Assembly (NCBI RefSeq): GCF_004011865.1
Contig: NZ_RKLP01000001.1
Span: forward strand, 1 to 64,000
Direction of reading: 5' to 3'
DNA from: Prescottella agglutinans
GTDB taxonomy: Bacteria > Actinomycetota > Actinomycetes > Mycobacteriales > Mycobacteriaceae
DNA length: 64,000 nt
Position numbers and translations under genes: made by a program. The notes under the pieces are model-generated. The model worked only from the letters and a program-made list of their open reading frames with translations, ran no database searches and was not told where the DNA came from. This document shows, in pieces, positions 1 to 64,000 of the stretch (its first letter is position 1; each line of letters begins with the position of its first letter).

Positions 1-1
1 C

Positions 2-115
2 AGCAACACCGAACGCGCCGACGCGCTTGCACCTTGGCTCGAGTACTACAACACTCGACGACGCCACAGCGCACTCGGAGGACTACCACCGATCAGCCGA
101 CTGCAACCAACCTGA
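2..115 (+). CDS. IS481-family transposase, C-terminal fragment (cut by window edge)
   Basis: The frame opens at the window edge and ends in TGA. It encodes the tail of a DDE transposase of the IS481/IS3 integrase superfamily. The visible diagnostic part is WLEYYNTRRRHSALGGLPP, the stretch after the catalytic glutamate in which a Y-N-x-x-R-x-H motif precedes the C-terminus. About 37 residues are visible. The rest lies upstream of the window, so intactness cannot be judged. The sequence just after the stop (about 108-127, ending in GGTACA) could be the element's right terminal repeat. It directly abuts the palindromic terminator that follows. Family assignment is firm; the exact IS end is inferred. 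Confidence 0.8.
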   Translation, partial: SNTERADALAPWLEYYNTRRRHSALGGLPPISRLQPT

Positions 116-129
116 TGGCCAGGTACATC

Positions 130-201
130 TAGGCGCTCCGCGCCCGTGCGCCTTTTCGGTAGCTGGTACTACCGAAAAGGCGCACGGGCGGCGCAGCCGC
201 C

Positions 202-204
<3 letters not shown>
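130..204. terminator. Stop-to-stop palindromic bidirectional terminator (copy 1)
   Basis: A 22-bp perfect inverted repeat (141-162 and 169-190, loop CTGGTA) lies between a TAG at 130-132 and the TAA of the minus-strand adenosine kinase at 202-204. The arms are flanked by TAGGCGCTCCGCGCCC on the left and GGGCGGCGCAGCCGCC on the right. The same flanks recur at the terminator at 10283-10356. The stem carries TTTT/AAAA tracts near its tip. It probably terminates transcription from both sides. Confidence 0.75.
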
Positions 205-1261
<1,057 letters not shown>

Positions 1262-1286
1262 AGTGCGTGATGAGGTTGTACGGGAC

Positions 1287-1637
1287 TCAGTTGAAGGAGT
1301 CGCCGCAAGCGCAGGACCCGGTCGCGTTCGGGTTGTCGATCGTGAAGCCCTGCTTCTCGATGGTGTCGACGAAGTCGATGGAGGCGCCCTCGACGTAGGG
1401 GGCACTCATCCGGTCGACGGCGAGGTTGACGCCACCGAAATCGACGACGAGGTCACCGTCGAGGCTGCGGTCGTCGAAGAACAGCTGGTACCGCAGGCCG
1501 GCACAGCCACCCGGCTGCACGGCGATGCGCAGCGCGAGGTCGTCGCGACCCTCCTGATCGAGCAGCGCCTTCGCCTTCGCGGACGCAGTCTCGGTCATCG
1601 TGACGCCGTGAGTGGCGGTCTCGTTCTCCACAGTCAT
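1287..1637 (-). CDS. erpA: A-type iron-sulfur cluster carrier/insertion protein (HesB/ErpA family)
   Basis: This 116-residue protein of the HesB/IscA/ErpA family carries Fe-S clusters and inserts them into apo-enzymes. All three cluster-binding cysteines are present: Cys45 in GGCAGLRY and Cys109/Cys111 in SCACGDSF. The start was taken at the ATG encoding MTVENETATHG because it has a purine-rich GGGAGAG upstream and gives the family length; an upstream in-frame ATG would add 14 uncharacteristic residues. LipA in this window is a 4Fe-4S enzyme and a plausible client. ErpA is the usual name in actinobacteria; IscA or SufA naming would also fit the fold. Confidence 0.88.
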   Translation of the reverse strand: MTVENETATHGVTMTETASAKAKALLDQEGRDDLALRIAVQPGGCAGLRYQLFFDDRSLDGDLVVDFGGVNLAVDRMSAPYVEGASIDFVDTIEKQGFTIDNPNATGSCACGDSFN

Positions 1638-1717
1638 GGGCTCTCCCTGTCGCTCGTGCCAAACCCGTGATCGCTTCAACGGTACTCTGCGTCCCGCTAT
1701 TCCTCACGTGTCGGCCC

Positions 1718-2785
1718 TTACTGTACGAACCCCGACGCACCGCGCCAACCACCTGCGACGCACGACGTCAGAGCCTCGAGCCGCGAAGCCGCCTCCGTCA
1801 TGGCCCGGTCGACCGAGCCGGCGAAGTCCGCGACCGAGAACGCCGCCACGATCCCGGCGGCCCGCACCGCGTCCCGGTCGACGGCGACCTGGCCGGCGAT
1901 CACGACGGTCGGCACCCCGGCGTCGGCCGCGACCGCGGCGAGCGCGGTGACGAGCTTGCCGCGCAGCGACTGGTGATCGAACTTCCCCTCACCGGTGAGC
2001 ACGACGTCCGCCGCCGCCACCTGCCCGGTCTGGTCGGTGCACCGCGCCACGACGGCCGCACCCGATTCCCGGACCGCGCCCAACGCGAGCAGCGCGGCGC
2101 CGAGCCCCCCGGCCGCGCCCGCCCCGTCGAGGTCGGCGACGGCACGACCGCACGCCGACTCCAGTTCGGCCGCCCACGCGGCGTTGCGCTGTTCCAGCAC
2201 CTCGATCGCCGCCGCGTCGGCGCCCTTCTGGGGCCCGAAGATCCGCGCGGCGCCGTGCTCGCCGAGCAGCGGGTGCTCGACGTCCGTCGCCGCGACCAGG
2301 TCGATCCCGGCGAGCCGGGTCCGGGCCCGGTCGAGGCCGCCGAGCGCGGCCACCGTGCCGCGGCCGCCGTCGGTGCAGCAGCTGCCGCCGAGGCCGACCA
2401 CGATCCTCCGCGCGCCCGCGTCGACGGCAGCGGCCACCAACTGCCCCACCCCGCGGCTGCCGGCGCGAAGCGCGCTCTCCGGTGTGGGCGGTCCGTCGAG
2501 CAGCCCGAGCCCGACGGCCTGCGCCGATTCGATGTAGGCGACGCCGTCGGCGAGCACCCAGCGGGCGTCGGTGGCGCTGCCCAGCGGTCCGTCCACCCGT
2601 GTGGTGCGCAGACCGCCGACCGTGCCGGAAATCACATCGACGAATCCGGGGCCGCCGTCGGACTGTGGTGCGCGAACGATCTCGTCGTCGGGCCTGGCGG
2701 CCGACCAGCCGGCCGCCATCGCGGCGGCCGCTTCTACCGCAGTGAGGGTTTCGCCGAACGAGTCGGGGGCGATCAGCACGCGCAT
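1718..2785 (-). CDS. Glycerate kinase (GK-I/GckA-type)
   Basis: This 355-residue enzyme belongs to the glycerate kinase type 1 family, which phosphorylates D-glycerate to 2- or 3-phosphoglycerate with ATP. Family features visible are the N-terminal MRVLIAPDSFGETLTAVEAA (substrate loop), the internal GLGGSCCTDGG glycine-rich motif and the C-terminal VVLTGEGKFDHQS motif. The ATG at 2783-2785 gives the usual N-terminus. It is followed by the Fe-S carrier on the same strand and faces the DUF3043 gene across a 108-bp divergent gap. The same order occurs in mycobacteria (Rv2205c). Whether the product is 2-PG or 3-PG is not visible. Confidence 0.88.
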   Translation of the reverse strand: MRVLIAPDSFGETLTAVEAAAAMAAGWSAARPDDEIVRAPQSDGGPGFVDVISGTVGGLRTTRVDGPLGSATDARWVLADGVAYIESAQAVGLGLLDGPPTPESALRAGSRGVGQLVAAAVDAGARRIVVGLGGSCCTDGGRGTVAALGGLDRARTRLAGIDLVAATDVEHPLLGEHGAARIFGPQKGADAAAIEVLEQRNAAWAAELESACGRAVADLDGAGAAGGLGAALLALGAVRESGAAVVARCTDQTGQVAAADVVLTGEGKFDHQSLRGKLVTALAAVAADAGVPTVVIAGQVAVDRDAVRAAGIVAAFSVADFAGSVDRAMTEAASRLEALTSCVAGGWRGASGFVQ

Positions 2786-2881
2786 CAGCGCAGTGTATGG
2801 CGGCCACTCGACCTCGGCATTTCTATCGTCGTCCTGGAGGTTCGAACCGTGGTCGGTTTCGCCAGCGCGTCGGTTATCCCA

Positions 2882-2887
2882 TAGCCT
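2882..2887 (+). promoter_or_regulatory. TANNNT -10 box for leaderless DUF3043 transcript
   Basis: TAGCCT is followed by 6 nt and then the GTG start at 2894. No Shine-Dalgarno sequence is seen, so a leaderless mRNA is inferred. Confidence 0.5.
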
Positions 2888-2893
2888 GGTGAC

Positions 2894-3565
2894 GTGAAGC
2901 TCCTACGCCGAGGCGACTCCGATAATTCCGACAAGCGCGACGTCGAGGTCATCGAGTCGACCGCGGAGACCACCGCGGAGTCGACCGAGACCAACACCGC
3001 ATCGACGCCGGGCAAGGGACGCCCGACGCCCAAGCGCCGCGAGGCCGAGGCCAAGCGCCGCGGCCCGGTCGCACCCGCGCCCCTCACCGCCAAGGAGGCC
3101 CGCGCCCGCCGCAAGACGACCCGCGGCTCCAAGGAGGAGCGCAAGGCGGCGGCCGCCGTGCGCCGGGCCGAGTCGGCCGACCGACGCGCCCGCATGCTCG
3201 CCGGCGAGGACAAGTACCTGCTGCCGCGCGACAAGGGCCCGGTCCGCGCGTACGTGCGCGACCTCGTCGACAGCCGCCGCAACCTGGTCGGCATGTTCAT
3301 GCCGCTCGCGCTGATCCTGATCATGGCGATGTTCCTCAGCCCCGTCATCCAGAGCTACGTCACGCTGGGCATGCTCGTGATGATGCTGTTCATGGCCGCC
3401 GAGGGCTTCTTCCTGGGCCGGATGATCAACAACCGTGTCCGCGAGCGCTTCCCGGACTCCACCGACGGCGGCTTCCGACTCGGCTGGTACGCGTTCGTCC
3501 GTGCGTCGCAGATCCGCAAGATGCGCGCCCCCAAGCCCCGCGTGGGCCCCGGCGACGCCGTCTGA
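2894..3565 (+). CDS. DUF3043 membrane protein
   Basis: This 223-residue actinobacterial membrane protein is of unknown function. It has a long basic, lysine- and arginine-rich cytoplasmic N-terminus (about 40-130) and then two adjacent transmembrane segments (about 131-148 and 154-175). The short C-terminus ends PKPRVGPGDAV. The GTG start is supported by a TANNNT box 6 nt upstream rather than a ribosome binding site. It sits between glycerate kinase (divergent) and the cobU-cobT-cobS group and is followed by its own terminator, so it is probably monocistronic. The family is conserved at this locus (Rv2206 in M. tuberculosis), but no biochemical role is known to me. Confidence 0.85.
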   Translation: MKLLRRGDSDNSDKRDVEVIESTAETTAESTETNTASTPGKGRPTPKRREAEAKRRGPVAPAPLTAKEARARRKTTRGSKEERKAAAAVRRAESADRRARMLAGEDKYLLPRDKGPVRAYVRDLVDSRRNLVGMFMPLALILIMAMFLSPVIQSYVTLGMLVMMLFMAAEGFFLGRMINNRVRERFPDSTDGGFRLGWYAFVRASQIRKMRAPKPRVGPGDAV

Positions 3566-3575
3566 CCTTCCTGCA

Positions 3576-3614
3576 CATCGGGCCGGTCCTCGCACTGCGG
3601 GGACCGGCCCGATG
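3576..3614 (+). terminator. Hairpin terminator after DUF3043 gene
   Basis: A 14-bp perfect stem (CATCGGGCCGGTCC / GGACCGGCCCGATG) with an 11-nt loop lies 10 nt after the stop. The TAGCGT box for cobU follows directly. Confidence 0.65.
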
Positions 3615-3621
3615 CTGTTGG

Positions 3622-3627
3622 TAGCGT
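3622..3627 (+). promoter_or_regulatory. TANNNT -10 box for cobU
   Basis: TAGCGT lies 8 nt before the GTG at 3636 and 2 nt before an ATG at 3630. The spacing favours the GTG as a leaderless start. Confidence 0.45.
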
Positions 3628-3635
3628 CTATGCCC

Positions 3636-4202
3636 GTGCCCTCCCCCGTTTCGCCTCCCCCGCGCCGCACGCTCGTGCTCGGCGGCGCCCGCTCCGGGAA
3701 GTCCGCGCACGCGGAGGGGCTGCTGGACGATCCGGACGGCGAACATCCGGTCCGCTACGTGGCCACCGCGCGCCGCTATCCGGGCGACGACGACTGGGAA
3801 GCGCGGATCGATCTGCACCGGCGCCGCCGCCCGGCTTCGTGGACGACGGTCGAGACCGGCGGCGACGGCGGCCTCGTCGACCTGCTCGCCGCGCCCGGCG
3901 TCCATCCGCCGACGCTCGTCGACGACCTCGGCACGTGGCTCACGTGCGAACTCGACGACGCCGCGGCGTGGGATTCGCCGCGTGGCACGATCTCTCCCCG
4001 CACGGACGCCCTGGTCGACGCGGTCGCCGGGTTCGACGGCAGGTTGCTGCTCGTCAGCCCCGAGGTCGGCCTGGGAGTGATCCCCGAGACCCGGTCGGGT
4101 CGGCTGTTCCGCGACGAGATCGGCGCCCTCAATTCCCGCCTCGCCGAGGTGTGCGACGACGTCGTCCTGGTGATCGCCGGTATCGCCATGCCGCTCAAAT
4201 GA
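3636..4202 (+). CDS. cobU: Bifunctional adenosylcobinamide kinase / adenosylcobinamide-phosphate guanylyltransferase
   Basis: CobU phosphorylates adenosylcobinamide and then transfers GMP from GTP to make AdoCbi-GDP, in the nucleotide-loop assembly branch of cobalamin synthesis. The product is about 188 residues with a Walker A loop GGARSGKS near residues 16-23, a VATARR motif and a VDDLGTWLT segment typical of the family. The start is GTG at 3636 by spacing from the TAGCGT box; ATG at 3630 would add two residues. Its TGA overlaps a possible upstream ATG of cobT, so cobU, cobT and cobS are probably co-transcribed and coupled. In M. tuberculosis cobU is elsewhere, so its grouping with cobT-cobS here is a local difference. 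Confidence 0.88.
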
Positions 4203-4228
4203 TCGGCGCTGAGAATGAAAGGTCAAGC

Positions 4229-5323
4229 GTGACAAGCGAATCCGTGAGTCCGTCGGCTCCCCACTTCGAGCCTCTCGTCCCGCCGGACGCGGAGGTCCGA
4301 GCGCAGGCCCAGGCTCGCCAGCTGTTGCTGACCAAGCCGACCGGCTCGCTCGGCCGACTCGAGGAGCTGTCGGTGTGGGCGGCCGCGTGCCAGGGCGCCT
4401 GTCCCCCGCACGTGTTCGCGCGCCCCCGCGTGGTCGTCTTCGCCGGTGACCACGGCATCGCGCAGGGCGGCGTGTCGGCGTACCCGCCGGAGGTCACGGC
4501 CCAGATGGTGGCCAACTTCCAGACCGGCGGCGCCGCGGTGAACGTGCTCGCCTCGATCGCCGGTGCCGGCGTGCGGGTGGTCGACATGGCCGTGGACACC
4601 GACACCGATCCGGCGGTCTCGACCTACAAGGTCCGCCGCTCGTCGGGGTCGATCGACCGCGAGGACGCGATGACCCACGAGGAGACGCTGCGCGCCGTCG
4701 CGGCGGGACGCGCGATCGCCGACGAAGAGGTCGACTCCGGCGCCGACCTGCTGATCGCCGGCGAGATGGGCATCGGCAACACCACGCCCGCCACCGTCCT
4801 GGTGGCCGCGCTCACCGACACCGAACCGGTCGCGGCCGTCGGGCGCGGCACCGGCATCGACGACGCCGCCTGGATGCGCAAGACCGCCGCGATCCGTGAC
4901 GCTCTGCGCCGGGCGCGGCCGCACGTGCGCGACGCCGTGGGCCTGCTCCGCACAGTGTCGGGCGCGGACCTGGCCGCCATGGCCGGTTTCCTGGCGCAGG
5001 CCGCGGTCCGCCGGACGCCGGTGATCGTCGACGGCCTCGTCGTCACCGCGTCGGCGCTCGTCGCGGAGGAGATGGCACCGGGTGCGCGCGAGTGGTGGGT
5101 GGCCGGTCACCGGTCCACCGAGCCCGCGCACACCATCGCGCTGCGTCACCTCGGCCTCGATCCGATCCTCGGCCTGAACATGCGCCTCGGTGAAGGTTCG
5201 GGCGCGGTGGTGGCCCTTCCGGTGCTCCAGGGTGCGGTGGCGACGCTCGCGCACATGGCGACCTTCGACCAGGCGGGCGTGAGCAACAACACCGCACCCG
5301 AGTCCGAGTCGGAATCGAACTGA
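4229..5323 (+). CDS. cobT: Nicotinate-nucleotide--dimethylbenzimidazole phosphoribosyltransferase
   Basis: CobT transfers the phosphoribosyl group of nicotinate mononucleotide to 5,6-dimethylbenzimidazole, giving alpha-ribazole phosphate for the lower loop of cobalamin. The 364-residue form chosen begins at GTG 4229, which has a GAAAGG ribosome binding site 6 nt upstream. An in-frame ATG at 4199 overlapping the cobU stop would add 10 residues. Family motifs are [37 protein letters not shown] and the C-terminal RLGEGSGA, where Glu322 is the expected general base. It lies within the cobU-cobT-cobS run, 2 bp before cobS. The length is normal for the family. Confidence 0.93.
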
Positions 5324-5325
5324 CC

Positions 5326-6087
5326 GTGCGGGGCGCGGTCACCGGGCTGACCCTGGCCCTGTCCTGGCTGACGGTCCTGCCGGTCCGCGGCCCGCAGGAC
5401 ATCGGCCGACCCGAGGGGCGCCGCGCGATCGCCGCCGCACCCGTGGTGGGCGCGCTGCTCGGGGCCGTCGCCGCGGGTCTGCTGTGGCTGCTGCTGCGCG
5501 GTGGCCTCGACGCCGCGCTCGCGGGCCTGCTCGTTGTGGGGGCGTCGGCCCTGCTCACCCGCGGCATGCACGTCGACGGCCTCGCCGACACCGCGGACGG
5601 TCTCGGCTGCTACGGGCCGCCCGAGCGCGCACGCGAGGTCATGCGCAGCGGCGGCGCCGGGCCGTTCGGCGTGGCCGCGCTCGTCGTGACGATCGGCGTC
5701 CAGGCCCTCGCCCTCGGCGCGCTCGGCGCGACCGGGGCGTGGTTCGCGGTGGTGGTCGCCGTCGCGGCCGGCCGGGTATCGGCCGTATTCGCGTGCCGCC
5801 GCGGCATTCCCGCGTCGAGCACGCGGGGTTTCGGTGCGCTCGTGGCCGACTCGCAGGCGGCGTGGGTGGCCGCGTCGTGGGGCCTGGTGCTGGCGGTCGC
5901 GGCGGCGTGGGCGGTTCCGGGGCGGTGGTGGCAGGGCCCCGTCGTCGTCATCGTCGTGCTCGCTACGGCGGCGCTGCTGGTCCGCCACTGCGTGCGCCGG
6001 TTCGCCGGCATCAACGGCGACGTGCTCGGCGCCGCAATCGAATCCACGGTCGCGGCGACGGCCGTCGGGTTCCTACTCGGAGGCTGA
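5326..6087 (+). CDS. cobS: Adenosylcobinamide-GDP ribazoletransferase (cobalamin synthase)
   Basis: CobS is the polytopic membrane enzyme that joins AdoCbi-GDP with alpha-ribazole (phosphate), the last assembly step of adenosylcobalamin. The 253-residue product is nearly all hydrophobic segments. It carries the family signature HVDGLADTADG at residues 82-92 with its metal-binding acidic residues, and the C-terminal FAGINGDVLGA motif. The start is GTG two bases after the cobT stop. The three genes together convert adenosylcobinamide to cobalamin. cobC and cobD at the other end of the window contribute aminopropanol attachment. Its 3' end overlaps a convergent small membrane-protein ORF by about 15 bp. 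Confidence 0.93.
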   Translation: MRGAVTGLTLALSWLTVLPVRGPQDIGRPEGRRAIAAAPVVGALLGAVAAGLLWLLLRGGLDAALAGLLVVGASALLTRGMHVDGLADTADGLGCYGPPERAREVMRSGGAGPFGVAALVVTIGVQALALGALGATGAWFAVVVAVAAGRVSAVFACRRGIPASSTRGFGALVADSQAAWVAASWGLVLAVAAAWAVPGRWWQGPVVVIVVLATAALLVRHCVRRFAGINGDVLGAAIESTVAATAVGFLLGG

Positions 6088-6273
6088 TCCCGAGGACCGC
6101 CTCGAGTCACGCGCGTACCACGCCACCCAGTGGACGGGAAAGAACAGGACCGCCGTCGCCACGGCGAGGGCACTGCCTCCTCGCCGGTGTTGGCCCATCG
6201 CGGTCAGCACGCCCAGCCCGACGTAGGAACCGATCACGAGCAGAAACGCAGTGATCACCTGGGGCCAGAACAT
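6073..6273 (-). CDS. Small membrane protein, unknown function
   Basis: This 66-residue product has two hydrophobic helices (about residues 4-23 and 33-53) joined by a basic QHRRGG loop, followed by a polar tail YARDSRRSSGS. It converges with and overlaps the end of cobS by 15 bp. Evidence that it is real is the clean two-helix pattern and the placement in an otherwise empty gap before ilvE. No family is recognised. An overlap artefact is possible. Confidence 0.5.
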   Translation of the reverse strand: MFWPQVITAFLLVIGSYVGLGVLTAMGQHRRGGSALAVATAVLFFPVHWVAWYARDSRRSSGSASE

Positions 6274-6345
6274 GCCGTCACGCTAGCTCGGGCGCCCGGC
6301 CTGCGGGTGAGATCCCGCGGACCGGTGGCTGCTTCCTTGAACGCG

Positions 6346-6380
6346 ATCGGGCCCTCCCGCCGGAAGCGGAAGGGCCCGAT
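6346..6380 (-). terminator. Hairpin terminator after ilvE
   Basis: A 10-bp perfect stem (ATCGGGCCCT / AGGGCCCGAT), extended imperfectly inward, lies 20 bp downstream of the ilvE stop. Confidence 0.6.
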
Positions 6381-6400
6381 GTCGATTCGTCGGTGCGCAC

Positions 6401-7504
6401 TCAGCGCAGCTTGGTCATCCAGCCGTGGGTGTCGGCGAACGTGCCGCGCTGGATGCCGGTGAGCGTGTCACGCAGCGCCATCGTGATCTTGCCGGGCTCA
6501 CCGTCGGCGATCGTGAACTCGCCCTCGGCGGACTTCACCCGGCCGACCGGGGTGATGACGGCCGCGGTGCCGCACGCGAACACCTCGGTGATCTCGCCCG
6601 AGGCCGCCTTCTCGCGCCACTCGTCGGTGCTGATCTTGCGCTCCTCCACCGCGAAACCGGCGTCGGTGGCCAGCGTCAGCAGCGAGTCGCGGGTGATGCC
6701 GGGCAGCAGCGAACCGGACAGCGCCGGCGTCACCAGACGCGCGTCGGGACCCGAGCCGAAGACGAAGAACAGGTTCATCCCGCCCATCTCCTCGACGTAC
6801 TTGCGCTCGATGGCGTCGAGCCACACCACCTGGTCGCAGCCCTCGTTCGACGCCTCCGCCTGCGCCAGCAGGGACGCCGCGTAGTTGCCGGCGAACTTGG
6901 CGGCGCCGGTGCCTCCCGGAGCGGCGCGCACGTACTCACGCGAGAGCCACACGCTGACCGGCTTGACGCCGCGCGGGAAGTACGCGCCGGCCGGGGACGC
7001 GATCAGCAGGTAGCGGTATTCCTTGGCCGGACGGACGCCCAGGCCCGCCTCGGTGGAGAACATGAACGGACGCAGGTACAGCGAGTCCTCGCCGCCGGCG
7101 GCGGGAACCCACGCCTCGTCGACGTCGAGCAGTGCGTCGATCGAGCCGACGAACAGCTCGTCGGGCAGCTCCGGCATCGCGAGGCGGCGGGCCGACTGGC
7201 GCAGGCGCTCGGCGTTCGCGGTGACGCGGAACGACGAGATGCCGCCGCTCGGCTGACGGTAGGCCTTGAGGCCCTCGAAGATCGCCTGCCCGTAGTGCAG
7301 GACCATGCCGGCCGGATCGAGCGCGATCGGCCCGTAGGGCAGCACCTCCGCGTCGTGCCAGCCGCGACCCTCGGTGTACATGATCGACACCATGTGATCG
7401 GTGAAGAACCGACCGAACCCGGGCGCCTCCAGAATCTCGCGCCGCGCCTCTTCGGTCGCGGGAGAAGGATGCTGGGTGCGCGCGAATTCGAGGCCGTCTG
7501 TCAT
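6401..7504 (-). CDS. ilvE: Branched-chain amino acid aminotransferase
   Basis: This 367-residue PLP-dependent class IV (D-amino-acid-aminotransferase fold) enzyme makes the last transamination to leucine, isoleucine and valine, and begins their catabolism. The Schiff-base lysine is Lys203 in [11 protein letters not shown]. Other family motifs are [20 protein letters not shown] near 61-80 and [14 protein letters not shown] at 7502-7504 gives the usual N-terminus [10 protein letters not shown]. The gene is monocistronic with its own terminator. It sits between the cob genes and gcvT, as in mycobacteria (Rv2210c). Length is normal and all key residues are present. Confidence 0.95.
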
Positions 7505-7557
7505 AAGCCGTGATCCTATCTAACGGAGTTTCGCCGCTTTTTCCCTGGTATGGAGCG

Positions 7558-8658
7558 TTACTTGGTGTGGACCGGCACGAACGGCGGCGTGACGACCTCG
7601 CATCGGAGGCTACGCCCGCGCACGTCGACGGTGATCTCGTCGCCCGCCGCGACGCCCGCCGAGGTGTCCAGCAACGCCAGGGCGATACCCACCTTGAGGG
7701 TCGGCGAGAAGGTGCCCGACGTGGTCTCGCCGATCGCGGCGCCGTCCTTCGTCACGGTCTGGCCCTGACGGAGCACGCCACGGTCGAGCGCCTTGATCCC
7801 CCACATCCGCCGCGCCGGTCCGCTCGCCTTCTCGGCGACCAGGGTGTCGCGCCCCCAGAACTGCGGCTTGGTCCAGCCGATGGCCCACCCGCAGCGGGCC
7901 TGCAGCGGCGAGATCTCCAGCGACAGTTCGTGACCGTGCAGCGGGTAGCCGGCCTCGGTGCGCAGCGTGTCCCGCGCACCCAGGCCCGCGACCTGGCCTC
8001 CCTGGGCGCGGACCGCGTCGACCAGCGCCCGGAACAGGGCCTCGCCGTCGGCCCAGCGGGGCAGCAACTCGTAGCCGCGCTCTCCGGTGTAGCCGCTGCG
8101 GCAGACCCGGACCGGCACGCCGTTCCAGTCGGCGTCGACGAAGCCCATGTACTCGATGTCGGTCGGCAGGCCCAGCGCCGAGAGGACGTCGGCGGCCTCG
8201 GGGCCCTGCACCGCGAACACCGCGTAGTCGCGGTGCTGGTCGGTGATCTCGAGGCCCTCCGGCGCGGCGGCCCGCAGGCGCGCGACGACGTCGGCCGTGT
8301 TGGCGGCGTTGGGCACGAGGAAGATCTCGTCGTCGGCGACGTAGTACGCGATCAGATCGTCGACGACGCCGCCGGTCTCGGTGCAGCACAGCGTGTACTG
8401 GGCCTGGCCGGGCCCGACCTTGCCGAGGTCCGCGGTGAGGGTCGCATTGACGAAGTCCGCCGCACCGTCACCCTTGACGAGCGCCTTGCCGAGGTGGCTC
8501 ACGTCGAACAGTCCCACCGACTCGCGCACCGCGGTGTGCTCGGCGACGGTGCCGGCGTACGACACCGGCATCTCCCAGCCGCCGAACGGGGCGAAGGTGG
8601 CGCCGAGATCGACGTGAACGGAGTGGATGGGGCCCTGCAGCAGGTGCGCGTCGCTCAT
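7558..8658 (-). CDS. gcvT: Glycine cleavage system T protein (aminomethyltransferase)
   Basis: GcvT transfers the aminomethyl group from H-protein lipoamide to tetrahydrofolate, releasing ammonia and 5,10-methylene-THF. The product is 366 residues from ATG 8656-8658. Visible family parts are the N-terminal [10 protein letters not shown], the folate-binding [12 protein letters not shown] stretch and the C-terminal barrel ending [13 protein letters not shown]. gcvP and gcvH are not in the window, so the T protein is encoded apart from its partners, as in M. tuberculosis (Rv2211c). It diverges from the leucyl aminopeptidase gene across about 100 bp. The complex depends on lipoylation, and lipB-lipA are 6 kb away. 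Confidence 0.93.
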
Positions 8659-8764
8659 GAGGCACAAACCTAGCCGACGCCGGCGGGGCGTCAGTACGGC
8701 AATCCGGGCACTAACATCGGATTTCGGCTACCAACTTCCCAATTGCCCACCGCAGGAGATGCTC

Positions 8765-10285
8765 GTGCCCGCAACCCCTTCCCCCACCCGCAACCTCGGA
8801 CCCGACCTGGTGCTCGCCGGCTCGCTCGGCAAGCGGGTCGACGTCCTGGTGATCGGTCTCACGACCGGCTCCGACGGACCCGAGGCACTCGTGGGCGCCG
8901 GGGTCGACGAGGAGGTGCTCGCGGGTCTGCTCGACGACCTGCAGGCCGTCGGCGCGACCGGCAAGGCGGAGGAACTCACCCGCGTGCCGGCCCCCGCCGA
9001 GCTGTCCGCCACGAGCGTCCTGGCCGTCGGCCTCGGCGCCGCCGACAAGATCGACGCCGAGCAGGTCCGCAGGTCGGCCGGTGTGGCCGCGCGGGCGCTG
9101 TCCGGTGTCGCGACCGCCGCCACGACGCTGGCGTCGGTCGACCTCGCCGCCGCGGCCGAGGGCTTCTACCTCGGCGCCTACGCGTTCAGCGAGTACAAGG
9201 GCAAGTCCGCCCCCGGCGCCGACGCGCAGCCCCTCGCCCGCGTCGAACTGCTCGTCGAGTCACCGCGCGCGAAGGCGTCGAAGGACACGCTCGCTCGTTC
9301 GACCGCGATCGCCGAGGCCGTCGCGACCGCCCGCGAGCTCGTCAACACCCCGCCGAGCCACCTCTTCCCGGCCGAGTTCGCCGCCCGGGCCAAGGCCCTC
9401 GGCACCGCCGCCGACCTGACGGTGAAGGTCCTCGACGAGAAGGCGCTCGCCAAGGCCGGCTACGGCGGCATCGTCGGCGTCGGCCAGGGCTCGTCGCGCC
9501 CGCCGCGCCTGGTACAGATGACGTACTCGTCCGGCCGTCGCCGCGGCGTCAAGAAGGTCGCGCTGGTCGGCAAGGGCGTGACGTTCGACACCGGCGGCAT
9601 CTCGATCAAGCCGGCCGCGGGCATGGAGAACATGACCTCCGACATGGGCGGTGCGGCCGCCGTCGTCGCCACCGTCGTGCTCGCCGCCAAGCTGCGCCTG
9701 CCCGTCGACGTCACCGCGTGGGTGCCGATGGCCGAGAACATGCCGTCGGCGACCGCGCAGCGCCCCGGCGACGTGCTCACCCAGTACGGCGGCACCACCG
9801 TCGAGGTCATCAACACCGACGCCGAGGGCCGGCTGATCCTCGCCGACGCGATCGCCCGCGCCTGCGAGGACGCGCCCGACTACCTCATCGACACCGCGAC
9901 GCTGACCGGCGCGCAGATGGTCGCGCTCGGCAACCGCACCCCGGGCGTCATGGGCACCGACGGATTCCGCGACCGGGTCGCCGCGATCTCGCAGGAGATC
10001 GGCGAGAACGCGTGGCCCATGCCGCTGCCCGCCGAGCTGCGCGGTGACCTGAACTCCCGGGTCGCCGACCTGGCGAACGTGACCCCGCACCGCTGGGGCG
10101 GCATGCTCGCGGCCGCGATCTTCCTGAAGGAGTTCGTCGCCGACGGCGTGGAGTGGGCGCACATCGACGTCGCGGGCCCGGCGTTCAACACCGGTGGCCC
10201 GTTCGGCTACACCGGCAAGGGTGGCACCGGCGTCCCGGTCCGCACCATGATCTCCGTGATCGAGGACATCGCCGCCAACGGTTAG
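8765..10285 (+). CDS. pepA: Leucyl aminopeptidase (M17 family)
   Basis: This cytosolic two-metal aminopeptidase releases N-terminal amino acids from peptides. It is about 506 residues with an N-terminal macro-like domain and a C-terminal catalytic domain. Metal ligands are visible in [10 protein letters not shown] (Lys270, Asp275) and in the M17 signature NTDAEGRL (350-357). The GTG at 8765 was chosen because CAGGAG lies 6 nt upstream; an ATG two codons earlier is too close to that site. Mycobacterial orthologues are called pepB (Rv2213). Its TAG is the first base triplet of the second copy of the stop-to-stop palindromic element. Confidence 0.93.
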
Positions 10286-10356
10286 GCGCTCCGCGCCCGT
10301 GCGCACTTCTGGTAGCCGGGACTACCGAAAGTGCGCACGGGCGGCGCGGCCGCCTA
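10283..10356. terminator. Stop-to-stop palindromic bidirectional terminator (copy 2)
   Basis: The element begins in the pepA stop TAG and ends in the TAG (CTA on the plus strand, 10354-10356) of the convergent small gene. The arms GCCCGTGCGCACTTCTGGTAG and its partner differ at two positions. The outer flanks TAGGCGCTCCGCGCCC and GGGCGGCGCGGCCGCC match those at 130-204 with one change. It is probably a bidirectional terminator of a repeated family. Confidence 0.75.
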
Positions 10357-10698
10357 GTCGAACTCCCGCTGGCGTTCGCGTTTCCGCTCGATCCGGCGAC
10401 GGTTGTCGTAGTCGCGCATCCGCTGCGGGTATCCGGTCTTGCGCACGTCGTAGACCGGGATCTTCAGTTCCTGGCCGAGCTTGCGGGCGCCCCGCTCACC
10501 GCCGACCTTGCGCCGGGTCCATTCGCCGTCGTACGCGACGAGGACCACGGTCAGCTCCGTCACCGTGGTCTCCGGTTCGATGTAGGCCTCGACGCCGCGG
10601 TGCGATCGCGCCCAGTCCGCCAGGTGACGCGCGTCGGACTCGACCCCCGCCTTCGGACGCGCCGCACCCCGACGCGTGAAACGGTCGAACAACCCCAC
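10354..10698 (-). CDS. Conserved hypothetical protein, 114 aa
   Basis: This is a small cytosolic protein with an N-terminal [11 protein letters not shown], a mixed alpha/beta middle ([18 protein letters not shown]) and a very basic C-terminal helix rich in arginine ([18 protein letters not shown]). The start is GTG at 10696-10698, supported by GGGAGGAG about 8 nt upstream. It converges on pepA and shares the palindromic terminator, and diverges from the E2 gene. I do not recognise a named family. The arginine-rich tail might contact RNA or an acidic partner, but that is speculation. Confidence 0.7.
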
Positions 10699-11024
10699 GT
10701 GAACTCTCCTCCCGGCGCAGCGCGGTCGACCCCGCCGCGATCTGTCCGATTTTGCCAGCCGCGGCGAGCGCCGACGAGGAAACGACCATGACCCGCCCCT
10801 CTCGGGGACACGACCCGCCCCTCGAGGGACACGCTCCGGGCATCAATGAAAGGATGGGCGCAGCGGGAGCACGACGCTTCCGAAGCGCAGCACACCACCG
10901 GAGTGAGGCGCCTCGGAAACGTCGTACAACGCCGCCGGAACCGTGCTTCTCGAGCACAATGGTTTTCGACCACAAGTCGACAAAACTCAACAACCCGAAC
11001 ACAACCGTCGAGGAGTCAAAAGAA
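10699..11024 (+). promoter_or_regulatory. 326-bp upstream region of the E2 gene
   Basis: This gap between two divergent genes holds the E2 promoter/leader. The last 80 bp before the start are AT-richer (CACAAGTCGACAAAACTCAA and onward) and end in GAGGAG. A 10-bp direct repeat of CTCGGGGACAC/CTCGAGGGACAC type with CGACCCGCCCCTC lies near 10794-10830. No open frame here looks protein-coding and no riboswitch is recognised. Confidence 0.4.
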
Positions 11025-12749
11025 ATGGCCTTCTCCGTCCAGATGCCAGCCCTTGGTGAATCCGTCACCGAGGGAACTGTCACGCGGTGGCTCAAGCAGG
11101 AAGGGGACACGGTCGAACTAGACGAGCCGCTGCTCGAAGTCTCCACCGACAAGGTCGACACCGAGATCCCGTCCCCCGCTGCCGGTGTTCTGACGAAGAT
11201 CGTCGCGCAGGAGGACGACACCGTCGATATCGGTGGCGAGCTGGCCGTGATCGGTGAGGCCGGCGAGGCTCCCGCGCCCGCTGCTGCTCCCGCTCCGGCC
11301 GCCGCGCCCGCCGCTCCCGCGCCCGCCCCGGTCGTCGAGGCCGCCCCGGCTCCGGCCGCGGCTCCCGCGCCCGCCGCCGCGCCTGCCGGTTCCGCGTCCG
11401 GCACCCCGGTCACGATGCCGGAGCTCGGTGAGTCGGTGACCGAGGGCACCGTCACCCGCTGGCTCAAGGCCGTCGGCGACGAGGTCGCCGTGGACGAGCC
11501 GCTCCTCGAGGTTTCGACCGACAAGGTCGACACCGAGATCCCGTCCCCCGTCGCCGGTGTGCTCCTCGAGATCACCGCGCAGGAGGACGACACCGTCGAC
11601 GTCGGCGGCCAGCTCGCCGTCATCGGCTCCGGTGCGCCCGCCGCGGCCGCCCCGGCAGCTCCGGCGCCTGCGCCTGCGCCGGCTCCCGAGCCCACCCCGG
11701 CTCCGGCGGCTCCCGCGCCCGCACCGGCCCCGGCCCCCGCCGCGGCCGCTCCGGCTGCCCCGGCTGCCCCGGCTGCCCCGGCTGCCCCGGCACCGTCGGG
11801 TGACGGTGGCCCGTACGTCACGCCGCTGGTCCGCAAGCTCGCCGCCGACAACAGCGTCGACCTGTCCAAGGTGAACGGCACCGGCGTCGGTGGCCGCATC
11901 CGCAAGCAGGACGTCCTCGCCGCCGCCGAGGCCGCCAAGGCTCCCGCGGCACCGGCCGCTGCCGCGGCTCCCGCGGCCGCTCCGGCTGCGGCCGCGACCG
12001 CCGGCGTGCGCCCCGAGCTCGCTCACCTGCGCGGCACCACGCAGAAGGCCAACCGCATCCGCCAGATCACCGCGGTCAAGACCCGCGAGTCGCTGCAGAG
12101 CACGGCGCAGCTGACCCAGACCTTCGAGGTCGACGTCACCAGGATCGCGGCCCTGCGCGCGCAGGCCAAGGCCGATTTCGCCGAGCGCGAGGGCGTGAAC
12201 CTCACGTTCCTGCCGTTCTTCGCGAAGGCCGTCGTCGAGGCGCTCAAGGTTCACCCGAACGTGAACGCGAGCTACAACGAGGGCAGCAAGGAGATCACCT
12301 ACCACGCGGCCGAGCACCTGGGCATCGCGGTCGACACCGAGCAGGGTCTGCTCTCCCCGGTGATCCACAACGCCGGTGACCTGTCGCTGGCCGGTCTGGC
12401 CCGCGCGATCGCCGACATCGCCAAGCGCGCCCGCTCCGGTGGCCTCAAGCCGGACGAGCTGGCCGGTGGCACCTTCACCATCACCAACATCGGCAGCCAG
12501 GGCGCCCTGTTCGACACCCCGATCCTGGTCCCGCCGCAGGCGGCGATGCTGGGCACCGGCGCGATCGTCAAGCGCCCGGTCGTGGTCCAGGACGAGAACG
12601 GCAACGAGTCCATCGGCGTCCGTTCGATGTGCTACCTGCCGCTCACCTACGACCACCGCCTGGTCGACGGCGCGGACGCGGGTCGCTTCCTGACGACCAT
12701 CAAGCAGCGCCTCGAGGAGGCGTCGTTCGAGGCCGATCTGGGCCTGTAA
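11025..12749 (+). CDS. dlaT: Dihydrolipoamide acyltransferase E2 with two lipoyl domains
   Basis: This E2 core of a 2-oxoacid dehydrogenase transfers acyl groups from lipoamide to CoA. The 574 residues read as lipoyl domain 1 (about 2-77, Lys43 in TDKVDTE), an Ala-Pro linker, lipoyl domain 2 (about 127-202, Lys167 in TDKVDTE), a second Ala-Pro linker, an E1/E3-binding domain (about 264-300), and a catalytic domain (about 335-574) with DHRLVDG (Asp543-His544). The ATG at 11025 has GAGGAG upstream; a longer open frame upstream is not protein-like. The mycobacterial counterpart (Rv2215) was first annotated sucB and is the pyruvate dehydrogenase E2. lipB and lipA lie just downstream, suiting its need for lipoate. 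Pyruvate versus 2-oxoglutarate specificity is not decided by the sequence. Confidence 0.93.
11751..11786 (+). repeat. In-frame 9-bp tandem repeat in E2 linker
   Basis: CCGGCTGCC is repeated four times without change, encoding Ala-Ala-Pro units of the second flexible linker. Because the unit is 9 bp, copy-number change would alter linker length without a frameshift. Confidence 0.8.
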
Positions 12750-12786
12750 GGATCGGCGACCTCACGCACTCGACGTGAGCCGTCAG

Positions 12787-12823
12787 CGAGGGGCACCATC
12801 TCCACGAGAGATGGTGCCCCTCG
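12787..12823 (+). terminator. Hairpin terminator after E2 gene
   Basis: A 16-bp perfect stem (CGAGGGGCACCATCTC and complement) with loop CACGA is followed by GTGTTT. Confidence 0.75.
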
Positions 12824-12865
12824 GTGTTTCCGAGAGCATCGTCTCCGAGATCGAGGAGGACCCCC

Positions 12866-13756
12866 ATGCGCGTTGTCGTCGCCGGATCGTCCGGCCTGAT
12901 CGGTAGCGCACTCGTCGAGGCGCTGCGCCGCGACGGCCACGACGTCGCCCGCCTGGTCCGGCGGCGTCCGGCGGGCACCGACGAGTTCGAGTGGAATCCG
13001 CAGACCGGTGTCGTGGACGGTGCCGCGCTGCGGGGCGTCGACGCCGTCGTGAACCTGTGCGGCGCGGGCATCGGCGATCGGCGCTGGTCGGGTGCGTACA
13101 AGCAGGAGCTCCGCGACAGCCGCCTCAACACCACCGACGTGCTGGCCCGCGCCGTGGTGGACGCCGGCGTCCCGGTGCTCGTCAACGGCAGTGCCGTCGG
13201 GTACTACGGCGACACCGGGGACCGGATCGTCGACGAGCGCTCCCCGTCGGGTGGCGGGTTCCTGGCGGAGTTGTGCCGGGATTGGGAGGCCGCGACCGCG
13301 CCGGCGCGCGACGCCGGTGTCCGTGTCGTGTCGCTGCGCACCGCGACCGTGTTGTCACCGCAGGGCGGGATGCTCGGCCGGCTGCATCCCTTGTATTCGG
13401 TCGGGCTCGGCGGCCGCCTCGGCGGCGGCCGACAGTACATGTCGTGGATCTCCCTGGCCGACGAGGTCGCCGCCATCGGGTTCGTCGTGACGCACTCCGA
13501 CGTGCACGGCCCGGTGAACCTGTGCGCGCCCGAACCCGTCACCAACGCGGGCTTCAACAGCGCGATGAGTCGCGCCCTGCATCGTCCGGCTCCGTGGAGG
13601 GTTCCGGGTTTCGCCGTGTCGGCGCTGATCGGCGAGTTCGCGCGGGAGGCGGTGCTGATCGGGCAGCGCGCCGTGCCCACCGCCCTCGAGCAGGCCGGAT
13701 TCTCGTTCCGGCACGCGACCGTCGACACCGCGCTCGGGTACGCCTTCGGACGGTGA
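12866..13756 (+). CDS. TIGR01777-type NAD-dependent epimerase/dehydratase family protein (SDR)
   Basis: This 296-residue extended short-chain dehydrogenase-like protein is of the YfcH/TIGR01777 group; substrate unknown. The Rossmann nucleotide motif is [17 protein letters not shown] at the N-terminus, followed by [17 protein letters not shown], a hallmark of the group, and [12 protein letters not shown]. The YxxxK catalytic pair is not obvious, as usual for this subfamily, so catalysis is uncertain. The start is ATG 12866 with GAGGAGGA 6 nt upstream. It sits after the E2 terminator and 48 bp before the SRPBCC gene. The position equals Rv2216 in mycobacteria, between the E2 and lipB. Confidence 0.85.
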
Positions 13757-13792
13757 ACTGTCGAGACGACTGACCGGCTTCGCTACCCGCGG

Positions 13793-13798
13793 TAATCT
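13793..13798 (+). promoter_or_regulatory. TANNNT -10 box for SRPBCC gene
   Basis: TAATCT lies 6 nt before the ATG at 13805. No Shine-Dalgarno sequence is present, so a leaderless transcript is inferred. Confidence 0.5.
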
Positions 13799-13804
13799 CG
13801 AGTG

Positions 13805-14305
13805 ATGTCCACCACGGTCGTCGTCGAGCAGTCCCGCGCGATTCCGATCACGCTCCAGCGAGCCTTCGACCTGACCCTGCCGATCCCGCTGACTGCCATA
13901 TTCTCCCGGCGCTACGGCCTGCTGCCGCCGATCAAGCGGGTCCGCGGGCAGGACGGGATCTGGGGCCACGTCGGACAGTCGCGCACCGTTGTCACCACCG
14001 ACCGCGGAACGATGCGAGAGCTGCTGACCGAGATCGATGCCCCGCACTCGTTCAGCTATCGGCTGAGCAACATCACCGGTCCGCTGAGACCGCTGGTCGA
14101 CAGCATCGACGGATGCTGGGAGTTCACGCCGAAGGGCACCGGAACCCTCATCACCTGGCGATGGGTCCTGCACCCGAAGGCTCTCGGGCGGCCCGTGATG
14201 CCGCTCGTCGTTTCGATGTGGCGCGGCTACGCCAGGCAGGCATTGGAGCTGCTGTCCGAACAACTCCTCGCGCCGGATTCCGCTGAGCGCACGCCAGGCG
14301 TCTGA
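13805..14305 (+). CDS. SRPBCC (START-like) family protein
   Basis: This 166-residue single-domain protein has the polyketide-cyclase/START-like fold, which encloses a hydrophobic ligand cavity. Visible features are the N-terminal strand [22 protein letters not shown], a central strand pair [20 protein letters not shown], and the closing helix [25 protein letters not shown] 13805 is 6 nt after a TAATCT box; a GTG one codon earlier is possible. It lies between the epimerase-like gene and lipB on the same strand with its own promoter. The ligand is unknown; lipids or aromatic compounds are typical for the family. Confidence 0.78.
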
Positions 14306-14323
14306 GCCGCTGTCCCGCAGGCG

Positions 14324-14329
14324 TAACGT
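14324..14329 (+). promoter_or_regulatory. TANNNT -10 box for lipB
   Basis: TAACGT lies 8 nt before the lipB ATG, consistent with a very short or absent leader. Confidence 0.5.
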
Positions 14330-14337
14330 CTTCAGCC

Positions 14338-15123
14338 ATGAGCAGTGCCACCGCATCGGCCCGATTCAGTTCCCAGCCGATGGCCGTCGAGAATCTCGGA
14401 CGCGTCGACTACATGGAGGCCTGGGATCAGCAGCGCGTCCTCGCCGAATCCCGCGCTGACGATCAGGGCACCGACACCCTGCTCCTCCTCGAGCATCCCG
14501 CCGTGTACACCGCCGGCCGACGGACCGCCCCCGAGGACCGCCCGATGGACGGCACCCCGGTCATCGACGTCGACCGCGGCGGCAAGATCACGTGGCACGG
14601 CCCCGGTCAGCTGGTCGGCTACCCCATCGTCAAGCTCGCCGAGCCCGTCGACGTGGTCAGCTACGTCCGCCGGATCGAGCAGGCGCTCATCAGCGTGTGC
14701 ACCGACCTCGGCGTCACCTGTGGACGGGTCGAGGGCCGGTCGGGTGTGTGGCTGCCGGCCGCGATGATCGACGGGCAGTGGCTGCCCGAGCGGAAGGTCG
14801 CCGCGATCGGTGTTCGCGTGCAGCGCGGGGTCGCGATGCACGGCTTCGCACTGAACTGCAATTCCGTGCTGGACGGCTTCGACAACATCGTCCCGTGCGG
14901 CATCCGGGACGCCGGCGTGACGACGCTGTCGCGCGAACTCGGCCGCGACGTCACGATCGGCGACGTCGCCGCGGCCGTCGCCGACGCCGTCCAGGCGGCC
15001 CTCGATGGGACGCTGCCGGTGACGGTGCACGACATCGAGCGGGTGACGTTCGACACCGCGGCGGTGCCGCGCCCCGATGCCGCGGTCCGGACGCCGGAGT
15101 TCACCACCGTCCGGTTCGGCTGA
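14338..15123 (+). CDS. lipB: Octanoyltransferase
   Basis: LipB transfers the octanoyl group from octanoyl-ACP to lipoyl-domain lysines, the first step of protein lipoylation. The 261-residue protein has the signature [17 protein letters not shown] (81-97) for substrate binding and the catalytic pair Lys153 (RKVAAIG) and Cys187 (VPCGI). The N-terminus is about 15 residues longer than many LipB proteins, so [11 protein letters not shown] at residue 15 is an alternative start, although the TAACGT box supports the first ATG. lipA follows after 51 bp. The E2 upstream and GcvH (not here) are substrates. Confidence 0.94.
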
Positions 15124-15161
15124 GACGCCCGCCCAGCCCGGAGCGAAAGTTCGGTCAGGCG

Positions 15162-15167
15162 TACGAT
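15162..15167 (+). promoter_or_regulatory. TANNNT -10 box for lipA
   Basis: TACGAT lies 7 nt before the GTG start of lipA. No ribosome binding site is seen. Confidence 0.5.
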
Positions 15168-15174
15168 CGAGGCC

Positions 15175-16188
15175 GTGACTGTCGCCCCAGAAGGACGGAA
15201 GCTGCTCCGCATCGAGATCCGAAACGCGGAAACTCCGATCGAACGCAAGCCCAATTGGATCCGGACCCGCGCGAAGATGGGTCCCGAGTACACCGAGCTC
15301 AAGGGCCTGGTGAAAAGCGAAGGCCTGCACACGGTCTGCGAGGAAGCCGGCTGCCCCAACATCTACGAGTGCTGGGAGGATCGCGAGGCCACGTTCCTGA
15401 TCGGCGGCGAACAGTGCACCCGCCGTTGCGACTTCTGCCAGATCGACACCGGCAAGCCGGCTGCGCTCGACCGTGACGAGCCGCGCCGCGTCGCCGAGAG
15501 CGTCCAGGCGATGGGGCTGCGCTACTCGACGATCACCGGTGTCGCCCGCGACGACCTGCCCGACGGCGGCGCATGGCTGTACGCGGAGACGGTCCGGCAG
15601 ATCCACACGATGAACCCGGGGACGGGCGTCGAGAACCTGATCCCCGACTTCAACGGCAAGCCCGACCTGCTGGCCGAGGTGTTCGAGTCCCGCCCGGAGG
15701 TGCTCGCCCACAACCTCGAGACGGTGCCCCGCATCTTCAAGCGGATCCGTCCCGCGTTCCGCTACGAGCGCTCGCTCGGCGTCATCACCGCGGCCCGCGA
15801 GTTCGGTCTGGTCACCAAGTCGAATCTCATCCTCGGCATGGGCGAGACCCCGGAGGAAGTGCACCAGGCGATGGTGGACCTCCACGAGGCCGGCTGCGAC
15901 ATCATCACCATCACGCAGTACCTGCGCCCGTCGCCGCGACACCATCCGGTCGAGCGGTGGGTCAAGCCGGAGGAGTTCGTCGAGCACTCCAAGGCCGCCG
16001 AGGAGATCGGCTTCGCGGGCGTCATGGCCGGGCCGCTGGTCCGCTCGTCGTACCGTGCCGGCCGCCTCTACGCGCAGGCGATGGCGCACCACGGCCGCGC
16101 GCTTCCCGAGGGCCAGGCCCACCTCGCCGAGGAGGGCAGCGCCTCGCAGGAGGCCAGCTCGGTCCTCGAACGCCTCGCCCGCGCCTGA
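15175..16188 (+). CDS. lipA: Lipoyl synthase (radical SAM)
   Basis: LipA inserts two sulfur atoms at C6 and C8 of protein-bound octanoyl groups. The 337-residue protein has both clusters: the auxiliary 4Fe-4S ligands Cys55, Cys60 and Cys66 ([12 protein letters not shown]) and the radical-SAM ligands Cys81, Cys85 and Cys88 (CTRRCDFC). The C-terminal RSSY segment that supplies the auxiliary-cluster serine is present (VRSSYRAGR). The GTG start has a TACGAT box 7 nt upstream. Sacrifice of the auxiliary cluster means the enzyme needs Fe-S repair, to which the A-type carrier in this window could contribute. Confidence 0.96.
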
Positions 16189-16194
16189 CGTGCA

Positions 16195-16235
16195 CGTCCC
16201 CTCACCGTGCGCGCGATAGTGCGCGGTGAGGGACG
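16195..16235 (+). terminator. Hairpin terminator after lipA
   Basis: The inverted repeat CGTCCCCTCACCGTGCGC / GCGCGGTGAGGGACG has one bulge. The promoter box of the next gene (16236-16241) starts on the base after the stem. Confidence 0.6.
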
Positions 16236-16241
16236 TATCCT
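16236..16241 (+). promoter_or_regulatory. TANNNT -10 box for DUF4191 gene
   Basis: TATCCT lies 7 nt before the ATG at 16249 and is contiguous with the lipA terminator stem. Confidence 0.5.
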
Positions 16242-16248
16242 GTGAGGT

Positions 16249-17004
16249 ATGGCGAACGGCAGTAAGTCCGGAAAAGCGGGCAAGGCAAGCAAGGAAGCGA
16301 AGGCTGCGGCGAAGGCGGCCCGCAAGCAGGCGTCGAAGGAACGCCGGACTCAGCTCTGGCAGGCGTTCCAGATGCAGCGCAAGGAAGACAAGCTGCTGCT
16401 GCCGCTGATCATCGGTGCCGTGGTGCTGAGCGCGGTCGTGTTCTTCCTGATCGGCCTGATCTTCGGCATCCAATGGTTCCTGCTGCCGATCGGCATCCTC
16501 ATCGGTGTCCTGCTCGCCTTCATCATCTTCGGCAAGCGCGTCCAGAAGACCGTGTACGGCAAGGCCGAGGGTCAGGCCGGGGCTGCGGCGTGGGCGCTCG
16601 AGAACATGCAGGGCGCGTGGCGCGTGACGAACGCGGTCACCGGTACGACGCAGCTCGACGCCGTGCACCGGGTGATCGGACGCCCCGGTGTGATCCTGGT
16701 CGCCGAGGGTTCGCCGCAGCGCGTCAAGGGCCTGCTCGCACAGGAGAAGAAGAAGACCGCACGCCTGGTCGGCGACACCCCGATCTACGACTTCGTCGTC
16801 GGCAACGGCGAGGGCGAGGTGCCGCTGTCGCAGCTCACCAAGCAGCTCAACAAGCTGCCGCGCAACATCGACACCAAGCGCATGGATTCCATCGAGTCGC
16901 GCCTGGCCGCACTCGGAAGCCGCAGCGGCGCCGCGATGCCGAAGGGCCCGCTGCCCCCCGGCGCGAAGATGAAGGGCATGCAGCGCACGATCCGTCGCCG
17001 CTGA
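16249..17004 (+). CDS. DUF4191 membrane protein
   Basis: This 251-residue conserved actinobacterial protein has a lysine- and alanine-rich cytoplasmic N-terminus (1-48), two transmembrane helices (about 51-73 and 75-94), and a soluble C-terminal domain (about 100-251) with GRPGVILVAEGSPQRVKGLL and a basic tail GAKMKGMQRTIRRR. ATG 16249 follows a TATCCT box. It always seems to follow lipA in this order (Rv2219 in M. tuberculosis). Its function is unknown to me. The DUF4191 name comes from family resemblance at this locus. Confidence 0.85.
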   Translation: MANGSKSGKAGKASKEAKAAAKAARKQASKERRTQLWQAFQMQRKEDKLLLPLIIGAVVLSAVVFFLIGLIFGIQWFLLPIGILIGVLLAFIIFGKRVQKTVYGKAEGQAGAAAWALENMQGAWRVTNAVTGTTQLDAVHRVIGRPGVILVAEGSPQRVKGLLAQEKKKTARLVGDTPIYDFVVGNGEGEVPLSQLTKQLNKLPRNIDTKRMDSIESRLAALGSRSGAAMPKGPLPPGAKMKGMQRTIRRR

Positions 17005-17020
17005 CCTCTCCCCTCACATG

Positions 17021-17069
17021 ACCGAATGCCACATCGGTTCAGTCGAACTGAACCGATGTGGCATTCGGT
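17021..17069. terminator. 23-bp perfect hairpin terminator between convergent genes
   Basis: A perfect 23-bp stem (17021-17043 with 17047-17069) with a 3-nt CGA loop lies between the convergent DUF4191 and RDD genes. It should terminate both. Confidence 0.8.
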
Positions 17070-17091
17070 GTTTCCGGAGGGGGTGACGCGT

Positions 17092-17568
17092 TCAGCGCAC
17101 GCGGATCAGGCCGGTGCCGGTGGCGCGGTCGTGCATGCCGCGGCCGTCGACGTCGGTGATGACGGCGGGGACGATGAACACCATCAGCGCCTGCCGGGCC
17201 AGCGCCCGGACGAATCCGACCTTCGCCGGGGCGTCGACGCGTGCCACCTGCAGGCCCATCATGTACTGACCCGGGGTGAACGAGAACAGCGAGACGCACG
17301 CGACGCCCACCACGAACCACAGCATCATGGTGTAGGTGCCGAGCCGGGGATTCTGCAACGGCTCCTCACCGATCAGGAGCAGGACGACGCCCGCCGCGGT
17401 GAGCCAGTCGATGGCGAGGGCCAGGACGCGGCGACCGGTCGGGGCCAACGATCCGGGACCTTCAGCCGGCAACCCCAGGAGTTCACCTCGATACGCCTGC
17501 GCCGTCGTCTGATTCTTCGGCAGGGCCGCCGAGGGTCCGGAGAGCCAGGAACCGGTCATACGTGCCAT
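17092..17568 (-). CDS. RDD family membrane protein
   Basis: The roughly 158-residue product contains an RDD domain of three hydrophobic segments: about 60-80, beginning GRRVLALAIDWLTAAGVVLL with the family Arg-Asp pair, about 92-115, and a third near 130-145 with ALMVFIVPAV. The GRGMHDRATGTGLI motif near the end is typical. The start MARMTG (17566-17568) is one of two close ATGs and the ribosome site is weak. The position between the DUF4191 gene and glnA1 matches Rv2219A. RDD proteins are proposed transporters or ion exchangers, but no substrate can be inferred. Confidence 0.82.
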   Translation of the reverse strand: MARMTGSWLSGPSAALPKNQTTAQAYRGELLGLPAEGPGSLAPTGRRVLALAIDWLTAAGVVLLLIGEEPLQNPRLGTYTMMLWFVVGVACVSLFSFTPGQYMMGLQVARVDAPAKVGFVRALARQALMVFIVPAVITDVDGRGMHDRATGTGLIRVR

Positions 17569-17693
17569 GCCGTCCAGGATAGGCGTCGACGTGCGCCGAC
17601 CGGCCGGACGGCGGCGCATCGGTGCTGCTCGTCACACCATCCGACCGTGGGAATGCTCACATCGGCCCCGGTACACCCGCCGAATGCCGACGT

Positions 17694-17709
17694 GTAACAC
17701 CGGCGAAAC
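17694..17709 (+). promoter_or_regulatory. GlnR-type nitrogen box upstream of glnA1
   Basis: GTAAC-N6-GAAAC matches the actinobacterial GlnR half-site pair (gTnAC-n6-GaAAC) exactly. It is centred about 105 bp before the glnA1 start. GlnR activates glnA under nitrogen limitation in mycobacteria and streptomycetes; here that regulation is inferred. Confidence 0.65.
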
Positions 17710-17806
17710 ATAGGCTTGATTAGCGGGCAACACCGGCTCTCTACCGTCTTGCCTCGACGAAACCGCCGAAACCCGACCGGCAGGTAACCGACTGAAGGAG
17801 CACCAC

Positions 17807-19243
17807 GTGGCTTTCACCACGGCCGAAGAGGTCATCAAGTACATCGCCGACCAAGATGTCGAGTACGTCGACATCCGCTTCAGCGACCTGCCGGGCGTCC
17901 AGCAGCACTTCTCGATCCCGGCGTCCGCCTTCAACCAGGACGTCTTCGAGGACGGCCTCGCGTTCGACGGTTCCTCGGTTCGCGGTTTCCAGTCGATCCA
18001 CGAGTCGGACATGATGCTGCTGCCCGATGTCTCCACGGCGCGCATCGACCCGTTCCGCAAGGCCCGCACGCTGAACATGGACTTCTTCGTCCACGATCCG
18101 TTCACCCGTGAGGCCTACAGCCGCGACCCCCGCAACGTCGCGCGCAAGGCCGAGGAGTACCTGAAGTCCACCGGCATCGCCGACACCGCGTTCTTCGGTG
18201 CCGAGGCCGAGTTCTACATCTTCGACTCGGTCCGCTACGACTCGCAGATGAACGGCGCGTTCTACGAGCTGGACTCGATCTCGGGCGCCTGGAACACCGG
18301 CAACGACGTCAACGCCGACGGCTCCCCGAACCTCGGCTACAAGGTGCGCGCCAAGGGCGGTTACTTCCCCGTCGCGCCGTACGACCACTACGTCGACCTG
18401 CGTGACGCGATCTCCACGAACCTGACCAACGCGGGCTTCGAGCTCGAGCGCGGCCACCACGAGGTGGGCACCGGCGGTCAGCAGGAGATCAACTACAAGT
18501 TCAACACCCTGCTCGCGGCCGCCGACGACCTGCAGCTGTTCAAGTACATCGTGAAGAACACCTGCTGGCAGTACGGCAAGTCGGCCACCTTCATGCCGAA
18601 GCCGCTGTTCGGCGACAACGGCTCGGGCATGCACGTGCACCAGTCGCTGTGGAAGGACGGCAAGCCGCTGTTCCACGACGAGGCCGGCTACGCGGGCCTG
18701 TCGGACATCGCTCGCTGGTACATCGGCGGCATCCTGCACCACGCGCCGTCGCTGCTGGCGTTCACCAACCCGACGATCAACTCGTACCACCGCCTGGTTC
18801 CGGGCTACGAGGCCCCGATCAACCTGGTGTACAGCCAGCGCAACCGCTCCGCCGCGGTCCGCATCCCGATCACGGGCAACAACCCGAAGGCCAAGCGCAT
18901 CGAGTTCCGCGCGCCGGACTCCTCGGGCAACCCGTACCTGAACTTCGCCGCTCAGATGATGGCCGGCCTGGACGGCATCAAGAACAAGATCGAGCCGATG
19001 GCTCCGGTCGACAAGGACCTCTACGAGCTCCCGCCGGAGGAGGCCCGCAACATCCCGCAGGCCCCCACCAGCCTGTCCGCCGTCATCGACCGCCTCGAGC
19101 AGGATCACGACTACCTGACCGAGGGTGGCGTGTTCACCACCGACCTGATCGAGACCTGGATCTCGATCAAGCGCGAGCAGGAGATCGCTCCGGTCAACCT
19201 GCGTCCGCACCCCTACGAGTTCTCGCTGTACTACGACTGCTGA
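17807..19243 (+). CDS. glnA1: Type I glutamine synthetase, beta subtype
   Basis: This enzyme makes glutamine from glutamate, ammonia and ATP and is the main ammonium-assimilation route. The 478 residues include [16 protein letters not shown], the metal-ligand stretch [48 protein letters not shown], and the adenylylation tyrosine Tyr406 in [11 protein letters not shown]. The presence of that tyrosine, with GlnE encoded in the window, shows GS-I-beta control by reversible adenylylation. The start is GTG 17807 with GAAGGAG 6 nt upstream. A GlnR box lies in the 238-bp upstream region. No hairpin is obvious immediately downstream. Confidence 0.97.
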
Positions 19244-19427
19244 GTCGAGTAGCGCGCTGACCTGCTGCGCCACCGGGCGACACTCGCATCCGTCCGCAGC
19301 GCGTCCGCAGTAGTTCCCCAGTCGACCCGCTCCGCGATCACCGAACCGATCGCCGAGCGGGTCGACTCGTCTGCACCGGGCCGCATATGCAATGTCCACG
19401 GCGCGTGCCCACCGAATCCATCCGCGG

Positions 19428-19898
19428 CTAGTGATTTCCGTGCTGCTCGATCTCTTCGAATCTCTTTCCGAGCAACGGAATGAACGCAACGGCATCGAAG
19501 TCTCGGAAGCGGTCGCTGTACCTGATGAGGACCTGCTCGAGATGACTCACGATGTCGCCGCACAGCCGAGTCCTCGTCTCCCCTTCCGATAGGTCCTCGT
19601 ACTCGTCCACGACGAGCATCTGATCGACCAGAAGCTTGTCGTCCTTCTTGATGTACCGAGCAAGCGACCTCAGGTTGCCCTGCTCGACATTCACCTTGTG
19701 ATAGAAGCGCAGGATCAGGCCGAGCGTGATGTGGCTGAACTGGGCATCGAGGTTCCGCAGTTGGGGAGAGATTCGATCCTGCCAGGCGTAGTCGTTCAGA
19801 CCATTGAGAACGTCGTCCAGGATGCCCTGGTTCACAGTGGCCTTTTCCGCCGTCTTCCCTCCTTGCGAATCACACGTGATCTTCAAGAAGATTCCCAT
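19428..19898 (-). CDS. Hypothetical protein, 156 aa, orphan
   Basis: This soluble alpha-helical protein of about 156 residues is not recognised. It has no membrane segment or signal peptide. It begins MGIFLKITCDSQGGKTAEKA and contains amphipathic helices with DAQFSHITLGLILRFYHKVN, KDDKLLVDQMLVVDEYEDL and a C-terminal FIPLLGKRFEEIEQHGNH. Its base composition is clearly lower in GC than its neighbours, which suggests later acquisition. The start is the ATG at 19896-19898, with GAAGAAGGG about 12 nt upstream; the ribosome site is not ideal. Small lone proteins of this look can be orphan immunity proteins, but I see no toxin next to it. Confidence 0.7.
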   Translation of the reverse strand: MGIFLKITCDSQGGKTAEKATVNQGILDDVLNGLNDYAWQDRISPQLRNLDAQFSHITLGLILRFYHKVNVEQGNLRSLARYIKKDDKLLVDQMLVVDEYEDLSEGETRTRLCGDIVSHLEQVLIRYSDRFRDFDAVAFIPLLGKRFEEIEQHGNH

Positions 19899-20141
19899 GA
19901 TCAAGACGCCCTTCTTCTTCGCCGCCCACCATCGTCTTCGGTTCGCCTGCGCGGCGCGCGCGTGCCCGAGAACTACCGGACGCCTCACCGGCCCGAGGCG
20001 TCCCAACCTATGCGACGGCCTTTACTCAGGCGGGTCCGTCCGCACCGCGATCCCCCGTGATCGCACTGCGGGTGGACTCGTCTGCGTATGCCGCCGGACA
20101 CTGGTAGGGGTACACGTCCACCCGTGAGGGAGGGATCGTCG

Positions 20142-21047
20142 ATGGCTACCGGTGAACTCGTCCTGGTACCCGGGGCAGGCGGTGTGGGCCGACAGGTCAC
20201 CGAGCGACTGCGCGCTCGCGACGTTCCGGTCCGCGTGATGGTCCGCCGCGACGACGCGCGTGCGGCCGAGGTGCGCGGGCTCGGCGCGGAGGTTGTCCTC
20301 GGGGACCTGACCCATCCGGAGACGGTCGCGGCCGCGCTCGACGGCGTCGGGCGGATGTACTTCGCGATGAGCGTCTCTCCGGACCTGCTGCTCGCGACGA
20401 CGGTGGTGGCCACGGTCGCGCGGGAGTACGGCAGGCTCGACGTGCTGGTGAACCTGTCGCAGATGACGGTGTCCCAGATGACCGCCACCAGCACCGGCGA
20501 GTCGCGCCAGCAGCGACTGCACTGGCTCTCGGAGCAGGTGCTGAACTGGTCCGGTCTGCCGGTGGTCCACCTGCGACCGACCGCGTTCCTGGACAATCCA
20601 CTGTTCACGACGCTCGCGGCGGAGTCGATCCGCCAGCGGGGCACGCTCGCGTTGCCGTTCGGCACCGGGCGGACCTCCCCCGTCGCCGTCGACGACGTGG
20701 CGCGGGTGGCGGCGGCCGTGCTGCTCGACCCGGGCCCGCACCTCGGCCACGTGTACGAGTTGACCGGGCCGCGCACGCTCGACATGCACGGCGTGGCCGC
20801 GGAGTTCTCGCAGGCGCTGGGGCGGCCGGTGTCCTACGAGGACGTGCCGCCGGACCGGTGGCTGGACGACGTGCTCGCGAGGTCCGGGCTGCCGCCGCAC
20901 ACCGAGCAGCACATCGCGACGATGGCGCGGTTGCACCGGGAGAACCGCTACGACCGCGCGTCGGACGACGTCGAACGCCTGACGGGCACACCGGCGCAGA
21001 CCGTCGAGGAGTTCGTGGCGGCGCACCGGGACATCTATCTCGGCTGA
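20142..21047 (+). CDS. NmrA-like NAD(P)-binding protein (atypical SDR)
   Basis: This 301-residue atypical short-chain dehydrogenase has the nucleotide motif LVLVPGAGGVGRQVTERL at the N-terminus. Next come the NmrA-type strand RVMVRRDDARA and segments LVNLSQMTVSQMT and HLRPTAFLDNPLF. It lacks the YxxxK catalytic motif, as NmrA/HSCARG and some quinone-oxidoreductase-like members do, so it may sense NAD(P)H or reduce quinones. The start is ATG 20142 with GAGGGAGG 6 nt upstream. It stands alone and ends at a terminator shared with the convergent NlpC/P60 gene. Confidence 0.8.
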   Translation: MATGELVLVPGAGGVGRQVTERLRARDVPVRVMVRRDDARAAEVRGLGAEVVLGDLTHPETVAAALDGVGRMYFAMSVSPDLLLATTVVATVAREYGRLDVLVNLSQMTVSQMTATSTGESRQQRLHWLSEQVLNWSGLPVVHLRPTAFLDNPLFTTLAAESIRQRGTLALPFGTGRTSPVAVDDVARVAAAVLLDPGPHLGHVYELTGPRTLDMHGVAAEFSQALGRPVSYEDVPPDRWLDDVLARSGLPPHTEQHIATMARLHRENRYDRASDDVERLTGTPAQTVEEFVAAHRDIYLG

Positions 21048-21070
21048 GCGCGCAGCACCCCGACACGCGA

Positions 21071-21105
21071 CGAGCCCCGTTCACACGGTGTGTGAACGGG
21101 GCTCG
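21071..21105. terminator. Hairpin terminator between NmrA-like and NlpC/P60 genes
   Basis: A 15-bp perfect stem (CGAGCCCCGTTCACA and complement) with a 5-nt loop lies between convergent genes and is followed on the plus side by a second GAGCGGGGCTCG. Confidence 0.7.
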
Positions 21106-21127
21106 GAGCGTTCGAGCGGGGCTCGGA

Positions 21128-21631
21128 TCAGAATCGGCTCGCGCCGGAGAAGGGCATCGCGTCGACCGACGAGACCTTCACGTTCTCGCCCTCGGTGGGG
21201 GCGTGGACGACCTTGCCGCCGCCGATGTAGATGCCGACGTGCTCGCTGCCGTAGAAGCCGACGACGTCACCGGGCTGCAGGTTGCCCTTGGACACCGGGG
21301 TCCCGCCGCCGACCTGGTCGTAGCTGGTCCGGGGGACGGAGACGCCGGCCTGCTTGTACGCCCACTGCACCAGGCCGGAGCAGTCGAAGGAGCTCGGGCC
21401 GGTGGCGCCCCACACGTACGGGGAACCGACCTTGGACTGGGCGGCGTTCGCGACGGCCTGGCCGTGCGAGGCGACCTGGGTCGGCTGGATGTCGATGCTG
21501 CTGCCCCAGCTGGGGGCGGTGAAGGGCTGTGCCATCGCGGGGGCGACGGGGATCATGAGGGCGCCGGCAGTCACTGCGCCGAGCAACAGGCCACGAGTCG
21601 TACGGGTCAGGCGGGTGGTCTTCAGGGCCAT
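21128..21631 (-). CDS. Secreted NlpC/P60 cell-wall peptidase
   Basis: This 167-residue exported hydrolase probably cleaves peptidoglycan stem peptides (D-Glu to mDAP bond). It has a signal peptide (about 1-34, ending APAMA) and a C-terminal NlpC/P60 domain with the catalytic set Cys84 (SFDCSGL), His131 (EHVGIYIG) and His143 (VVHAP). ATG 21629-21631 has GGAGGA 7 nt upstream. The short N-terminal part before the domain lacks other modules, so it resembles a minimal RipD- or Rpf-associated hydrolase rather than RipA. All catalytic residues are present, unlike RipD. Confidence 0.88.
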   Translation of the reverse strand: MALKTTRLTRTTRGLLLGAVTAGALMIPVAPAMAQPFTAPSWGSSIDIQPTQVASHGQAVANAAQSKVGSPYVWGATGPSSFDCSGLVQWAYKQAGVSVPRTSYDQVGGGTPVSKGNLQPGDVVGFYGSEHVGIYIGGGKVVHAPTEGENVKVSSVDAMPFSGASRF

Positions 21632-22019
21632 TCGAGGGTCCTCCGGGTCTTGCTTGCGGTCCGACACTTTGGTCTGGCATCGGTGTTCGGGCACAACCCA
21701 GAGTTCCGGCGTTATCGGATCGAGACATCGGTAGAACTACCCGGACGGGTACCTGTTCCGCCGTCCGCACATACGTACCCGGATTCGACCCATCCCGAGG
21801 AAGGGGCGAAGAATATCCCTTATGAACAGGCAATATGCGCGTATCTTCGCAGAACCGCAGAGATCGACGTGACTGTCCGGTTCGTGAAGCACACCACGCC
21901 ACCACATCCGGCGCCCCAGGCGAGATAACAGTCCGCACTCGGAAATCACGGCCTGGGAGGGAAAGAATCACGGCCCCGCAACGTGGGTTGCGGGGCCGTT
22001 ACGGGTCTGCCGGGGCGGG
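21632..22019 (-). promoter_or_regulatory. 388-bp region upstream of the NlpC/P60 gene
   Basis: This region contains the terminator of the upstream phosphatase gene (21970-21999) and the NlpC/P60 promoter/leader. The leader is AT-richer than average around 21790-21870 and could hold an untranslated RNA structure. Such genes often carry c-di-AMP riboswitches in actinobacteria. I looked for that consensus and found only a GGGTCGAATCC fragment, which is not convincing. No ORF here looks real. Confidence 0.35.
21970..21999 (-). terminator. Hairpin terminator after endonuclease/phosphatase gene
   Basis: A 12-bp perfect stem (ACGGCCCCGCAA / TTGCGGGGCCGT) with a 6-nt loop lies 20 bp past the stop. 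Confidence 0.7.
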
Positions 22020-23123
22020 TCAGGAGGCGGATCCGCCCAGCGACGGCATGCACCGATAGGTGGCGACGACCGCCTTGTGATCGGTGGGCCAGGGGAACGG
22101 CGACTCGACGAAGTTGTCCCTCGTGTCCTCCGCCGTGCGCTGGTTTCGGACGATCGATTCGCGCGGCCCGACGATCCCCGCCGACCGCAGTCGCAGGCGG
22201 GTGTTGTGGCCCGCGAACACGTAGTCGATGCGGTCGCGCTCGTCGGCCTCGGGCGCCCACGTCAACTTGGACACCGGGACGTCGGGGTTGTCCGACGGCC
22301 ACGTGAACCCGGGGTGCGTCACCGGGTTCGGATACGTCGCGCGATAGGCGTCGACGAAGCCCGCCTCCTCGAGCAGTCGGGTGGACTCCCACGGCAGCAC
22401 CACACCGTGGTGGTCGAACAGGTCCCGGGTCGCGGCCGTCCAGTCGAGGTGGGACGGCTCGTTGAAGTCGCCGCCCAGGATGACGGCGCGACCCTTGTCC
22501 TGCTCGGCCGCCGCGTCGGCGAGGAAGGCGGAGATCACGGCGGGTCGCCCGGAAGCGGTGTTGACGCGCTGAACCGCGGTCGGGTCGGTCACCGGTCCGT
22601 TCGGCATCTTGTTCCAGCCGAACTCGGAGAACTCACCGGGTGCCGGCACGCCGGCGCCGTATCCGCGGGGCAGGTAGGTGGCGTACCACTGGTACTGCAG
22701 ATGCGCGGCGTAGGTCGCGATCTCGAGGTCGCCGACGGTCACGACCGCCTTGACCATGTAGTCGAGATTCGCCGTCTCCGTGATCGGATACGCCGAGAGG
22801 ATCCCGGTGTCCGACGAGGTCGCCGCCTCGAACCGCAGACCCTGCGCGCCCAGCAGTTCGGCGAGTGCCGTGGTGGCGCCGCCGGCCTCGGACAGCAGCA
22901 CGATCGAGGCGCGCGTCGAACGGATCATCTCGGCGATCCGCTCGAGTCCGTTCGCGATCTGCGTCCCGCCGTGCCAGGTGTTCAGGGACAGCACCCGGAC
23001 GTCGCGCCAGGGCGCGGCGCCTGCCTGCGGAGCGTTCCGGATCGCGCCCGCGCCCAGTGCCGCGGTGCCTGCCGCCGCGGTCAGTACCTTCATCGCTTGC
23101 CGTCGTGTCAGTGAACTCGTCAC
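22020..23123 (-). CDS. Tat-exported endonuclease/exonuclease/phosphatase family protein
   Basis: This 367-residue secreted phosphodiesterase/nuclease-fold protein begins with a twin-arginine signal (SSLTRRQAMKVLTAAAG, then a hydrophobic stretch to about residue 33). The EEP fold shows VRVLSLNTWHGG near 45, an acidic metal ligand in VLLSEAGG, VILGGDFNEPSHLDW (the Asp-x-Asn pair), RIDYVFAGHN, and TDHKAVVATY at the C-terminus. The GTG at 23121-23123 was chosen since GAGGAG sits 6 nt upstream. The substrate could be extracellular DNA, phospholipid or nucleotides. It stands alone between terminators. Confidence 0.85.
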   Translation of the reverse strand: MTSSLTRRQAMKVLTAAAGTAALGAGAIRNAPQAGAAPWRDVRVLSLNTWHGGTQIANGLERIAEMIRSTRASIVLLSEAGGATTALAELLGAQGLRFEAATSSDTGILSAYPITETANLDYMVKAVVTVGDLEIATYAAHLQYQWYATYLPRGYGAGVPAPGEFSEFGWNKMPNGPVTDPTAVQRVNTASGRPAVISAFLADAAAEQDKGRAVILGGDFNEPSHLDWTAATRDLFDHHGVVLPWESTRLLEEAGFVDAYRATYPNPVTHPGFTWPSDNPDVPVSKLTWAPEADERDRIDYVFAGHNTRLRLRSAGIVGPRESIVRNQRTAEDTRDNFVESPFPWPTDHKAVVATYRCMPSLGGSAS

Positions 23124-23260
23124 ACCGTTCTCCTCGTCAGCCACCCTGCACGGCGATGGCATCAGTGGAATCTGAACGAGTCACGAACCAGGCGCTACCG
23201 GCACGCAGGCTCGCGGTGACGACAAACCGAACGTTCCGGCTCTCGGAAGGAGCTCGCGTC

Positions 23261-23563
23261 TCAGGCGGGGAGTTTGCTCGCCAGAACGTCGACCTTGGTG
23301 ATGGTGGGGTGGGTGACGAGGAGTTCGTCGGCCCGGGCCATGAGGGCCTCCGCGACCCGGCCGGCGAGGTGCGCCTGGCGTCCGGTGTCGTCCGGGAAGG
23401 CGTCGAAGATTCCGAAGGTCGCCGGGCCGAACCGGAGCGCGAACCACGCCACGGTGTCCGGTTCCTGCCGGACCAGGTCCAACGCGCTCTCGAGGAACTC
23501 GGCGACCTGCTGTTCCTTGCCGCGCTTGGCTTCGACGCGAACCAACAGTGCTGCGCTGACCAT
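23261..23563 (-). CDS. ABM-domain protein (putative quinol monooxygenase)
   Basis: This 100-residue single-domain dimeric alpha/beta-barrel protein is of the antibiotic biosynthesis monooxygenase (YgiN-like) group. The typical pattern is the N-terminal strand SAALLVRVEAKRGKEQQVAEFL, the middle DTVAWFALRFGPATFGIFDAF and the closing HLAGRVAEALMARADELL. ATG 23561-23563 has GGAGG 7 nt upstream. Members act on quinones or heme, or detoxify reactive aldehydes; none can be assigned here. It lies between the exported phosphatase and the sulfur operon on the same strand, 114 bp from the monooxygenase stop, and the intervening hairpin suggests separate transcription. Confidence 0.82.
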   Translation of the reverse strand: MVSAALLVRVEAKRGKEQQVAEFLESALDLVRQEPDTVAWFALRFGPATFGIFDAFPDDTGRQAHLAGRVAEALMARADELLVTHPTITKVDVLASKLPA

Positions 23564-23630
23564 CGGACACCTCCGAAAACGACCGGTACCTCTCACTGTT
23601 CTCGCAACCACGGACCGCGTCAACGAGACA

Positions 23631-23661
23631 GGGCGCCGCGACGACCACGGCCGCGGCGCCC
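23631..23661 (-). terminator. Hairpin terminator after flavin monooxygenase gene
   Basis: A 10-bp GC-only stem (GGGCGCCGCG / CGCGGCGCCC) with an 11-nt loop lies 16 bp past the stop of the LLM monooxygenase. It ends the sulfurtransferase-thiM operon. Confidence 0.6.
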
Positions 23662-23676
23662 CTCGATCCGGGGGTC

Positions 23677-24786
23677 TCAGTCGAATTCGGCGAACCTCGG
23701 GACGAGGTGTTCGGCGACGCGCTTCGCCTCGTCGATCAGCGGCCAACCCGCCAGGATCAGGGTCGTCAGACCCGTGCGCGCCTTCAGCACGCGGACGTGA
23801 TCGGTGATCTCGTCGGGTGCGCCGACGTAGTACACGGCCGACGATCCCGTCGCGAAGATGTCGAGCGGCGACCACGCGGTGATGCCGGCGTACAGGCCGT
23901 CACCGAGGTAGAGGTCGTTCGGTTCGGGGATCTTGCCCGCGACGACGGTGTCGACCCAGCCCTGGCGCTGCGCGTCGCGGGCCGTGAAGGTCGTCAGATC
24001 CTGCTTGCCCGCGGTCCGGCGCCGGACCGCCCTGTCGAGGACGTCGGCGATCCGGTCGATGCCGGTCTCCTCGAACAGCGACCGGAAGCGGTCCATCGCC
24101 TCGTCCCGGTTCGGTCGGACGATCACACCGGACAGCGCGCCGAAGTCGGTGAACTCGCGTCCCGCCGCGGCCGCCGCGGCCCGCGCGCCGGCGAACTTGT
24201 CCTCGATGAACGACGTCTCCCGCAGCATCGCCAGGTACGCGTCGAGCACCTTGCCCGAGTTGGCCAGCCCGGCCGGGGAGTCGCCCGTCCCCCACAGCGG
24301 CACGTCGTGCCCGTCCGGACGGTCGATCCGCAGCGGAGTGTTCGGGAAGTTCGACTCGGCGCCCTCCCGGTAGTAGCGCCGGAAGTCGGCCCAGTACTGC
24401 TCCCCCAGTTCGTAGCGTCGGTCATGCTCGACGTCCATGTCGTACTTGGTGAGGATGTTGTCGCGGCCGTTCACCGAGTTGATCATCAGGCGGCCGCCGG
24501 TGAAGGCGTCGAAGGTGAGCGCCTTCTCCGCGAGCAGGCGCGCCGGAGTCATGTTGGCGTACACCGCGACGAGGAACTTCATGCGCGTGGTGTGCGAGGC
24601 CGCCCACGTCGCCGAGACGAACGGGTCGTTGGGCCAGGTGGCGACGAGGGCGCCGTCGAAGCCGCCGTCGTCGATCGTCTTGGCGAGTTCGATCTGACGC
24701 GCGCCGTCCACCGGGTAGAGCCCGCCCGGGCTCCAGGGATAGTCGCCGTCCGCCTGGGTGAGATACCAGAAAGTCTTGACGCTCAT
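23677..24786 (-). CDS. Luciferase-like FMN-dependent monooxygenase, SsuD-like
   Basis: This 369-residue LLM-class flavin oxidoreductase resembles alkanesulfonate/sulfone monooxygenases, which use reduced FMN and oxygen to cleave C-S bonds. The TIM-barrel pattern is visible: MSVKTFWYLTQADGDYPW, then GFDGALVATW (about 42-51), KFLVAVYANMTPARLLAEKALTFDAF and the SsuD-like GRLMINSVNGRDN. The C-terminus has FATGSSAVYYVGAPDEI. Its ATG overlaps the thiM stop by 4 bp (ATGA), so translation is coupled. A flavin reductase partner is not in the operon. With thiM and a sulfurtransferase upstream, a role in metabolising a sulfur heterocycle or organosulfur compound is inferred, not shown. Confidence 0.85.
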   Translation of the reverse strand: MSVKTFWYLTQADGDYPWSPGGLYPVDGARQIELAKTIDDGGFDGALVATWPNDPFVSATWAASHTTRMKFLVAVYANMTPARLLAEKALTFDAFTGGRLMINSVNGRDNILTKYDMDVEHDRRYELGEQYWADFRRYYREGAESNFPNTPLRIDRPDGHDVPLWGTGDSPAGLANSGKVLDAYLAMLRETSFIEDKFAGARAAAAAAGREFTDFGALSGVIVRPNRDEAMDRFRSLFEETGIDRIADVLDRAVRRRTAGKQDLTTFTARDAQRQGWVDTVVAGKIPEPNDLYLGDGLYAGITAWSPLDIFATGSSAVYYVGAPDEITDHVRVLKARTGLTTLILAGWPLIDEAKRVAEHLVPRFAEFD

Positions 24787-25631
24787 CGGTTCACGCCCTC
24801 GCCGACGAGGTCGACGGACTCGATGCGGGCACGCTCGGCGAGCGTCGCCGGATCGACCGCGGACAGCGCGTCGAGATACTCGACCGCGAACGATCCAGGA
24901 CCCGAGGACTTCTCGGCCGCGATCTCGGACGCGACCGCGACGTGCGCGTGCGCGGCGGCGAGGCCGACGAGCGGGGTCGGCGCCACCGCGAGGTAGGCCG
25001 CGACCAGGCCGCCGAGCGAGCAACCGGTGGAGGTGACCCGCGGCAGCAGGTCGCTGCCGCCGGCGATCCGCACGCCGACGATCGCGCCGTCCGGGTCCCG
25101 TCCGACCAGGTGATCCACCGGGCCGGACGCGGAGACCGCTGTGGCGTGCTCGAGCAGGGCGACGGCGGCGGGGACGGCCGCGGCGGGATCGTCGGAGCTG
25201 TCCACACCGCGTGTGGCTCCGCCGAGCCCGGCCAGCGCGATGATCTCGGAGGCGTTGCCGCGGACGACGGTCGGGCGGAACTTCAGCAGGTCCACCGCGA
25301 GAGCGCTGCGCCAGGGCAGTCCGCCGACCCCGACCGGGTCGAGCACCCACGGGGTGCCGGCGTCGTGGGCGGCCTCCGCGGCGAGCGTGAACGCCGCGGC
25401 GGTGCCGTCGTCCGGGGTACCCAGGTTGACCAGGACGCCACCGGCGATCCGCGCGAACCCGGCCGCCTCGTGAGCGTTGTCGATGTGCGCGTTGCTGGCA
25501 CCGGCCGCGAGGACGACGTTGGTGAGGAAGTTCGCCGACACGACGTTGGTCAGCGAGTGGACGAGGGGCACCCGGGCACGGAGCGCGGTGAGGGCGCCGG
25601 CGAGATCGTCGCCGGTGAGAACTGTGGTCAT
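24783..25631 (-). CDS. thiM: Hydroxyethylthiazole kinase
   Basis: ThiM phosphorylates 4-methyl-5-(2-hydroxyethyl)thiazole (HET) with ATP, salvaging the thiazole half of thiamine. The 282-residue protein has VPLVHSLTNVVSANFLTNVVLAAGAS at the N-terminus, the WVLDPVGVGG stretch, VVRGNASEI (substrate/Mg region) and TSTGCSLGG, where the cysteine-containing loop forms the phosphoryl-transfer site. ATG 25629-25631 starts a normal-length protein. No thiD or thiE accompanies it; instead it is translationally coupled to a flavin monooxygenase and preceded by a sulfurtransferase. That context is unusual and may point to a thiazole-linked sulfur pathway. Confidence 0.92.
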   Translation of the reverse strand: MTTVLTGDDLAGALTALRARVPLVHSLTNVVSANFLTNVVLAAGASNAHIDNAHEAAGFARIAGGVLVNLGTPDDGTAAAFTLAAEAAHDAGTPWVLDPVGVGGLPWRSALAVDLLKFRPTVVRGNASEIIALAGLGGATRGVDSSDDPAAAVPAAVALLEHATAVSASGPVDHLVGRDPDGAIVGVRIAGGSDLLPRVTSTGCSLGGLVAAYLAVAPTPLVGLAAAHAHVAVASEIAAEKSSGPGSFAVEYLDALSAVDPATLAERARIESVDLVGEGVNR

Positions 25632-25691
25632 GGAAGATCCTTGGGCAGAGCGATTGTCGGGGTGGGGCGGTTCAGGACCGGCGACATCGGG

Positions 25692-26591
25692 TCACTGTTC
25701 ACCGCCCGGCAGGGTCACGAGGGGCAGCGACGGATCGGCCGTCCATTCTTCGAGGGATCCGTCGTAGACGCTGATGTGGGTGTGGCCGGCAAGCACGAGG
25801 CCGAGCGCGGTCAGGCATGCCGAGACGCCGCCGCCGCAGTAGAGCACCACCGGATTCGCCGTCCCGGCGAGTGCGTCGTCCGCCAACGCGCCCACCTCGA
25901 CGACCTCGCGCAGGCGCCCGTGGTCGTCGAGCAGGCTCTTGGCGGACAGGTTCCGGCTGCCCGGGATGTGCCCGCGGCGCGAGTAGCGAGTCTGCTCCGC
26001 ACCGCTGAACTGTTCGGGCGCCAGCGCGCACACGAGCGTGCCGGGTGCCCGTCCCTCACTGATGGCGAGCACCTCGTCGCGGTCCACCCACATCGGCCGG
26101 TAGTCGCGGACCAGCGACCTGTCCCCTGCCGGCGTCGGGGGCACGTCGTCGCCGGTGTCGACGGGCAGACCCAGCGCCTCCCAGCGGCCGAACCCGCCGT
26201 CGAGCACCCGGGCGTCGACGCCGACGCTGCGCAGCAGCCACCAGAATCGCGACGCCCACGTCATCGATCCGCGGTCGTAGACGACGATGTCCGATTCGGC
26301 CGAGATACCCAGCGCGGCAAGCTCTTCTGCCATCCGATCGATTGACGGTCGACTGAAGTGCAGGCCGGTCGCGGACTCAGAGAAGCTGGTCAGCAGGTCG
26401 ACGTGCCGCGAACCGGGCACGTGCGCCGCGCGCCACGGGACCGCGCCCGATTCCGGGCGATAGTCGCCGTCGAAGCGCGCCTTGGCGAGGTCCACGGTGA
26501 CGTCGAGGACCACGAGCGATTCCCGCCCCAGCAACCGGGCGAGTTCCTCGGCCTGGATCAGCGACTGTTCGGCGGTACTCAACTCACACAT
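25692..26591 (-). CDS. Two-domain sulfurtransferase (thiosulfate/3-mercaptopyruvate type)
   Basis: This 299-residue tandem rhodanese has an inactive N-terminal domain (about 1-150) with DLAKARFDGDYRP and VVYDRGSMTWASRFWWLLRS, and an active C-terminal domain. The catalytic Cys252 lies in YCGGGVSAC, closer to the mercaptopyruvate-type loop than to CRKGVT of thiosulfate enzymes. The start used is ATG 26589-26591; a TTG four codons in (MSTAEQSL) is possible because the GAGG ribosome site suits it better. It is the first gene of a minus-strand operon with thiM and an LLM monooxygenase, divergent from a GntR regulator. It could deliver or remove sulfane sulfur. Confidence 0.86.
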   Translation of the reverse strand: MCELSTAEQSLIQAEELARLLGRESLVVLDVTVDLAKARFDGDYRPESGAVPWRAAHVPGSRHVDLLTSFSESATGLHFSRPSIDRMAEELAALGISAESDIVVYDRGSMTWASRFWWLLRSVGVDARVLDGGFGRWEALGLPVDTGDDVPPTPAGDRSLVRDYRPMWVDRDEVLAISEGRAPGTLVCALAPEQFSGAEQTRYSRRGHIPGSRNLSAKSLLDDHGRLREVVEVGALADDALAGTANPVVLYCGGGVSACLTALGLVLAGHTHISVYDGSLEEWTADPSLPLVTLPGGEQ

Positions 26592-26640
26592 CCTCGAAAT
26601 GACGGTCGTACGACGTTCGACGACAAGAACGTAAACGACG

Positions 26641-26658
26641 ACTTGCGTATACGCAAGT
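26641..26658. promoter_or_regulatory. Perfect 18-bp palindrome, putative GntR operator
   Basis: ACTTGCGTATACGCAAGT is a perfect palindrome with the TNGTATACNA core common for FadR/VanR-type GntR regulators. It lies 50 bp before the sulfurtransferase start and 63 bp before the GntR start, in the divergent gap. Its use as operator for both is inferred. A CATAAT -10-like sequence for the regulator follows at 26678-26683. Confidence 0.7.
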
Positions 26659-26721
26659 ATTCGACCGTCACCGATGGCATAATCAGCTGGTCCGACATTG
26701 GAACCGACAGATGGGACAGCG

Positions 26722-27408
26722 ATGACGCGCGAGGACGACCTGGCAGACCTGGGCGTGCTGCTGCCTTCGGGCAGTTCGGGACGCTCCGATCAGACGTCCA
26801 AGCAGTACCTGCGCCTGCGCGCCGACATCCTGGACGGCAAGTTCCCGCGCGGCGCCGCGCTGCACGAGACGCAACTGAGCGAGACGTACGGCGCCTCCCG
26901 CACCCCCATCCGCGAGGCGCTGAACTGGCTCGCCCACGACGGACTCCTCGAGCGCGCCGCACGGGGCTTCCGCGTGCGGTCCGGTACCGCGGAGGACGTC
27001 ATCGAGATCTACGCGGCGCGCGTGGCCCTCGAGTCCGAGGCGGCCGGCGCCGCCGCGCTCCGGCACACCGATCTCGACATGGCCCGCCTCGAGCGACTGC
27101 ACGACTCCTGCTGCCACACTGACGACGACGACGCGGCCCGCACGGACAACTTCCGCTTCCACGAGGCACTGTGGCAGGCGGCGCACAACACCACGATCAT
27201 GACGTTGCTGGTGCGGCTCACCACGCAGTTGCGGATCTACGACAGCGGCCCGCCGTCGAACTACGGCGAGCCGGACCTGCTGAACTCCGAGCACGAACTG
27301 ATCCTCGAGGCCCTGCGCGCCCGGGACGAGCGGGCCGCCCGCGAGCACATGCGCACCCACCTCGAGCACAGCCGGGAGCAGCGGATCCGCCTGTTCGCGA
27401 ACGGCTGA
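26722..27408 (+). CDS. GntR-family transcriptional regulator (FadR/FCD subgroup)
   Basis: This 228-residue repressor-type protein has an N-terminal winged helix (about 35-95: QYLRLRADILDGKFPRGAAL, then LSETYGASRTPIREALNWL) and an all-helical FCD ligand domain with VIEIYAARVALESEAAGAAA, FRFHEALWQAAHNT and HELILEALRARDERAAREHM. The histidines and aspartate in these helices could bind a metal and a carboxylate-type ligand. ATG 26722 has GGGACAG upstream; a TTG at 26698 would add 8 residues. It is divergent from the sulfurtransferase-thiM-LLM operon and has a palindrome between, so it probably controls that operon and itself. The ligand is unknown. Confidence 0.88.
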   Translation: MTREDDLADLGVLLPSGSSGRSDQTSKQYLRLRADILDGKFPRGAALHETQLSETYGASRTPIREALNWLAHDGLLERAARGFRVRSGTAEDVIEIYAARVALESEAAGAAALRHTDLDMARLERLHDSCCHTDDDDAARTDNFRFHEALWQAAHNTTIMTLLVRLTTQLRIYDSGPPSNYGEPDLLNSEHELILEALRARDERAAREHMRTHLEHSREQRIRLFANG

Positions 27409-27436
27409 CCGCCCCCGACGGCATCGACGCCACCGA

Positions 27437-27461
27437 GCCCGCGCGCACCGAGCGCGCGGGC
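27437..27461 (+). terminator. Hairpin terminator after GntR gene
   Basis: A 10-bp stem (GCCCGCGCGC / GCGCGCGGGC) followed by TTCTTCGT separates the regulator from the iron-box operon. Confidence 0.65.
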
Positions 27462-27492
27462 TTCTTCGTGTCCAGAACCGGACAAACAGGCC

Positions 27493-27531
27493 GTAGGTAA
27501 GCCTTACTTTAGTTATTGTATGCTCACCTAA
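27493..27531 (+). promoter_or_regulatory. Two tandem IdeR/DtxR-like iron boxes
   Basis: Box 1 (27493-27511, GTAGGTAAGCCTTACTTTA) and box 2 (27513-27531, TTATTGTATGCTCACCTAA) each agree with the 19-bp consensus TTAGGTTAGSCTAACCTAA at about 14 positions. They are phased 20 bp apart, as in tandem DtxR-family operators. They lie 75-113 bp upstream of the substrate-binding lipoprotein start, in the only AT-rich stretch nearby. Iron-dependent repression of the operon is inferred. Confidence 0.65.
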
Positions 27532-27605
27532 CCATCCACCCGCGGCTGGACGCGGCGGCGCTCGAACGGCGCACCGCGTCACCGTCCTTCTGCTCCGGAG
27601 CCTCG

Positions 27606-28763
27606 ATGCCCACCCCTCCCCACGCCCCCACTCCCCTCGCTCAGCTGACGCGTCGCGACCTCGTGCGTTCGATGGGTGTCGCGGCGCTCGCCCTCGGCGC
27701 GCTCGGCATCACCGCGTGCTCGAGCCGCGCGGCGGTGTCCGACGCCGCCGCGACCACCGCTGCCGGTGGCCCGATCTCCGTCGTCGACCAGTACGGGAAG
27801 ACCGTCAACTTCGACACCCCCGTCGGGCGGATCGCGTCGGCGATCATCCCGGTGCCGTCGATGATCATCGGCTCCGACCAGTCCACCGCGCGCAACGTCG
27901 GCGTCAACCAGGTCGCGATCTCCATGGCCTCGAAGGGAATGCTCGGCACGATGTTCCCGGAGTTCCTCGACACCCCGGTGGTGGCGGGCAACGACTTCGT
28001 CCCGAACGTCGAGCACATCCTGAGCCTGAACCCGGACGTCGTGATCCAGTGGGGCGACAAGGGCGACGACATCGTCGCGCCGCTGCGCAACGCGCGCCTG
28101 AAGGTGCTGCTGCTGAAATACGGCACGCAAGAGGATCTCGAGACCTGGATCCGGATCTTCGGCGATCTCCTCGACAAGAAGGCCGAGGCCGACGCAGTCC
28201 TCGCGACCATGGCCGCCGACCGCGCGCTGGTCGAGAAGACCGCCGCCGCGCACGCTTCCACCGCCCCACGCGCGATGTACCTCTACAACGCACCCGAGAT
28301 CAAGGTCGGCGCCGACAACAGCTACATGGACTTCTGGATCAAGCTCGCAGGCGGCAGGAACGTCGCGTCGGGCGCCGGCAGCGGATCGAGCCTGGGTGTC
28401 ACCCGCGAGCAGGTGCTCGGCTGGGATCCGGAGATCCTGATCCTCGGCAACTTCGAGCCGACCACCCCCGCCGACGTCTACGCCGACCCGAAGTGGGCCT
28501 CGCTGTCGGCGGTGAAGAACAAGCGGGTCTACAAGGCCCCGATCGGCGGTTTCTCGTGGGATCCGCCGTGCAACGAGTCGAACCTGATGTGGCTGTGGGT
28601 CAACTCGGTGTTCTTCCCCGACGCGAAGCACGAACTGCGCCAGCGCATCCGGGAGACGTACCGCACGCTGTACGCGTACGACGTCACCGACGCGGACATC
28701 GACCGCATCCTGCACATGCCGACCAACGGGGGCAGCACCGGCTATGACGCCTTCCGTGCTTGA
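27606..28763 (+). CDS. ABC transporter substrate-binding lipoprotein (siderophore/heme/cobalamin type)
   Basis: This 385-residue extracytoplasmic binding protein has a twin-arginine-like lipoprotein signal (LTRRDLVRSMG, hydrophobic stretch, then LGITAC with lipid-anchored Cys38). It has a class III (TroA/FhuD/BtuF) fold: ISVVDQYGKTVNFDTPVGRI, a long connecting helix, and IRIFGDLLDKKAEADAVL. ATG 27606 has GGAG 5 nt upstream. It is first in a five-gene coupled run with a FecCD permease, an ATPase and two amidotransferase-like proteins. Iron boxes upstream favour a ferric siderophore or heme ligand, but the ligand is not visible from sequence. Confidence 0.87.
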   Translation: MPTPPHAPTPLAQLTRRDLVRSMGVAALALGALGITACSSRAAVSDAAATTAAGGPISVVDQYGKTVNFDTPVGRIASAIIPVPSMIIGSDQSTARNVGVNQVAISMASKGMLGTMFPEFLDTPVVAGNDFVPNVEHILSLNPDVVIQWGDKGDDIVAPLRNARLKVLLLKYGTQEDLETWIRIFGDLLDKKAEADAVLATMAADRALVEKTAAAHASTAPRAMYLYNAPEIKVGADNSYMDFWIKLAGGRNVASGAGSGSSLGVTREQVLGWDPEILILGNFEPTTPADVYADPKWASLSAVKNKRVYKAPIGGFSWDPPCNESNLMWLWVNSVFFPDAKHELRQRIRETYRTLYAYDVTDADIDRILHMPTNGGSTGYDAFRA

Positions 28764-29805
28764 GGCGGCCACCGAGCAGCGGCCGCGGCGGTCGTCGCGC
28801 ATTCTGGTGCCGGTGGTCCTCACCGTCGGGATCGTCGCGGTCGGGCTGATCTCGCTGTCGGTGGGCCGCTACACGGTCCCGGTCAACGAGGTCGCCCGCA
28901 TCCTGATCAACGAGGTCATCGCACTCCCCCGCACGTGGACCGACGCCGAGTCCAACGTCGTTCTGGGCGTGCGGCTTCCACGGGTGCTGCTGGGGATGCT
29001 CGTCGGCGGCGGCCTGGCCCTCGGCGGTGCCGCGCTGCAGGCCGCGTTCCGCAACCCGCTGGTGAGCCCGCAGATCCTGGGTGTCTCCTCGGGCGCGTCG
29101 TTCGGCGGGGTGCTGGCACTGATGTTCGGGCTGGGGTCGACATTCCTCGTCGGGGGCGCGTTCCTGTTCGGCCTTGCCGCGCTGGGCCTGGTGCTGCTGA
29201 TCGGCCGGAGTCGGTCGGGCGGCGCGATCCTCATGATCGTGCTGGGCGGCGTGGTCACCAGCGCCTTCTTCTCGGCGCTCGTGTCGTTCATCACGTACGT
29301 CGCCGACCCGTACACGACGCTGCCGTCGATCGTGTTCTGGCTCATGGGATCCCTGGCCACCGCGGACATGGCGAAGGTCGCGATCGCGGCGGTCCCGATC
29401 CTCGCCGGTTCCGCCGTCGTCATCGGACTGCGCTGGCGGATCAACATCCTCTCGCTCGGCGACGACGACGCCGCCTCGCTCGGGGTGAATCCGGGACGGC
29501 TGCGGGCCGTGCTGCTGACGATGGTGGCGCTGATGACCGCCGGCGCGGTCGCCGTGTCCGGCGTGATCGGTTGGGTGGGCCTGGTGGTCCCGCACATCGC
29601 CCGACTGTGGGTGGGCCCGGATCACCGGATCTCGATGCCGACGACGGTCGTGCTCGGCGCCGCGTACCTGACGATCATCGACACGCTCTCGCGCACCGTC
29701 AGTGCCGGAGAGATCCCGCTCGGCATCCTCACCGCGATCATCGGTGCCCCCGTGTTCGTTCTGCTCCTTCGGAATTCGCGTAGACAGGCTTTCATCGATG
29801 CTTGA
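28744..29805 (+). CDS. FecCD-type ABC transporter permease
   Basis: This 353-residue polytopic inner-membrane protein of the BtuC/FecCD family has roughly ten hydrophobic helices. Family motifs are VRLPRVLLGMLVGGGLALGG, LQAAFRNPLVSPQILGVSSG, VSGVIGWVGLVVPHIAR and the C-terminal GEIPLGILTAIIGAPVFVLLL. The ATG at 28744 overlaps the end of the lipoprotein gene by 20 bp; a GTG at 28756 is an alternative. Only one permease gene is present, so a homodimer is expected. It imports the ligand captured by the upstream lipoprotein. Confidence 0.92.
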   Translation: MTPSVLEAATEQRPRRSSRILVPVVLTVGIVAVGLISLSVGRYTVPVNEVARILINEVIALPRTWTDAESNVVLGVRLPRVLLGMLVGGGLALGGAALQAAFRNPLVSPQILGVSSGASFGGVLALMFGLGSTFLVGGAFLFGLAALGLVLLIGRSRSGGAILMIVLGGVVTSAFFSALVSFITYVADPYTTLPSIVFWLMGSLATADMAKVAIAAVPILAGSAVVIGLRWRINILSLGDDDAASLGVNPGRLRAVLLTMVALMTAGAVAVSGVIGWVGLVVPHIARLWVGPDHRISMPTTVVLGAAYLTIIDTLSRTVSAGEIPLGILTAIIGAPVFVLLLRNSRRQAFIDA

Positions 29806-30586
29806 GATCCACGATGCGGGCTTCCACTACCCGCGCCGCGACTGGGTGTTCCGGCACGCGAACCTGCGCATCGACAGTGGCATCACGTCGATCCTCGGCC
29901 CCAACGGCCAGGGCAAGACGACACTGCTTCGGTGCATCGCCGGGCTGACCCCGCTACGCGAGGGGCGCGTCGAGCGGGACACCGCGATCGGCTACGTCCC
30001 GCAGGCCGGCCTGTCGAGTTTCGCGTACTCGGTGTTCGACATGGTCCTCATGGGACGGGCGAAGAAGGTGTCGGCCTTCGCGACACCCGGCCGAGCCGAC
30101 ATCGCCCGCACCCGCGCGGTCCTCGACCGGGTCGGCATCACCGATCTCGCCGCCCGCAGCTTCGCCGAACTGTCCGGCGGCCAGCGCCAACTCGTGCTCA
30201 TCGCGCGGGCGCTGGCCTCGGACGCCGAGTTCATGATCCTCGACGAACCCGTCTCGGCACTGGACCTGCGCAACCAGGCGCGGGTACTCGAACTGCTGCG
30301 CGATCTGGCCGCGGACGGCATGGGCGTCCTGCTCACCACCCACCACCCGGATCACGCGCTGCACCTGGGTGGGCGCGCGATCGTGATGCGCTCGCCCGAG
30401 GACATCCGGATCGGGGCCGTCACCGAACTGGTCACCGACGACATGCTCACCGAGCTGTACGGCATCGAGGTGGTGAGCGCGACCGTCGACGACCGCGGCG
30501 GACCGCGCACCGTCCTCTACACCCGCTACGACACCTTCGCGGCCGCCACCCCGGCCGCGGACACTCTCCAGAAGGCCTCACGATGA
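29798..30586 (+). CDS. ABC transporter ATP-binding protein (FepC/BtuD type)
   Basis: This 262-residue ATPase partner of the FecCD permease has Walker A GPNGQGKT (34-41), Q-loop GYVPQAG, signature LSGGQRQ, Walker B FMILDEP and the H-loop in LLTTHHPDHAL. It overlaps the permease stop by 8 bp and its own stop overlaps the next ATG (ATGA). The C-terminal 40 residues (VDDRGGPRTVLYTRYDTF) extend past the usual domain end. The three ABC genes form one import system; two further proteins of the operon are coupled to this gene. Confidence 0.93.
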   Translation: MLEIHDAGFHYPRRDWVFRHANLRIDSGITSILGPNGQGKTTLLRCIAGLTPLREGRVERDTAIGYVPQAGLSSFAYSVFDMVLMGRAKKVSAFATPGRADIARTRAVLDRVGITDLAARSFAELSGGQRQLVLIARALASDAEFMILDEPVSALDLRNQARVLELLRDLAADGMGVLLTTHHPDHALHLGGRAIVMRSPEDIRIGAVTELVTDDMLTELYGIEVVSATVDDRGGPRTVLYTRYDTFAAATPAADTLQKASR

Positions 30587-31218
30587 CTCTCGACACGACT
30601 GCGCCGCAGTCACTTCCACCGGTCCTGCACCTGGTGATGGGATCGAACACCGGAATGTCCGGCGGCACCGCCGCCGGCAAGCGGGTCCGGCCCGTCGATC
30701 TCTACGACCTCGACCGCCTCGCCCTCGACGGCGTCCGCGGCCTGCTGGTCAACGGCAACTGCGACCAGATCTTCCTCGAACGCCGCCGCGTTCTGCTCAC
30801 GGACTTCGTCACCGCCGGCGGCCGGGTCGCGGTCATGGGCCATCCGCTCACCGACTTCCTGCCGGGGCTGGGCCAGTGGCGCAAGCTGCAGTACTCGGGC
30901 CCCAAGGACCTCGCGATCATCGCCGGCGACCCGCACCCGGTGTGGGAAGGTGCCGACACCGCCGACGTCAGTTTCCGCCGCGGGGTGTCCGGGTTCTACG
31001 CCCGCGGTTACAGCCAGAAGCTGCCGGACGACGCCGTCGTCACCACCCGCATCGGTCGGCACGCGCTACCGGTCGACTACGTCTACCCACTGGGGTCGGG
31101 TGAGGTCCTGGTCCACGGCGGCCTCGATCTGGCCGTGTACCAGGAGGATCCGAACACCTCCGCCCGTATCTTCCCCCAGCTGCTGACGTGGCTGGCCCGT
31201 CAGGAGGCACAGGCATGA
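30583..31218 (+). CDS. Class I glutamine-amidotransferase-like (ThuA-like) protein, first of tandem pair
   Basis: This 211-residue soluble alpha/beta protein is of flavodoxin/GATase-like topology. It has VLHLVMGSNTGMSGG at the first strand, LALDGVRGLLVNGNCDQIFL, the strand-turn GGRVAVMGHPLTDFLPGL, and the C-terminal GEVLVHGGLDLAVYQED followed by a closing helix. No clear G-x-C-x-G nucleophile elbow is seen, so amidotransferase activity is doubtful. The next gene is a diverged paralogue with the same order of elements, so the two may form a heterodimer. ATG 30583 overlaps the ATPase stop. A link to use of the imported iron complex is inferred only from the operon. Confidence 0.6.
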   Translation: MTLDTTAPQSLPPVLHLVMGSNTGMSGGTAAGKRVRPVDLYDLDRLALDGVRGLLVNGNCDQIFLERRRVLLTDFVTAGGRVAVMGHPLTDFLPGLGQWRKLQYSGPKDLAIIAGDPHPVWEGADTADVSFRRGVSGFYARGYSQKLPDDAVVTTRIGRHALPVDYVYPLGSGEVLVHGGLDLAVYQEDPNTSARIFPQLLTWLARQEAQA

Positions 31219-31907
31219 CCGCCACCGAACCGACCGTCGAGCCCTTCGCCCGCACCGACCGCGCGCCGCGCTCGCGGCGCCGACTCGCACTGGTGCACGG
31301 CGGATCCCACTTCCACCTGCAGACGTCGAAGGATCCGGCGGTCATTGTGCACCAGCCCGAGTTCGTCTACCTCGCCGATCTCGCGGACGGCGACCTCGAC
31401 GCGTTCGACACGGTGATCCTCGCCGACCGCCTGCATCCCGAACTGCTGCGCCGACACACCCCGCAGATCCTCGCGGTCGCCGAGCGCGGCGGGACGCTCG
31501 TCGTCCTCGGTGAGAACGCCGCGCACACGTGGCTGCCGGGCGTGACGTGGACGGCGCGGCCCACCAACTTCTGGTGGTGGCTCGAGGGCGAGGACCCGCT
31601 GATCCGCACCCGCAGCCCCGAACACGATGCGTGGGAGTACCTTTCGACGAAGTCGGTGATCTGGCACCACCACGGTCTGCTGCACACCGACGCCGACGTC
31701 GTCCCGTTGCTCGTCTCGGAGGAGCCCGACGAGAGCGGCGACCTCCGCGACGCCGGGATGATCCTCTACGAGGACACCGTCACCACCGCGGGCCGAATCA
31801 TCGCGACCACGCTCGACCCGACGTACCACCACGGCAACAACTTCATGCCGGGCTCGACCCGCTTCCTGTACGCGCTGCTGCGCTGGCTGGACAACACCGG
31901 CAGTTGA
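31215..31907 (+). CDS. Class I glutamine-amidotransferase-like (ThuA-like) protein, second of tandem pair
   Basis: This 230-residue partner of the preceding gene repeats its plan: RRLALVHGGSHFHLQT as first strand, LDAFDTVILADRLHPELL, GGTLVVLGENAAHTWLPGV, and GRIIATTLDPTYHHGNNFMPGS before a closing LLRWLD helix. Extra features are the aromatic segment ARPTNFWWWLEGEDPL and several histidines (IWHHHGLLH, YHHGNNF) that could bind metal. The nucleophilic cysteine of true amidotransferases is absent. ATG 31215 overlaps the previous stop (ATGA). It is the last gene of the iron-box operon and is followed by a terminator. Its function is unknown. Confidence 0.6.
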   Translation: MTATEPTVEPFARTDRAPRSRRRLALVHGGSHFHLQTSKDPAVIVHQPEFVYLADLADGDLDAFDTVILADRLHPELLRRHTPQILAVAERGGTLVVLGENAAHTWLPGVTWTARPTNFWWWLEGEDPLIRTRSPEHDAWEYLSTKSVIWHHHGLLHTDADVVPLLVSEEPDESGDLRDAGMILYEDTVTTAGRIIATTLDPTYHHGNNFMPGSTRFLYALLRWLDNTGS

Positions 31908-31921
31908 CGGCACCGGCACCA

Positions 31922-31955
31922 GGACCGGTCGTCCACACGAGTGCACGACCGGTCC
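31922..31955. terminator. Hairpin terminator between the iron-box operon and the RCC1-like gene
   Basis: An 11-bp perfect stem (GGACCGGTCGT / ACGACCGGTCC) lies between convergent genes and is nested in a wider CCGGCACC...GGTGC inverted repeat. Confidence 0.65.
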
Positions 31956-31979
31956 GGCGTGTTCCGGTGCGGCGTTTCG

Positions 31980-33071
31980 TCAGCTACCCGCGCCCGGGAA
32001 CAGCTGGGACAGCGATCCGGTGATCTGTTCCAGGGAACCGGTTCCCGGGTCGGGTCCGGGGATCGGGCTGTGGATCGCGATCGTGTTGGCGCCGCCCGCC
32101 GCGATCGCCGTGTAGATCCGCCCCTCCGGCGGTGCGGGGATGTTCAACTGCCCCTTGTCGTTCTGGCCGGTGGTCACGACCTGGCCGGTCGAGGTGAGCG
32201 CAGCGGAGTGGAAGGTGCCCGCGGAAATCGCGGTGTACGTCTGCCCCGCCGGGAAGGCGAGTTGCAGGTTTCCGGCGGAGCCCCACCCGACGATCTGGCC
32301 GCCGGAGGTCAGTGCGAGCGCGTGGAACGGACCGGCCGCGATCGCGGTGTACGTCTGCCCCGCCGGCGCCGGAGGCGCGGATGCACCGTTGTTCTTCGAC
32401 CCCCATTCGACGATCTCACCCGCCGAGGTCAGCGCGATGGAGTTGAACGTGCCGGCCGCGACCGCCGTGTACGTCTGCCCGTCGGGCGGCGGCGGCACGT
32501 CGGTCTGGCCCTGGGCGTTGTTGCCGAACGCGACCACCTGGCCCGCCGACGTCAGCGCCAGCGTGTGTCCCCCGCCGCCTGCGGAGATCGCCGTGTACGT
32601 CTGACCGGCCGGAAGTGCCGGCGCGACGGTCTCCCCGTAGCCGCCGTCGCCGACACCGACGATCCGGCCCGCGGACGTCAGCATGATCGATGCCGAACCA
32701 CCGGCGGAGACTGCCGTGTACTTCTGCCCCTCGGGCAGTGCCGGAATGTCGAGCCTCCCCAGCTGATCGAGACCGAACCCGACGACCTGCCCGCCGGAGG
32801 TCAGCGCCAACGTGTGGAAGGTGTTCGTCGACACCGCGGTAAAGGTCTGCCCCGCAGGTGGGGCCGGCGGAGTGGTGGCGCCGTACGCGGTGTCGCCGGC
32901 ACCGACGGCGACACCGCCCGGCAGCACCGGAACACCCGAGGGTGCCGCTCCCGCTGTCGCCACCAGTCCCGTCATCGCGGTCATCGCGAGCAGCGGCGTG
33001 ACCACCGCCCGCCGCGCCAATCGGACGCGCAGACCGGCCGGATGGCCTCTTCGATTCGATCCAATCCTCAC
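31980..33071 (-). CDS. Secreted RCC1-like beta-propeller repeat protein
   Basis: This 363-residue exported protein has a basic N-terminus with a Tat/Sec-like signal (ARRAVVTPLLAMTAMTGLVATAGAA). At least six or seven tandem blade repeats of about 40-45 residues follow, with the pattern AGQTYTAISAGxFHxLALTSxGQVVGWG. This matches RCC1/BNR-type propellers. It ends in a Pro-Gly-rich tail. The GTG at 33069-33071 was chosen because GAGAGGAG lies 6 nt upstream. The repeats are highly similar to one another, suggesting recent duplication. RCC1 propellers bind proteins or glycans; no enzyme motif is seen. It is flanked by the convergent iron-box operon and an upstream LuxR-type regulator. Confidence 0.85.
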   Translation of the reverse strand: MRIGSNRRGHPAGLRVRLARRAVVTPLLAMTAMTGLVATAGAAPSGVPVLPGGVAVGAGDTAYGATTPPAPPAGQTFTAVSTNTFHTLALTSGGQVVGFGLDQLGRLDIPALPEGQKYTAVSAGGSASIMLTSAGRIVGVGDGGYGETVAPALPAGQTYTAISAGGGGHTLALTSAGQVVAFGNNAQGQTDVPPPPDGQTYTAVAAGTFNSIALTSAGEIVEWGSKNNGASAPPAPAGQTYTAIAAGPFHALALTSGGQIVGWGSAGNLQLAFPAGQTYTAISAGTFHSAALTSTGQVVTTGQNDKGQLNIPAPPEGRIYTAIAAGGANTIAIHSPIPGPDPGTGSLEQITGSLSQLFPGAGS

Positions 33072-33284
33072 AGAGCTCTCCTCTCCAATCGGACTCGAAT
33101 TCCCGCACGAGCCGTCGGTGATGCCGAGGGGCGGGAATGCAGCCATGATGACACCGACGATCCCGGGCCTGTCAGCGGAATCGAAAAGTCCAGTGCCACC
33201 GAGCATTCGGAAAAGTCATCGACATCAGGACCGAATCGTCACGAAATTCACTGCGTCACAGACATCTTCAGATGAGTCGAATGA

Positions 33285-36140
33285 TTATTTGTCGGTGAGG
33301 AATTCATGATCCGAATGCCGCATGGGTCGATGGTGCCGCGGCGACCATCCCCGCAGCTGTCGCCGTGACCCGAACCCGAGCTTGTGCAGCACGTTGCGCA
33401 GGTGGAAGTCGACCGTCCGGATCGAGAGCGTGAGCTGCTCCGCCACCTCACGATTCGTCAGTCCCTCGCCGACCAGCTGCGCGACCTCGCGCTCACGTGC
33501 GGTGAGGACCGTGTCGGGACCACTCGGATCGGTGGACCGGTCCCGCGTGCGCGCCCTGTCCAGTGCGGACGTCAGAGCGGCTTCGCACTCGGCGAGCCAC
33601 AGCGTCGCGCCGAGTCGTTCGTACAGGTCACGGGCCCGGCGGATCAGCGACTCGCCGAGTTCCGGTTCCCCATCCGACACGAGGAACATCCCCACCCGTT
33701 GCCACGTCACACCCTTGATGATCACCGAGGAATCGGCATCGACAGCCGCGAGCGCCCGCCGCAACTGACCGGCGCCCCTCGCGCGCTCACCGACGACGAA
33801 CGACGCCGCCCCACGCACCAGGAGGTGCTCGGCGCTCGTGCCTTCGCTGCGTTCGAGGATGGCGAGGGCCTCGTCCACCCGGCCCGAAACGAGCAACGCG
33901 ATCGCCTCGGCCGCGTCCCAGTTTCCGACCCGATCACCGACGTCGTCGTGGACTCGGTGGATTCGCATGGCGCTCAACGCGCGGTCGGGACGATGGGTCG
34001 CCACCGACAGAAGCACCTCCGCCAACGCGATCGCGCGATACGCCAGCAACGTCCCCGCCCCGGACAGGGACGTGTGCGCCAGTCCCAGCCGACGCTCCGC
34101 GATCGCGAGTTGCCCCCGCCCGACCGGCACCAACGCCGCAACCGCGTATGCCGGGGCCGTCGACCACGGATCACCGAGATCGAGCGCGACGTCCAGGGAC
34201 TCGGCCGCGGTCCGCTCCGCGTCGTCCCAGTCCCCGAGCCTGAACTGGACCATCGCCAACTCGATCCGCCCCTGCTGCGCCACCCAGGACGAGTCGTCGT
34301 CGACCAGGCTCAATCCGCAGGTCAGGTCGTCGAGGGCGGCGTGCAACCGGCCGTCCTTGTGCAGCAACGTGCCCCGCGTGATCAGCGCGATCGCGTGCCG
34401 ACTCCCGTACCGCTCGGGCGCTACCTGCGCCAGCAGTCCGGCGACCGGCGAGCCGTGCACAGGGATGCCCTCCGTGTAGTGCCCGACCGCGCTGCGCAGG
34501 GCGAACAGTTCGATCTCGCGGGCTGCGAGATCGATCGCGGCGCCGTCGACCGCCCGGCCCTGGGATCGCTCCGCGGCAATCGTCGCCAGGTCCCGTTCCA
34601 GGACGTCACACAGCGCCGCCAACCCCGCCATGTCGCCCATCGCAGCCAATGCCGCGGCCAGCTCGCAGGTGATGACGACCCGGAGCGCCGTCGGCTCCGC
34701 GGCACCGCCCAGGTCCGCGACCAGCGCCCCCGCCGAGTAGGCGCGCGCCGCGTCCGTGTCGCCACGCCTGAGCTGCGCATATGCCAGAAGCAGATCCCGC
34801 TCCGGTTCCGAGGGCAGCGCCTCGATCCCCTCCACCAGCTCGTCGAACACGCGCAGGTGACGACCGGAAACGGCACCGGCCGCGCACGCGAGCAGGCGGC
34901 GACGCTGCGCGCCGGGATCGGTGCTCAGCCGCACGGACCACAGCCCGTACTCGACGGCCCGGTCGAGGTCGCCCAGGACGCGCGCATTCGCCGCCTGACG
35001 GTCGAGATGCGCTGCGAAGTCCTCGTTTCCGTCGCCGAACGACGCGGCTCGGTGTACCAGTGCGCGGTGCCCACTCGCCACCTTCGCAACGGCGGCGTGG
35101 GCGGCGCGGATCGCGTCCCCTCCCATCGACGCCAGCACCGCGTCGCGGATCCTGACGTGCGGAGGTCGGACCGTCAGGACGCCCTCGACGTTCTCGAGTT
35201 CGATCAGATCCACACGCAGTGCCGCCGGCACGTCGACCGGTCCGCCGAGGTGTGCGGCGGCCGCGTCGAGTTCGGCGACGGAGGTGGGCGCGTCCAGGAC
35301 CGCCATCAGTTCGATTCCACGCCGGCACGCATCGCTGACCTGCAACAGGACAGCACGGACCGAATCGACGAGGTTCGGGACGTGCCGCACGAGTTGGCCG
35401 GCGCGGGCCGGGTCGGCACCCATCGCCTCGATGGCCGCGAGGATGTCCAAAGGGCATCCGCGCGTGTACTCGGCCAACACCGCGGCCGCCCGCACCGGGT
35501 AGTCGATGTCGAGCACGTCCTCCACCAGCTCACGGACATCCGGCGGCTGCAACGCATCGACGTGTACGACCGCTCCGCGCAGCGGGTCGTCCGCGATCCG
35601 TCGCGCACGATTGAGCAACGGCGATCGGCCACGACGGGCCGCGAGGATCACCAGTACCGGGCGGTGCCGGACGGCCTGCGCCACGAGCATCAGGACCCCC
35701 GCCGAATCGTCGTCCACCCACTGCGCGTCGTCGACCACGAGGCAGACCGGGCCCTCGATCTCGTCGATCGCCGCCAGCAGGGCGTCCGCACAACCGCGCA
35801 TTCCCCTGTCCCACAACGCGACACGATCGACCATGAACGCGGCGCCGCCGTGCACCAGATCGTCCGCGAGCTGCTCGAGCACGCCGTACGGGGCGGCGCA
35901 GTCGCTGTCGTCGCCCAGCGCGGAGGCCACCGACCAGTCACGCTCCCGGGCCAGGAAGGCGTGGACGAGGGCGGTCTTTCCGTAGCCGGAGTCGCCGTGA
36001 ACCACCACGATCCGGCCCTCCCCGGTGCGGGCGGTCGACGCGCAGGACGCCAGGGCGGAAAGGTGTCGTTCCCGGCCGACGATCCGCGCCTCGTGCCGTG
36101 TCGCCGACGGGATCCGGGAGGCTTCGAAGGCACTACCCAT
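33285..36140 (-). CDS. Large ATP-binding LuxR-family transcriptional regulator (LAL/MalT-like)
   Basis: This regulator of about 951 residues has an N-terminal AAA/NTPase module: Walker A GDSGYGKT at 49-56 and Walker B-like GPVCLVVDDAQW near 135. A long helical repeat region follows (about 300-870, TPR-like), then a C-terminal LuxR helix-turn-helix, LTAREREVAQLVGEGLTNRE and RTVDFHLRNVLHKLG. The start MGSAFEASRIP (36138-36140) precedes the VGRERHL motif that usually opens such proteins. The C-terminal tail after the HTH is basic. Such LAL regulators activate neighbouring genes on ligand binding; the nearest same-strand target is the RCC1-like gene 213 bp downstream. No operator can be identified. 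Confidence 0.9.
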   Translation of the reverse strand: MGSAFEASRIPSATRHEARIVGRERHLSALASCASTARTGEGRIVVVHGDSGYGKTALVHAFLARERDWSVASALGDDSDCAAPYGVLEQLADDLVHGGAAFMVDRVALWDRGMRGCADALLAAIDEIEGPVCLVVDDAQWVDDDSAGVLMLVAQAVRHRPVLVILAARRGRSPLLNRARRIADDPLRGAVVHVDALQPPDVRELVEDVLDIDYPVRAAAVLAEYTRGCPLDILAAIEAMGADPARAGQLVRHVPNLVDSVRAVLLQVSDACRRGIELMAVLDAPTSVAELDAAAAHLGGPVDVPAALRVDLIELENVEGVLTVRPPHVRIRDAVLASMGGDAIRAAHAAVAKVASGHRALVHRAASFGDGNEDFAAHLDRQAANARVLGDLDRAVEYGLWSVRLSTDPGAQRRRLLACAAGAVSGRHLRVFDELVEGIEALPSEPERDLLLAYAQLRRGDTDAARAYSAGALVADLGGAAEPTALRVVITCELAAALAAMGDMAGLAALCDVLERDLATIAAERSQGRAVDGAAIDLAAREIELFALRSAVGHYTEGIPVHGSPVAGLLAQVAPERYGSRHAIALITRGTLLHKDGRLHAALDDLTCGLSLVDDDSSWVAQQGRIELAMVQFRLGDWDDAERTAAESLDVALDLGDPWSTAPAYAVAALVPVGRGQLAIAERRLGLAHTSLSGAGTLLAYRAIALAEVLLSVATHRPDRALSAMRIHRVHDDVGDRVGNWDAAEAIALLVSGRVDEALAILERSEGTSAEHLLVRGAASFVVGERARGAGQLRRALAAVDADSSVIIKGVTWQRVGMFLVSDGEPELGESLIRRARDLYERLGATLWLAECEAALTSALDRARTRDRSTDPSGPDTVLTAREREVAQLVGEGLTNREVAEQLTLSIRTVDFHLRNVLHKLGFGSRRQLRGWSPRHHRPMRHSDHEFLTDK

Positions 36141-36507
36141 GCCTCGCAGGCTATCCGCAAACCGGTCGCCGATCTGGGCGAACCGGTAGATCCCACCGGG
36201 ATACCCGGCGAGAAACCGGCAACTTTCACCGGGGACAGATACGGCGGACTGCGGTTTGATGACGACCATGTCCGCGACGAGAAGGGTTCGCACCGCGTCG
36301 GTCCTCGCGATCCGCACCCCCGCCCCGGGGGCGGCGATCCCGAGGGCGGGAACCAGTTCGCCGGGACGCCTTTTCGGCAGATGACCCCGCCTGCCGATTG
36401 CGACCGAAGGGTCCCCGGAACTCGCTGCGCTCCGGGGGACCTTCGGCGTTCGGCCCGGCTTCAGTCGACGTCGTACACGTCGACCACCGACACCTCCGAG
36501 CGCACGG
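36141..36507. other. 367-bp region between glnE and the LAL regulator
   Basis: This holds the upstream sequence of the LuxR-type regulator (36141-36400) and the glnE terminator (36404-36446). A 16-codon frame overlapping the glnE stop (36461-36511, minus strand) is too short to credit. I see no RNA gene or repeat. Confidence 0.4.
36404..36446 (-). terminator. Hairpin terminator after glnE
   Basis: A 16-nt arm CCGAAGGGTCCCCGGA pairs with TCCGGGGGACCTTCGG with one offset; the loop is 11 nt. It lies about 60 bp beyond the glnE stop. Confidence 0.6.
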
Positions 36508-39500
36508 TCACTCTCCGCCGAAGACGCGCTGCACCACTGCCTTCGCGCGCCGGGTGACCCGCAGGTAGTTGTCGAGGAACTCGTTCGCGTCGCCGCCCGG
36601 CCAGCCGGCCACCTGGGCGACCGCCGACAGCACCTTGCCCGGGCCCGGCAACTGATCGGTGGGCTTGCCCCGGACGAGGACCAGGGCGTTCCGCGCCTGG
36701 GTCGCGGTGAGCCACGCATCGCGCAGGAGCTCGATGTCGGTCTCGCTCAACAACTCCGCGGCCCCGATCGCGTCCAGCGTCTCGAGGGTCGACGTGTTGT
36801 GCAGCGACGGGACCTCGTGCGCGTGGCGCAGCTGGATGAGCTGGACGGTCCACTCGATGTCGGCCAGGCCGCCGCGGCCGAGCTTGGTGTGCGTGGCCGG
36901 GTCGGCGCCGCGCGGCAGACGCTCGGAGTCGACGCGCGCCTTGATCCGTCGAATCTCCCGGACCGCCTGCTCCGACACCCCGCCCTCGGGGTACCGGGTC
37001 TTGTCGATCATGTGCAGGAACCGCAGCCCCAGGTCCTCGTCGCCCGCGACGGCGTGCGCCCGCAGCAGCGCCTGGACCTCCCACGACTGCGCCCACTGCG
37101 CGTAGTACGCCGCGTAGGACGTGAGCGTCCGCACCAGCGGGCCGCTGCGCCCCTCCGGGCGCAGGCCGGTGTCCACCTCGAGCGGCGGATCGGTGCTCGG
37201 GGCGCCCAGCAGCGTCCGCACCCGGTCGCCGATCAGGTTGGCCCACTTGACGGCCCGGGTCTCGTCGACGCCCTCGCGGGGCTCGCACACGAACAGCACG
37301 TCCGCGTCGGAGCCGTAGCCGAGTTCGCCACCACCGAGCCGGCCCATGCCGATCACCGCGAACGTCGCGGGTGCGGGCTCGCCCGACTCCGCCTCGCTCG
37401 CCCGGATCACCGCGGCCAGCGCCGCGCCCAGCACCGCCGCCCACACCGACGACAGCGCGCGGCACACCTGCGGGACGTCGAGCATGCCGAGGATGTCGGC
37501 GCTCGCCACCCGCGCCAGTTCGTACCGGCGCAGCGAACGGGCCGCGCCGACCGCCCGCACCGGGTCGACGTACCGGGACGACGACGAGAGGATGCCGCGC
37601 GCGACGTCCTCGGGCTGCGGCTCGAGCAGCCGCGGCCCGGACGGGCCGTCGGCGAAGAGCCGGATCACGTCGGGCGCCTTGATCAGCAGGTCGGGAATGT
37701 AGGCCGACGAGCCGAGCACGGTCATGAGACGCTGCGCCACGGCCGCCTCGTCGCGCAGCAGACGCAGGAACCAGGTGGCGTCGACGAGCGCGTCGGAGAG
37801 CCGGCGGTACGCGAGCAGACCGGCGTCGGGATCCGGTGTGTCACCGAGCCATTCGAGCAGCGTCGGCAGCAGCAGCGCCTGGATACGGCCCTTGCGCGAC
37901 GCGCCGCTCGTCAGGGCGGTGAGATGGCCGAGGGCGTTCTCGGGCGCGGAGTAGCCCAGCGCGGCCAGCTGGCGGACGGCGGCGTCCGGGCTGAGCCGCA
38001 GCGCCTCCTTGTCGATCCGTGCCACCGATTCGAGCAGCGGCCGATAGAACAGCTTGGCGTGCAGGCGCCGCACCCGGTGGGAGTTCCGCTTGATCTCCGC
38101 GTTCAGCACGCCGAGCGCGTCGTTGCGGCCGTCGGGGCGCATGTGGGCGGCGCGGGCGAGCCAGCGCAGCGCCTCCTCGTCCTCCGGCGGCGGCAGCGTG
38201 TGGGTGCGCTTGAGCTTCTGCAACTGGAGGCGGTGCTCGAGCAGCCGCAGGAACTCGTACGACGCCGTCAGGTTCGCGGCGTCGTCCCGACCGACGTACC
38301 CGCCGGCCGCGAGGGCCGTGAGCGCGTCGACGGTGCTCTTGACACGCAGCGAGGTGTCGGCGCGGCCGTGCACCAACTGCAGCAACTGCACCGCGAACTC
38401 GACGTCGCGCAGGCTGCCGCGCCCCAGCTTCAGTTCGCGCTCGCGCAGTTCCGGCGGCACCGAGTCCTCGACCCGGCGGCGCATGGCCTGGACCTCGGGC
38501 ACGAAGTCCTCGCGCTCGGACGCGGTCCACACCATCGGGCCCACCGCGTCCGCGTACTGCCGACCCAGCTCCAGATCACCGGTCATCGGCCGCGCCTTGA
38601 GCAGCGCCTGGAACTCCCACGTCTTGGCCCACCGCTTGTAGTACGCGATGTGGGAGTCGAGCGTGCGCACCAGCTCACCGCGCTTGCCCTCGGGACGCAG
38701 CGCCGCATCGACATCGAAGAACGCCGACGACCCGATGCGCATCATCTCGCCGGCGATGCGACTCGACAGCGCGTTGGACGGCTCGGCCACGAACACGACG
38801 TCGACGTCGCTGACGTAGTTGAGTTCGCGGGCACCGCATTTGCCCATCGCGATCACTGCGATCCGGGTGGGGCACGGCTCGTCCGGGCACACGGCCGCGA
38901 CCCCCACCGACAGCGCCGCCGTCAGGGCTGCGTCGGCCATGTCCGAGAGTTGGTGTCCCACCGTCTGATACGGGACCACCGGCTCGTTCTCGACGGTGGC
39001 CGCGAGATCGACAGCGGCCAGCACCATCATCTGGTCGCGGTAGCACTTCCGCAGCGCGGCCACCGCCTCGGGACCGGTGATCGCGGCGCGGTGCAGCATC
39101 GGCGAGGCGTTGGGCCCCGTCTCCGGAGTGGCCCCGACACACGCCAGGAGTCGGCGCGTCAGCTCCGTCTTCGACGGCAGCGTGACGTCACCGGCCAGCA
39201 GCTTCCACGACGCCGGGTCGGCGACCAGATGGTCGCCGAACGCGCTCGACGCCCCGATCAGCCCGAAGAGCCGGCCCCGCAGCCCCTTGTCGGCGCGCAG
39301 TGCCGCGTCGAGTTCGGCCCACGCGTCCCCGAGTTCCTCCCGCATGCGCGCCAGGGTCCGCAGGGCCAGGTCGGCGTTCGCGGCGCGGGACAGCGCCCAC
39401 AGCAGCTCGACGCCGTCGAGATTCGACCATCCGAGTGCGGCCAGCTCGGCGGGCGCCGTCGGCTCGATCAGCCCGAGCCGTCCCGCGCCGGGCACCGCCG

Positions 39501-39522
39501 ACCTCGCGTACGGGGGCTTCAC
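36508..39522 (-). CDS. glnE: Bifunctional glutamine synthetase adenylyltransferase/adenylyl-removing enzyme
   Basis: GlnE adds AMP to, and removes it from, the regulatory tyrosine of glutamine synthetase. The 1004-residue protein has two nucleotidyltransferase domains, each followed by a helical GlnD/PII-uridylyltransferase-like domain. The N-terminal domain has [21 protein letters not shown] (about 225-245, deadenylylation side) and the C-terminal has [21 protein letters not shown] (about 720-740, adenylylation side) with the G-S-D-x-D motifs. The start is GTG at 39520-39522. It sits between the accessory block and glnA2. Its target GlnA1 has Tyr406 in the correct context. Length and motifs are complete. 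Confidence 0.95.
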
Positions 39523-39619
39523 CGGTCGCCCCCGGTCTGGACGTCGTCACGTGTCGGACGTGGACTGGCCGGATGGGGCACGCGGTCACCTCTTCGGGAT
39601 CGAATTGCTCGGGTCGGCC

Positions 39620-40960
39620 CTACAGGCCCAGGTAGGCCTTCAGCTCGAACGGAGTGACCTGGCTGCGGTACTCCTCCCACTCGCGCCGCTTGTTGCGGAG
39701 GAAGAAGTCGAAGACGTGCTCGCCGAGCGCCTCGGCGACCAGCTCGGACTTCTCCATCTCGCGCAGCGCGTCCGCGAGGCTGCCGGGCAGCGGCTTGTAA
39801 CCCATCGCCCGACGCTCGGCGTCGGTGAGGGCCCAGACGTCGTCCTCGGCCTCCGGCGGCAGCTCGTAGCCCTTCTCGATGCCGCGCAGGCCGGCGGCGA
39901 GCAGGACCGCGAACGTCAGGTAAGGGTTGCAGGCGGAGTCGGGGCTGCGGATCTCGACGCGACGCGACGACGCCTTGTTCGGCGTGTACATGGGAACCCG
40001 GATCAGCGCGGACCGGTTGGACGGTCCCCAGGTGGCCGCCGTCGGGGCCTCGCCGCCGTGGACCAGGCGCTTGTAGGAGTTCACCCACTGGTTGGTGACG
40101 GCGCTGATCTCGTTGGCGTGCTCGAGGATTCCGGCGATGAACGCCTTGCCCGTCTCCGACAGCTGCATCGGATCGTCGGGGTTGTGGAAGGCGTTGGTGT
40201 CGCCCTCGAAGAGGCTCATGTGGGTGTGCATCGCCGAGCCGGCCTGGTCGCCGAACGGCTTCGGCATGAACGAGGCCCGCACGCCCTCGTCGATCGCGAC
40301 CTCCTTGACGACGTACCGGAACGTCATCACGTTGTCGGCCATCGACAGCGCGTCGGCGTAGCGCAGGTCGATCTCCTGCTGGCCGGGCGCGGCCTCGTGG
40401 TGGCTGAACTCCACCGAGATGCCCATGGATTCGAGGGCGTCGATCGCGTGGCGACGGAAGTTCGGGGCCCGGTCGTGGACCGCCTGGTCGAAGTAGCCGC
40501 CGCTGTCCGCGGGGATCGGCGGGCGGCCGTCGATCGGCCCGTTCTCGAGCAGGAAGAACTCGATCTCCGGGTGCACGTAGCAGGAGAAGCCGAGGTCGCT
40601 GGCCTTGCTCAACTGGCGGCGCAGCACGTGGCGCGGATCCGCCCACGACGGGGTGCCGTCGGGCATGGCGATGTCACAGAACATGCGCGCGGAATGCTGC
40701 GCGCCGTCCTTGTGCGCCCACGGCAGGATCTGGAACGTCGACGCGTCGGGCTTGGCGACGGTGTCGGCCTCCGAGACCCGCGAGAAGCCCTCGATCGCGG
40801 AGCCGTCGAAGCCGATGCCCTCCTCGAAGGCACCTTCCAGTTCTGCGGGCGCGATCGCCACCGACTTGAGGTATCCGAGCACGTCGGTGAACCACAGTCG
40901 GACGAACCGAATATCGCGCTCTTCGAGGGTGCGAAGCACGAACTCCTTTTGGCGATCCAT
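39620..40960 (-). CDS. glnA2: Glutamine synthetase GlnA2 (type I, alpha-like)
   Basis: This second glutamine synthetase has 446 residues, shorter than GlnA1. The start MDRQKEFVLRTLEERD (40958-40960) reproduces the mycobacterial GlnA2 N-terminus; an in-frame TTG-type upstream start would add six residues. Catalytic features are DGSAIEGF, YVHPEIEFFLLE, SHHEAAPGQQEIDLR and the AMHTHMS ATP/glutamate stretch. It lacks the LYELPPEE adenylylation site of GlnA1, having GYELPPEAEDDVW instead, so it should escape GlnE control. It lies just upstream of glnE on the same strand, as in M. tuberculosis (Rv2222c). A role in glutamine or polyamine metabolism is possible. Confidence 0.93.
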   Translation of the reverse strand: MDRQKEFVLRTLEERDIRFVRLWFTDVLGYLKSVAIAPAELEGAFEEGIGFDGSAIEGFSRVSEADTVAKPDASTFQILPWAHKDGAQHSARMFCDIAMPDGTPSWADPRHVLRRQLSKASDLGFSCYVHPEIEFFLLENGPIDGRPPIPADSGGYFDQAVHDRAPNFRRHAIDALESMGISVEFSHHEAAPGQQEIDLRYADALSMADNVMTFRYVVKEVAIDEGVRASFMPKPFGDQAGSAMHTHMSLFEGDTNAFHNPDDPMQLSETGKAFIAGILEHANEISAVTNQWVNSYKRLVHGGEAPTAATWGPSNRSALIRVPMYTPNKASSRRVEIRSPDSACNPYLTFAVLLAAGLRGIEKGYELPPEAEDDVWALTDAERRAMGYKPLPGSLADALREMEKSELVAEALGEHVFDFFLRNKRREWEEYRSQVTPFELKAYLGL

Positions 40961-41007
40961 GTCCGTGAGACTAAGCACGTAGCGTTAAATCTGTGTTACA
41001 TCATCAA

Positions 41008-42255
41008 CTACCTGGTCCTGAAGGACCAGGTTTGCGGCTCACTTCTCCAACTGGGTGCTAGAGCGGTGGCTGCTCGAGGCTCGGTTGATTGGGCGGCCCA
41101 ATAGTCCTTGTGTCCGAGGAGAGCGATGTTGCGGGCGGCATTGTGGTCTGCGTGCGCGGCCCACCCGCATCCTCGGCACCGGAACACCGATTGCGTACGA
41201 CGGTTCGCCGCGTCACAGTGCCCGCACTGCGAGCAGGTGCGCGAGGTGTTGCGCGGGTCGACAACCTGCACGGGCACCCCCGCCATCTCCGCCTTGTACT
41301 CGATGTGCGTGCGTAGCTGGGCGTATGCCCACGAATGCACCTGTGCTCGTTGTTTCTTGGCCAGCCGTACCCGTTCGCGGATACCCGACAGATCCTCTAT
41401 CGCGATACCACGCCCGGTGCGTTGTGCCTGAGCGACAATCTGTTTCGACAATTGATGGTTGATGTCGGTGGCGAACCGGCGCTCCTTTCGACGCCGGGTC
41501 TTCAGTTTCCGCTTCGCGGACTTCGTTCCCACCTTCTGCAAGGCGGTCCGTACAGCGCGGTATCTCTTTCGTCGCCGCGTCACGGCACCACCCGACCACC
41601 GGTCGTCGAGGCTGTCAGGGTCGTCATCGGTGGTCACTGCCAGGTTCACCACTCCGAGGTCGACGCCCAGCCATCCTGCGGCCGGATCCTCGGCTGGAAC
41701 GACCGGTTCCGCAGACGGCTGGTCGATCGTGGCGTACAGGTAGAACTCGCCGTCGCGGAACACCAGATCGGACTCGCCCTTGCGGTCCGCCAACAACGTC
41801 CGCTGCCACGGCGCGCACACGAACCGCACACCTTTCAACCGTCCCGCGATCGTCCAGATGGACACCATCGACGAGTCGACCTGCCAGGACAGGCACCGGT
41901 CGTCGAACGGTTGCGCCGCCAACACCCGGAAACGGATCGGGGACTCCGTCACTGCCACGTACCGCTTCGACCCGACCCGGCCATAGTTCCCGGCCTTCAG
42001 ATTCGATGCCCGCGCAGCATACGCGTCCGCAACCTTCTTGATCACACGGATCGCGGGCTGCGCTGACAGCCCAGCGTCCTTTAACTGCGCGTACACCGAC
42101 TTCTGCAGCGCGAACGCACGACGATCAGACGACGTTTGCGCGACGTCGGATACACGGTCAGCGGCCTCGTTGCACGCCACCAACGTCGCCTTCAGCGCTG
42201 CGGCCTGCTCGCCCGTGGGAACGAGCTTGACCACAACGATCCGCTTCATCCCCAC
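41008..42255 (-). CDS. tnpB: TnpB-type RNA-guided nuclease / IS605 OrfB
   Basis: This 415-residue protein of the OrfB/TnpB family is ancestral to Cas12 and cleaves DNA guided by an omega RNA from the element's own 3' end. The RuvC triad appears intact: Asp199 (GVDLGVVNLA), Glu287 (IEDLSG) and Asp370 (HADHNAARN). The zinc ribbon has Cys341, Cys344, Cys360 and Cys363. The N-terminal basic and bridge-helix regions are present. The start is ATG at 42253-42255, with a second ATG two codons in. The 3' end of the gene runs straight into a hairpin at 41011-41030, where an omega RNA scaffold would end. Activity is inferred from intact residues. Confidence 0.9.
   Translation of the reverse strand: MGMKRIVVVKLVPTGEQAAALKATLVACNEAADRVSDVAQTSSDRRAFALQKSVYAQLKDAGLSAQPAIRVIKKVADAYAARASNLKAGNYGRVGSKRYVAVTESPIRFRVLAAQPFDDRCLSWQVDSSMVSIWTIAGRLKGVRFVCAPWQRTLLADRKGESDLVFRDGEFYLYATIDQPSAEPVVPAEDPAAGWLGVDLGVVNLAVTTDDDPDSLDDRWSGGAVTRRRKRYRAVRTALQKVGTKSAKRKLKTRRRKERRFATDINHQLSKQIVAQAQRTGRGIAIEDLSGIRERVRLAKKQRAQVHSWAYAQLRTHIEYKAEMAGVPVQVVDPRNTSRTCSQCGHCDAANRRTQSVFRCRGCGWAAHADHNAARNIALLGHKDYWAAQSTEPRAATALAPSWRSEPQTWSFRTR
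41011..41030. repeat. Hairpin at the tnpB 3' end (RE-like)
   Basis: CCTGGTCCTGAAGGACCAGG is a 9-bp stem with a GA turn. It overlaps the last tnpB codons and resembles the hairpin at 42432-42450, as expected for paired ends of an IS605-like element. Confidence 0.65.
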
Positions 42256-42313
42256 CGCCTTCCGATTCGTGCCCCGGGTCGGCGTGGTCCCTCACCGGAC
42301 CCGCGAGCAGATC

Positions 42314-42442
42314 ATGGCAGAGGCCTACGACAAGTTCGGAGCTACGCTCGCCGAGTTCAACGACGAAATCGACCACGGCAACCACCCACGGGGTAGCCGC
42401 CGGTCTTCTAAACAAACCGGATCAGCCTCCGCCTGGCCCTGA
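42314..42442 (+). CDS. Possible 42-aa ORF in the left end of the TnpB element
   Basis: The frame from ATG 42314 encodes a hydrophilic peptide with MAEAYDKFGATLAEFNDEI followed by a basic Ser/Arg stretch, and stops inside the left-end hairpin. The N-terminal half could form an amphipathic helix. No good ribosome binding site is seen, and it lies antisense to the tnpB leader. It may be a fragment of a gene carried or broken by the element, or chance. Confidence 0.2.
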   Translation: MAEAYDKFGATLAEFNDEIDHGNHPRGSRRSSKQTGSASAWP

Positions 42443-42450
42443 AGGACCAG
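42432..42450. repeat. Hairpin upstream of tnpB (LE-like)
   Basis: CCTGGCCCTGAAGGACCAG forms an 8-bp stem with one mismatch. It lies 177 bp upstream of the tnpB start. It shares CCTGAAGGACCAG and a following TT-CG-CT pattern with the hairpin at 41011-41030. Confidence 0.6.
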
Positions 42451-42509
42451 ACTTCCGCTGACCAGTCAGTCGAAGCTGATCAGGTGAAACCAGTCTCGTC
42501 CGCCCCAGC

Positions 42510-44081
42510 TCAACAGGTGAGGTCCGGATCCGGCGCGGTCAGATCCACGAAGTAGGCGGTCACGGGGTCGTCCACGCACGCGTCGCCGTCGAACGCCGCG
42601 GTGTGCTGAGCACCCCGGTACGTGATGAGCGAAGCGTCGAGCTGCTTGGCCAGGTCGACGCCCGCCTGGTACGGGGTGGCCGGGTCCTCGGTCGTCGACA
42701 CCACCACCAGCTTCGGGAGCCCCTGCACGTCGACGCTGTGCGGTGCGCCGGTGTTCGGCACCGGCCAGAACGCGCACATGTCGAGCGGGGCGTTGCCGGT
42801 GCCGTGCCCGTCGTCGAGGAACGGCGCCGCCTGCCGGTACCGCGTGTCCGCCTCCCCCGCGACCGCACGATCGGTCAACGGCGGGTCGTCGACACACCGG
42901 ATCGCGTTGAACGCGTCGTTGATGTTCGCGTAGCTGCCGTCGTCCAGGCGGCCCTCGTACATGTCCGACAGCAGCAGCAGCGTGTCACCGCGGCCCTGGG
43001 TCAGCTGCACCAGCCCGCCGCGCAGCGAACTCCACAGGCTCGGCGAGTACAGCGCCTGCTGCACACCGGTGATCGCGTCGTCGTAGCTCAGCCCGCGCGG
43101 GTCCGTCGTCGCCGCGGGACGGGCCACGAGCGGGTCGACGAGCGCGCGGAACCGGGCGTTCGCCGCGGCCGGATCGGTGCCGAGCGGGCAGTCCGCGGAC
43201 GTCGCGCACTGGGCGGCGAAGGCGTCGAAGGCCTGCTGGAATCCGGCCCCCTGCAGCACCACCTCCTCGACCGGGTCCTGCTCGGGATCGAGCGCGCCGT
43301 CGAGGACCATCGCGCGCACGTTCGCCGGGAAGGTCTCGGCGTACGCGGTGCCGATCCGGGTCCCGTACGAGAAACCGAGGTAGTTGAGCTTCGCGTCGCC
43401 GAGCACCGAGCGGATGACGTCCATGTCGCGCACCACCTCGCGCGTGCCGACGTGCGCCAGCAGGGGCAGCCCGGACCGTTCGGCGCAGCGCTGCGCGTAG
43501 GTGCGGTTCTCCTGTTCGGACTCGGCGATCCCCTGCGGGCTCATGTCGATGTCGGGATCGCGGCGCTCGGCGTCGGCCTCCTGCGGCGTCTGGCAACGCA
43601 CCTGCGGCGTCGACGCACCCACCCCGCGCGGATCGAAGCCGATGACGTCGAACCGTTCGGCCACCTCGGTGCCGTCGGTCACCGAGGCGCTGCTCAGCCC
43701 GGACGCCCCGGGGCCGCCGGGGTTGACCAGCAGCGAGCCGAGACGCGCGCCCGTCGCCCGCGAGCGGGAGATCGCGATCTGCGCGGTGTCCCCGCCCGGG
43801 TCGGCGTAGTCCAGCGGGACGGTGACCGTCGCGCACTCGAGCGACGGGCTCAGCGTCTCCCCGCCGGTCGCGTAGCTGTCGCACGACCCCCACTCGAGGC
43901 TCTGGGTGTAGAAGGATTCGAGACCGGGCGGAACGACGCCGGCCCCGGGCCCTGCGTCCGCGGCGACCGGCGTTCCCACGACGCTCTCGCCGCTTCCGGA
44001 CACGTCGGAACTGCAGCCGACCGCGAGCACGGCGACCGTCCCGATCGCGGCGGCCAGGAGCATTCGGGGTCTGGACTGCAT
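42510..44081 (-). CDS. TAP-family alpha/beta-hydrolase lipoprotein protease (CaeA/Hip1-like)
   Basis: This 523-residue lipoprotein has a signal with lipobox LAVGC (Cys23). It has an alpha/beta-hydrolase catalytic domain with serine elbow GFSYGTRIG, oxyanion region LLVNPGGPGASG, and a C-terminal TAP-like lid domain with a His in YRGAQHTAAFDGDACVDD. It resembles the mycobacterial cell-envelope serine proteases encoded next to panB (Rv2223c/Rv2224c, CaeA/Hip1). Only one copy is here. The ATG at 44079-44081 was chosen because it starts the lipoprotein signal; longer frames upstream are not signal-like. It diverges from panB, with an inverted repeat between them. It probably trims exported peptides or envelope proteins. 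Confidence 0.88.
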   Translation of the reverse strand: MQSRPRMLLAAAIGTVAVLAVGCSSDVSGSGESVVGTPVAADAGPGAGVVPPGLESFYTQSLEWGSCDSYATGGETLSPSLECATVTVPLDYADPGGDTAQIAISRSRATGARLGSLLVNPGGPGASGLSSASVTDGTEVAERFDVIGFDPRGVGASTPQVRCQTPQEADAERRDPDIDMSPQGIAESEQENRTYAQRCAERSGLPLLAHVGTREVVRDMDVIRSVLGDAKLNYLGFSYGTRIGTAYAETFPANVRAMVLDGALDPEQDPVEEVVLQGAGFQQAFDAFAAQCATSADCPLGTDPAAANARFRALVDPLVARPAATTDPRGLSYDDAITGVQQALYSPSLWSSLRGGLVQLTQGRGDTLLLLSDMYEGRLDDGSYANINDAFNAIRCVDDPPLTDRAVAGEADTRYRQAAPFLDDGHGTGNAPLDMCAFWPVPNTGAPHSVDVQGLPKLVVVSTTEDPATPYQAGVDLAKQLDASLITYRGAQHTAAFDGDACVDDPVTAYFVDLTAPDPDLTC

Positions 44082-44130
44082 GCCTTCGATCGTGCCACGC
44101 CGCCCCGAAACGCCAGCTCCCGCGCGATTT

Positions 44131-44177
44131 GCGCACTTGCCGCGACCGGACCCGGCTCCCCGGCGCGGCAAGTGCGC
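44131..44177. repeat. 14-bp inverted repeat in the protease-panB divergent gap
   Basis: GCGCACTTGCCGCG (44131-44144) and CGCGGCAAGTGCGC (44164-44177) are exact complements with a 19-nt GC-rich spacer. It lies between two 5' ends, so it is not a terminator of either gene. It may be a regulatory site or a mobile palindrome. Confidence 0.65.
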
Positions 44178-44313
44178 GAAACGCGGGGCGCAGGTGTGAC
44201 GAACGGCACCGAAACAGCACTTCGTGGCCCCGCGCCACGGTGGCAGACTTGAGCCGTCATCACCCAACCCGGGGACCCGCACACGCGGGCCTCGAGGCCA
44301 GAAAGGGACAACG

Positions 44314-45162
44314 ATGTCCGAGACCGCTCCGTACGGTTCGACCAGTTCCACACCCTCCGACACGCCCCGGCGCAAGACCCGGATCCATCACCTCCAGGCG
44401 ATGAAGGCCGAGGGCACCCGCTGGGCGGAACTGACCGCGTACGACTACTCCAGTGCCCGCCTCTTCGAAGAGGCCGGCATCCCCGTTCTGCTCGTCGGCG
44501 ACTCGGCAGCCAACGTGGTGTACGGCTACGACACCACCGTGCCGGTCACGATCGACGAGATGCTGCCCCTCGTGCGCGGTGTCGTCCGCGGCGCACCGCA
44601 CGCCCTCGTGATCGCCGACCTGCCGTTCGGCACCTACGAGGCGTCGCCGCAGCAGGCGCTCGAGACCGCCTTCCGCTTCATGAAGGAGGGGCAGGCGCAC
44701 GCCGTCAAGCTCGAGGGCGGCGAGCGGGTGGCCCCGCAGATCGCGGCGCTGACCGCGGCCGGCATTCCCGTGCAGGCCCACATCGGCTTCACCCCGCAGT
44801 CGGTCAACAGCCTCGGCGGCTTCCGCGTCCAGGGTCGCGGCGACGGGGCCGAGCAGCTCATCGCCGACGCCATCGCGGTACAGGAGGCCGGCGCCTTCTC
44901 CGTCGTGATGGAGATGGTTCCCGCCGAACTCGCCGGCCAGGTGACCCGCAAGCTCACCATCCCGACCGTCGGGATCGGCGCCGGCCACGAGTGCGACGCC
45001 CAGGTGCTGGTGTGGCAGGACATGGCCGGTTTCACCAGCGGCAGGACGGCCAAGTTCGTCAAGCGCTTCGGCGACGTCGGGGGCGCCCTGCGGGACGCCG
45101 CCGCCGCGTACGCCACCGAGGTCGCCGCCGGTACCTTCCCGGGCCCCGAGCACAGCTTCTGA
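44314..45162 (+). CDS. panB: 3-methyl-2-oxobutanoate hydroxymethyltransferase
   Basis: PanB adds a hydroxymethyl group from 5,10-methylene-THF to ketoisovalerate, the first step to pantothenate and coenzyme A. The 282-residue TIM-barrel protein has [25 protein letters not shown], the metal ligands in GDS and [30 protein letters not shown] and [11 protein letters not shown] 44314 has GAAAGGG 6 nt upstream. The gene is monocistronic with a strong terminator and divergent from the TAP protease. Its substrate ketoisovalerate is also the keto acid handled by IlvE. Confidence 0.96.
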
Positions 45163-45186
45163 CGCCCCGACCGTCCGAGTCCGGGA

Positions 45187-45224
45187 TCGGGGGCGTCGGC
45201 CGAGGCATCGGCCGACGCCCCCGA
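45187..45224 (+). terminator. Hairpin terminator after panB
   Basis: A 17-bp perfect stem (45187-45203 with 45208-45224) with loop GGCA is followed by ATCTTT. It is a classic intrinsic terminator shape. Confidence 0.85.
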
Positions 45225-45289
45225 ATCTTTGGCACACTCGATATCCCCGACCGCCGCAGCCGGTCCCCGAGAGAAAACCGAGGTGCATC

Positions 45290-45739
45290 ATGACCGAACG
45301 CCGAGGACGCCTCGCGGCGACCGTCGCCGTGACCGCGGCACTGGCCGCGCTCGCCGCCGGATGCAGCAGCACCGGCGAGTCCCCGACGCCCGGCAACACC
45401 GCGAACTCCGCCGACGCGACGTCGTCGGCGTCCGCGCCCTCGCCCGGCTCGACCGGCGCCCAGGTCGCGGGTGTCACCGACGCGCAGGCCGCGCAACTCT
45501 GCTCGGATATCGAGGCGCAGCTGCAGAACTGGCGGACCTACACGCCCACGCTCGGCAAGGGCGGCCTGAACACGGTCGTCATCTCGTGGGCGACCGCGAA
45601 CGGCATGGACCTACTGAAGCTCGCCGGCGACCGCGGACAGATCGACGCCATCACCGTCGCGCAGTGCCCGCAGGTGCGCGACGGCGCGCTCTACGCGCTC
45701 GAGATCCCGAACCTGGCGTCCGGGCTCGTCGGGTTCTGA
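45290..45739 (+). CDS. Small secreted lipoprotein, unknown function
   Basis: This 149-residue predicted lipoprotein has a cleavable signal with lipobox LAAGC (Cys25), then a Ser/Thr/Pro-rich linker (about 26-58) and a compact C-terminal domain with AQAAQLCSDIEAQLQNWR and ITVAQCPQVRDGALYAL. The two later cysteines (about residues 70 and 126) could form a disulfide outside the membrane. ATG 45290 has GAGGTGC upstream. It runs 3 bp before the proline iminopeptidase gene, so the two may be one operon. No named family is recognised. Confidence 0.8.
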   Translation: MTERRGRLAATVAVTAALAALAAGCSSTGESPTPGNTANSADATSSASAPSPGSTGAQVAGVTDAQAAQLCSDIEAQLQNWRTYTPTLGKGGLNTVVISWATANGMDLLKLAGDRGQIDAITVAQCPQVRDGALYALEIPNLASGLVGF

Positions 45740-45742
45740 CCC

Positions 45743-46699
45743 GTGCGGACGCTGTATCCCCCGATCGCGCCGCACCAGACGGGGTTCCTCGCCGTCGGTG
45801 ACGGCCAGCGCGTGTACTGGGAAGTGAGCGGCAATCCCGCCGGCAAGCCGGTGGTGTTCCTGCACGGCGGCCCCGGGGGCGGGACCGATCCGGCGCACCG
45901 GCAGTTCTTCGACCCCGCCGCCTACCGGATCGTGCTGTTCGACCAGCGCGGGTGCGGACGCTCCACGCCGCACGTCGCGGACGGCGCCGACCTGTCGGTG
46001 AACACCACCGATCACCTCGTCGCCGACATCGAAACGCTGCGTGAGCATCTCGGCATCGACCGCTGGCAGGTGTTCGGCGGCTCGTGGGGGTCGACGCTGG
46101 CGCTGACGTACGCGCAGCGGTTCCCGCAGCGGGTCACGGAACTGGTGCTGCGCGGCATCTTCCTGCTGCGCCGCAGCGAGATCGACTGGTACTACAACGG
46201 CGGCGCCGGGCACCTGTTCCCCGAACGCTGGGAGCGGTTCCTCGCTCCCGTTCCGCCCGAGGAACGTTCCGGAGACCTGGTCGAGGCGTACCACCGGCTG
46301 TTGCACGCCGACGACCCCGACGTCGCGCTGGACGCGGCGATCGCATGGTCCAGCTGGGAGGGCGCCACGAGCGCGCTGCTGCCCAAACCGGGGCGGGTCG
46401 AGGAGACGTCCGAGCCGCGTTTCGCGTTGGCGTTCGCGCGCATCGAGAACCACTACTTCCGCAACGCAGGTTTCATCGACGAGGGACAGCTGCTGCGCGA
46501 CGCGGCGACCCTGGCGTCGATCCCCGGCGTCATCGTGCAGGGCCGCTACGACGTGGTGTGCCCGGCGACGAGCTCGTGGGAGCTGCACCGCACGTGGCCC
46601 GCCTCGGAGCTCCACATCGTCGACGACGCGGGGCACGCGGCGGCCGAACCGGGCATCACACACCACCTGGTGGCGGCCACGGACCGCTTCCGCGCGTGA
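45743..46699 (+). CDS. pip: Proline iminopeptidase
   Basis: This 318-residue S33-family alpha/beta hydrolase removes N-terminal proline from peptides. The oxyanion motif is VVFLHGGPGGGTDP (37-50), then LFDQRGCGRSTPH, the nucleophile Ser114 in GGSWGS, the cap-domain segment, and the Asp and His in VQGRYDVVCP and DAGHAAAEPG. The start is GTG 45743, 3 bp after the lipoprotein stop; no separate ribosome site is seen, so coupling is likely. The protein is cytosolic, with no signal peptide. Length matches the family. Confidence 0.93.
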   Translation: MRTLYPPIAPHQTGFLAVGDGQRVYWEVSGNPAGKPVVFLHGGPGGGTDPAHRQFFDPAAYRIVLFDQRGCGRSTPHVADGADLSVNTTDHLVADIETLREHLGIDRWQVFGGSWGSTLALTYAQRFPQRVTELVLRGIFLLRRSEIDWYYNGGAGHLFPERWERFLAPVPPEERSGDLVEAYHRLLHADDPDVALDAAIAWSSWEGATSALLPKPGRVEETSEPRFALAFARIENHYFRNAGFIDEGQLLRDAATLASIPGVIVQGRYDVVCPATSSWELHRTWPASELHIVDDAGHAAAEPGITHHLVAATDRFRA

Positions 46700-46743
46700 C
46701 GGTTTCGGTCGACGGGCACGGTCCGCACTGGTAGACCTGAACC

Positions 46744-47637
46744 GTGGCAGCACGAAAGCACGGCACCGCTGTCGCCGACGTGATCGTCCCGGCGGCGCGG
46801 CAGCACTACGAGCGACTGTCGTCGCTCGCCGCCGACGTGCGCGCCGACGTCCCGGACTCGGTGCACCAGATGCGGGTGTCCGCGCGGCGCCTCCGCAGCC
46901 TGCTGGGCTCGTTCCGGCACGCGTTCCCGCCTGCGGCCACCGACACGGCCCGGGACGAACTGCGCTGGCTCGGATCGGTTCTCGGCAGGGCCCGCGACGC
47001 CGAGGTCCTCGCGGCCCGGTTCTCGGACCTGATCGACGACCAACCCGCCGATCTCGTGGTCGGGTCGGTGCACCAGCGCCTGGTCGGGACGCAGGAGGAC
47101 CTGTACCGGGCGGCGCAGGCCCACGCGGTCGAGGTGCTCGCGGAAGCGCGGTACGCGGCGTTGTGCGCCCTGCTCGACGAGGTCACCTCGGGCGACCACG
47201 CCGTCCCCGCGGAGATGACGCTGCGCGGCGGGCTGGACAAGGCGTATCGACAGCTGCGCAAGGCCGCGAAGAAGGCCCGCGCGCTCGACCGGGACGACGG
47301 GGCGGCCGTCGGGCCCGCCCTGCACCGGGTGCGCAAGCGCGCCAAGAAGCTCCGGTACGCCGCCGAGGCCGTCGCGGAGGTCGAGCCGTCCGCCGCCGAC
47401 ATCGGGGCCGCCGCGAAGGCCCTGCAGACGATGCTCGGCGACCATCAGGACGGCGTCCTCGCCCGCGACTGGATCATCGACACCGTCGCGCAGGCACGCG
47501 ACGACGACGAGGACACGTTCACGTACGGGCTGCTGTACGCCACCGAGGAGCAGCGCGGCGCCCGGGCGATCGCCGACCTGCCGCGGCACGTCAAGGCGAT
47601 CCGACGGGCCCACCGGGAGCTCGACTTCACCACCTGA
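46744..47637 (+). CDS. CHAD domain-containing protein
   Basis: This 297-residue all-helical protein of the CHAD family binds polyphosphate through conserved histidines and basic residues. The opening VHQMRVSARRLRSLLGSFRH (about 41-60) is the family signature, and the second half repeats it as LHRVRKRAKKLRYAAE (about 196-211). The start is GTG 46744. No CYTH domain is attached, unlike many actinobacterial CHAD proteins. It follows proline iminopeptidase and converges with the RNB gene 12 bp away. The position matches Rv2226. A role in polyphosphate granules is known for some members and inferred here. Confidence 0.9.
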   Translation: MAARKHGTAVADVIVPAARQHYERLSSLAADVRADVPDSVHQMRVSARRLRSLLGSFRHAFPPAATDTARDELRWLGSVLGRARDAEVLAARFSDLIDDQPADLVVGSVHQRLVGTQEDLYRAAQAHAVEVLAEARYAALCALLDEVTSGDHAVPAEMTLRGGLDKAYRQLRKAAKKARALDRDDGAAVGPALHRVRKRAKKLRYAAEAVAEVEPSAADIGAAAKALQTMLGDHQDGVLARDWIIDTVAQARDDDEDTFTYGLLYATEEQRGARAIADLPRHVKAIRRAHRELDFTT

Positions 47638-47649
47638 CGCCGGAACGGC

Positions 47650-49050
47650 CTACGCCGGGAACGCGAACTGCACCGAGCGGCCGACGACGTCGGCGGCGAC
47701 GAGCCGGACCTTCACCTCGTCGCCCTCCGCCGGATCCCCGGCGCACTTGGCGATCACCGAGATCGTCGGCACGAAGACCTCGGCGCCGCGCTTGTCGCCC
47801 GCCGCCCGCAGGACCGTCGCGTCGAACACCTCCCCGACGCGTCCGGCGAGCAGGGTGGCCTCGGTGAGGTCGACGCACGCGCGGTCCACCTTGTTCGCGC
47901 GCGCATCCGACGCCCGCATCACCGCGGGCAGGCTCGGCAACGCCGCACGCACCCACTCCGGGATCGCGACACCCGCGGACACCGCGAGGCACACCTCGGT
48001 CGTGAACCGGTCGGACAACCGCCGCAGCGGCGCCGTGACGTGTGCGTAGGAGTCGCCGATCCCCGAATGCCCCGGCACCGCGGGCAACTCGCCGTCGAAG
48101 GCGACGTAGTCGGCGCCGCGCAGCAGCGTCGTCGCCTCCGTCATCATCACGAGCGACGCCGCGGTGTTCGGATCGAGCCCGGCGAGCATCTCGCCGACCC
48201 CGCGACCGTCGGTCCAGGGCACGCCGAGGGCGCCGGCGGTGCGGCGCAGCGACTCCACCGCGCCGCCCGGCGGTGGCGGCATGGTCCGCAGCAGGCCGAC
48301 GCCCGCCTCGAGCATCAACCGGGCCGCGCACATGCCCGTCAGCAGGGACACCTCGGCGTTCCAGTCGTCGGCCTCGGTCCGCGGCTGGATCTCGACCTTC
48401 CACCCGTCGCCGTGCCACACGACCCGCTGTTCGGGCAGGCGCAGTTCGATCGCGCCCCGCTCGATCGCCGCCACCGCGCGGAGCCTGCCGAACTCGGGCA
48501 GCGACCGAATCGACGGGTGCAGCGTCCCCGTCTCCGAATGCGCCTGGACCGTCTCGTAATCGAAGCGGGCGACGGAACGGACGAGGGCCCGCGTGACGGC
48601 CACCGACGTCGGCCGGGCGCGCCCGTCGAGTTCGATCCGCCACAGCGCCGCCGGACGCACCACGTCGGGCAGCAGGCTGGCCGCATCCTCCGACAGGGCC
48701 CGCGGGTGCAGCGGCACCGAACCGTCCGGCAGGTAGAAGGTCTGCCCCCGGTCCCGCGTCGCGCTGTCGAGTGCGCCGCCCGGACGCACGACGGCGGCCA
48801 CGTCGGCGATGGCGTAGTGCAGCACGAACCCGGACGCGGTGCGCTCGAGGTGCAGCGCCTGGTCGAGGTCCATCGAACCCGGCGGGTCGATCGTCACCAG
48901 CGCGAGGTCGGTCCGGTCCTCGCGCTCGCCGACCCACGTGTCCGCGGCGCCGGCCACCTCGGCGAGCACCTCGGGCGAGAATTCGTCGCGGAGGGCGAAT
49001 TCGGCTCGCACCGCGTCGAAGTCGACGCCGTGCGCGGTGACCCGGGCCAT
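47650..49050 (-). CDS. RNB-domain ribonuclease (RNase II/R family, short form)
   Basis: This 466-residue RNase II-like exoribonuclease is much shorter than RNase R, lacking the usual N-terminal cold-shock pair. The RNB active-site motif reads IDPPGSMDLDQAL: Asp55, Asp61 and Asp63 are present, but the fourth acidic position of the canonical D-x-D-D is Gln64. FVLHYAIADVAAVVRPGG and the later SYAHVTAPLRRLSDRF (nucleotide-binding Arg region) are family features. A short S1-like beta-barrel may form the last 80 residues. The start is ATG 49048-49050. It might process 3' ends of structured RNA; rnpB is nearby but there is no evidence of a link. Confidence 0.88.
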   Translation of the reverse strand: MARVTAHGVDFDAVRAEFALRDEFSPEVLAEVAGAADTWVGEREDRTDLALVTIDPPGSMDLDQALHLERTASGFVLHYAIADVAAVVRPGGALDSATRDRGQTFYLPDGSVPLHPRALSEDAASLLPDVVRPAALWRIELDGRARPTSVAVTRALVRSVARFDYETVQAHSETGTLHPSIRSLPEFGRLRAVAAIERGAIELRLPEQRVVWHGDGWKVEIQPRTEADDWNAEVSLLTGMCAARLMLEAGVGLLRTMPPPPGGAVESLRRTAGALGVPWTDGRGVGEMLAGLDPNTAASLVMMTEATTLLRGADYVAFDGELPAVPGHSGIGDSYAHVTAPLRRLSDRFTTEVCLAVSAGVAIPEWVRAALPSLPAVMRASDARANKVDRACVDLTEATLLAGRVGEVFDATVLRAAGDKRGAEVFVPTISVIAKCAGDPAEGDEVKVRLVAADVVGRSVQFAFPA

Positions 49051-49073
49051 TCCGACGGCCCGCGGTCTGCCGT

Positions 49074-49259
49074 TCAGTCGTTCCACTCGGCGTCCGCGGC
49101 GTCCGCGGCCTTGTTGCGTTCCGCCGCCGTCTGCAGCGCTCGCTCGGCGCTCTCCCGGTCGGGATACGGGCCCATGCGGTCGAAGACGTTGGGCGACTTG
49201 CCCTGGCTCACGGAGCCGTCCGAGAGGCTGAAATACCACTGCTTGTCGTCGTCGCTCAT
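49074..49259 (-). CDS. Small SPOR-like protein, 61 aa
   Basis: This 61-residue protein begins MSDDDKQWYFSLSDGSVSQG and contains DRMGPYPDRESAERALQTAAERN. The pattern resembles a truncated SPOR/stress-related small protein that is common and conserved in actinobacteria. ATG 49257-49259 was chosen since it begins the conserved sequence, and upstream residues are not protein-like. It lies 23 bp before the RNB gene on the same strand and may be its operon partner. No function is known. Confidence 0.75.
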   Translation of the reverse strand: MSDDDKQWYFSLSDGSVSQGKSPNVFDRMGPYPDRESAERALQTAAERNKAADAADAEWND

Positions 49260-49489
49260 GCTCTCAGTGTGCCCCGCGACCGGTGCGGTCACCATCGCAT
49301 CCGCCGACGCGATGTGATCGTTGTGTGAAGTCGTCGAGAAGTTGTCGACGTAGACCTGTGACAAAACCGCTCGGCCTGCTAATCTCTGCGCGTACGGCGC
49401 ACTCGCGTCGACGCCTCCGCGTCACCGAACCGCCGGTTCACCCCACCTACCTTTGTACCGACGCGATGCGTCAGAGATCGGAGTTCTGC

Positions 49490-49597
49490 ATGTCCTACAT
49501 CATCTTCGACACCCTGCTCCCCTACCTCGGCCAGGCCGGCGCCGAGTACTGGGCCAAGATGCTCATCGTGAATCCGATCGGCGGCTTCTTCCAGTAG
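49490..49597 (+). CDS. 35-aa small protein upstream of the rnpB terminator
   Basis: This very short ORF encodes a product beginning MSYIIFDTLLPYLGQAGAEY and ending IGGFFQ. It has GGAG 6 nt before its ATG and a 17-bp perfect terminator stem 7 bp after its stop. The peptide is hydrophobic and aromatic with few charges, so a membrane-associated or amphipathic helix is plausible. The upstream 230 bp has room for its own promoter. Coding status rests on ribosome site, terminator and amino-acid composition; no family is recognised. Confidence 0.55.
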   Translation: MSYIIFDTLLPYLGQAGAEYWAKMLIVNPIGGFFQ

Positions 49598-49604
49598 AGC
49601 CTGT

Positions 49605-49644
49605 ACGACGAAGGCCCCCGGATGATTCCGGGGGCCTTCGTCGT
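49605..49644. terminator. 17-bp bidirectional terminator between the 35-aa ORF and rnpB
   Basis: ACGACGAAGGCCCCCGG (49605-49621) pairs perfectly with 49628-49644; the loop is ATGATT. It ends transcription of the small ORF and, on the other strand, of the RNase P RNA. Confidence 0.85.
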
Positions 49645-49654
49645 ATGAGGACTG

Positions 49655-50090
<436 letters not shown>

Positions 50091-50148
50091 CGACAAGACT
50101 ACTGGGTGCGGTCGCCGTGTCCGAACCCGCGGTGTCGGTGCCCCGCAC

Positions 50149-50154
50149 TATCGT
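50149..50154 (+). promoter_or_regulatory. TANNNT -10 box for DUF1697 gene
   Basis: TATCGT lies 6 nt before the ATG at 50161; no ribosome binding site is seen. It faces the rnpB promoter in a 70-bp divergent gap. Confidence 0.5.
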
Positions 50155-50160
50155 CGCGCC

Positions 50161-50688
50161 ATGACGCGTTACGTGGCACTTCTCCGAGGAATCAACGTCG
50201 GCGGCATCAACATCAAGATGGCCGATCTGCGCCAGGTCTTCGTCGACCTCGAATTCGACGACGTGAAGACGGTCCTCGCGTCGGGCAACGTGCTGTTCTC
50301 CTCGGACTCGGCGGACGTTGCGGGTCTGAAAGCAAGCATCGAGGCCGCGCTGCGGAAGGTCTTCGGCTACGAGGCGTGGGTGTTCGTCCTCGACACCGCG
50401 ACCCTGTCCGGGATCGTCGAGGCGTATCCGTTCGATCCCGAACGCGACGGCTGGCACCCCTACGTGATGTTCACCGCAGAACCGACCGTCCTCGAGGGGC
50501 TGCTCACGGTGCAGGGCGACCTCGATCCCGCGATCGAGCGGATCCAGGGCGGAGACGGCGTCCTGTACTGGGAGGTCGAGCGCGGGATGACACTGACCAG
50601 CAGTTTCGGCAAGAACACCGGCAAGGCGAAACTCAAGGCGGTCACCACCACCCGGAACCTGCGCACCCTGGTCAAGCTCCTGAAGTGA
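50161..50688 (+). CDS. DUF1697 protein
   Basis: This 175-residue cytosolic protein of the DUF1697 family has the typical N-terminus MTRYVALLRGINVGGINIKM, where the GINVGG motif is the family hallmark. ADLRQVFVDLEFDDVKTVLASGNVLF follows, and the C-terminal GKNTGKAKLKAVTTTRN. ATG 50161 is 6 nt past a TATCGT box. Its TGA overlaps the GTG of the following transporter gene (GTGA), so the two are coupled. The molecular function of the family is not known to me. Confidence 0.9.
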   Translation: MTRYVALLRGINVGGINIKMADLRQVFVDLEFDDVKTVLASGNVLFSSDSADVAGLKASIEAALRKVFGYEAWVFVLDTATLSGIVEAYPFDPERDGWHPYVMFTAEPTVLEGLLTVQGDLDPAIERIQGGDGVLYWEVERGMTLTSSFGKNTGKAKLKAVTTTRNLRTLVKLLK

Positions 50689-51932
50689 GCGTGCTCGCGA
50701 TCGCCGCAGCGCTGCTCGTGGCCGCGGTGCTGGTCTTCGCGATCGTCCGCCCTCGGGGTCTCCCCGAGATCGTGGTGGCGGGACCGGCGGCGGTGCTCGC
50801 GGTCGCGATCGACGTCGTGACTCCGGCGCAGGCGTGGTCGGAGATCACCACGCTGGCCCCGACGGTCGGGTTCCTTGCGGCGATCCTCGTCCTCGCGCAC
50901 CTGGCGGACGCGGCGGGCGTCTTCGCCTGGGTGGCCGGGATCCTCACGCGCGACGGCACGCGCGGTCCCGTGCACCTGCTCGCGGCGGTGTTCGCTGTCG
51001 CGTCGGTCACGACGGCCGTCCTCAGCCTCGATGCTACGGTGGTGTTGCTGACGCCCGTCGTGATCCGGGCCGCCCGCACACTCGGCCTGCCGGTCCGGCC
51101 GCACGCGTACGCCACCGCGCACCTGTCGAATTCGGCGTCGACGTTGCTGCCGGTGTCGAACCTGACGAACCTCATCGCGTTCGCCGCGACCGGTCTGACG
51201 TTCGTTCACTTCACGGCGGTGATGGCGCTGCCGTGGGCGGTGACGATCGCCCTCGAATGGGCGGTGTTCCGGGTCTTCTTCCGCCGCGACCTGACCGCGC
51301 CCGACCCCGTGGACGCCCCGGCTCCCCCGTCCGAGTCGCGCCCGGCGCCGGTCGCGGCGCTGGCAGTGCTGGCCGCGACACTGGTCGGGTTCACAATCGG
51401 CGGTCTCGTCGGGATCGCTCCCGGCTGGGTGGCCGCGGCGGGCGCGCTGGTCCTCGCCGTGCCCGCACTGCGGGACGGCCGCACGACGCCGCGGCGGATG
51501 CTGTTCGCGGCGGACCTGTGGTTCTGCGCGTTCGTGCTCGCGCTCGGCGTCGTGGTCGCCGGGGTCGCGGCCGGCCCGATCGGGGACTGGCTCGGCGGGC
51601 TGCTGCCCGACGACGCGGACCTCGCGGGCATGCTCACGGTGGCCGTCGTCGCGGCAGTCGAGGCGAATCTGCTCAACAACCTGCCGGCGACGCTGCTGCT
51701 GCTCCCCGTCCTCGGGCCGTCGGCACCGACCGGGCTGGTGCTGGCGCTGCTGATCGGCGTGAACCTCGGCCCCAACCTCACCTATGTCGGTTCGCTCGCG
51801 ACCATGCTGTGGCGACGCGTCACGGCGGACGGCGGGTGCCGGCCCGAGCTCGGCACGTTCACCAAGCTCGGGCTGGCGACCACGCCCCTCACCGTCGTCG
51901 CGGCGACGACGACGGTGTGGCTGGTCCTGTGA
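50685..51932 (+). CDS. ArsB/NhaD-type ion transporter (SLC13/IT superfamily)
   Basis: This 415-residue polytopic membrane protein has about ten to twelve hydrophobic segments. IT-superfamily hallmarks are the paired re-entrant motifs: HLSNSASTLLPVSNLTNLIAF in the first half and VEANLLNNLPATLLLLPVLG in the second. ArsB arsenite pumps and citrate/anion transporters share these motifs. The start is GTG 50685 overlapping the DUF1697 stop. No arsR, arsC or arsA gene is near, so arsenite efflux is only one option. Another is a sodium/proton or organic anion carrier. Confidence 0.82.
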   Translation: MSVLAIAAALLVAAVLVFAIVRPRGLPEIVVAGPAAVLAVAIDVVTPAQAWSEITTLAPTVGFLAAILVLAHLADAAGVFAWVAGILTRDGTRGPVHLLAAVFAVASVTTAVLSLDATVVLLTPVVIRAARTLGLPVRPHAYATAHLSNSASTLLPVSNLTNLIAFAATGLTFVHFTAVMALPWAVTIALEWAVFRVFFRRDLTAPDPVDAPAPPSESRPAPVAALAVLAATLVGFTIGGLVGIAPGWVAAAGALVLAVPALRDGRTTPRRMLFAADLWFCAFVLALGVVVAGVAAGPIGDWLGGLLPDDADLAGMLTVAVVAAVEANLLNNLPATLLLLPVLGPSAPTGLVLALLIGVNLGPNLTYVGSLATMLWRRVTADGGCRPELGTFTKLGLATTPLTVVAATTTVWLVL

Positions 51933-51938
51933 CCGGGA

Positions 51939-53321
51939 TCAGCGGGTCGGTTCGAGCGATTCGTCCGCGAACGGATCGCCCTGACGCGGCGCGTTGTACA
52001 GCTCCTCGTCGAGAATGCCCTCCCGCTTGGCGACGATCGTCGGGACCAGCGCCTGGCCCGTGACGTTGAGCGCGGTGCGGCCCATGTCGACGATCGGCTC
52101 GACGGCGAGCAGCAGACCGACACCGGCCAGCGGCAGGCCCAGCGTCGACAGGGTCAGCGTCAGCATCACGGTGGCACCGGTGGTGCCGGCGGTGGCGGCG
52201 GAACCGATCACCGAGACCACGACGATGAGCAGGTAGTCGGTGAGGCTCAGATCCACGCCGTAGAACTGCGCGACGAAGATCGCGGCGATCGCCGGGTACA
52301 CGGCCGCGCAGCCGTCCATCTTGGTGGTGGCGCCGAGCGGCACCGCGAACGACGCGTACTCGCGCGGCACGCCGAGGTTGCGTTCGGTGACCCGCTCGGT
52401 GAGCGGCAGCGTGCCGATCGAGGACCTGGAGACGAAGCCCAGCTGCGTGGCCGGCCACACGCCGGAGTAGAAGTTCTTCACCGACAGCCCGTGCACGCGG
52501 ATGATGAGCGGGTACACGACGAAGAACACGATCGCCAGACCGACGTACACCGCGATCGTGAACACGCCGAGCTGACCGATCGCGTCCCAGCCGTAGGTGG
52601 CGACGGCCTTGGCGATCAACGCGGCGGTGCCGATCGGGGCGAGGCGGATGATCCACCACAGGACCTTCTGCACGATCGCGAGCAGCGCGGCGTTGAAGTT
52701 CAGGAACGGTTCGGCCTTCTCGCCGACCTTGAGGGCGGCGATGCCGATCGCGATCGCGACGACCAGCAGCTGCAGGACGTTGAAGCTCAGCGACGTCGTC
52801 GCCGAGAACCCGGACGCGGCGTCGCCCGTGACGGTGGTCTTGGCGCCGAGGCCGAGGAAGTTCTGCGGCACCAGGCCGGTGAGGAAGGCCCACCACGAGC
52901 CCGACGACTTCGGCGCGGACGCGGTCTCGGCGTCGACCGTGGTGTTCGACCCGGGCTGCGTGATCAGGCCGACCGCGATGCCGATCAGCACCGCGATGAA
53001 CGCGGTGATCGCGAACCACAGCAGCGTCTGCACCGCGAGGCGGGCGGCGTTCGCGACGTTGCGCAGGTTCGCGATGGAACTGACGATCGCGGTGAAGATC
53101 AGCGGGATGACCGCCACGGTGAGCAGCGCCACGTAGCTCGAACCGATCGTCTTGACCGTGCCGACGAGCCAGTTCTCGTTGCCGTCGGCGGCATCGGGCA
53201 TCGTGCGGGCGATCAGACCCAGCACGACGCCGAGGATCAGGCCCGCGACGATCTGCGGGCCGAAGGAGGTTGCCCACTTGGGCAGGGCGCGCCGGGGCGC
53301 GTCGAGGGTGGGGGCCGACAT
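51939..53321 (-). CDS. Dicarboxylate/amino acid:cation symporter (DAACS), possibly cystine uptake
   Basis: This 460-residue sodium-coupled symporter of the GltP/DctA/TcyP family has about eight helices. Motifs are VALLTVAVIPLIFTAIVSSIANL in TM3, SRSSIGTLPLT in the HP1 serine-rich loop, and TTKMDGCAAVYPAIAAIF in the TM7 metal/substrate region, with MDGCA replacing the NMDGTA of glutamate transporters. The ATG at 53319-53321 gives the family N-terminus. A cysteine-rich leader ORF lies 123 bp upstream, which suggests control by cysteine and therefore TcyP-like cystine transport, rather than C4-dicarboxylates. The substrate remains unproven. Confidence 0.88.
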   Translation of the reverse strand: MSAPTLDAPRRALPKWATSFGPQIVAGLILGVVLGLIARTMPDAADGNENWLVGTVKTIGSSYVALLTVAVIPLIFTAIVSSIANLRNVANAARLAVQTLLWFAITAFIAVLIGIAVGLITQPGSNTTVDAETASAPKSSGSWWAFLTGLVPQNFLGLGAKTTVTGDAASGFSATTSLSFNVLQLLVVAIAIGIAALKVGEKAEPFLNFNAALLAIVQKVLWWIIRLAPIGTAALIAKAVATYGWDAIGQLGVFTIAVYVGLAIVFFVVYPLIIRVHGLSVKNFYSGVWPATQLGFVSRSSIGTLPLTERVTERNLGVPREYASFAVPLGATTKMDGCAAVYPAIAAIFVAQFYGVDLSLTDYLLIVVVSVIGSAATAGTTGATVMLTLTLSTLGLPLAGVGLLLAVEPIVDMGRTALNVTGQALVPTIVAKREGILDEELYNAPRQGDPFADESLEPTR

Positions 53322-53646
53322 GAGGGCCTTTCGGGTGGAGATGTGGAGACGGCGGCGCACGACGACAGCGTGCGCGACCGAAGAGGGACGCACGGCGGGC
53401 TCGGAAGAACGAGCCGATCCGGGACTCGAGTGGTCGACCGGATGTCAGCAGTGACAGACCGCGCTCGCCTGCAGACAGTTGTCGACGTAGCGGCGACAGG
53501 TCAGCAGGGCGTTCACAGCGCATGAGGCTACGCCCCGCGCTCGTGTGGAATCCAATCGGGCACCCACGTGGTGGGAGGTGGCGGACAATGAGCGGTGAAC
53601 GTGAGGTCTGAAACACGTACCAGCCGCCGTGCGAGGAGCGATTGCG
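53322..53646. promoter_or_regulatory. 325-bp divergent region with the cysteine leader
   Basis: This gap between the DAACS symporter and the DUF4383 gene contains the leader ORF (53445-53516) and about 120 bp between it and the symporter that could fold for attenuation. A GGGAGGTGGCGGACAAT sequence near 53573-53589 may be promoter or ribosome site for a very short plus-strand frame, which I do not credit. Confidence 0.4.
53445..53516 (-). CDS. Cysteine-rich leader peptide upstream of the DAACS gene
   Basis: The 23-codon frame starts at GTG 53516 and encodes a peptide ending LLTCRRYVDNCLQASAVCHC. It has four cysteines, two of them in the last three residues, and the C-R-R-[HY]-V-D core found in actinobacterial leader peptides placed before sulfur-metabolism genes. 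In mycobacteria, cysteine-rich small ORFs control downstream sulfur genes by attenuation linked to cysteine supply. Here it lies 123 bp before the symporter, on the same strand. There is no strong ribosome site, consistent with a leaderless or near-leaderless mRNA. The start codon is the least certain part. Confidence 0.65.
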   Translation of the reverse strand: MNALLTCRRYVDNCLQASAVCHC

Positions 53647-54096
53647 ATGGACGAGGGCCTGGCCCGCACCACCACCCAGCTCGCCACCATTGCCGTCTCG
53701 GTGACCATCCTGGTGATCGGAGTCCTCGGATTCGTCCCGGGGGTCACCTTCGGCTTGGGCGACATCACCTGGGCCGGTCCCGGCTCCGACGCCCAACTGC
53801 TCGGGTGGACGGACGTGTCCGTGCTCCACAACGCCGCGCACATCACGACGGGAATCCTCGGCCTCGTGCTGTCCCGGACGCTGGCCTCCGCCGAGATGTT
53901 CCTCATCGGCACGGGCCTGGTGGCGATCCTGCTGGGCGTGTACGGGCTGGTCATCGACGCCGATACGGCGTCGAACTTCATGCCGATCGACCGCACCGCC
54001 AGCTGGCTCCACCTCGTCACCGGGGTGACGCTCGTCTTCCTCGGTGTCGCGCTACCCCGACACGACGACGGCCCTACAGATGCGACGTATCGTTGA
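53647..54096 (+). CDS. DUF4383 membrane protein
   Basis: This 149-residue protein has four hydrophobic helices (about 14-36, 62-80, 84-106 and 122-142) and the family feature HNAAHITTGILGLVLSRT. ATG 53647 has GAGGAG 8 nt upstream. The 3' end overlaps the convergent RNase H/phosphatase gene by about 23 bp. Proteins of this family are common in actinobacteria, often near stress or redox genes, and their function is not established. Confidence 0.82.
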   Translation: MDEGLARTTTQLATIAVSVTILVIGVLGFVPGVTFGLGDITWAGPGSDAQLLGWTDVSVLHNAAHITTGILGLVLSRTLASAEMFLIGTGLVAILLGVYGLVIDADTASNFMPIDRTASWLHLVTGVTLVFLGVALPRHDDGPTDATYR

Positions 54097-55201
54097 CCAG
54101 CCGCACCGACGAGCCGCCGTCCGGGTAGAACTCGGCGATGCTGAGCGACGCGAGATCCAGGTGTAGGCGGTACAGCAGCGACGGGCCCACGCCGAGCGCG
54201 ATCTGCAGCAGCGTCTTGATCGGCGTCACGTGGGTGACCACGAGGATGTTCGCCCCGGCGTAGGCGGCGGTCAGGTCGTCACGGACGGCCTCGATCCGCG
54301 CCCGCACCTCGTCGAAACTCTCGCCCTCGGGTGGACGCACCGCCGTGTCCGACAGCCAGCGGCTGTGCAGGTCCGGGTCGCGCTGCTGGGCCTCGGCGAA
54401 CGTCAGGCCCTCCCACTTGCCGAAGTCCGTCTCGGTGAGCCCCTCGTGGACCGTGACCGGCATCCCGAGCGCGCCGGCCGCCGCCTCTGCGGTCTCCCGG
54501 GCGCGGCCGAGCGGCGACGACACCACTGCCGCGATCGCACCCTTGGACGCGATCCGCTCGGCCGCCGCGCGCGCCTGGGCGCGGCCGTACTCGGTCAGCG
54601 GCGGGTTCCCGCGACCGGAATACCGCCGTTCGATCGACAGCTCCGTCTGCCCGTGCCGCAACAACAGCATCCGGGTCGGGGCGCCGACGGCACCCGTCCA
54701 GCCCGGCGCCGCGGCGGCGGCCGGCGCCGCCGATGCGGCCGGTGCGGCTTCTGTGGTCCCCTCGTCGGCGGCGACGCCCTCCGTGATCGCGTCCTCGCCG
54801 TCCATCGCCTCGTTCGCGAGGCGGTCGGCGTGCGAGTTCTCGCTGCGCGGAATCCACGTGTAGGTCACCCGCGCGAACGATCCGGCCAGCTCCCGCGCCC
54901 GCTGCGCCAGCGGAATCATGTCGGGATGCTTGATCTTCCACCGGCCCGACATCTGCTCCACGACGAGCTTGGAGTCCATCCGCACGTCCACCTCGTGCGC
55001 GCCGAGGTCGCGGGCCGCGGTCAGGCCCGCGATCAGACCGCGGTACTCGGCGACGTTGTTGGTGGCGATGCCGACGGACTCACGGCGCTCGGCGAGGACA
55101 CGACCGCGGTCCGCATCGAACACCACCGCGCCGTAGCCGGCCGGGCCCGGGTTGCCCCGGGATCCACCGTCGGCCTCGACGACGACCCGGCTCTGGGTCA
55201 C
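54074..55201 (-). CDS. Bifunctional RNase H / histidine phosphatase
   Basis: This 375-residue fusion resembles mycobacterial Rv2228c. The N-terminal RNase HI domain (1-135) starts VVVEADGGSRGNPG; the metal ligands Asp11, Glu52, Asp76 and Asp126 are all present. An Ala-rich linker (about 145-172) leads to a histidine phosphatase/CobC-type domain (about 177-375) with LLLRHGQTE (His183), SSPLGRARETAEAA and LVVTHVTPIK. GTG 55199-55201 overlaps the stop of the zinc-ribbon gene. The phosphatase half of such proteins can act as alpha-ribazole phosphatase, which fits the cobalamin genes in the window. RNase H would remove RNA-DNA hybrids. Confidence 0.93.
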   Translation of the reverse strand: MTQSRVVVEADGGSRGNPGPAGYGAVVFDADRGRVLAERRESVGIATNNVAEYRGLIAGLTAARDLGAHEVDVRMDSKLVVEQMSGRWKIKHPDMIPLAQRARELAGSFARVTYTWIPRSENSHADRLANEAMDGEDAITEGVAADEGTTEAAPAASAAPAAAAAPGWTGAVGAPTRMLLLRHGQTELSIERRYSGRGNPPLTEYGRAQARAAAERIASKGAIAAVVSSPLGRARETAEAAAGALGMPVTVHEGLTETDFGKWEGLTFAEAQQRDPDLHSRWLSDTAVRPPEGESFDEVRARIEAVRDDLTAAYAGANILVVTHVTPIKTLLQIALGVGPSLLYRLHLDLASLSIAEFYPDGGSSVRLVNDTSHL

Positions 55202-55935
55202 AGACCGGATTCCTTGGTGCGCACCATGATTGCGCTGCACTCGGGGCACCGCACGACGACGTCGGCGGGCGTGGCCGCGATGCGGGCGATCTCGCCACGG
55301 TCGATCTCGATGCGGCACGCGCCGCAGCGGCGGGCCTGCAGCAACGCCGCCCCGACGCCCCGCTGCTCGCGCTGCTTCTCGTAGATGGCCAGCAGCTCGT
55401 CCGGGAACAGCCCGACCAGGGCCGCGCGGTCGGTGTCGCACCGCTCCTGCGTCTTCTCCAGGTCGGCGACCGCGTCGTCGCGGCGACGCTCGGCGTCGAT
55501 CAGCTCGTCCTCGGCCTGGGTCAGTCGTGCACCGGCGTGGTCGTGGTCGGCCTGCGAGGCCTCCCGACGCTCCATCACCTCGAGCAGCTCGTCCTCGAGG
55601 ACGCTCTGCCGGCGCTCCAGGCTGCCGAGCTCGTGCTGGAGTTCCGACAGCTGCTTCGGGGCCAGGGTTCCGCCCTCGAGCAGCTTCTTGTCGCGCGCCT
55701 CGCGCTGGCGGACGGCGTCCACCTCGCCCTCGAGCTTCTTGATGTCGCGGTCCAGGTCGTCGAGCACGATCTCCACGGCCACCGACGCGTCCTTACGGGA
55801 GACCCGCTCGGCTTCGAGGCGCTCCACCTCCTGCTGCTCGGGCAGCGTCGAGCGACGGTGCGCGAGCCGTGCCAGCTCGGTGTCCACACCGGCGAGCTGG
55901 AGAAGCTTGGACTGCACTGAGGGATCGACGTTCAC
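55198..55935 (-). CDS. Coiled-coil zinc-ribbon protein (C4-type)
   Basis: This 245-residue protein has a long coiled coil (about 25-180, rich in Glu, Lys, Arg and Leu) and a C-terminal zinc ribbon with CGAC and CPEC pairs near 203-232. The family is conserved in actinobacteria (Rv2229c) and often annotated as a nucleic-acid-binding C4 zinc-ribbon protein. The GTG start is at 55933-55935. It overlaps the RNase H/phosphatase gene by 4 bp (GTGA), pointing to coupled translation. Similar proteins have been linked to tethering in bacterial division or RNA processing, but the role here is unproven. Confidence 0.88.
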   Translation of the reverse strand: MNVDPSVQSKLLQLAGVDTELARLAHRRSTLPEQQEVERLEAERVSRKDASVAVEIVLDDLDRDIKKLEGEVDAVRQREARDKKLLEGGTLAPKQLSELQHELGSLERRQSVLEDELLEVMERREASQADHDHAGARLTQAEDELIDAERRRDDAVADLEKTQERCDTDRAALVGLFPDELLAIYEKQREQRGVGAALLQARRCGACRIEIDRGEIARIAATPADVVVRCPECSAIMVRTKESGL

Positions 55936-56034
55936 GCGTGGAAGCTCCTGCTGTGTTCTTGTTCTTCAGGGGTGCTCGGACGGCCCGAGATCAGACGTCA
56001 ACCGTACCCCCGAAAACACCCGGCACCGACCACA

Positions 56035-57168
56035 TCAGTGACAGGCCACGGTCCACGGGTCGGTCCGCAGCTCCGTCACCCGCACGTCCCAACCGTCGAC
56101 GCCGGCGAACCGTTCGTCGAGCACCTCCTTGGCCTGCGCGCACCACGGCTGCTCGCTGGCCCAGTGCGCGACGTCGACCAGTGCCGGACCGCCCTTGCGC
56201 AGGTGCTCGTCGGCCGGGTGGTGTCGCAGGTCGGCCGTCACGTAGGCGTCGGCGCCGAGCTTGGAGACGGTGTCGAGCAGCGAGTCGCCCGACCCGCCGC
56301 ACACCGCGACCGTGCGGACGACCCGCTCGGGGTCGCCGGCCGCCCGCACCCCCCACTCGGTGCGGGGCAGCGCCGACGCCACCCGCGCGGTGAACTCGCG
56401 CAGCGTCTGCGGCTGCGGCAGCGCGCCGATGCGGCCGAGGCCGCGGCGGCCCGGGAAATCGGCCGTCTCGAAGACGTCGAACGCCGGCTCCTCGTACGGG
56501 TGCGCGGCGCGCAGTGCGGACAGGATCCGCGTCCGAGCCGGCCTCGGAGCGATCACCTCGACCCGGTCCTCGACGACCGCCTCGAGGTCGCCGACCGACC
56601 CGAGCGTGGGGTTCGCCCCGGCGAGCGGACGGAACTGGCCCTCGCCGGTCACGGTCCAGCTGCACTCCCGGTAGTCACCGAGCTCGCCGGCACCGGCGTC
56701 GAACAGCGCCGCGCGCACCCGGGCGGCGTCGGCGGTCGGCACCATCACCACCCACTTGTCGGTGACGGTGTCGGGGATCGGGATCAGCGGCCGGGTGTCG
56801 ACCAGCCCCAGCGCCGCGGCGAGCGCGTCGGACACCCCCGGATCGGCCCGGTCGGCGTTGGTGTGCGCGCTGTAGAGGGCGCAGCCGCCGCGGATCAGCC
56901 GGTGCAGCAGCGCCCCCTTGGGGGTGTGCGCGCCGACGGTGTCGACGCCGCGCAGCAGCAGCGGGTGATGCACCAGCAACAGTTGGGCCCCCGAGGCGAG
57001 CGCCTCGTCCACGACCGCGGCGGTCGCGTCGACCGCGACGACGACCTTGCGCACCTCGTCCGCGGGGTCGCCGGCCACGAGCCCCACGGAGTCCCACGAC
57101 TCGGCGAGCGCCGGCGGGTACGCGGCCTCGAGCGCGGCGATCACATCGGCAAGTCGTGGCGCGGTCAC
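56035..57168 (-). CDS. Nif3-like dinuclear metal center hexameric protein
   Basis: This 377-residue protein of the NIF3/DUF34 family has [14 protein letters not shown] and [12 protein letters not shown] (metal-binding histidines and Asp) in the N-terminal half. A CutA-like insert lies about 125-230, and [17 protein letters not shown] and DVAHWASE are in the C-terminal half. The start is GTG 57166-57168, overlapping the cobC stop. Members have been proposed to act as GTP cyclohydrolase-like enzymes or metal insertases. The orthologue in mycobacteria is Rv2230c. The co-operon with cobC is conserved, but a cobalamin role is not shown. Confidence 0.9.
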
Positions 57169-58211
57169 AGGATCTCCCTCATCGTCGTGATCAATCGTTC
57201 GGTCATCGTTCGCGGCCGCACCGCGATCCGCAGGAAGTCCGGGCCCAGGCCCGGGAAGGTGTCGCAGCGGCGCACCGCGATCCCCCGCGCCCGCAGATGC
57301 GCGCGCATACGTACGCCGTCGGGCAGGCGGAGCAGCAGGAACGGTGCCGCCGCCGGTGTGTGCACCTCGATGCCGGCGTCGCGCAGCAGTGCGACGGCGA
57401 CCGCGCGGTCGGCGGCGATCCGCCGCGCCTTCTCCCCCGCCTCCGCGACGGCGGCGGGTTCGCTGCACGCGGCGATCGCCTCGAGTTGCAGGCTGCCGAC
57501 CGGCCAGTGCGGGCGGCCGACCGTCAGCCGCGCCAGGACGTCGGGGGCGCCGAGGGCGTACCCGCAGCGCAGCCCCGCGAGCGCCCACGTCTTCGTCAGG
57601 CTGCGCAGCACCAGGACGTCGGGCAGCGGGCGACCGGCCACCGACTCGGGTTCCCCCGGCACCGCGTCCATGAACGCCTCGTCGACCACCAGGATCCGGC
57701 CGGGGCGGCGCAGCGCGAGCACGTCGGCGGCGGGATGCAGCACCGACGTCGGATTGGTCGGGTTGCCGAGCACGACGAGGTCGGCGGACTCGGGCACCGC
57801 CGACGGATCCAGCCGATGCGAGTCGTCGAGGACGACGTGCGTCACCGGGACACCGGCCTCGCGCAGAGCCAGTTCGGGCTCGGTGAACGACGGGTGGATC
57901 AGCGCGGCCTCGCCCACCCCGAGTCGCGGCAGCATCGCGAACCCCTCGGCACCGCCCGCGAGCGGCAGCACCTCGTCGGGGGTGCGACCGTGCCGGGCCG
58001 CGACCTGCTCACGTGCCCGCCGGTCCGCCTCCGCGGCCGGGTACCGGCCGAGCCCGGCCAGCGCGTCGGCGAGCCTGCGCCGCAACCACTCCGGCGGGCC
58101 GTCGCCCTGCACGTTGACCGCGAAGTCGAGCAGTCCGGGCCCCGCCTCGGCGTCGCCGTGGTGCCGGAGCAGCGCGAGCGCGTCGAGCGCCGGTCCCGAA
58201 CCGATTTCCAT
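57165..58211 (-). CDS. cobC: CobC-type PLP aminotransferase/decarboxylase (Rv2231c-like)
   Basis: This 348-residue fold-type I PLP enzyme, histidinol-phosphate aminotransferase-like, has [14 protein letters not shown], the NPTNPTS motif (151-157), [12 protein letters not shown] and the Schiff-base Lys207 in [16 protein letters not shown]. Annotated as cobC in mycobacteria, it is expected to give the aminopropanol phosphate unit or a related amine for cobalamin assembly, acting with CobD. ATG 58209-58211 was selected because upstream residues do not resemble the family. It overlaps the Nif3-like gene. True substrate, L-threonine phosphate or histidinol phosphate, cannot be told from sequence alone. 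Confidence 0.85.
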
Positions 58212-58285
58212 AGCCGTCGAGCCTACGGCGCGCACCGGCGAATCCCGGACCGGGCGTCCGCGGACGAGGACCGCACAATGGAACG

Positions 58286-58966
58286 GTGACGTCTTCCCCA
58301 TCCGATCCCCTCGCTCCCGTGATGCTGTTCGACCTGGACGGCACCCTCACCGACTCGGCCCTCGGCATCCACAACGGGTTCCGGCACGCCCTCGCGGCGG
58401 TCGGTCGACCCGAGCCGACCGCGGAGATGCTCGCGACCGTGATCGGCCCGCCGCTCATGGACTCGATGCGGGCCATGGGCCTGGACGAGACGGCCACCGC
58501 GGGCGCGCTGGCCGCGTACTTCGAGCGGTACGACGCCGTCGGCTGGGCCGAGAACGAGGTGTACGACGGCGTCGCGGAGATGCTGACGCTGGCCCGGGAC
58601 ACCGGCGCCCGGCTCGCGGTCGCGACGTCGAAGACCGAGAAGTTCGCGGTCCGCATCCTCGAGCACTTCGGTCTCGCCGGTTACTTCGAGGTCATCGGCG
58701 GCGCCAGTTCCGACGGCTCACGCCGCGCCAAGGCGGACGTGATCGAGCACGTCCTCGGCGGGCTGGGACTGCCGGCGACGGCGGGCGGCACCGCCGACGT
58801 CGTGATGATCGGCGACCGCGAGCACGACGTCCACGGCGCCCGGCACTGGGGCATCCCGACGGTGTTCGTCGAGTGGGGTTACGGCTCCACCGCGGAGGCG
58901 CAGGGCGCGCGCTGGTCGGCGCCGACGGTCCCGGACCTCGCCCGGATCCTCACGCGGGCGGCCTGA
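58286..58966 (+). CDS. HAD-superfamily phosphatase/kinase-like protein (PtkA/Gph-like)
   Basis: This 226-residue HAD hydrolase has motif I LFDLDGTLTDSALG (nucleophile Asp near 13), motif II AVATSKTE, the lysine in motif III near AKADVIEHVLGG, and motif IV MIGDREHDVHGA. Its position directly upstream of ptpA matches Rv2232, named PtkA as a tyrosine kinase in M. tuberculosis despite the HAD fold. Phosphoglycolate-phosphatase activity is equally plausible. The start is GTG 58286, 6 nt after a CACAAT box. The stop is 1 bp before the ptpA start. Confidence 0.88.
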   Translation: MTSSPSDPLAPVMLFDLDGTLTDSALGIHNGFRHALAAVGRPEPTAEMLATVIGPPLMDSMRAMGLDETATAGALAAYFERYDAVGWAENEVYDGVAEMLTLARDTGARLAVATSKTEKFAVRILEHFGLAGYFEVIGGASSDGSRRAKADVIEHVLGGLGLPATAGGTADVVMIGDREHDVHGARHWGIPTVFVEWGYGSTAEAQGARWSAPTVPDLARILTRAA

Positions 58967-58967
58967 G

Positions 58968-59429
58968 ATGGGCATGATTCACGTCACGTTCGTGTGCACC
59001 GGCAACATCTGCCGCTCGCCGATGGCGGAGCGGATGTTCGCCGAGCACGTACGCCGCGCCGGTCTCGACGACCGGGTCCGGGTGACCAGCGCCGGCACCC
59101 ACGGGTACCACGTCGGCGACGGCGCCGATCCGCGCACCGACAAGGTGCTCGAGGCCGCCGGCTACCCGACCGGGCACCGCGCCGCGCAGGTCGACGACGA
59201 CCACCTGGCCGCCGACCTGGTGGTTCCGCTGGACCGCGGGCACGACCGGATCCTCGCCCGACTCGGCGTCCCCGACGACCGGCGCCGACTGCTGCGCAGC
59301 TTCGACCCGGACGCGGACGGCGATTCGGTGCCCGACCCGTACTACGGCGACATCACCGATTTCGAGTTGGTGCGCGACCAGATCGAGGCCGCCGTGCCGG
59401 GCCTGCTGGCCTGGGTGCGCGAGAACTGA
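58968..59429 (+). CDS. ptpA: Low-molecular-weight protein tyrosine phosphatase
   Basis: This 153-residue LMW-PTP dephosphorylates phosphotyrosine. The P-loop is CTGNICRS (Cys10 nucleophile, Arg16), and the general-acid aspartate is in DPYYGD near residue 125. The start ATG is at 58968, 1 bp after the HAD gene stop, so the two are co-expressed. In M. tuberculosis PtpA is secreted and acts on host proteins; no signal peptide is present there or here. In this likely environmental organism a housekeeping role is inferred. Confidence 0.93.
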   Translation: MGMIHVTFVCTGNICRSPMAERMFAEHVRRAGLDDRVRVTSAGTHGYHVGDGADPRTDKVLEAAGYPTGHRAAQVDDDHLAADLVVPLDRGHDRILARLGVPDDRRRLLRSFDPDADGDSVPDPYYGDITDFELVRDQIEAAVPGLLAWVREN

Positions 59430-59445
59430 GCCGCCGGCGAGCCAG

Positions 59446-59451
59446 TACCGT
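59446..59451 (+). promoter_or_regulatory. TANNNT -10 box for the SURF1 gene
   Basis: TACCGT lies 7 nt before the GTG at 59459 and no ribosome site is present. Confidence 0.45.
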
Positions 59452-59458
59452 GGTAGGC

Positions 59459-60421
59459 GTGCGAAGGCTGACGTTTCTGTTGCGACCCGGCTGGCTGGCG
59501 TTGGCAGCCGTCGTGGCCGGTTTCGCCTTCATGTGCTTCACGGTGCTGGCGCCGTGGCAGCTGGGCAAGAACACGAGGACTTCGGAGCGCAACGGGCTGC
59601 TCGAGCAGTCCATCAACGCCGACGCGGTCCCGATCGACTCCGTTCTCGGCGGGACCGGTCCCATGCCGCAGGACGAGTGGCGCAAGGTCCTCGCGACGGG
59701 CACCTACCTGCCCGACAGCGACCTGCTCGTGCGCCTGCGTTCGGTCGAGGAGGCGCCCGCCTACGAGGTGCTCACGCCGCTCGCCCTGAACGGCGGGCAG
59801 ACACTGCTCGTCAACCGCGGCTATGTGCGCCCGGTCCAGGGCACCGAGGCGCCGCCCATCCCGGCCGCGCCCGCCGGTGAGGTGACGCTCGAGGGCCGCG
59901 TTCGCATGTCCGAGGGCACGGTCGAGGGCAAGGATCCGATCACCGAGGCCGGCGCCAAGCAGGTGTACTTCATCGACTCGGGTCAGATCGGGCAGTTCAT
60001 CGGGACCGACCTGGTCAACGGGTACCTGCAGCTCGACGCCGACCAGCCGGGCGGGCTCGGCACCATTCCGCTGCCCCAGCTCGACGCCGGGCCGTACCTG
60101 TCGTACGGCCTGCAGTGGCTCGCGTTCGGCATCATGGCGCCGCTGGGTCTGGCCTACTTCGTCCGCGCCGAGCTTCGTGAGCGCCGGAAGGCGCGCGACG
60201 CCACCACGGCCGCGGCGGCGGCCGCAGCGCCCCCCGAGGAGGCGCCCGAACCGGATCCGGAGCCGACGGCCACCGCACCCGCGGAACCCGAGACGCCGAC
60301 GCCGAGCGACGACTTCCAGCTGCCGACCCGCAAGGGAGTGTTCAAGAAGTCCAAGGCTCCGGCCGCTCCGCTGAGCGAATCGCAGGCGAAGCTGGCCGAT
60401 CGGTACGGCAGACAACGCTGA
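59459..60421 (+). CDS. SURF1-family cytochrome c oxidase assembly protein
   Basis: This 320-residue membrane protein has one N-terminal helix (about 9-32, WLALAAVVAGFAFMCFTVLA), an extracellular SURF1 domain with LGKNTRTSERNGLLEQ and TLLVNRGYVRPV, a second helix (about 205-226, LQWLAFGIMAPLGLAYF), and a long Ala/Pro/Glu-rich cytoplasmic tail. SURF1 helps insert heme A into the oxidase. The tail of about 90 residues is longer than in most bacterial SURF1 proteins. The start is GTG 59459 by the TACCGT spacing. The position after ptpA matches Rv2235. Confidence 0.9.
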   Translation: MRRLTFLLRPGWLALAAVVAGFAFMCFTVLAPWQLGKNTRTSERNGLLEQSINADAVPIDSVLGGTGPMPQDEWRKVLATGTYLPDSDLLVRLRSVEEAPAYEVLTPLALNGGQTLLVNRGYVRPVQGTEAPPIPAAPAGEVTLEGRVRMSEGTVEGKDPITEAGAKQVYFIDSGQIGQFIGTDLVNGYLQLDADQPGGLGTIPLPQLDAGPYLSYGLQWLAFGIMAPLGLAYFVRAELRERRKARDATTAAAAAAAPPEEAPEPDPEPTATAPAEPETPTPSDDFQLPTRKGVFKKSKAPAAPLSESQAKLADRYGRQR

Positions 60422-60446
60422 GCGCGGCCCGTCCGACGCGACGCCC

Positions 60447-60452
60447 TATGCT
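60447..60452 (+). promoter_or_regulatory. TANNNT -10 box for the 123-aa gene
   Basis: TATGCT lies 6 nt before the ATG at 60459. Confidence 0.5.
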
Positions 60453-60458
60453 CGCGGC

Positions 60459-60830
60459 ATGAAGGGTGCCAGGGCGGCCTCCGTCGCCGCCGCGATCGCA
60501 TTGGTGGTTCTCCCGCTCGGTATCGGCGTGACCGTCGCCGTGCGTGCCGCGCAGCAGGGCAAGGACCTCCAGGCATGGCCGCTGGTCCTGCTGTGGGTGC
60601 TCTACGCATCGTTCATCGCGGTGGTCGCGTTCCGGATACTGCGGCGCACCGCGGTCACCGAGGCGGCCGAGGCGCTGGCGCAGGCCCGCCGCGACGACGA
60701 CGCCCGCGTCCTCGATCAGATTCCGGCACCTCCCAGGACGACGCGGATCCGCCTCGACGACCTCGACGATCCGGAGGCGATGCGTCTGCTCGCCTACAAC
60801 GTCGAACTCTCCCGATTGCACGCCGACTGA
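60459..60830 (+). CDS. Two-helix membrane protein, 123 aa, unknown function
   Basis: The protein has two transmembrane helices (about 9-29 and 42-60) and a cytoplasmic alpha-helical tail with VTEAAEALAQARRDDDARVL and the acidic LDDLDDPEAMRLL. The start ATG is 6 nt after a TATGCT box and no ribosome binding site is seen. It lies between SURF1 and the convergent cobD gene. The family is not recognised. A similar small protein at this place in relatives is plausible but I cannot confirm it. Confidence 0.75.
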   Translation: MKGARAASVAAAIALVVLPLGIGVTVAVRAAQQGKDLQAWPLVLLWVLYASFIAVVAFRILRRTAVTEAAEALAQARRDDDARVLDQIPAPPRTTRIRLDDLDDPEAMRLLAYNVELSRLHAD

Positions 60831-60863
60831 CCGCTCGGGCGCCCGGGATTCATCGCGACCGCG

Positions 60864-61862
60864 TCAGGTGCGCGGCATCCTCCGGCGTCGGCCGAGCGCG
60901 AGGGCCGCGGCGGCCGCCGTGACGGCGGCCCCCGCCTGCACCGCCGACGACAACCGGGCCGCCCGCTCGAGATCCGCGACCACCGGCGCCGGCCCGGAAC
61001 CGAGGGTCGGCCGCATCTCGACACCGTGCGCGTACTCGGTTCGGCCGCCCAACTGCACGCCCAGGGCGCCCGCGGCCGACGCCTCCGCCACCCCCGCGTT
61101 GGGGCTCGGATGCTTCGACGCGTCCCGCCGCCAGGCGTCCAGCGCGCCACGTGCCGACCCGCCGACGACGGGCGCCGCGGCGATCGTGAGCGCCCCGGTG
61201 AGGCGGGCCGGGGCGAGGTTGACCAGGTCGTCCCAGCGGGCCGCCGCCCAGCCGAACCGCGAGTACTTCGCCGACCGATAGCCGATCATCGCGTCGAGGG
61301 TGTTCGAGGCCCGGTACGCGAACAGACCGGGCACGCCGGCCACGGCGCCCCAGAAGAGCGCGCCGACGGTGGCGTCGGAGGTGTTCTCCGCGACGGATTC
61401 CAGGCTGGCACGGGCCAGGCCGTCGGCGTCGAGGACGCTCGGGTCGCGTCCGCACAGCGACGGCAGCAGCGCCCGCGCGGCCTCCAGGTCACCGGCCTCG
61501 AGGTGCCGGGCCATCGTGCGTCCGGTCCCGGCCAGCGAGGTCCCGCCGAGGACCGTCCAGGTGGCCGCCGCGGTCACCGCCGTCTCGCCGAGCCAGCCGA
61601 GGCGCGCGCCGAGGCGGTGCGCCGCGACGCCCCCGGCCGCCGTCGCGCCGACGAGGACCGCGGTGTGCGCGGCACCGGACAGTCGACTGTCCGCGTACGT
61701 CCGCCGCTCCAAGCCCATTGCGGCCAGACCGAATCCGGCGACGGGATGCCACCTCCGCGGATCACCGACGACCCGGTCGGCGGCGTAGCCGATCAGCAGT
61801 CCCGCCGCCCGGGCGGTGGAACGAGAACATCGGGCCGGGAATCGGCGGGCAGAGCGGGACAC
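60864..61862 (-). CDS. cobD: Adenosylcobinamide-phosphate synthase (CbiB/CobD)
   Basis: CobD/CbiB is a membrane enzyme that attaches aminopropanol (phosphate) to adenosylcobyric acid. The roughly 332-residue protein has GLLIGYAADRVVGDPRRWHPVAGFG at the N-terminus (the DPRRxHPV motif), SLESVAENTSDATVGALFW and NTLDAMIGYRSAKYSRFGW. Several hydrophobic helices are evident. The start GTG at 61860-61862 was chosen because it lies near the conserved part and about 7 nt after a TAGAAA-like box; longer upstream sequence is unlike the family. With cobC, cobU, cobT and cobS this completes most of the late cobalamin pathway within 58 kb. Confidence 0.92.
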   Translation of the reverse strand: MSRSARRFPARCSRSTARAAGLLIGYAADRVVGDPRRWHPVAGFGLAAMGLERRTYADSRLSGAAHTAVLVGATAAGGVAAHRLGARLGWLGETAVTAAATWTVLGGTSLAGTGRTMARHLEAGDLEAARALLPSLCGRDPSVLDADGLARASLESVAENTSDATVGALFWGAVAGVPGLFAYRASNTLDAMIGYRSAKYSRFGWAAARWDDLVNLAPARLTGALTIAAAPVVGGSARGALDAWRRDASKHPSPNAGVAEASAAGALGVQLGGRTEYAHGVEMRPTLGSGPAPVVADLERAARLSSAVQAGAAVTAAAAALALGRRRRMPRT

Positions 61863-61968
61863 GACGCTATTTCTACCAATCCTCTGCACCGGGGCGCGCA
61901 CGGAGGCGCGGCAGGGGACGGCCCGGCGCCACGCGCACGCCGCGTCGGGCAGTGGCACCCTCGAAGCC

Positions 61969-62640
61969 ATGCCGACGCGTGCCGAAGCACCGACCGTCCT
62001 GCTCGTCGAGGACGACGACCGTCTCACCGACTTGCTCGACGACCTGCTCTCCGAGGAGGGCTATCGCGTCGACGTGGCCCGGGACGGCCAGACCGGCCTG
62101 CACCGGGGCCTCACCCACCGGTACGACGTCATCGTCCTCGACCGGGGCCTCCCGGTGCGCAACGGCATCGAGGTGCTCCGTGCGCTGCGGCGGCGCGCTG
62201 TCGACACCCCGGTTCTCGTCCTCACCGCACGCGGCACGCTCGACGACCGGGTCGAGGGGCTGGACGCCGGCGCCGAGGACTACCTGGTCAAGCCGTTCGA
62301 GATACCCGAGTTCCTGGCGCGGCTCCGGGCTCTGCGGCGCCGCCGGCTCGACGTCGCGGAGTCGCTTCCCGTCGCGGGCCGGACACTCGACCTCGCGAGC
62401 CGGACGGTGATCGGATCCGATGGCGCCGTCGAGTTGTCGGCCAGCGAGTGCGCACTGCTGGCGGCCCTCGCGCGATCCCCCGGTCAAGTGTTCACCCGCG
62501 GGCAACTCCTCGACGCCGCCTTCGGCGCCGCCGACACCCCGGGCACGGTCGACACGTACGTCCACTACCTCCGCCGCAAACTCGGCCGCGACGTCGTCCG
62601 GACGGTCCGCGGGGTGGGTTACCGGCTGGGGTCGCGATGA
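61969..62640 (+). CDS. OmpR-family response regulator
   Basis: This 223-residue two-component regulator has a receiver domain (about 8-122) with acidic pocket VEDDD, phosphoacceptor Asp58 (VIVLDRG), Thr in VLTARG and Lys108 in YLVKPFE. A winged-helix output domain (about 130-223) contains VELSASECALLAALARSPGQ, GTVDTYVHYLRRKLG and VRTVRGVGYRLG. Start ATG 61969. Its stop overlaps the ATG of the kinase (ATGA), so both proteins are made together. Regulated genes are unknown; a cobD-side role is not implied, since the genes diverge. Confidence 0.94.
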   Translation: MPTRAEAPTVLLVEDDDRLTDLLDDLLSEEGYRVDVARDGQTGLHRGLTHRYDVIVLDRGLPVRNGIEVLRALRRRAVDTPVLVLTARGTLDDRVEGLDAGAEDYLVKPFEIPEFLARLRALRRRRLDVAESLPVAGRTLDLASRTVIGSDGAVELSASECALLAALARSPGQVFTRGQLLDAAFGAADTPGTVDTYVHYLRRKLGRDVVRTVRGVGYRLGSR

Positions 62641-63902
62641 CGACGCGGACGTTCCGTCGCCGCCCGAGCGTGTCGACCCGGCCGGCGACGGTGATCACGG
62701 ACGAGCATCTGCTGAGGCGCGCCGGACGGCTCGCCGCGTTCCAGGCCGCCGCCGCGCTCGCCGTTGTGCTGGTCGTGGTCGGGCTGGTCGTGTTCGTCGT
62801 GGACACCCGCGCCCAGTCGCGACAGATCGACGAGACACTGCGGTCGGTCGTCGCGTCCACCGAGGACGTCGACGATCCCCCGCCCGGGACGGCCCTCGCG
62901 CTCCGGACCCCGGACGGCGTGACGGAGGTGAGCGCGGGCGCGCCGCCGCAGGCCGCGGCGCTGCTGGACGAACCCTCCGGGTTCACCACCGCCGACGACG
63001 GCGGCCACCGCTATCGCGCGTTCGTCGCCGACAACGCGCACGGCCGTGCCGCCGCACTCGTCGACCTCGAGCCGTTCGAGGCCGGGCGGGATCGGCTCCT
63101 GTCGGCCTTGGCGCTCGCCGAGATCGCCGGCATCGCGGCCTCCGCCCTCGTCATCGTCCTGTTGTCCCGCAGGTCGATCCGGCCGCTGACGCTGGCGCTG
63201 TCGTTGCAGCGACGATTCGTCGCAGACGCCTCGCACGAACTGCGTGCCCCGCTCACCGTCCTGCACACACGCGCGCAGCTGCTCGCCCGGCGGGCGGACC
63301 GGCTCGAGCCCGCCGAGATCACACGTCAGCTCGACGGGATCGTGGACGATACCCGCGCGCTGAGCGAGCTGGTCGAGGACCTCCTGCTGTCGGCGGCGCT
63401 GGAGGCGGGACCGGACACCCGCGAGCCAGTCGATCTGGTCCCGCTGTGCGAGCAGATCCGCGAGAGCGTCGCGGCGCACGCCGCGTCCCTCCGCGTCGCC
63501 GTCGACGTCGAACGGGACACCGACTCGGTGGTCGTGACCGGGTCGCGGCCGGCACTGCGGCGCGCCGTGCACGGACTGGTCGACAACGCCGTCACCCACG
63601 TGCGCCCGGGCGGTCGCGTGACCGTCCACATCGGCCACGACGACGAGCACGCCCGAATCTCCGTGACCGACAACGGCATCGGCATCGCACCCGCCCAGCG
63701 GCGGCATCTGTTCGTCCGATTCGCGCACGGCCCCGACCAGCCGGTCGGGGGGCGCCGATACGGCATCGGGCTCGCCCTCGTCCGGGAGGTCGCGGTCGCG
63801 CACGGCGGCGACGTGTTCGCGGAGTCGACCGAGGGAGCGGGGACGACGTTCACGGTCGTGCTGCCGCGCAGTTCCCAGAAGGCTCCAAGAATCGGCGCCT
63901 AG
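62637..63902 (+). CDS. Two-component sensor histidine kinase
   Basis: This 421-residue membrane kinase has a first transmembrane helix at about 34-56, an extracellular sensor loop (about 57-155), a second helix about 156-177, and a very short linker. Dimerisation/phosphoacceptor helices have His200 in FVADASHELRAPLTVLHTR. The HATPase domain has LVDNAVTHVRPGG (N box), ISVTDNGIGIAP (G1) and RYGIGLALVREVA and EGAGTTF (G2). It pairs with the upstream response regulator by overlap. The sensor loop has no recognisable ligand domain. The signal is unknown. Confidence 0.93.
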   Translation: MTTRTFRRRPSVSTRPATVITDEHLLRRAGRLAAFQAAAALAVVLVVVGLVVFVVDTRAQSRQIDETLRSVVASTEDVDDPPPGTALALRTPDGVTEVSAGAPPQAAALLDEPSGFTTADDGGHRYRAFVADNAHGRAAALVDLEPFEAGRDRLLSALALAEIAGIAASALVIVLLSRRSIRPLTLALSLQRRFVADASHELRAPLTVLHTRAQLLARRADRLEPAEITRQLDGIVDDTRALSELVEDLLLSAALEAGPDTREPVDLVPLCEQIRESVAAHAASLRVAVDVERDTDSVVVTGSRPALRRAVHGLVDNAVTHVRPGGRVTVHIGHDDEHARISVTDNGIGIAPAQRRHLFVRFAHGPDQPVGGRRYGIGLALVREVAVAHGGDVFAESTEGAGTTFTVVLPRSSQKAPRIGA

Positions 63903-63944
63903 CGTGGCCTCCGGTCGTACACATCCCGACGGAGGCGAGTCATC

Positions 63945-64000
63945 ATGGGCCCCACGACATTCAACGGAATGCCGATCCACCCGCTGTTCGTGCACTTCGT
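63945..64000 (+). CDS. DUF2231-type membrane protein, 5' part only
   Basis: The gene is cut by the window end. The visible 18 residues MGPTTFNGMPIHPLFVHF match the usual N-terminus of DUF2231 membrane proteins, with GLPxHPLxVHF. GGAGGCG lies about 8 nt upstream of the ATG. It follows the kinase gene by 42 bp. Confidence 0.65.
   Translation, partial: MGPTTFNGMPIHPLFVHF

Follow-up and report, generated by a model that had tools for sequence, protein, structure and literature searches.

The proteins encoded by orf4 and orf5, two diverged paralogues at the end of a five-gene run, appear to be the constant core of a hitherto undescribed route by which imported iron is handled, because in distant bacteria their relatives adjoin unrelated importers, often under iron-type sites. 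For the run itself, the proposition that the five genes form an iron-repressed unit, combining chelate import with handling by an orf4/orf5 heterodimer, appears evenly balanced.

Gene order and iron-type boxes

The window, which is the whole 64-kb stretch of DNA that was analysed, comes from a soil bacterium. The initial annotation had described a five-gene overlapping operon, and the coordinates (Table 1) give overlaps of 20, 8, 4 and 4 bases along the run. Its assignment of a Tat-like lipoprotein, a FecCD permease and an ATPase also holds. The three proteins make up a full FecBCD-type set (Peripla_BP_2 protein, FecCD permease and ABC ATPase), each above its curated cut-off, and a twin arginine and a lipobox (TRRDLVR ... 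GITAC) are visible by eye at the N-terminus of the substrate-binding protein. The cargo of this importer would be an iron chelate.

Table 1. Positions of the regulatory boxes and genes of the window operon.
Feature	Position	Strand	Match
IdeR/DtxR-like box 1, GTAGGTAAGCCTTACTTTA	27493..27511	+	14/19 consensus match
IdeR/DtxR-like box 2, TTATTGTATGCTCACCTAA	27513..27531	+	14/19 consensus match
Substrate-binding protein, Tat-type lipoprotein, iron-chelate type, 385 aa	27606..28763	+	Peripla_BP_2, E 2.7e-23 (Pfam)
FecCD-family permease, 353 aa	28744..29805	+	FecCD, E 1.1e-84 (Pfam)
ABC ATPase, 262 aa	29798..30586	+	ABC_tran, E 1.5e-22 (Pfam)
orf4, first GATase/ThuA-fold paralogue, 211 aa	30583..31218	+	
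orf5, second GATase/ThuA-fold paralogue, 230 aa	31215..31907	+	

Importers of the FecBCD/FhuBCD/HmuTUV type have the three transport parts in common with the window operon, but the latter has two extra unannotated genes in its overlapping run, and this pair is found with non-FecCD importers as well. Rhodococcus equi, of the same genus, has an iron-linked ABC importer, iupABC (REQ24080-100), which was compared by its description in the accessible text of two papers (PMC2947987, PMC6948317); the first of these gives it as homologous to FxuABC. No described system with the layout of the window operon had been recognised initially, and full-text literature searches, not all of which were aimed at the pair, showed none.

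The two tandem IdeR/DtxR-like boxes reported for the window are its sole sites scoring at least 13/19, where 20 first-order Markov simulations give an expectation of 0.3 per 64 kb; scoring was against the 19-base IdeR/DtxR consensus. A consensus scan around the boxes and 3' of orf5 found no sigma-70-like promoter and no terminator. At the gathering score, the window holds no riboswitch that would name the substrate, its sole RNA match being RNase P, and eight Bacillota loci yielded solely two tRNAs and one c-di-GMP-II aptamer, the latter located 3' of the importer genes (L088, 2934-3017).

Similar sites, whose absence from relatives the initial annotation had named as a point against its reading, recur both in Actinomycetota and in Bacillota. 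Within the genus, L025-L028 and L030 have upstream IdeR-like sites of at least 14/19, and L029 has none at this threshold. Such sites lie near 27 of 35 actinobacterial loci, at a density about 200 times that elsewhere, and are absent near the operon in the other eight (including L044, L057 and L070); the count covers ±200 bases around stop-to-stop ORF ends, which places the L049 site outside although it is just 5' of its importer, and omits L045-L047, L055 and L092, the second copies of L025-L027, L030 and L040. Fur boxes of at least 12/14 are present in 37 of the 38 upstream regions hand-picked for Bacillota loci (L081 was left out), and Fur sites of at least 13/14 are 74 times denser upstream than in the rest of the same loci. 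Among 24 non-Bacillota loci, mostly alphaproteobacterial but including three stand-alone Thalassospira pairs and an Aliivibrio locus, 23 have no Fur box of at least 12/14 by the Bacillus-type motif, the one scanned for in these loci. By its boxes, the window operon would be IdeR-regulated and iron-repressed.

Homology, fold and conserved residues of orf4 and orf5

Neither protein is matched by NCBIfam. In Pfam, orf4 is likewise unmatched, and the sole hit of orf5 (Ribosomal_L27, E 0.24) is at chance level. Pairwise BLASTP detects no resemblance between the two (E 0.90), and hhalign aligns their families with a probability of 99.5% (E 4.1e-22). The iterated profiles of orf4 and orf5, which mix families while growing, matched 210 and 211 ORFs, 210 of them in common. 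The two proteins are homologous, and their predicted models adopt a GATase-like alpha/beta fold of the class I amidotransferase/ThuA-like kind, in keeping with the first description of two resembling ThuA/GATase-like proteins. The mixed alignment A1 was not folded because it seemed to align rows from the two paralogues to a single half, and the relative position of the domains in the predicted fusion model is uncertain, its pTM being 0.70.

A fold held in common with enzymes does not by itself indicate function. Sequence searches of the PDB with orf4, orf5, their profiles and one FmdE gave no relatives below E 0.07. Membership of the ThuA family (PF06283) by sequence was ruled out: the window proteins are unmatched at E ≤ 5, and weak matches occur in three of 42 orf5 members and one of 43 orf4 members (best 0.0027). 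Identity to the class I glutamine amidotransferase-like superfamily (STM3548/STM1381, ThuA-like 1t0b, 3rht) is 7-18% in the listed alignments. Unlike members of that superfamily, the window pair has no conserved cysteine, has iron-type boxes and consists of two diverged paralogues that are nearly always together.

The lack of an obvious amidotransferase cysteine, already remarked on in the initial annotation, extends to the families, as no column of the orf4 or orf5 alignment (42 or 43 rows) has Cys in at least 60% of rows. An active amidotransferase was rejected because the nucleophilic cysteine of the catalytic triad is not conserved in either protein. The 42 orf5 rows, drawn from several phyla, share 16 invariant positions, including the NF-WW and WH-H motifs and the residues N118, W121, W122, W150, H151, H153, D201 and H205. 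Clustered histidines had first been pointed out in orf5, and H151, H153 and H205 are conserved in 42/42 rows. The His/Asp cluster is a candidate site on the grounds of conservation.

Conserved His, Asp and Trp would also fit metal or chelate binding by a non-catalytic cytoplasmic acceptor or chaperone, to which the importer would hand over iron or the chelate still intact. The missing cysteine of both proteins and the constant partnership of the pair with unrelated importers would suit such a role. We nevertheless judge it rather unlikely, as the 16 invariant orf5 positions resemble a reaction site more than a binding surface, and a docking chaperone would need to fit several importer families.

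Relatives of the pair and their importers

Peptide patterns of window orf5 were used as the query and gave 104 confirmed matches, the best 80 of which were taken as loci; chosen by similarity to window orf5, they include many close kin and are not independent. Of these best 80 of 104, which come from four phyla, 78 have the two genes side by side or fused: 69 have tandem pairs only, seven fusions only, two both, and two neither clean form. Fusions exist in both domain orders, namely 4-5 (L109, Agrobacterium L129) and 5-4 (Aliivibrio L130, Shinella L128). The family is rare, with three of 396 genomes in an even draw of the host phylum.

Within the same best 80 of 104, a FecCD importer is present at 41 loci and a Nik/Opp-type importer at 28, with one locus having both; these labels were assigned by BLAST, using a single reference set and a threshold of 60 bits, and L051 is tallied as FecCD alone, though a cut-off Opp importer is there too. 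Ssu-type, FptX-like MFS and Phn/Fbp-like importers occur at few loci. In 60 of the 68 FecCD/Opp loci, the nearest importer ORF is at most 213 bases from a pair ORF. From the six FecCD matches in the 5.4-Mb genome of the window, one of which is the window permease, the chance of finding FecCD in a 16.6-kb stretch is about 0.02. The paralogues are without an importer in the sequence stretch examined at seven of the best 80 of 104 loci, a minority, and so do not commonly occur without a transporter, which the initial annotation had named as a point against its reading. Its coupling of the pair to an iron-type FecCD importer stands for the window and the 41 loci, but not as an exclusive one: a FecCD-specific partner was rejected because 28 of these loci carry Opp importers.

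Seven of seven genomes of the genus with the pair also have an orthologue of the permease (91-100% identity), and the seven without the pair (one 79% complete) have solely permease paralogues of at most 44%. Four genomes of the same family, with orf5 71-76% identical, have Opp and FmdE and no permease above 46%. The window operon also has a counterpart in an environmental relative, the type strain Rhodococcus globerulus NBRC 14531 (L053). On a tree of 97 rows, made by a quick method with unsure long branches, the importer class changes 15 times among 93 labelled rows (L059 and L062 labelled Ssu by eye); at least one change, at L051_10416, is an artefact of labelling, this row having the FecCD label yet being positioned by Opp genes.

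This variety of importers speaks against the idea that the pair regulates or gates transport, as by trans-inhibition of the importer. The overlap of the pair genes with the ATPase gene in the window would favour such a role, but the importers belong to unrelated families and some pairs stand alone under iron-type boxes (Fur in L076 and L095, IdeR in L106 and L124), and we regard it as very improbable.

The neighbours give varied pointers to the ligand, with a TonB siderophore receptor in L126 and an RhtX/FptX-like MFS adjoining the pair in L060 for siderophores, and HemP in L126 and a haemoglobin-type receptor in L125 for haem. At 30 of the best 80 of 104 loci, an FmdE-like gene is close by. 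Of 19 FmdE-like members, eight are hit by PF02663 with E ≤ 0.01, the lowest value being 4.9e-5, and the scores shown, 22.5 (L099), 19.9 and 14.7 bits, are all under the curated cut-off of 22.9. According to the accessible text of PMC2954224, most PF02663 genes adjoin metal-ion transporters. The module can do without FmdE, because neither a single-protein query nor an alignment query found such a gene in the genome of the window; a profile search of the window itself gave none.

The pair, often with FmdE, might instead make a small metallophore whose loaded form the linked importer retrieves. The L099 Opp importer resembles nickel/staphylopine importers, below curated cut-offs, and the FtsE/FtsX-like genes and secreted coiled-coil protein of Bacilli loci could serve export; the MFS of L060 points the same way. 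However, the window operon has neither an exporter nor a recognisable assembly enzyme, the genome yielded no FmdE, and one ligand would require several unrelated importers, which makes this improbable.

Published induction data exist for Aliivibrio salmonicida, whose VSAL_p320_27-29 genes, like the window, combine a FecCD importer with a homologue of the pair. Here, unlike in the window, the homologue is a single protein of domain order 5-4, encoded by the last gene of the pVSAL320 FecCD operon. After 2,2'-dipyridyl treatment, VSAL_p320_27 was up 2.4-fold and VSAL_p320_29 1.7-fold; the chelator-induced genes named in the accessible text of the report are importer genes alone (PMC4324432).

A proposed route for imported iron

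In the preferred explanation, IdeR would leave both boxes at low iron and the operon would be switched on. The lipoprotein, FecCD permease and ATPase would import an iron complex, siderophore-like or haem, and orf4 and orf5 would associate in the cytoplasm into a heterodimer, each contributing a ThuA-like domain without the cysteine. Residues H151, H153, D201, H205 and N118 of orf5, with its Trp residues and completed by orf4, may bind the complex, and this putative active site probably cleaves or remodels the ligand, leading to iron release. An FmdE-like metal-site protein may join in in many relatives. The pair would be the constant part and the importer the interchangeable one. Of the roles that the initial annotation had suggested, processing or release of the imported chelate and service as an intracellular receptor, either may apply.

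Fes, IroE, FhuF, IsdG and HmuS are cytoplasmic iron-release proteins of siderophore and haem uptake, and the place proposed for orf4/orf5 in the pathway equals theirs. However, none of the Pfam or NCBIfam models for proteins of this kind matches orf4 or orf5, whose fold class is presumably different. A wider reading can be offered tentatively: a cysteine-less heterodimeric ThuA-fold metalloenzyme, often FmdE-aided, may free iron from one class of chelate delivered by any importer (FecCD, Nik/Opp, Ssu, Phn/Fbp-like or FptX-like), as the catalytic core of an undescribed pathway in several bacterial phyla and on at least one haloarchaeal plasmid.

Iron-uptake systems are annotated largely by their importers. 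In the present case it is the importer that changes and the unannotated pair that stays constant, so that the pair marks an iron-linked pathway whose members, if annotated by importer, would be scattered among "siderophore", "nickel/peptide" and "sulfonate" systems. Should the pair act on the chelate, it would represent a new route of iron release and would help to find the substrates of several orphan importers.

Operon architecture and putative iron-type control

The five-gene run on the forward strand is flanked by the gene of a GntR/FCD regulator and by an ORF on the opposite strand, and the ends of its successive genes overlap by 20, 8, 4 and 4 bases. Pfam identifies the importer parts as a binding protein of the Peripla_BP_2 family, a permease of the FecCD family and an ABC ATPase. 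The genes that end the run, orf4 and orf5 (the pair), have no Pfam or NCBIfam match above chance. Two IdeR-like boxes lie 5' of the operon and are the sole sites of at least 13/19 consensus positions within the 64 kb, where 0.3 are expected. The tandem boxes ahead of overlapping genes, as described in the initial annotation, are thus present.

In the stretch that separates the GntR gene from the boxes, a perfect 10-bp G+C hairpin with a loop of 5 is followed by TTCTTCGT. It is perhaps the end of the GntR transcript; a consensus terminator scan around the boxes did not call it. Directly 3' of the operon, a repetitive, probably secreted protein (read by eye) occupies the position of an FmdE-like (PF02663-type) gene in P. 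equi (L046) and P. defluvii (L055).

Features in the window and in loci of relatives (L-numbers)
Feature	Location	Strand	Remark
GntR/FCD regulator	26698-27408		5' of five-gene run
Hairpin	27437-27461		
orf4	30583-31218	+	
orf5	31215-31907	+	
Repetitive protein	31980-33206	-	
RNase P RNA class A	49657-50084	-	256 bits
FtsE-like, FtsX-like, secreted coiled-coil genes	L099:8614-11084		likewise L065, L083, L086, L109, L116, L121
C-P lyase PhnG and PhnH	L129:11125-12411; L132:12334-13875		
LysR-type gene with Fur box	L112 6039; L114 6047; L120 6018; L095 6125		
Three pairs	L065:3557-8633		Paenibacillus
Composite region	L051:4284-14429		Rhodococcus

Across 35 actinobacterial loci, 40 IdeR-like sites of at least 14/19 occur in 49,838 bases near operon starts vs 2 in 501,835 others, making them about 200 times denser there. 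Such a site lies near the operon in 27 of these loci, and by the same test in none of the other eight (L029, L040, L044, L049, L051, L057, L070, L097). In Bacillota, a Fur-box match of at least 12/14 was found in 37 of 38 upstream regions examined (at least 13/14 in 29). Sites of at least 13/14 number 33 in 15,630 upstream bases and 17 in the remaining 596,579 bases of locus DNA, which makes them 74 times denser upstream. Conservation of the boxes in relatives, the lack of which the initial annotation named as a refutation, is therefore upheld in Actinomycetota and Bacillota. Iron-type sites are found at FecCD loci and Opp loci alike; four pairs that stand alone (L076, L095, L106, L124) have them as well. 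Near some pairs, a LysR-type gene carries its own perfect Fur-box match.

Of 24 non-Bacillota loci tested with the Fur motif, most of them alphaproteobacterial and three of them stand-alone pairs of Thalassospira, 23 lack a site of at least 12/14. The best site upstream of the Aliivibrio operon scores 11/14, a score that 61 of 500 shuffles also reached. In an Aliivibrio microarray, 15 minutes after 50 uM 2,2'-dipyridyl, VSAL_p320_27 was up 2.4-fold (p 0.01) and VSAL_p320_29 1.7-fold (p 0.07) (PMC4324432). These genes are equated with ORFs of L130 because plasmid name and gene products agree; the relevant passages name both, without the fused homologue itself. A term search of the main text of a fur-mutant paper gave no 'p320' gene (PMC5511505).

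Distribution of the pair and its importers

A scan of genome contigs confirmed 104 relatives; the best 80 loci were compared, and these come from Bacillota, Actinomycetota, Pseudomonadota and Chloroflexota. The closest orf5 relatives are from Prescottella equi and kin (91-95%), and the window genome is itself of Prescottella/Rhodococcus type. Plasmid records add homologues from Aliivibrio and the haloarchaeon Natribaculum; among the matches listed, the underlying annotation is 'hypothetical protein', two matches also span a neighbouring ATPase, and several carry no feature. The family is patchy, occurring in 22 of 201 near-relative genomes and 3 of 396 drawn from the phylum.

orf4 and orf5 are adjacent on the same strand in 69/80 loci, only fused in seven and present in both forms in two; the remaining two are L064, where a DUF2325 gene splits the pair, and L124. 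Fusions exist in both domain orders, 5-4 in L130, L128 and L118 and 4-5 elsewhere. One Paenibacillus locus holds three pairs, and a Rhodococcus locus combines a FecCD operon that includes a pair with a further orf4 on its own, two genes of FmdE type, a fused pair and a partial Opp importer, all side by side.

Within the locus DNA examined, FecCD genes occur in 41/80 loci and OppB in 28/80, one locus having both. Among the 68 loci with either type, 60 have an importer ORF at most 213 bases from a pair ORF. Since 28 loci have OppB, the pair is not tied to the FecCD-type importer described initially; within the window's genus, pair and permease co-occur (7/7 with both, 7/7 without both). Twelve loci fall outside the 68. 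An Opp-type ATPase adjoins the pair in L097, and an ATPase lies near it in L059, L061 and L062 (L059 and L062 by eye), accompanied in L061 by an NMT1-type binding protein; L064 is a 5 kb contig. The others (L072, L074, L076, L078, L095, L106, L124) show no importer in the DNA examined, so that a pair commonly lacking a transporter, which would have refuted the initial annotation, is not the pattern: just 7/80 loci show none there. An RhtX/FptX-like MFS protein lies 3' of the pair in L060 (178.6 bits, under the curated 356), a locus classed as Opp on account of genes at its far end. The Chelatococcus locus has an SsuA-family binding protein (over cut-off) and the Natribaculum locus a Phn/Fbp-like importer. 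In L029 (genome G013), from a member of the genus, the pair is complete, the binding protein is recognisable only as a short piece and the permease match lacks its first 42 residues; this importer looks damaged or mis-assembled.

In four genomes of the family whose orf5 is 71-76% identical, Opp and FmdE take the place of FecCD, and permease identity does not exceed 46%; in two others the FecCD permease is 61-64% identical but orf5 just 44-48%. The importer was thus exchanged and the pair retained. A quick tree gives 15 importer-class changes among 93 labelled of 97 orf5 sequences, at least one being a labelling artefact. That the pair gates its importer is considered very improbable.

FmdE-like genes occur in 30/80 loci and on plasmid records L126, L129 (two), L132 and L133; a search of the P. 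agglutinans genome found none. PF02663 genes mostly adjoin metal-ion transporter genes, and of three structures described, one is zinc-bound and one zinc/nickel-bound at the putative active site (PMC2954224). On two plasmid records, C-P lyase genes come directly after a FecCD importer plus FmdE-like gene; a fused pair is nearby. The FtsE/FtsX-like and secreted coiled-coil genes of Fur-boxed Bacilli Opp operons are a specialised FtsEX-like unit linked to iron.

Proposed mode of action

The transport parts are ordinary and of the same kind as FecBCD-type import operons. Judged from sequence, the locus would be an iron-chelate import operon plus an uncharacterised cytoplasmic pair. That no described system was recognised agrees with full-text searches of open-licence literature, not every one directed at the pair, which gave no account of it; subscription papers lie mostly outside this scope, so absence is unproven. 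Substrate clues conflict between siderophore and haem: the Methylocystis locus is adjoined by genes for a TonB siderophore receptor and for HemP, the Chelatococcus locus has a gene for a haemoglobin-type receptor in its vicinity, and L060 has the FptX-like protein.

The favoured reading is a cytoplasmic heteromer that would act on, or accept, the imported iron complex. Gene order and the lack of export signals (judged by eye) speak for it, as do the natural fusions, the conserved His, Asp and Trp residues, and a pair that stays constant while importer families change. A role in metallophore synthesis appears quite improbable, and that of a pure acceptor of the imported complex rather unlikely. 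Catalysis is given about an even chance: the orf4/orf5 heteromer would then carry out a reaction on the imported iron complex in the cytoplasm.
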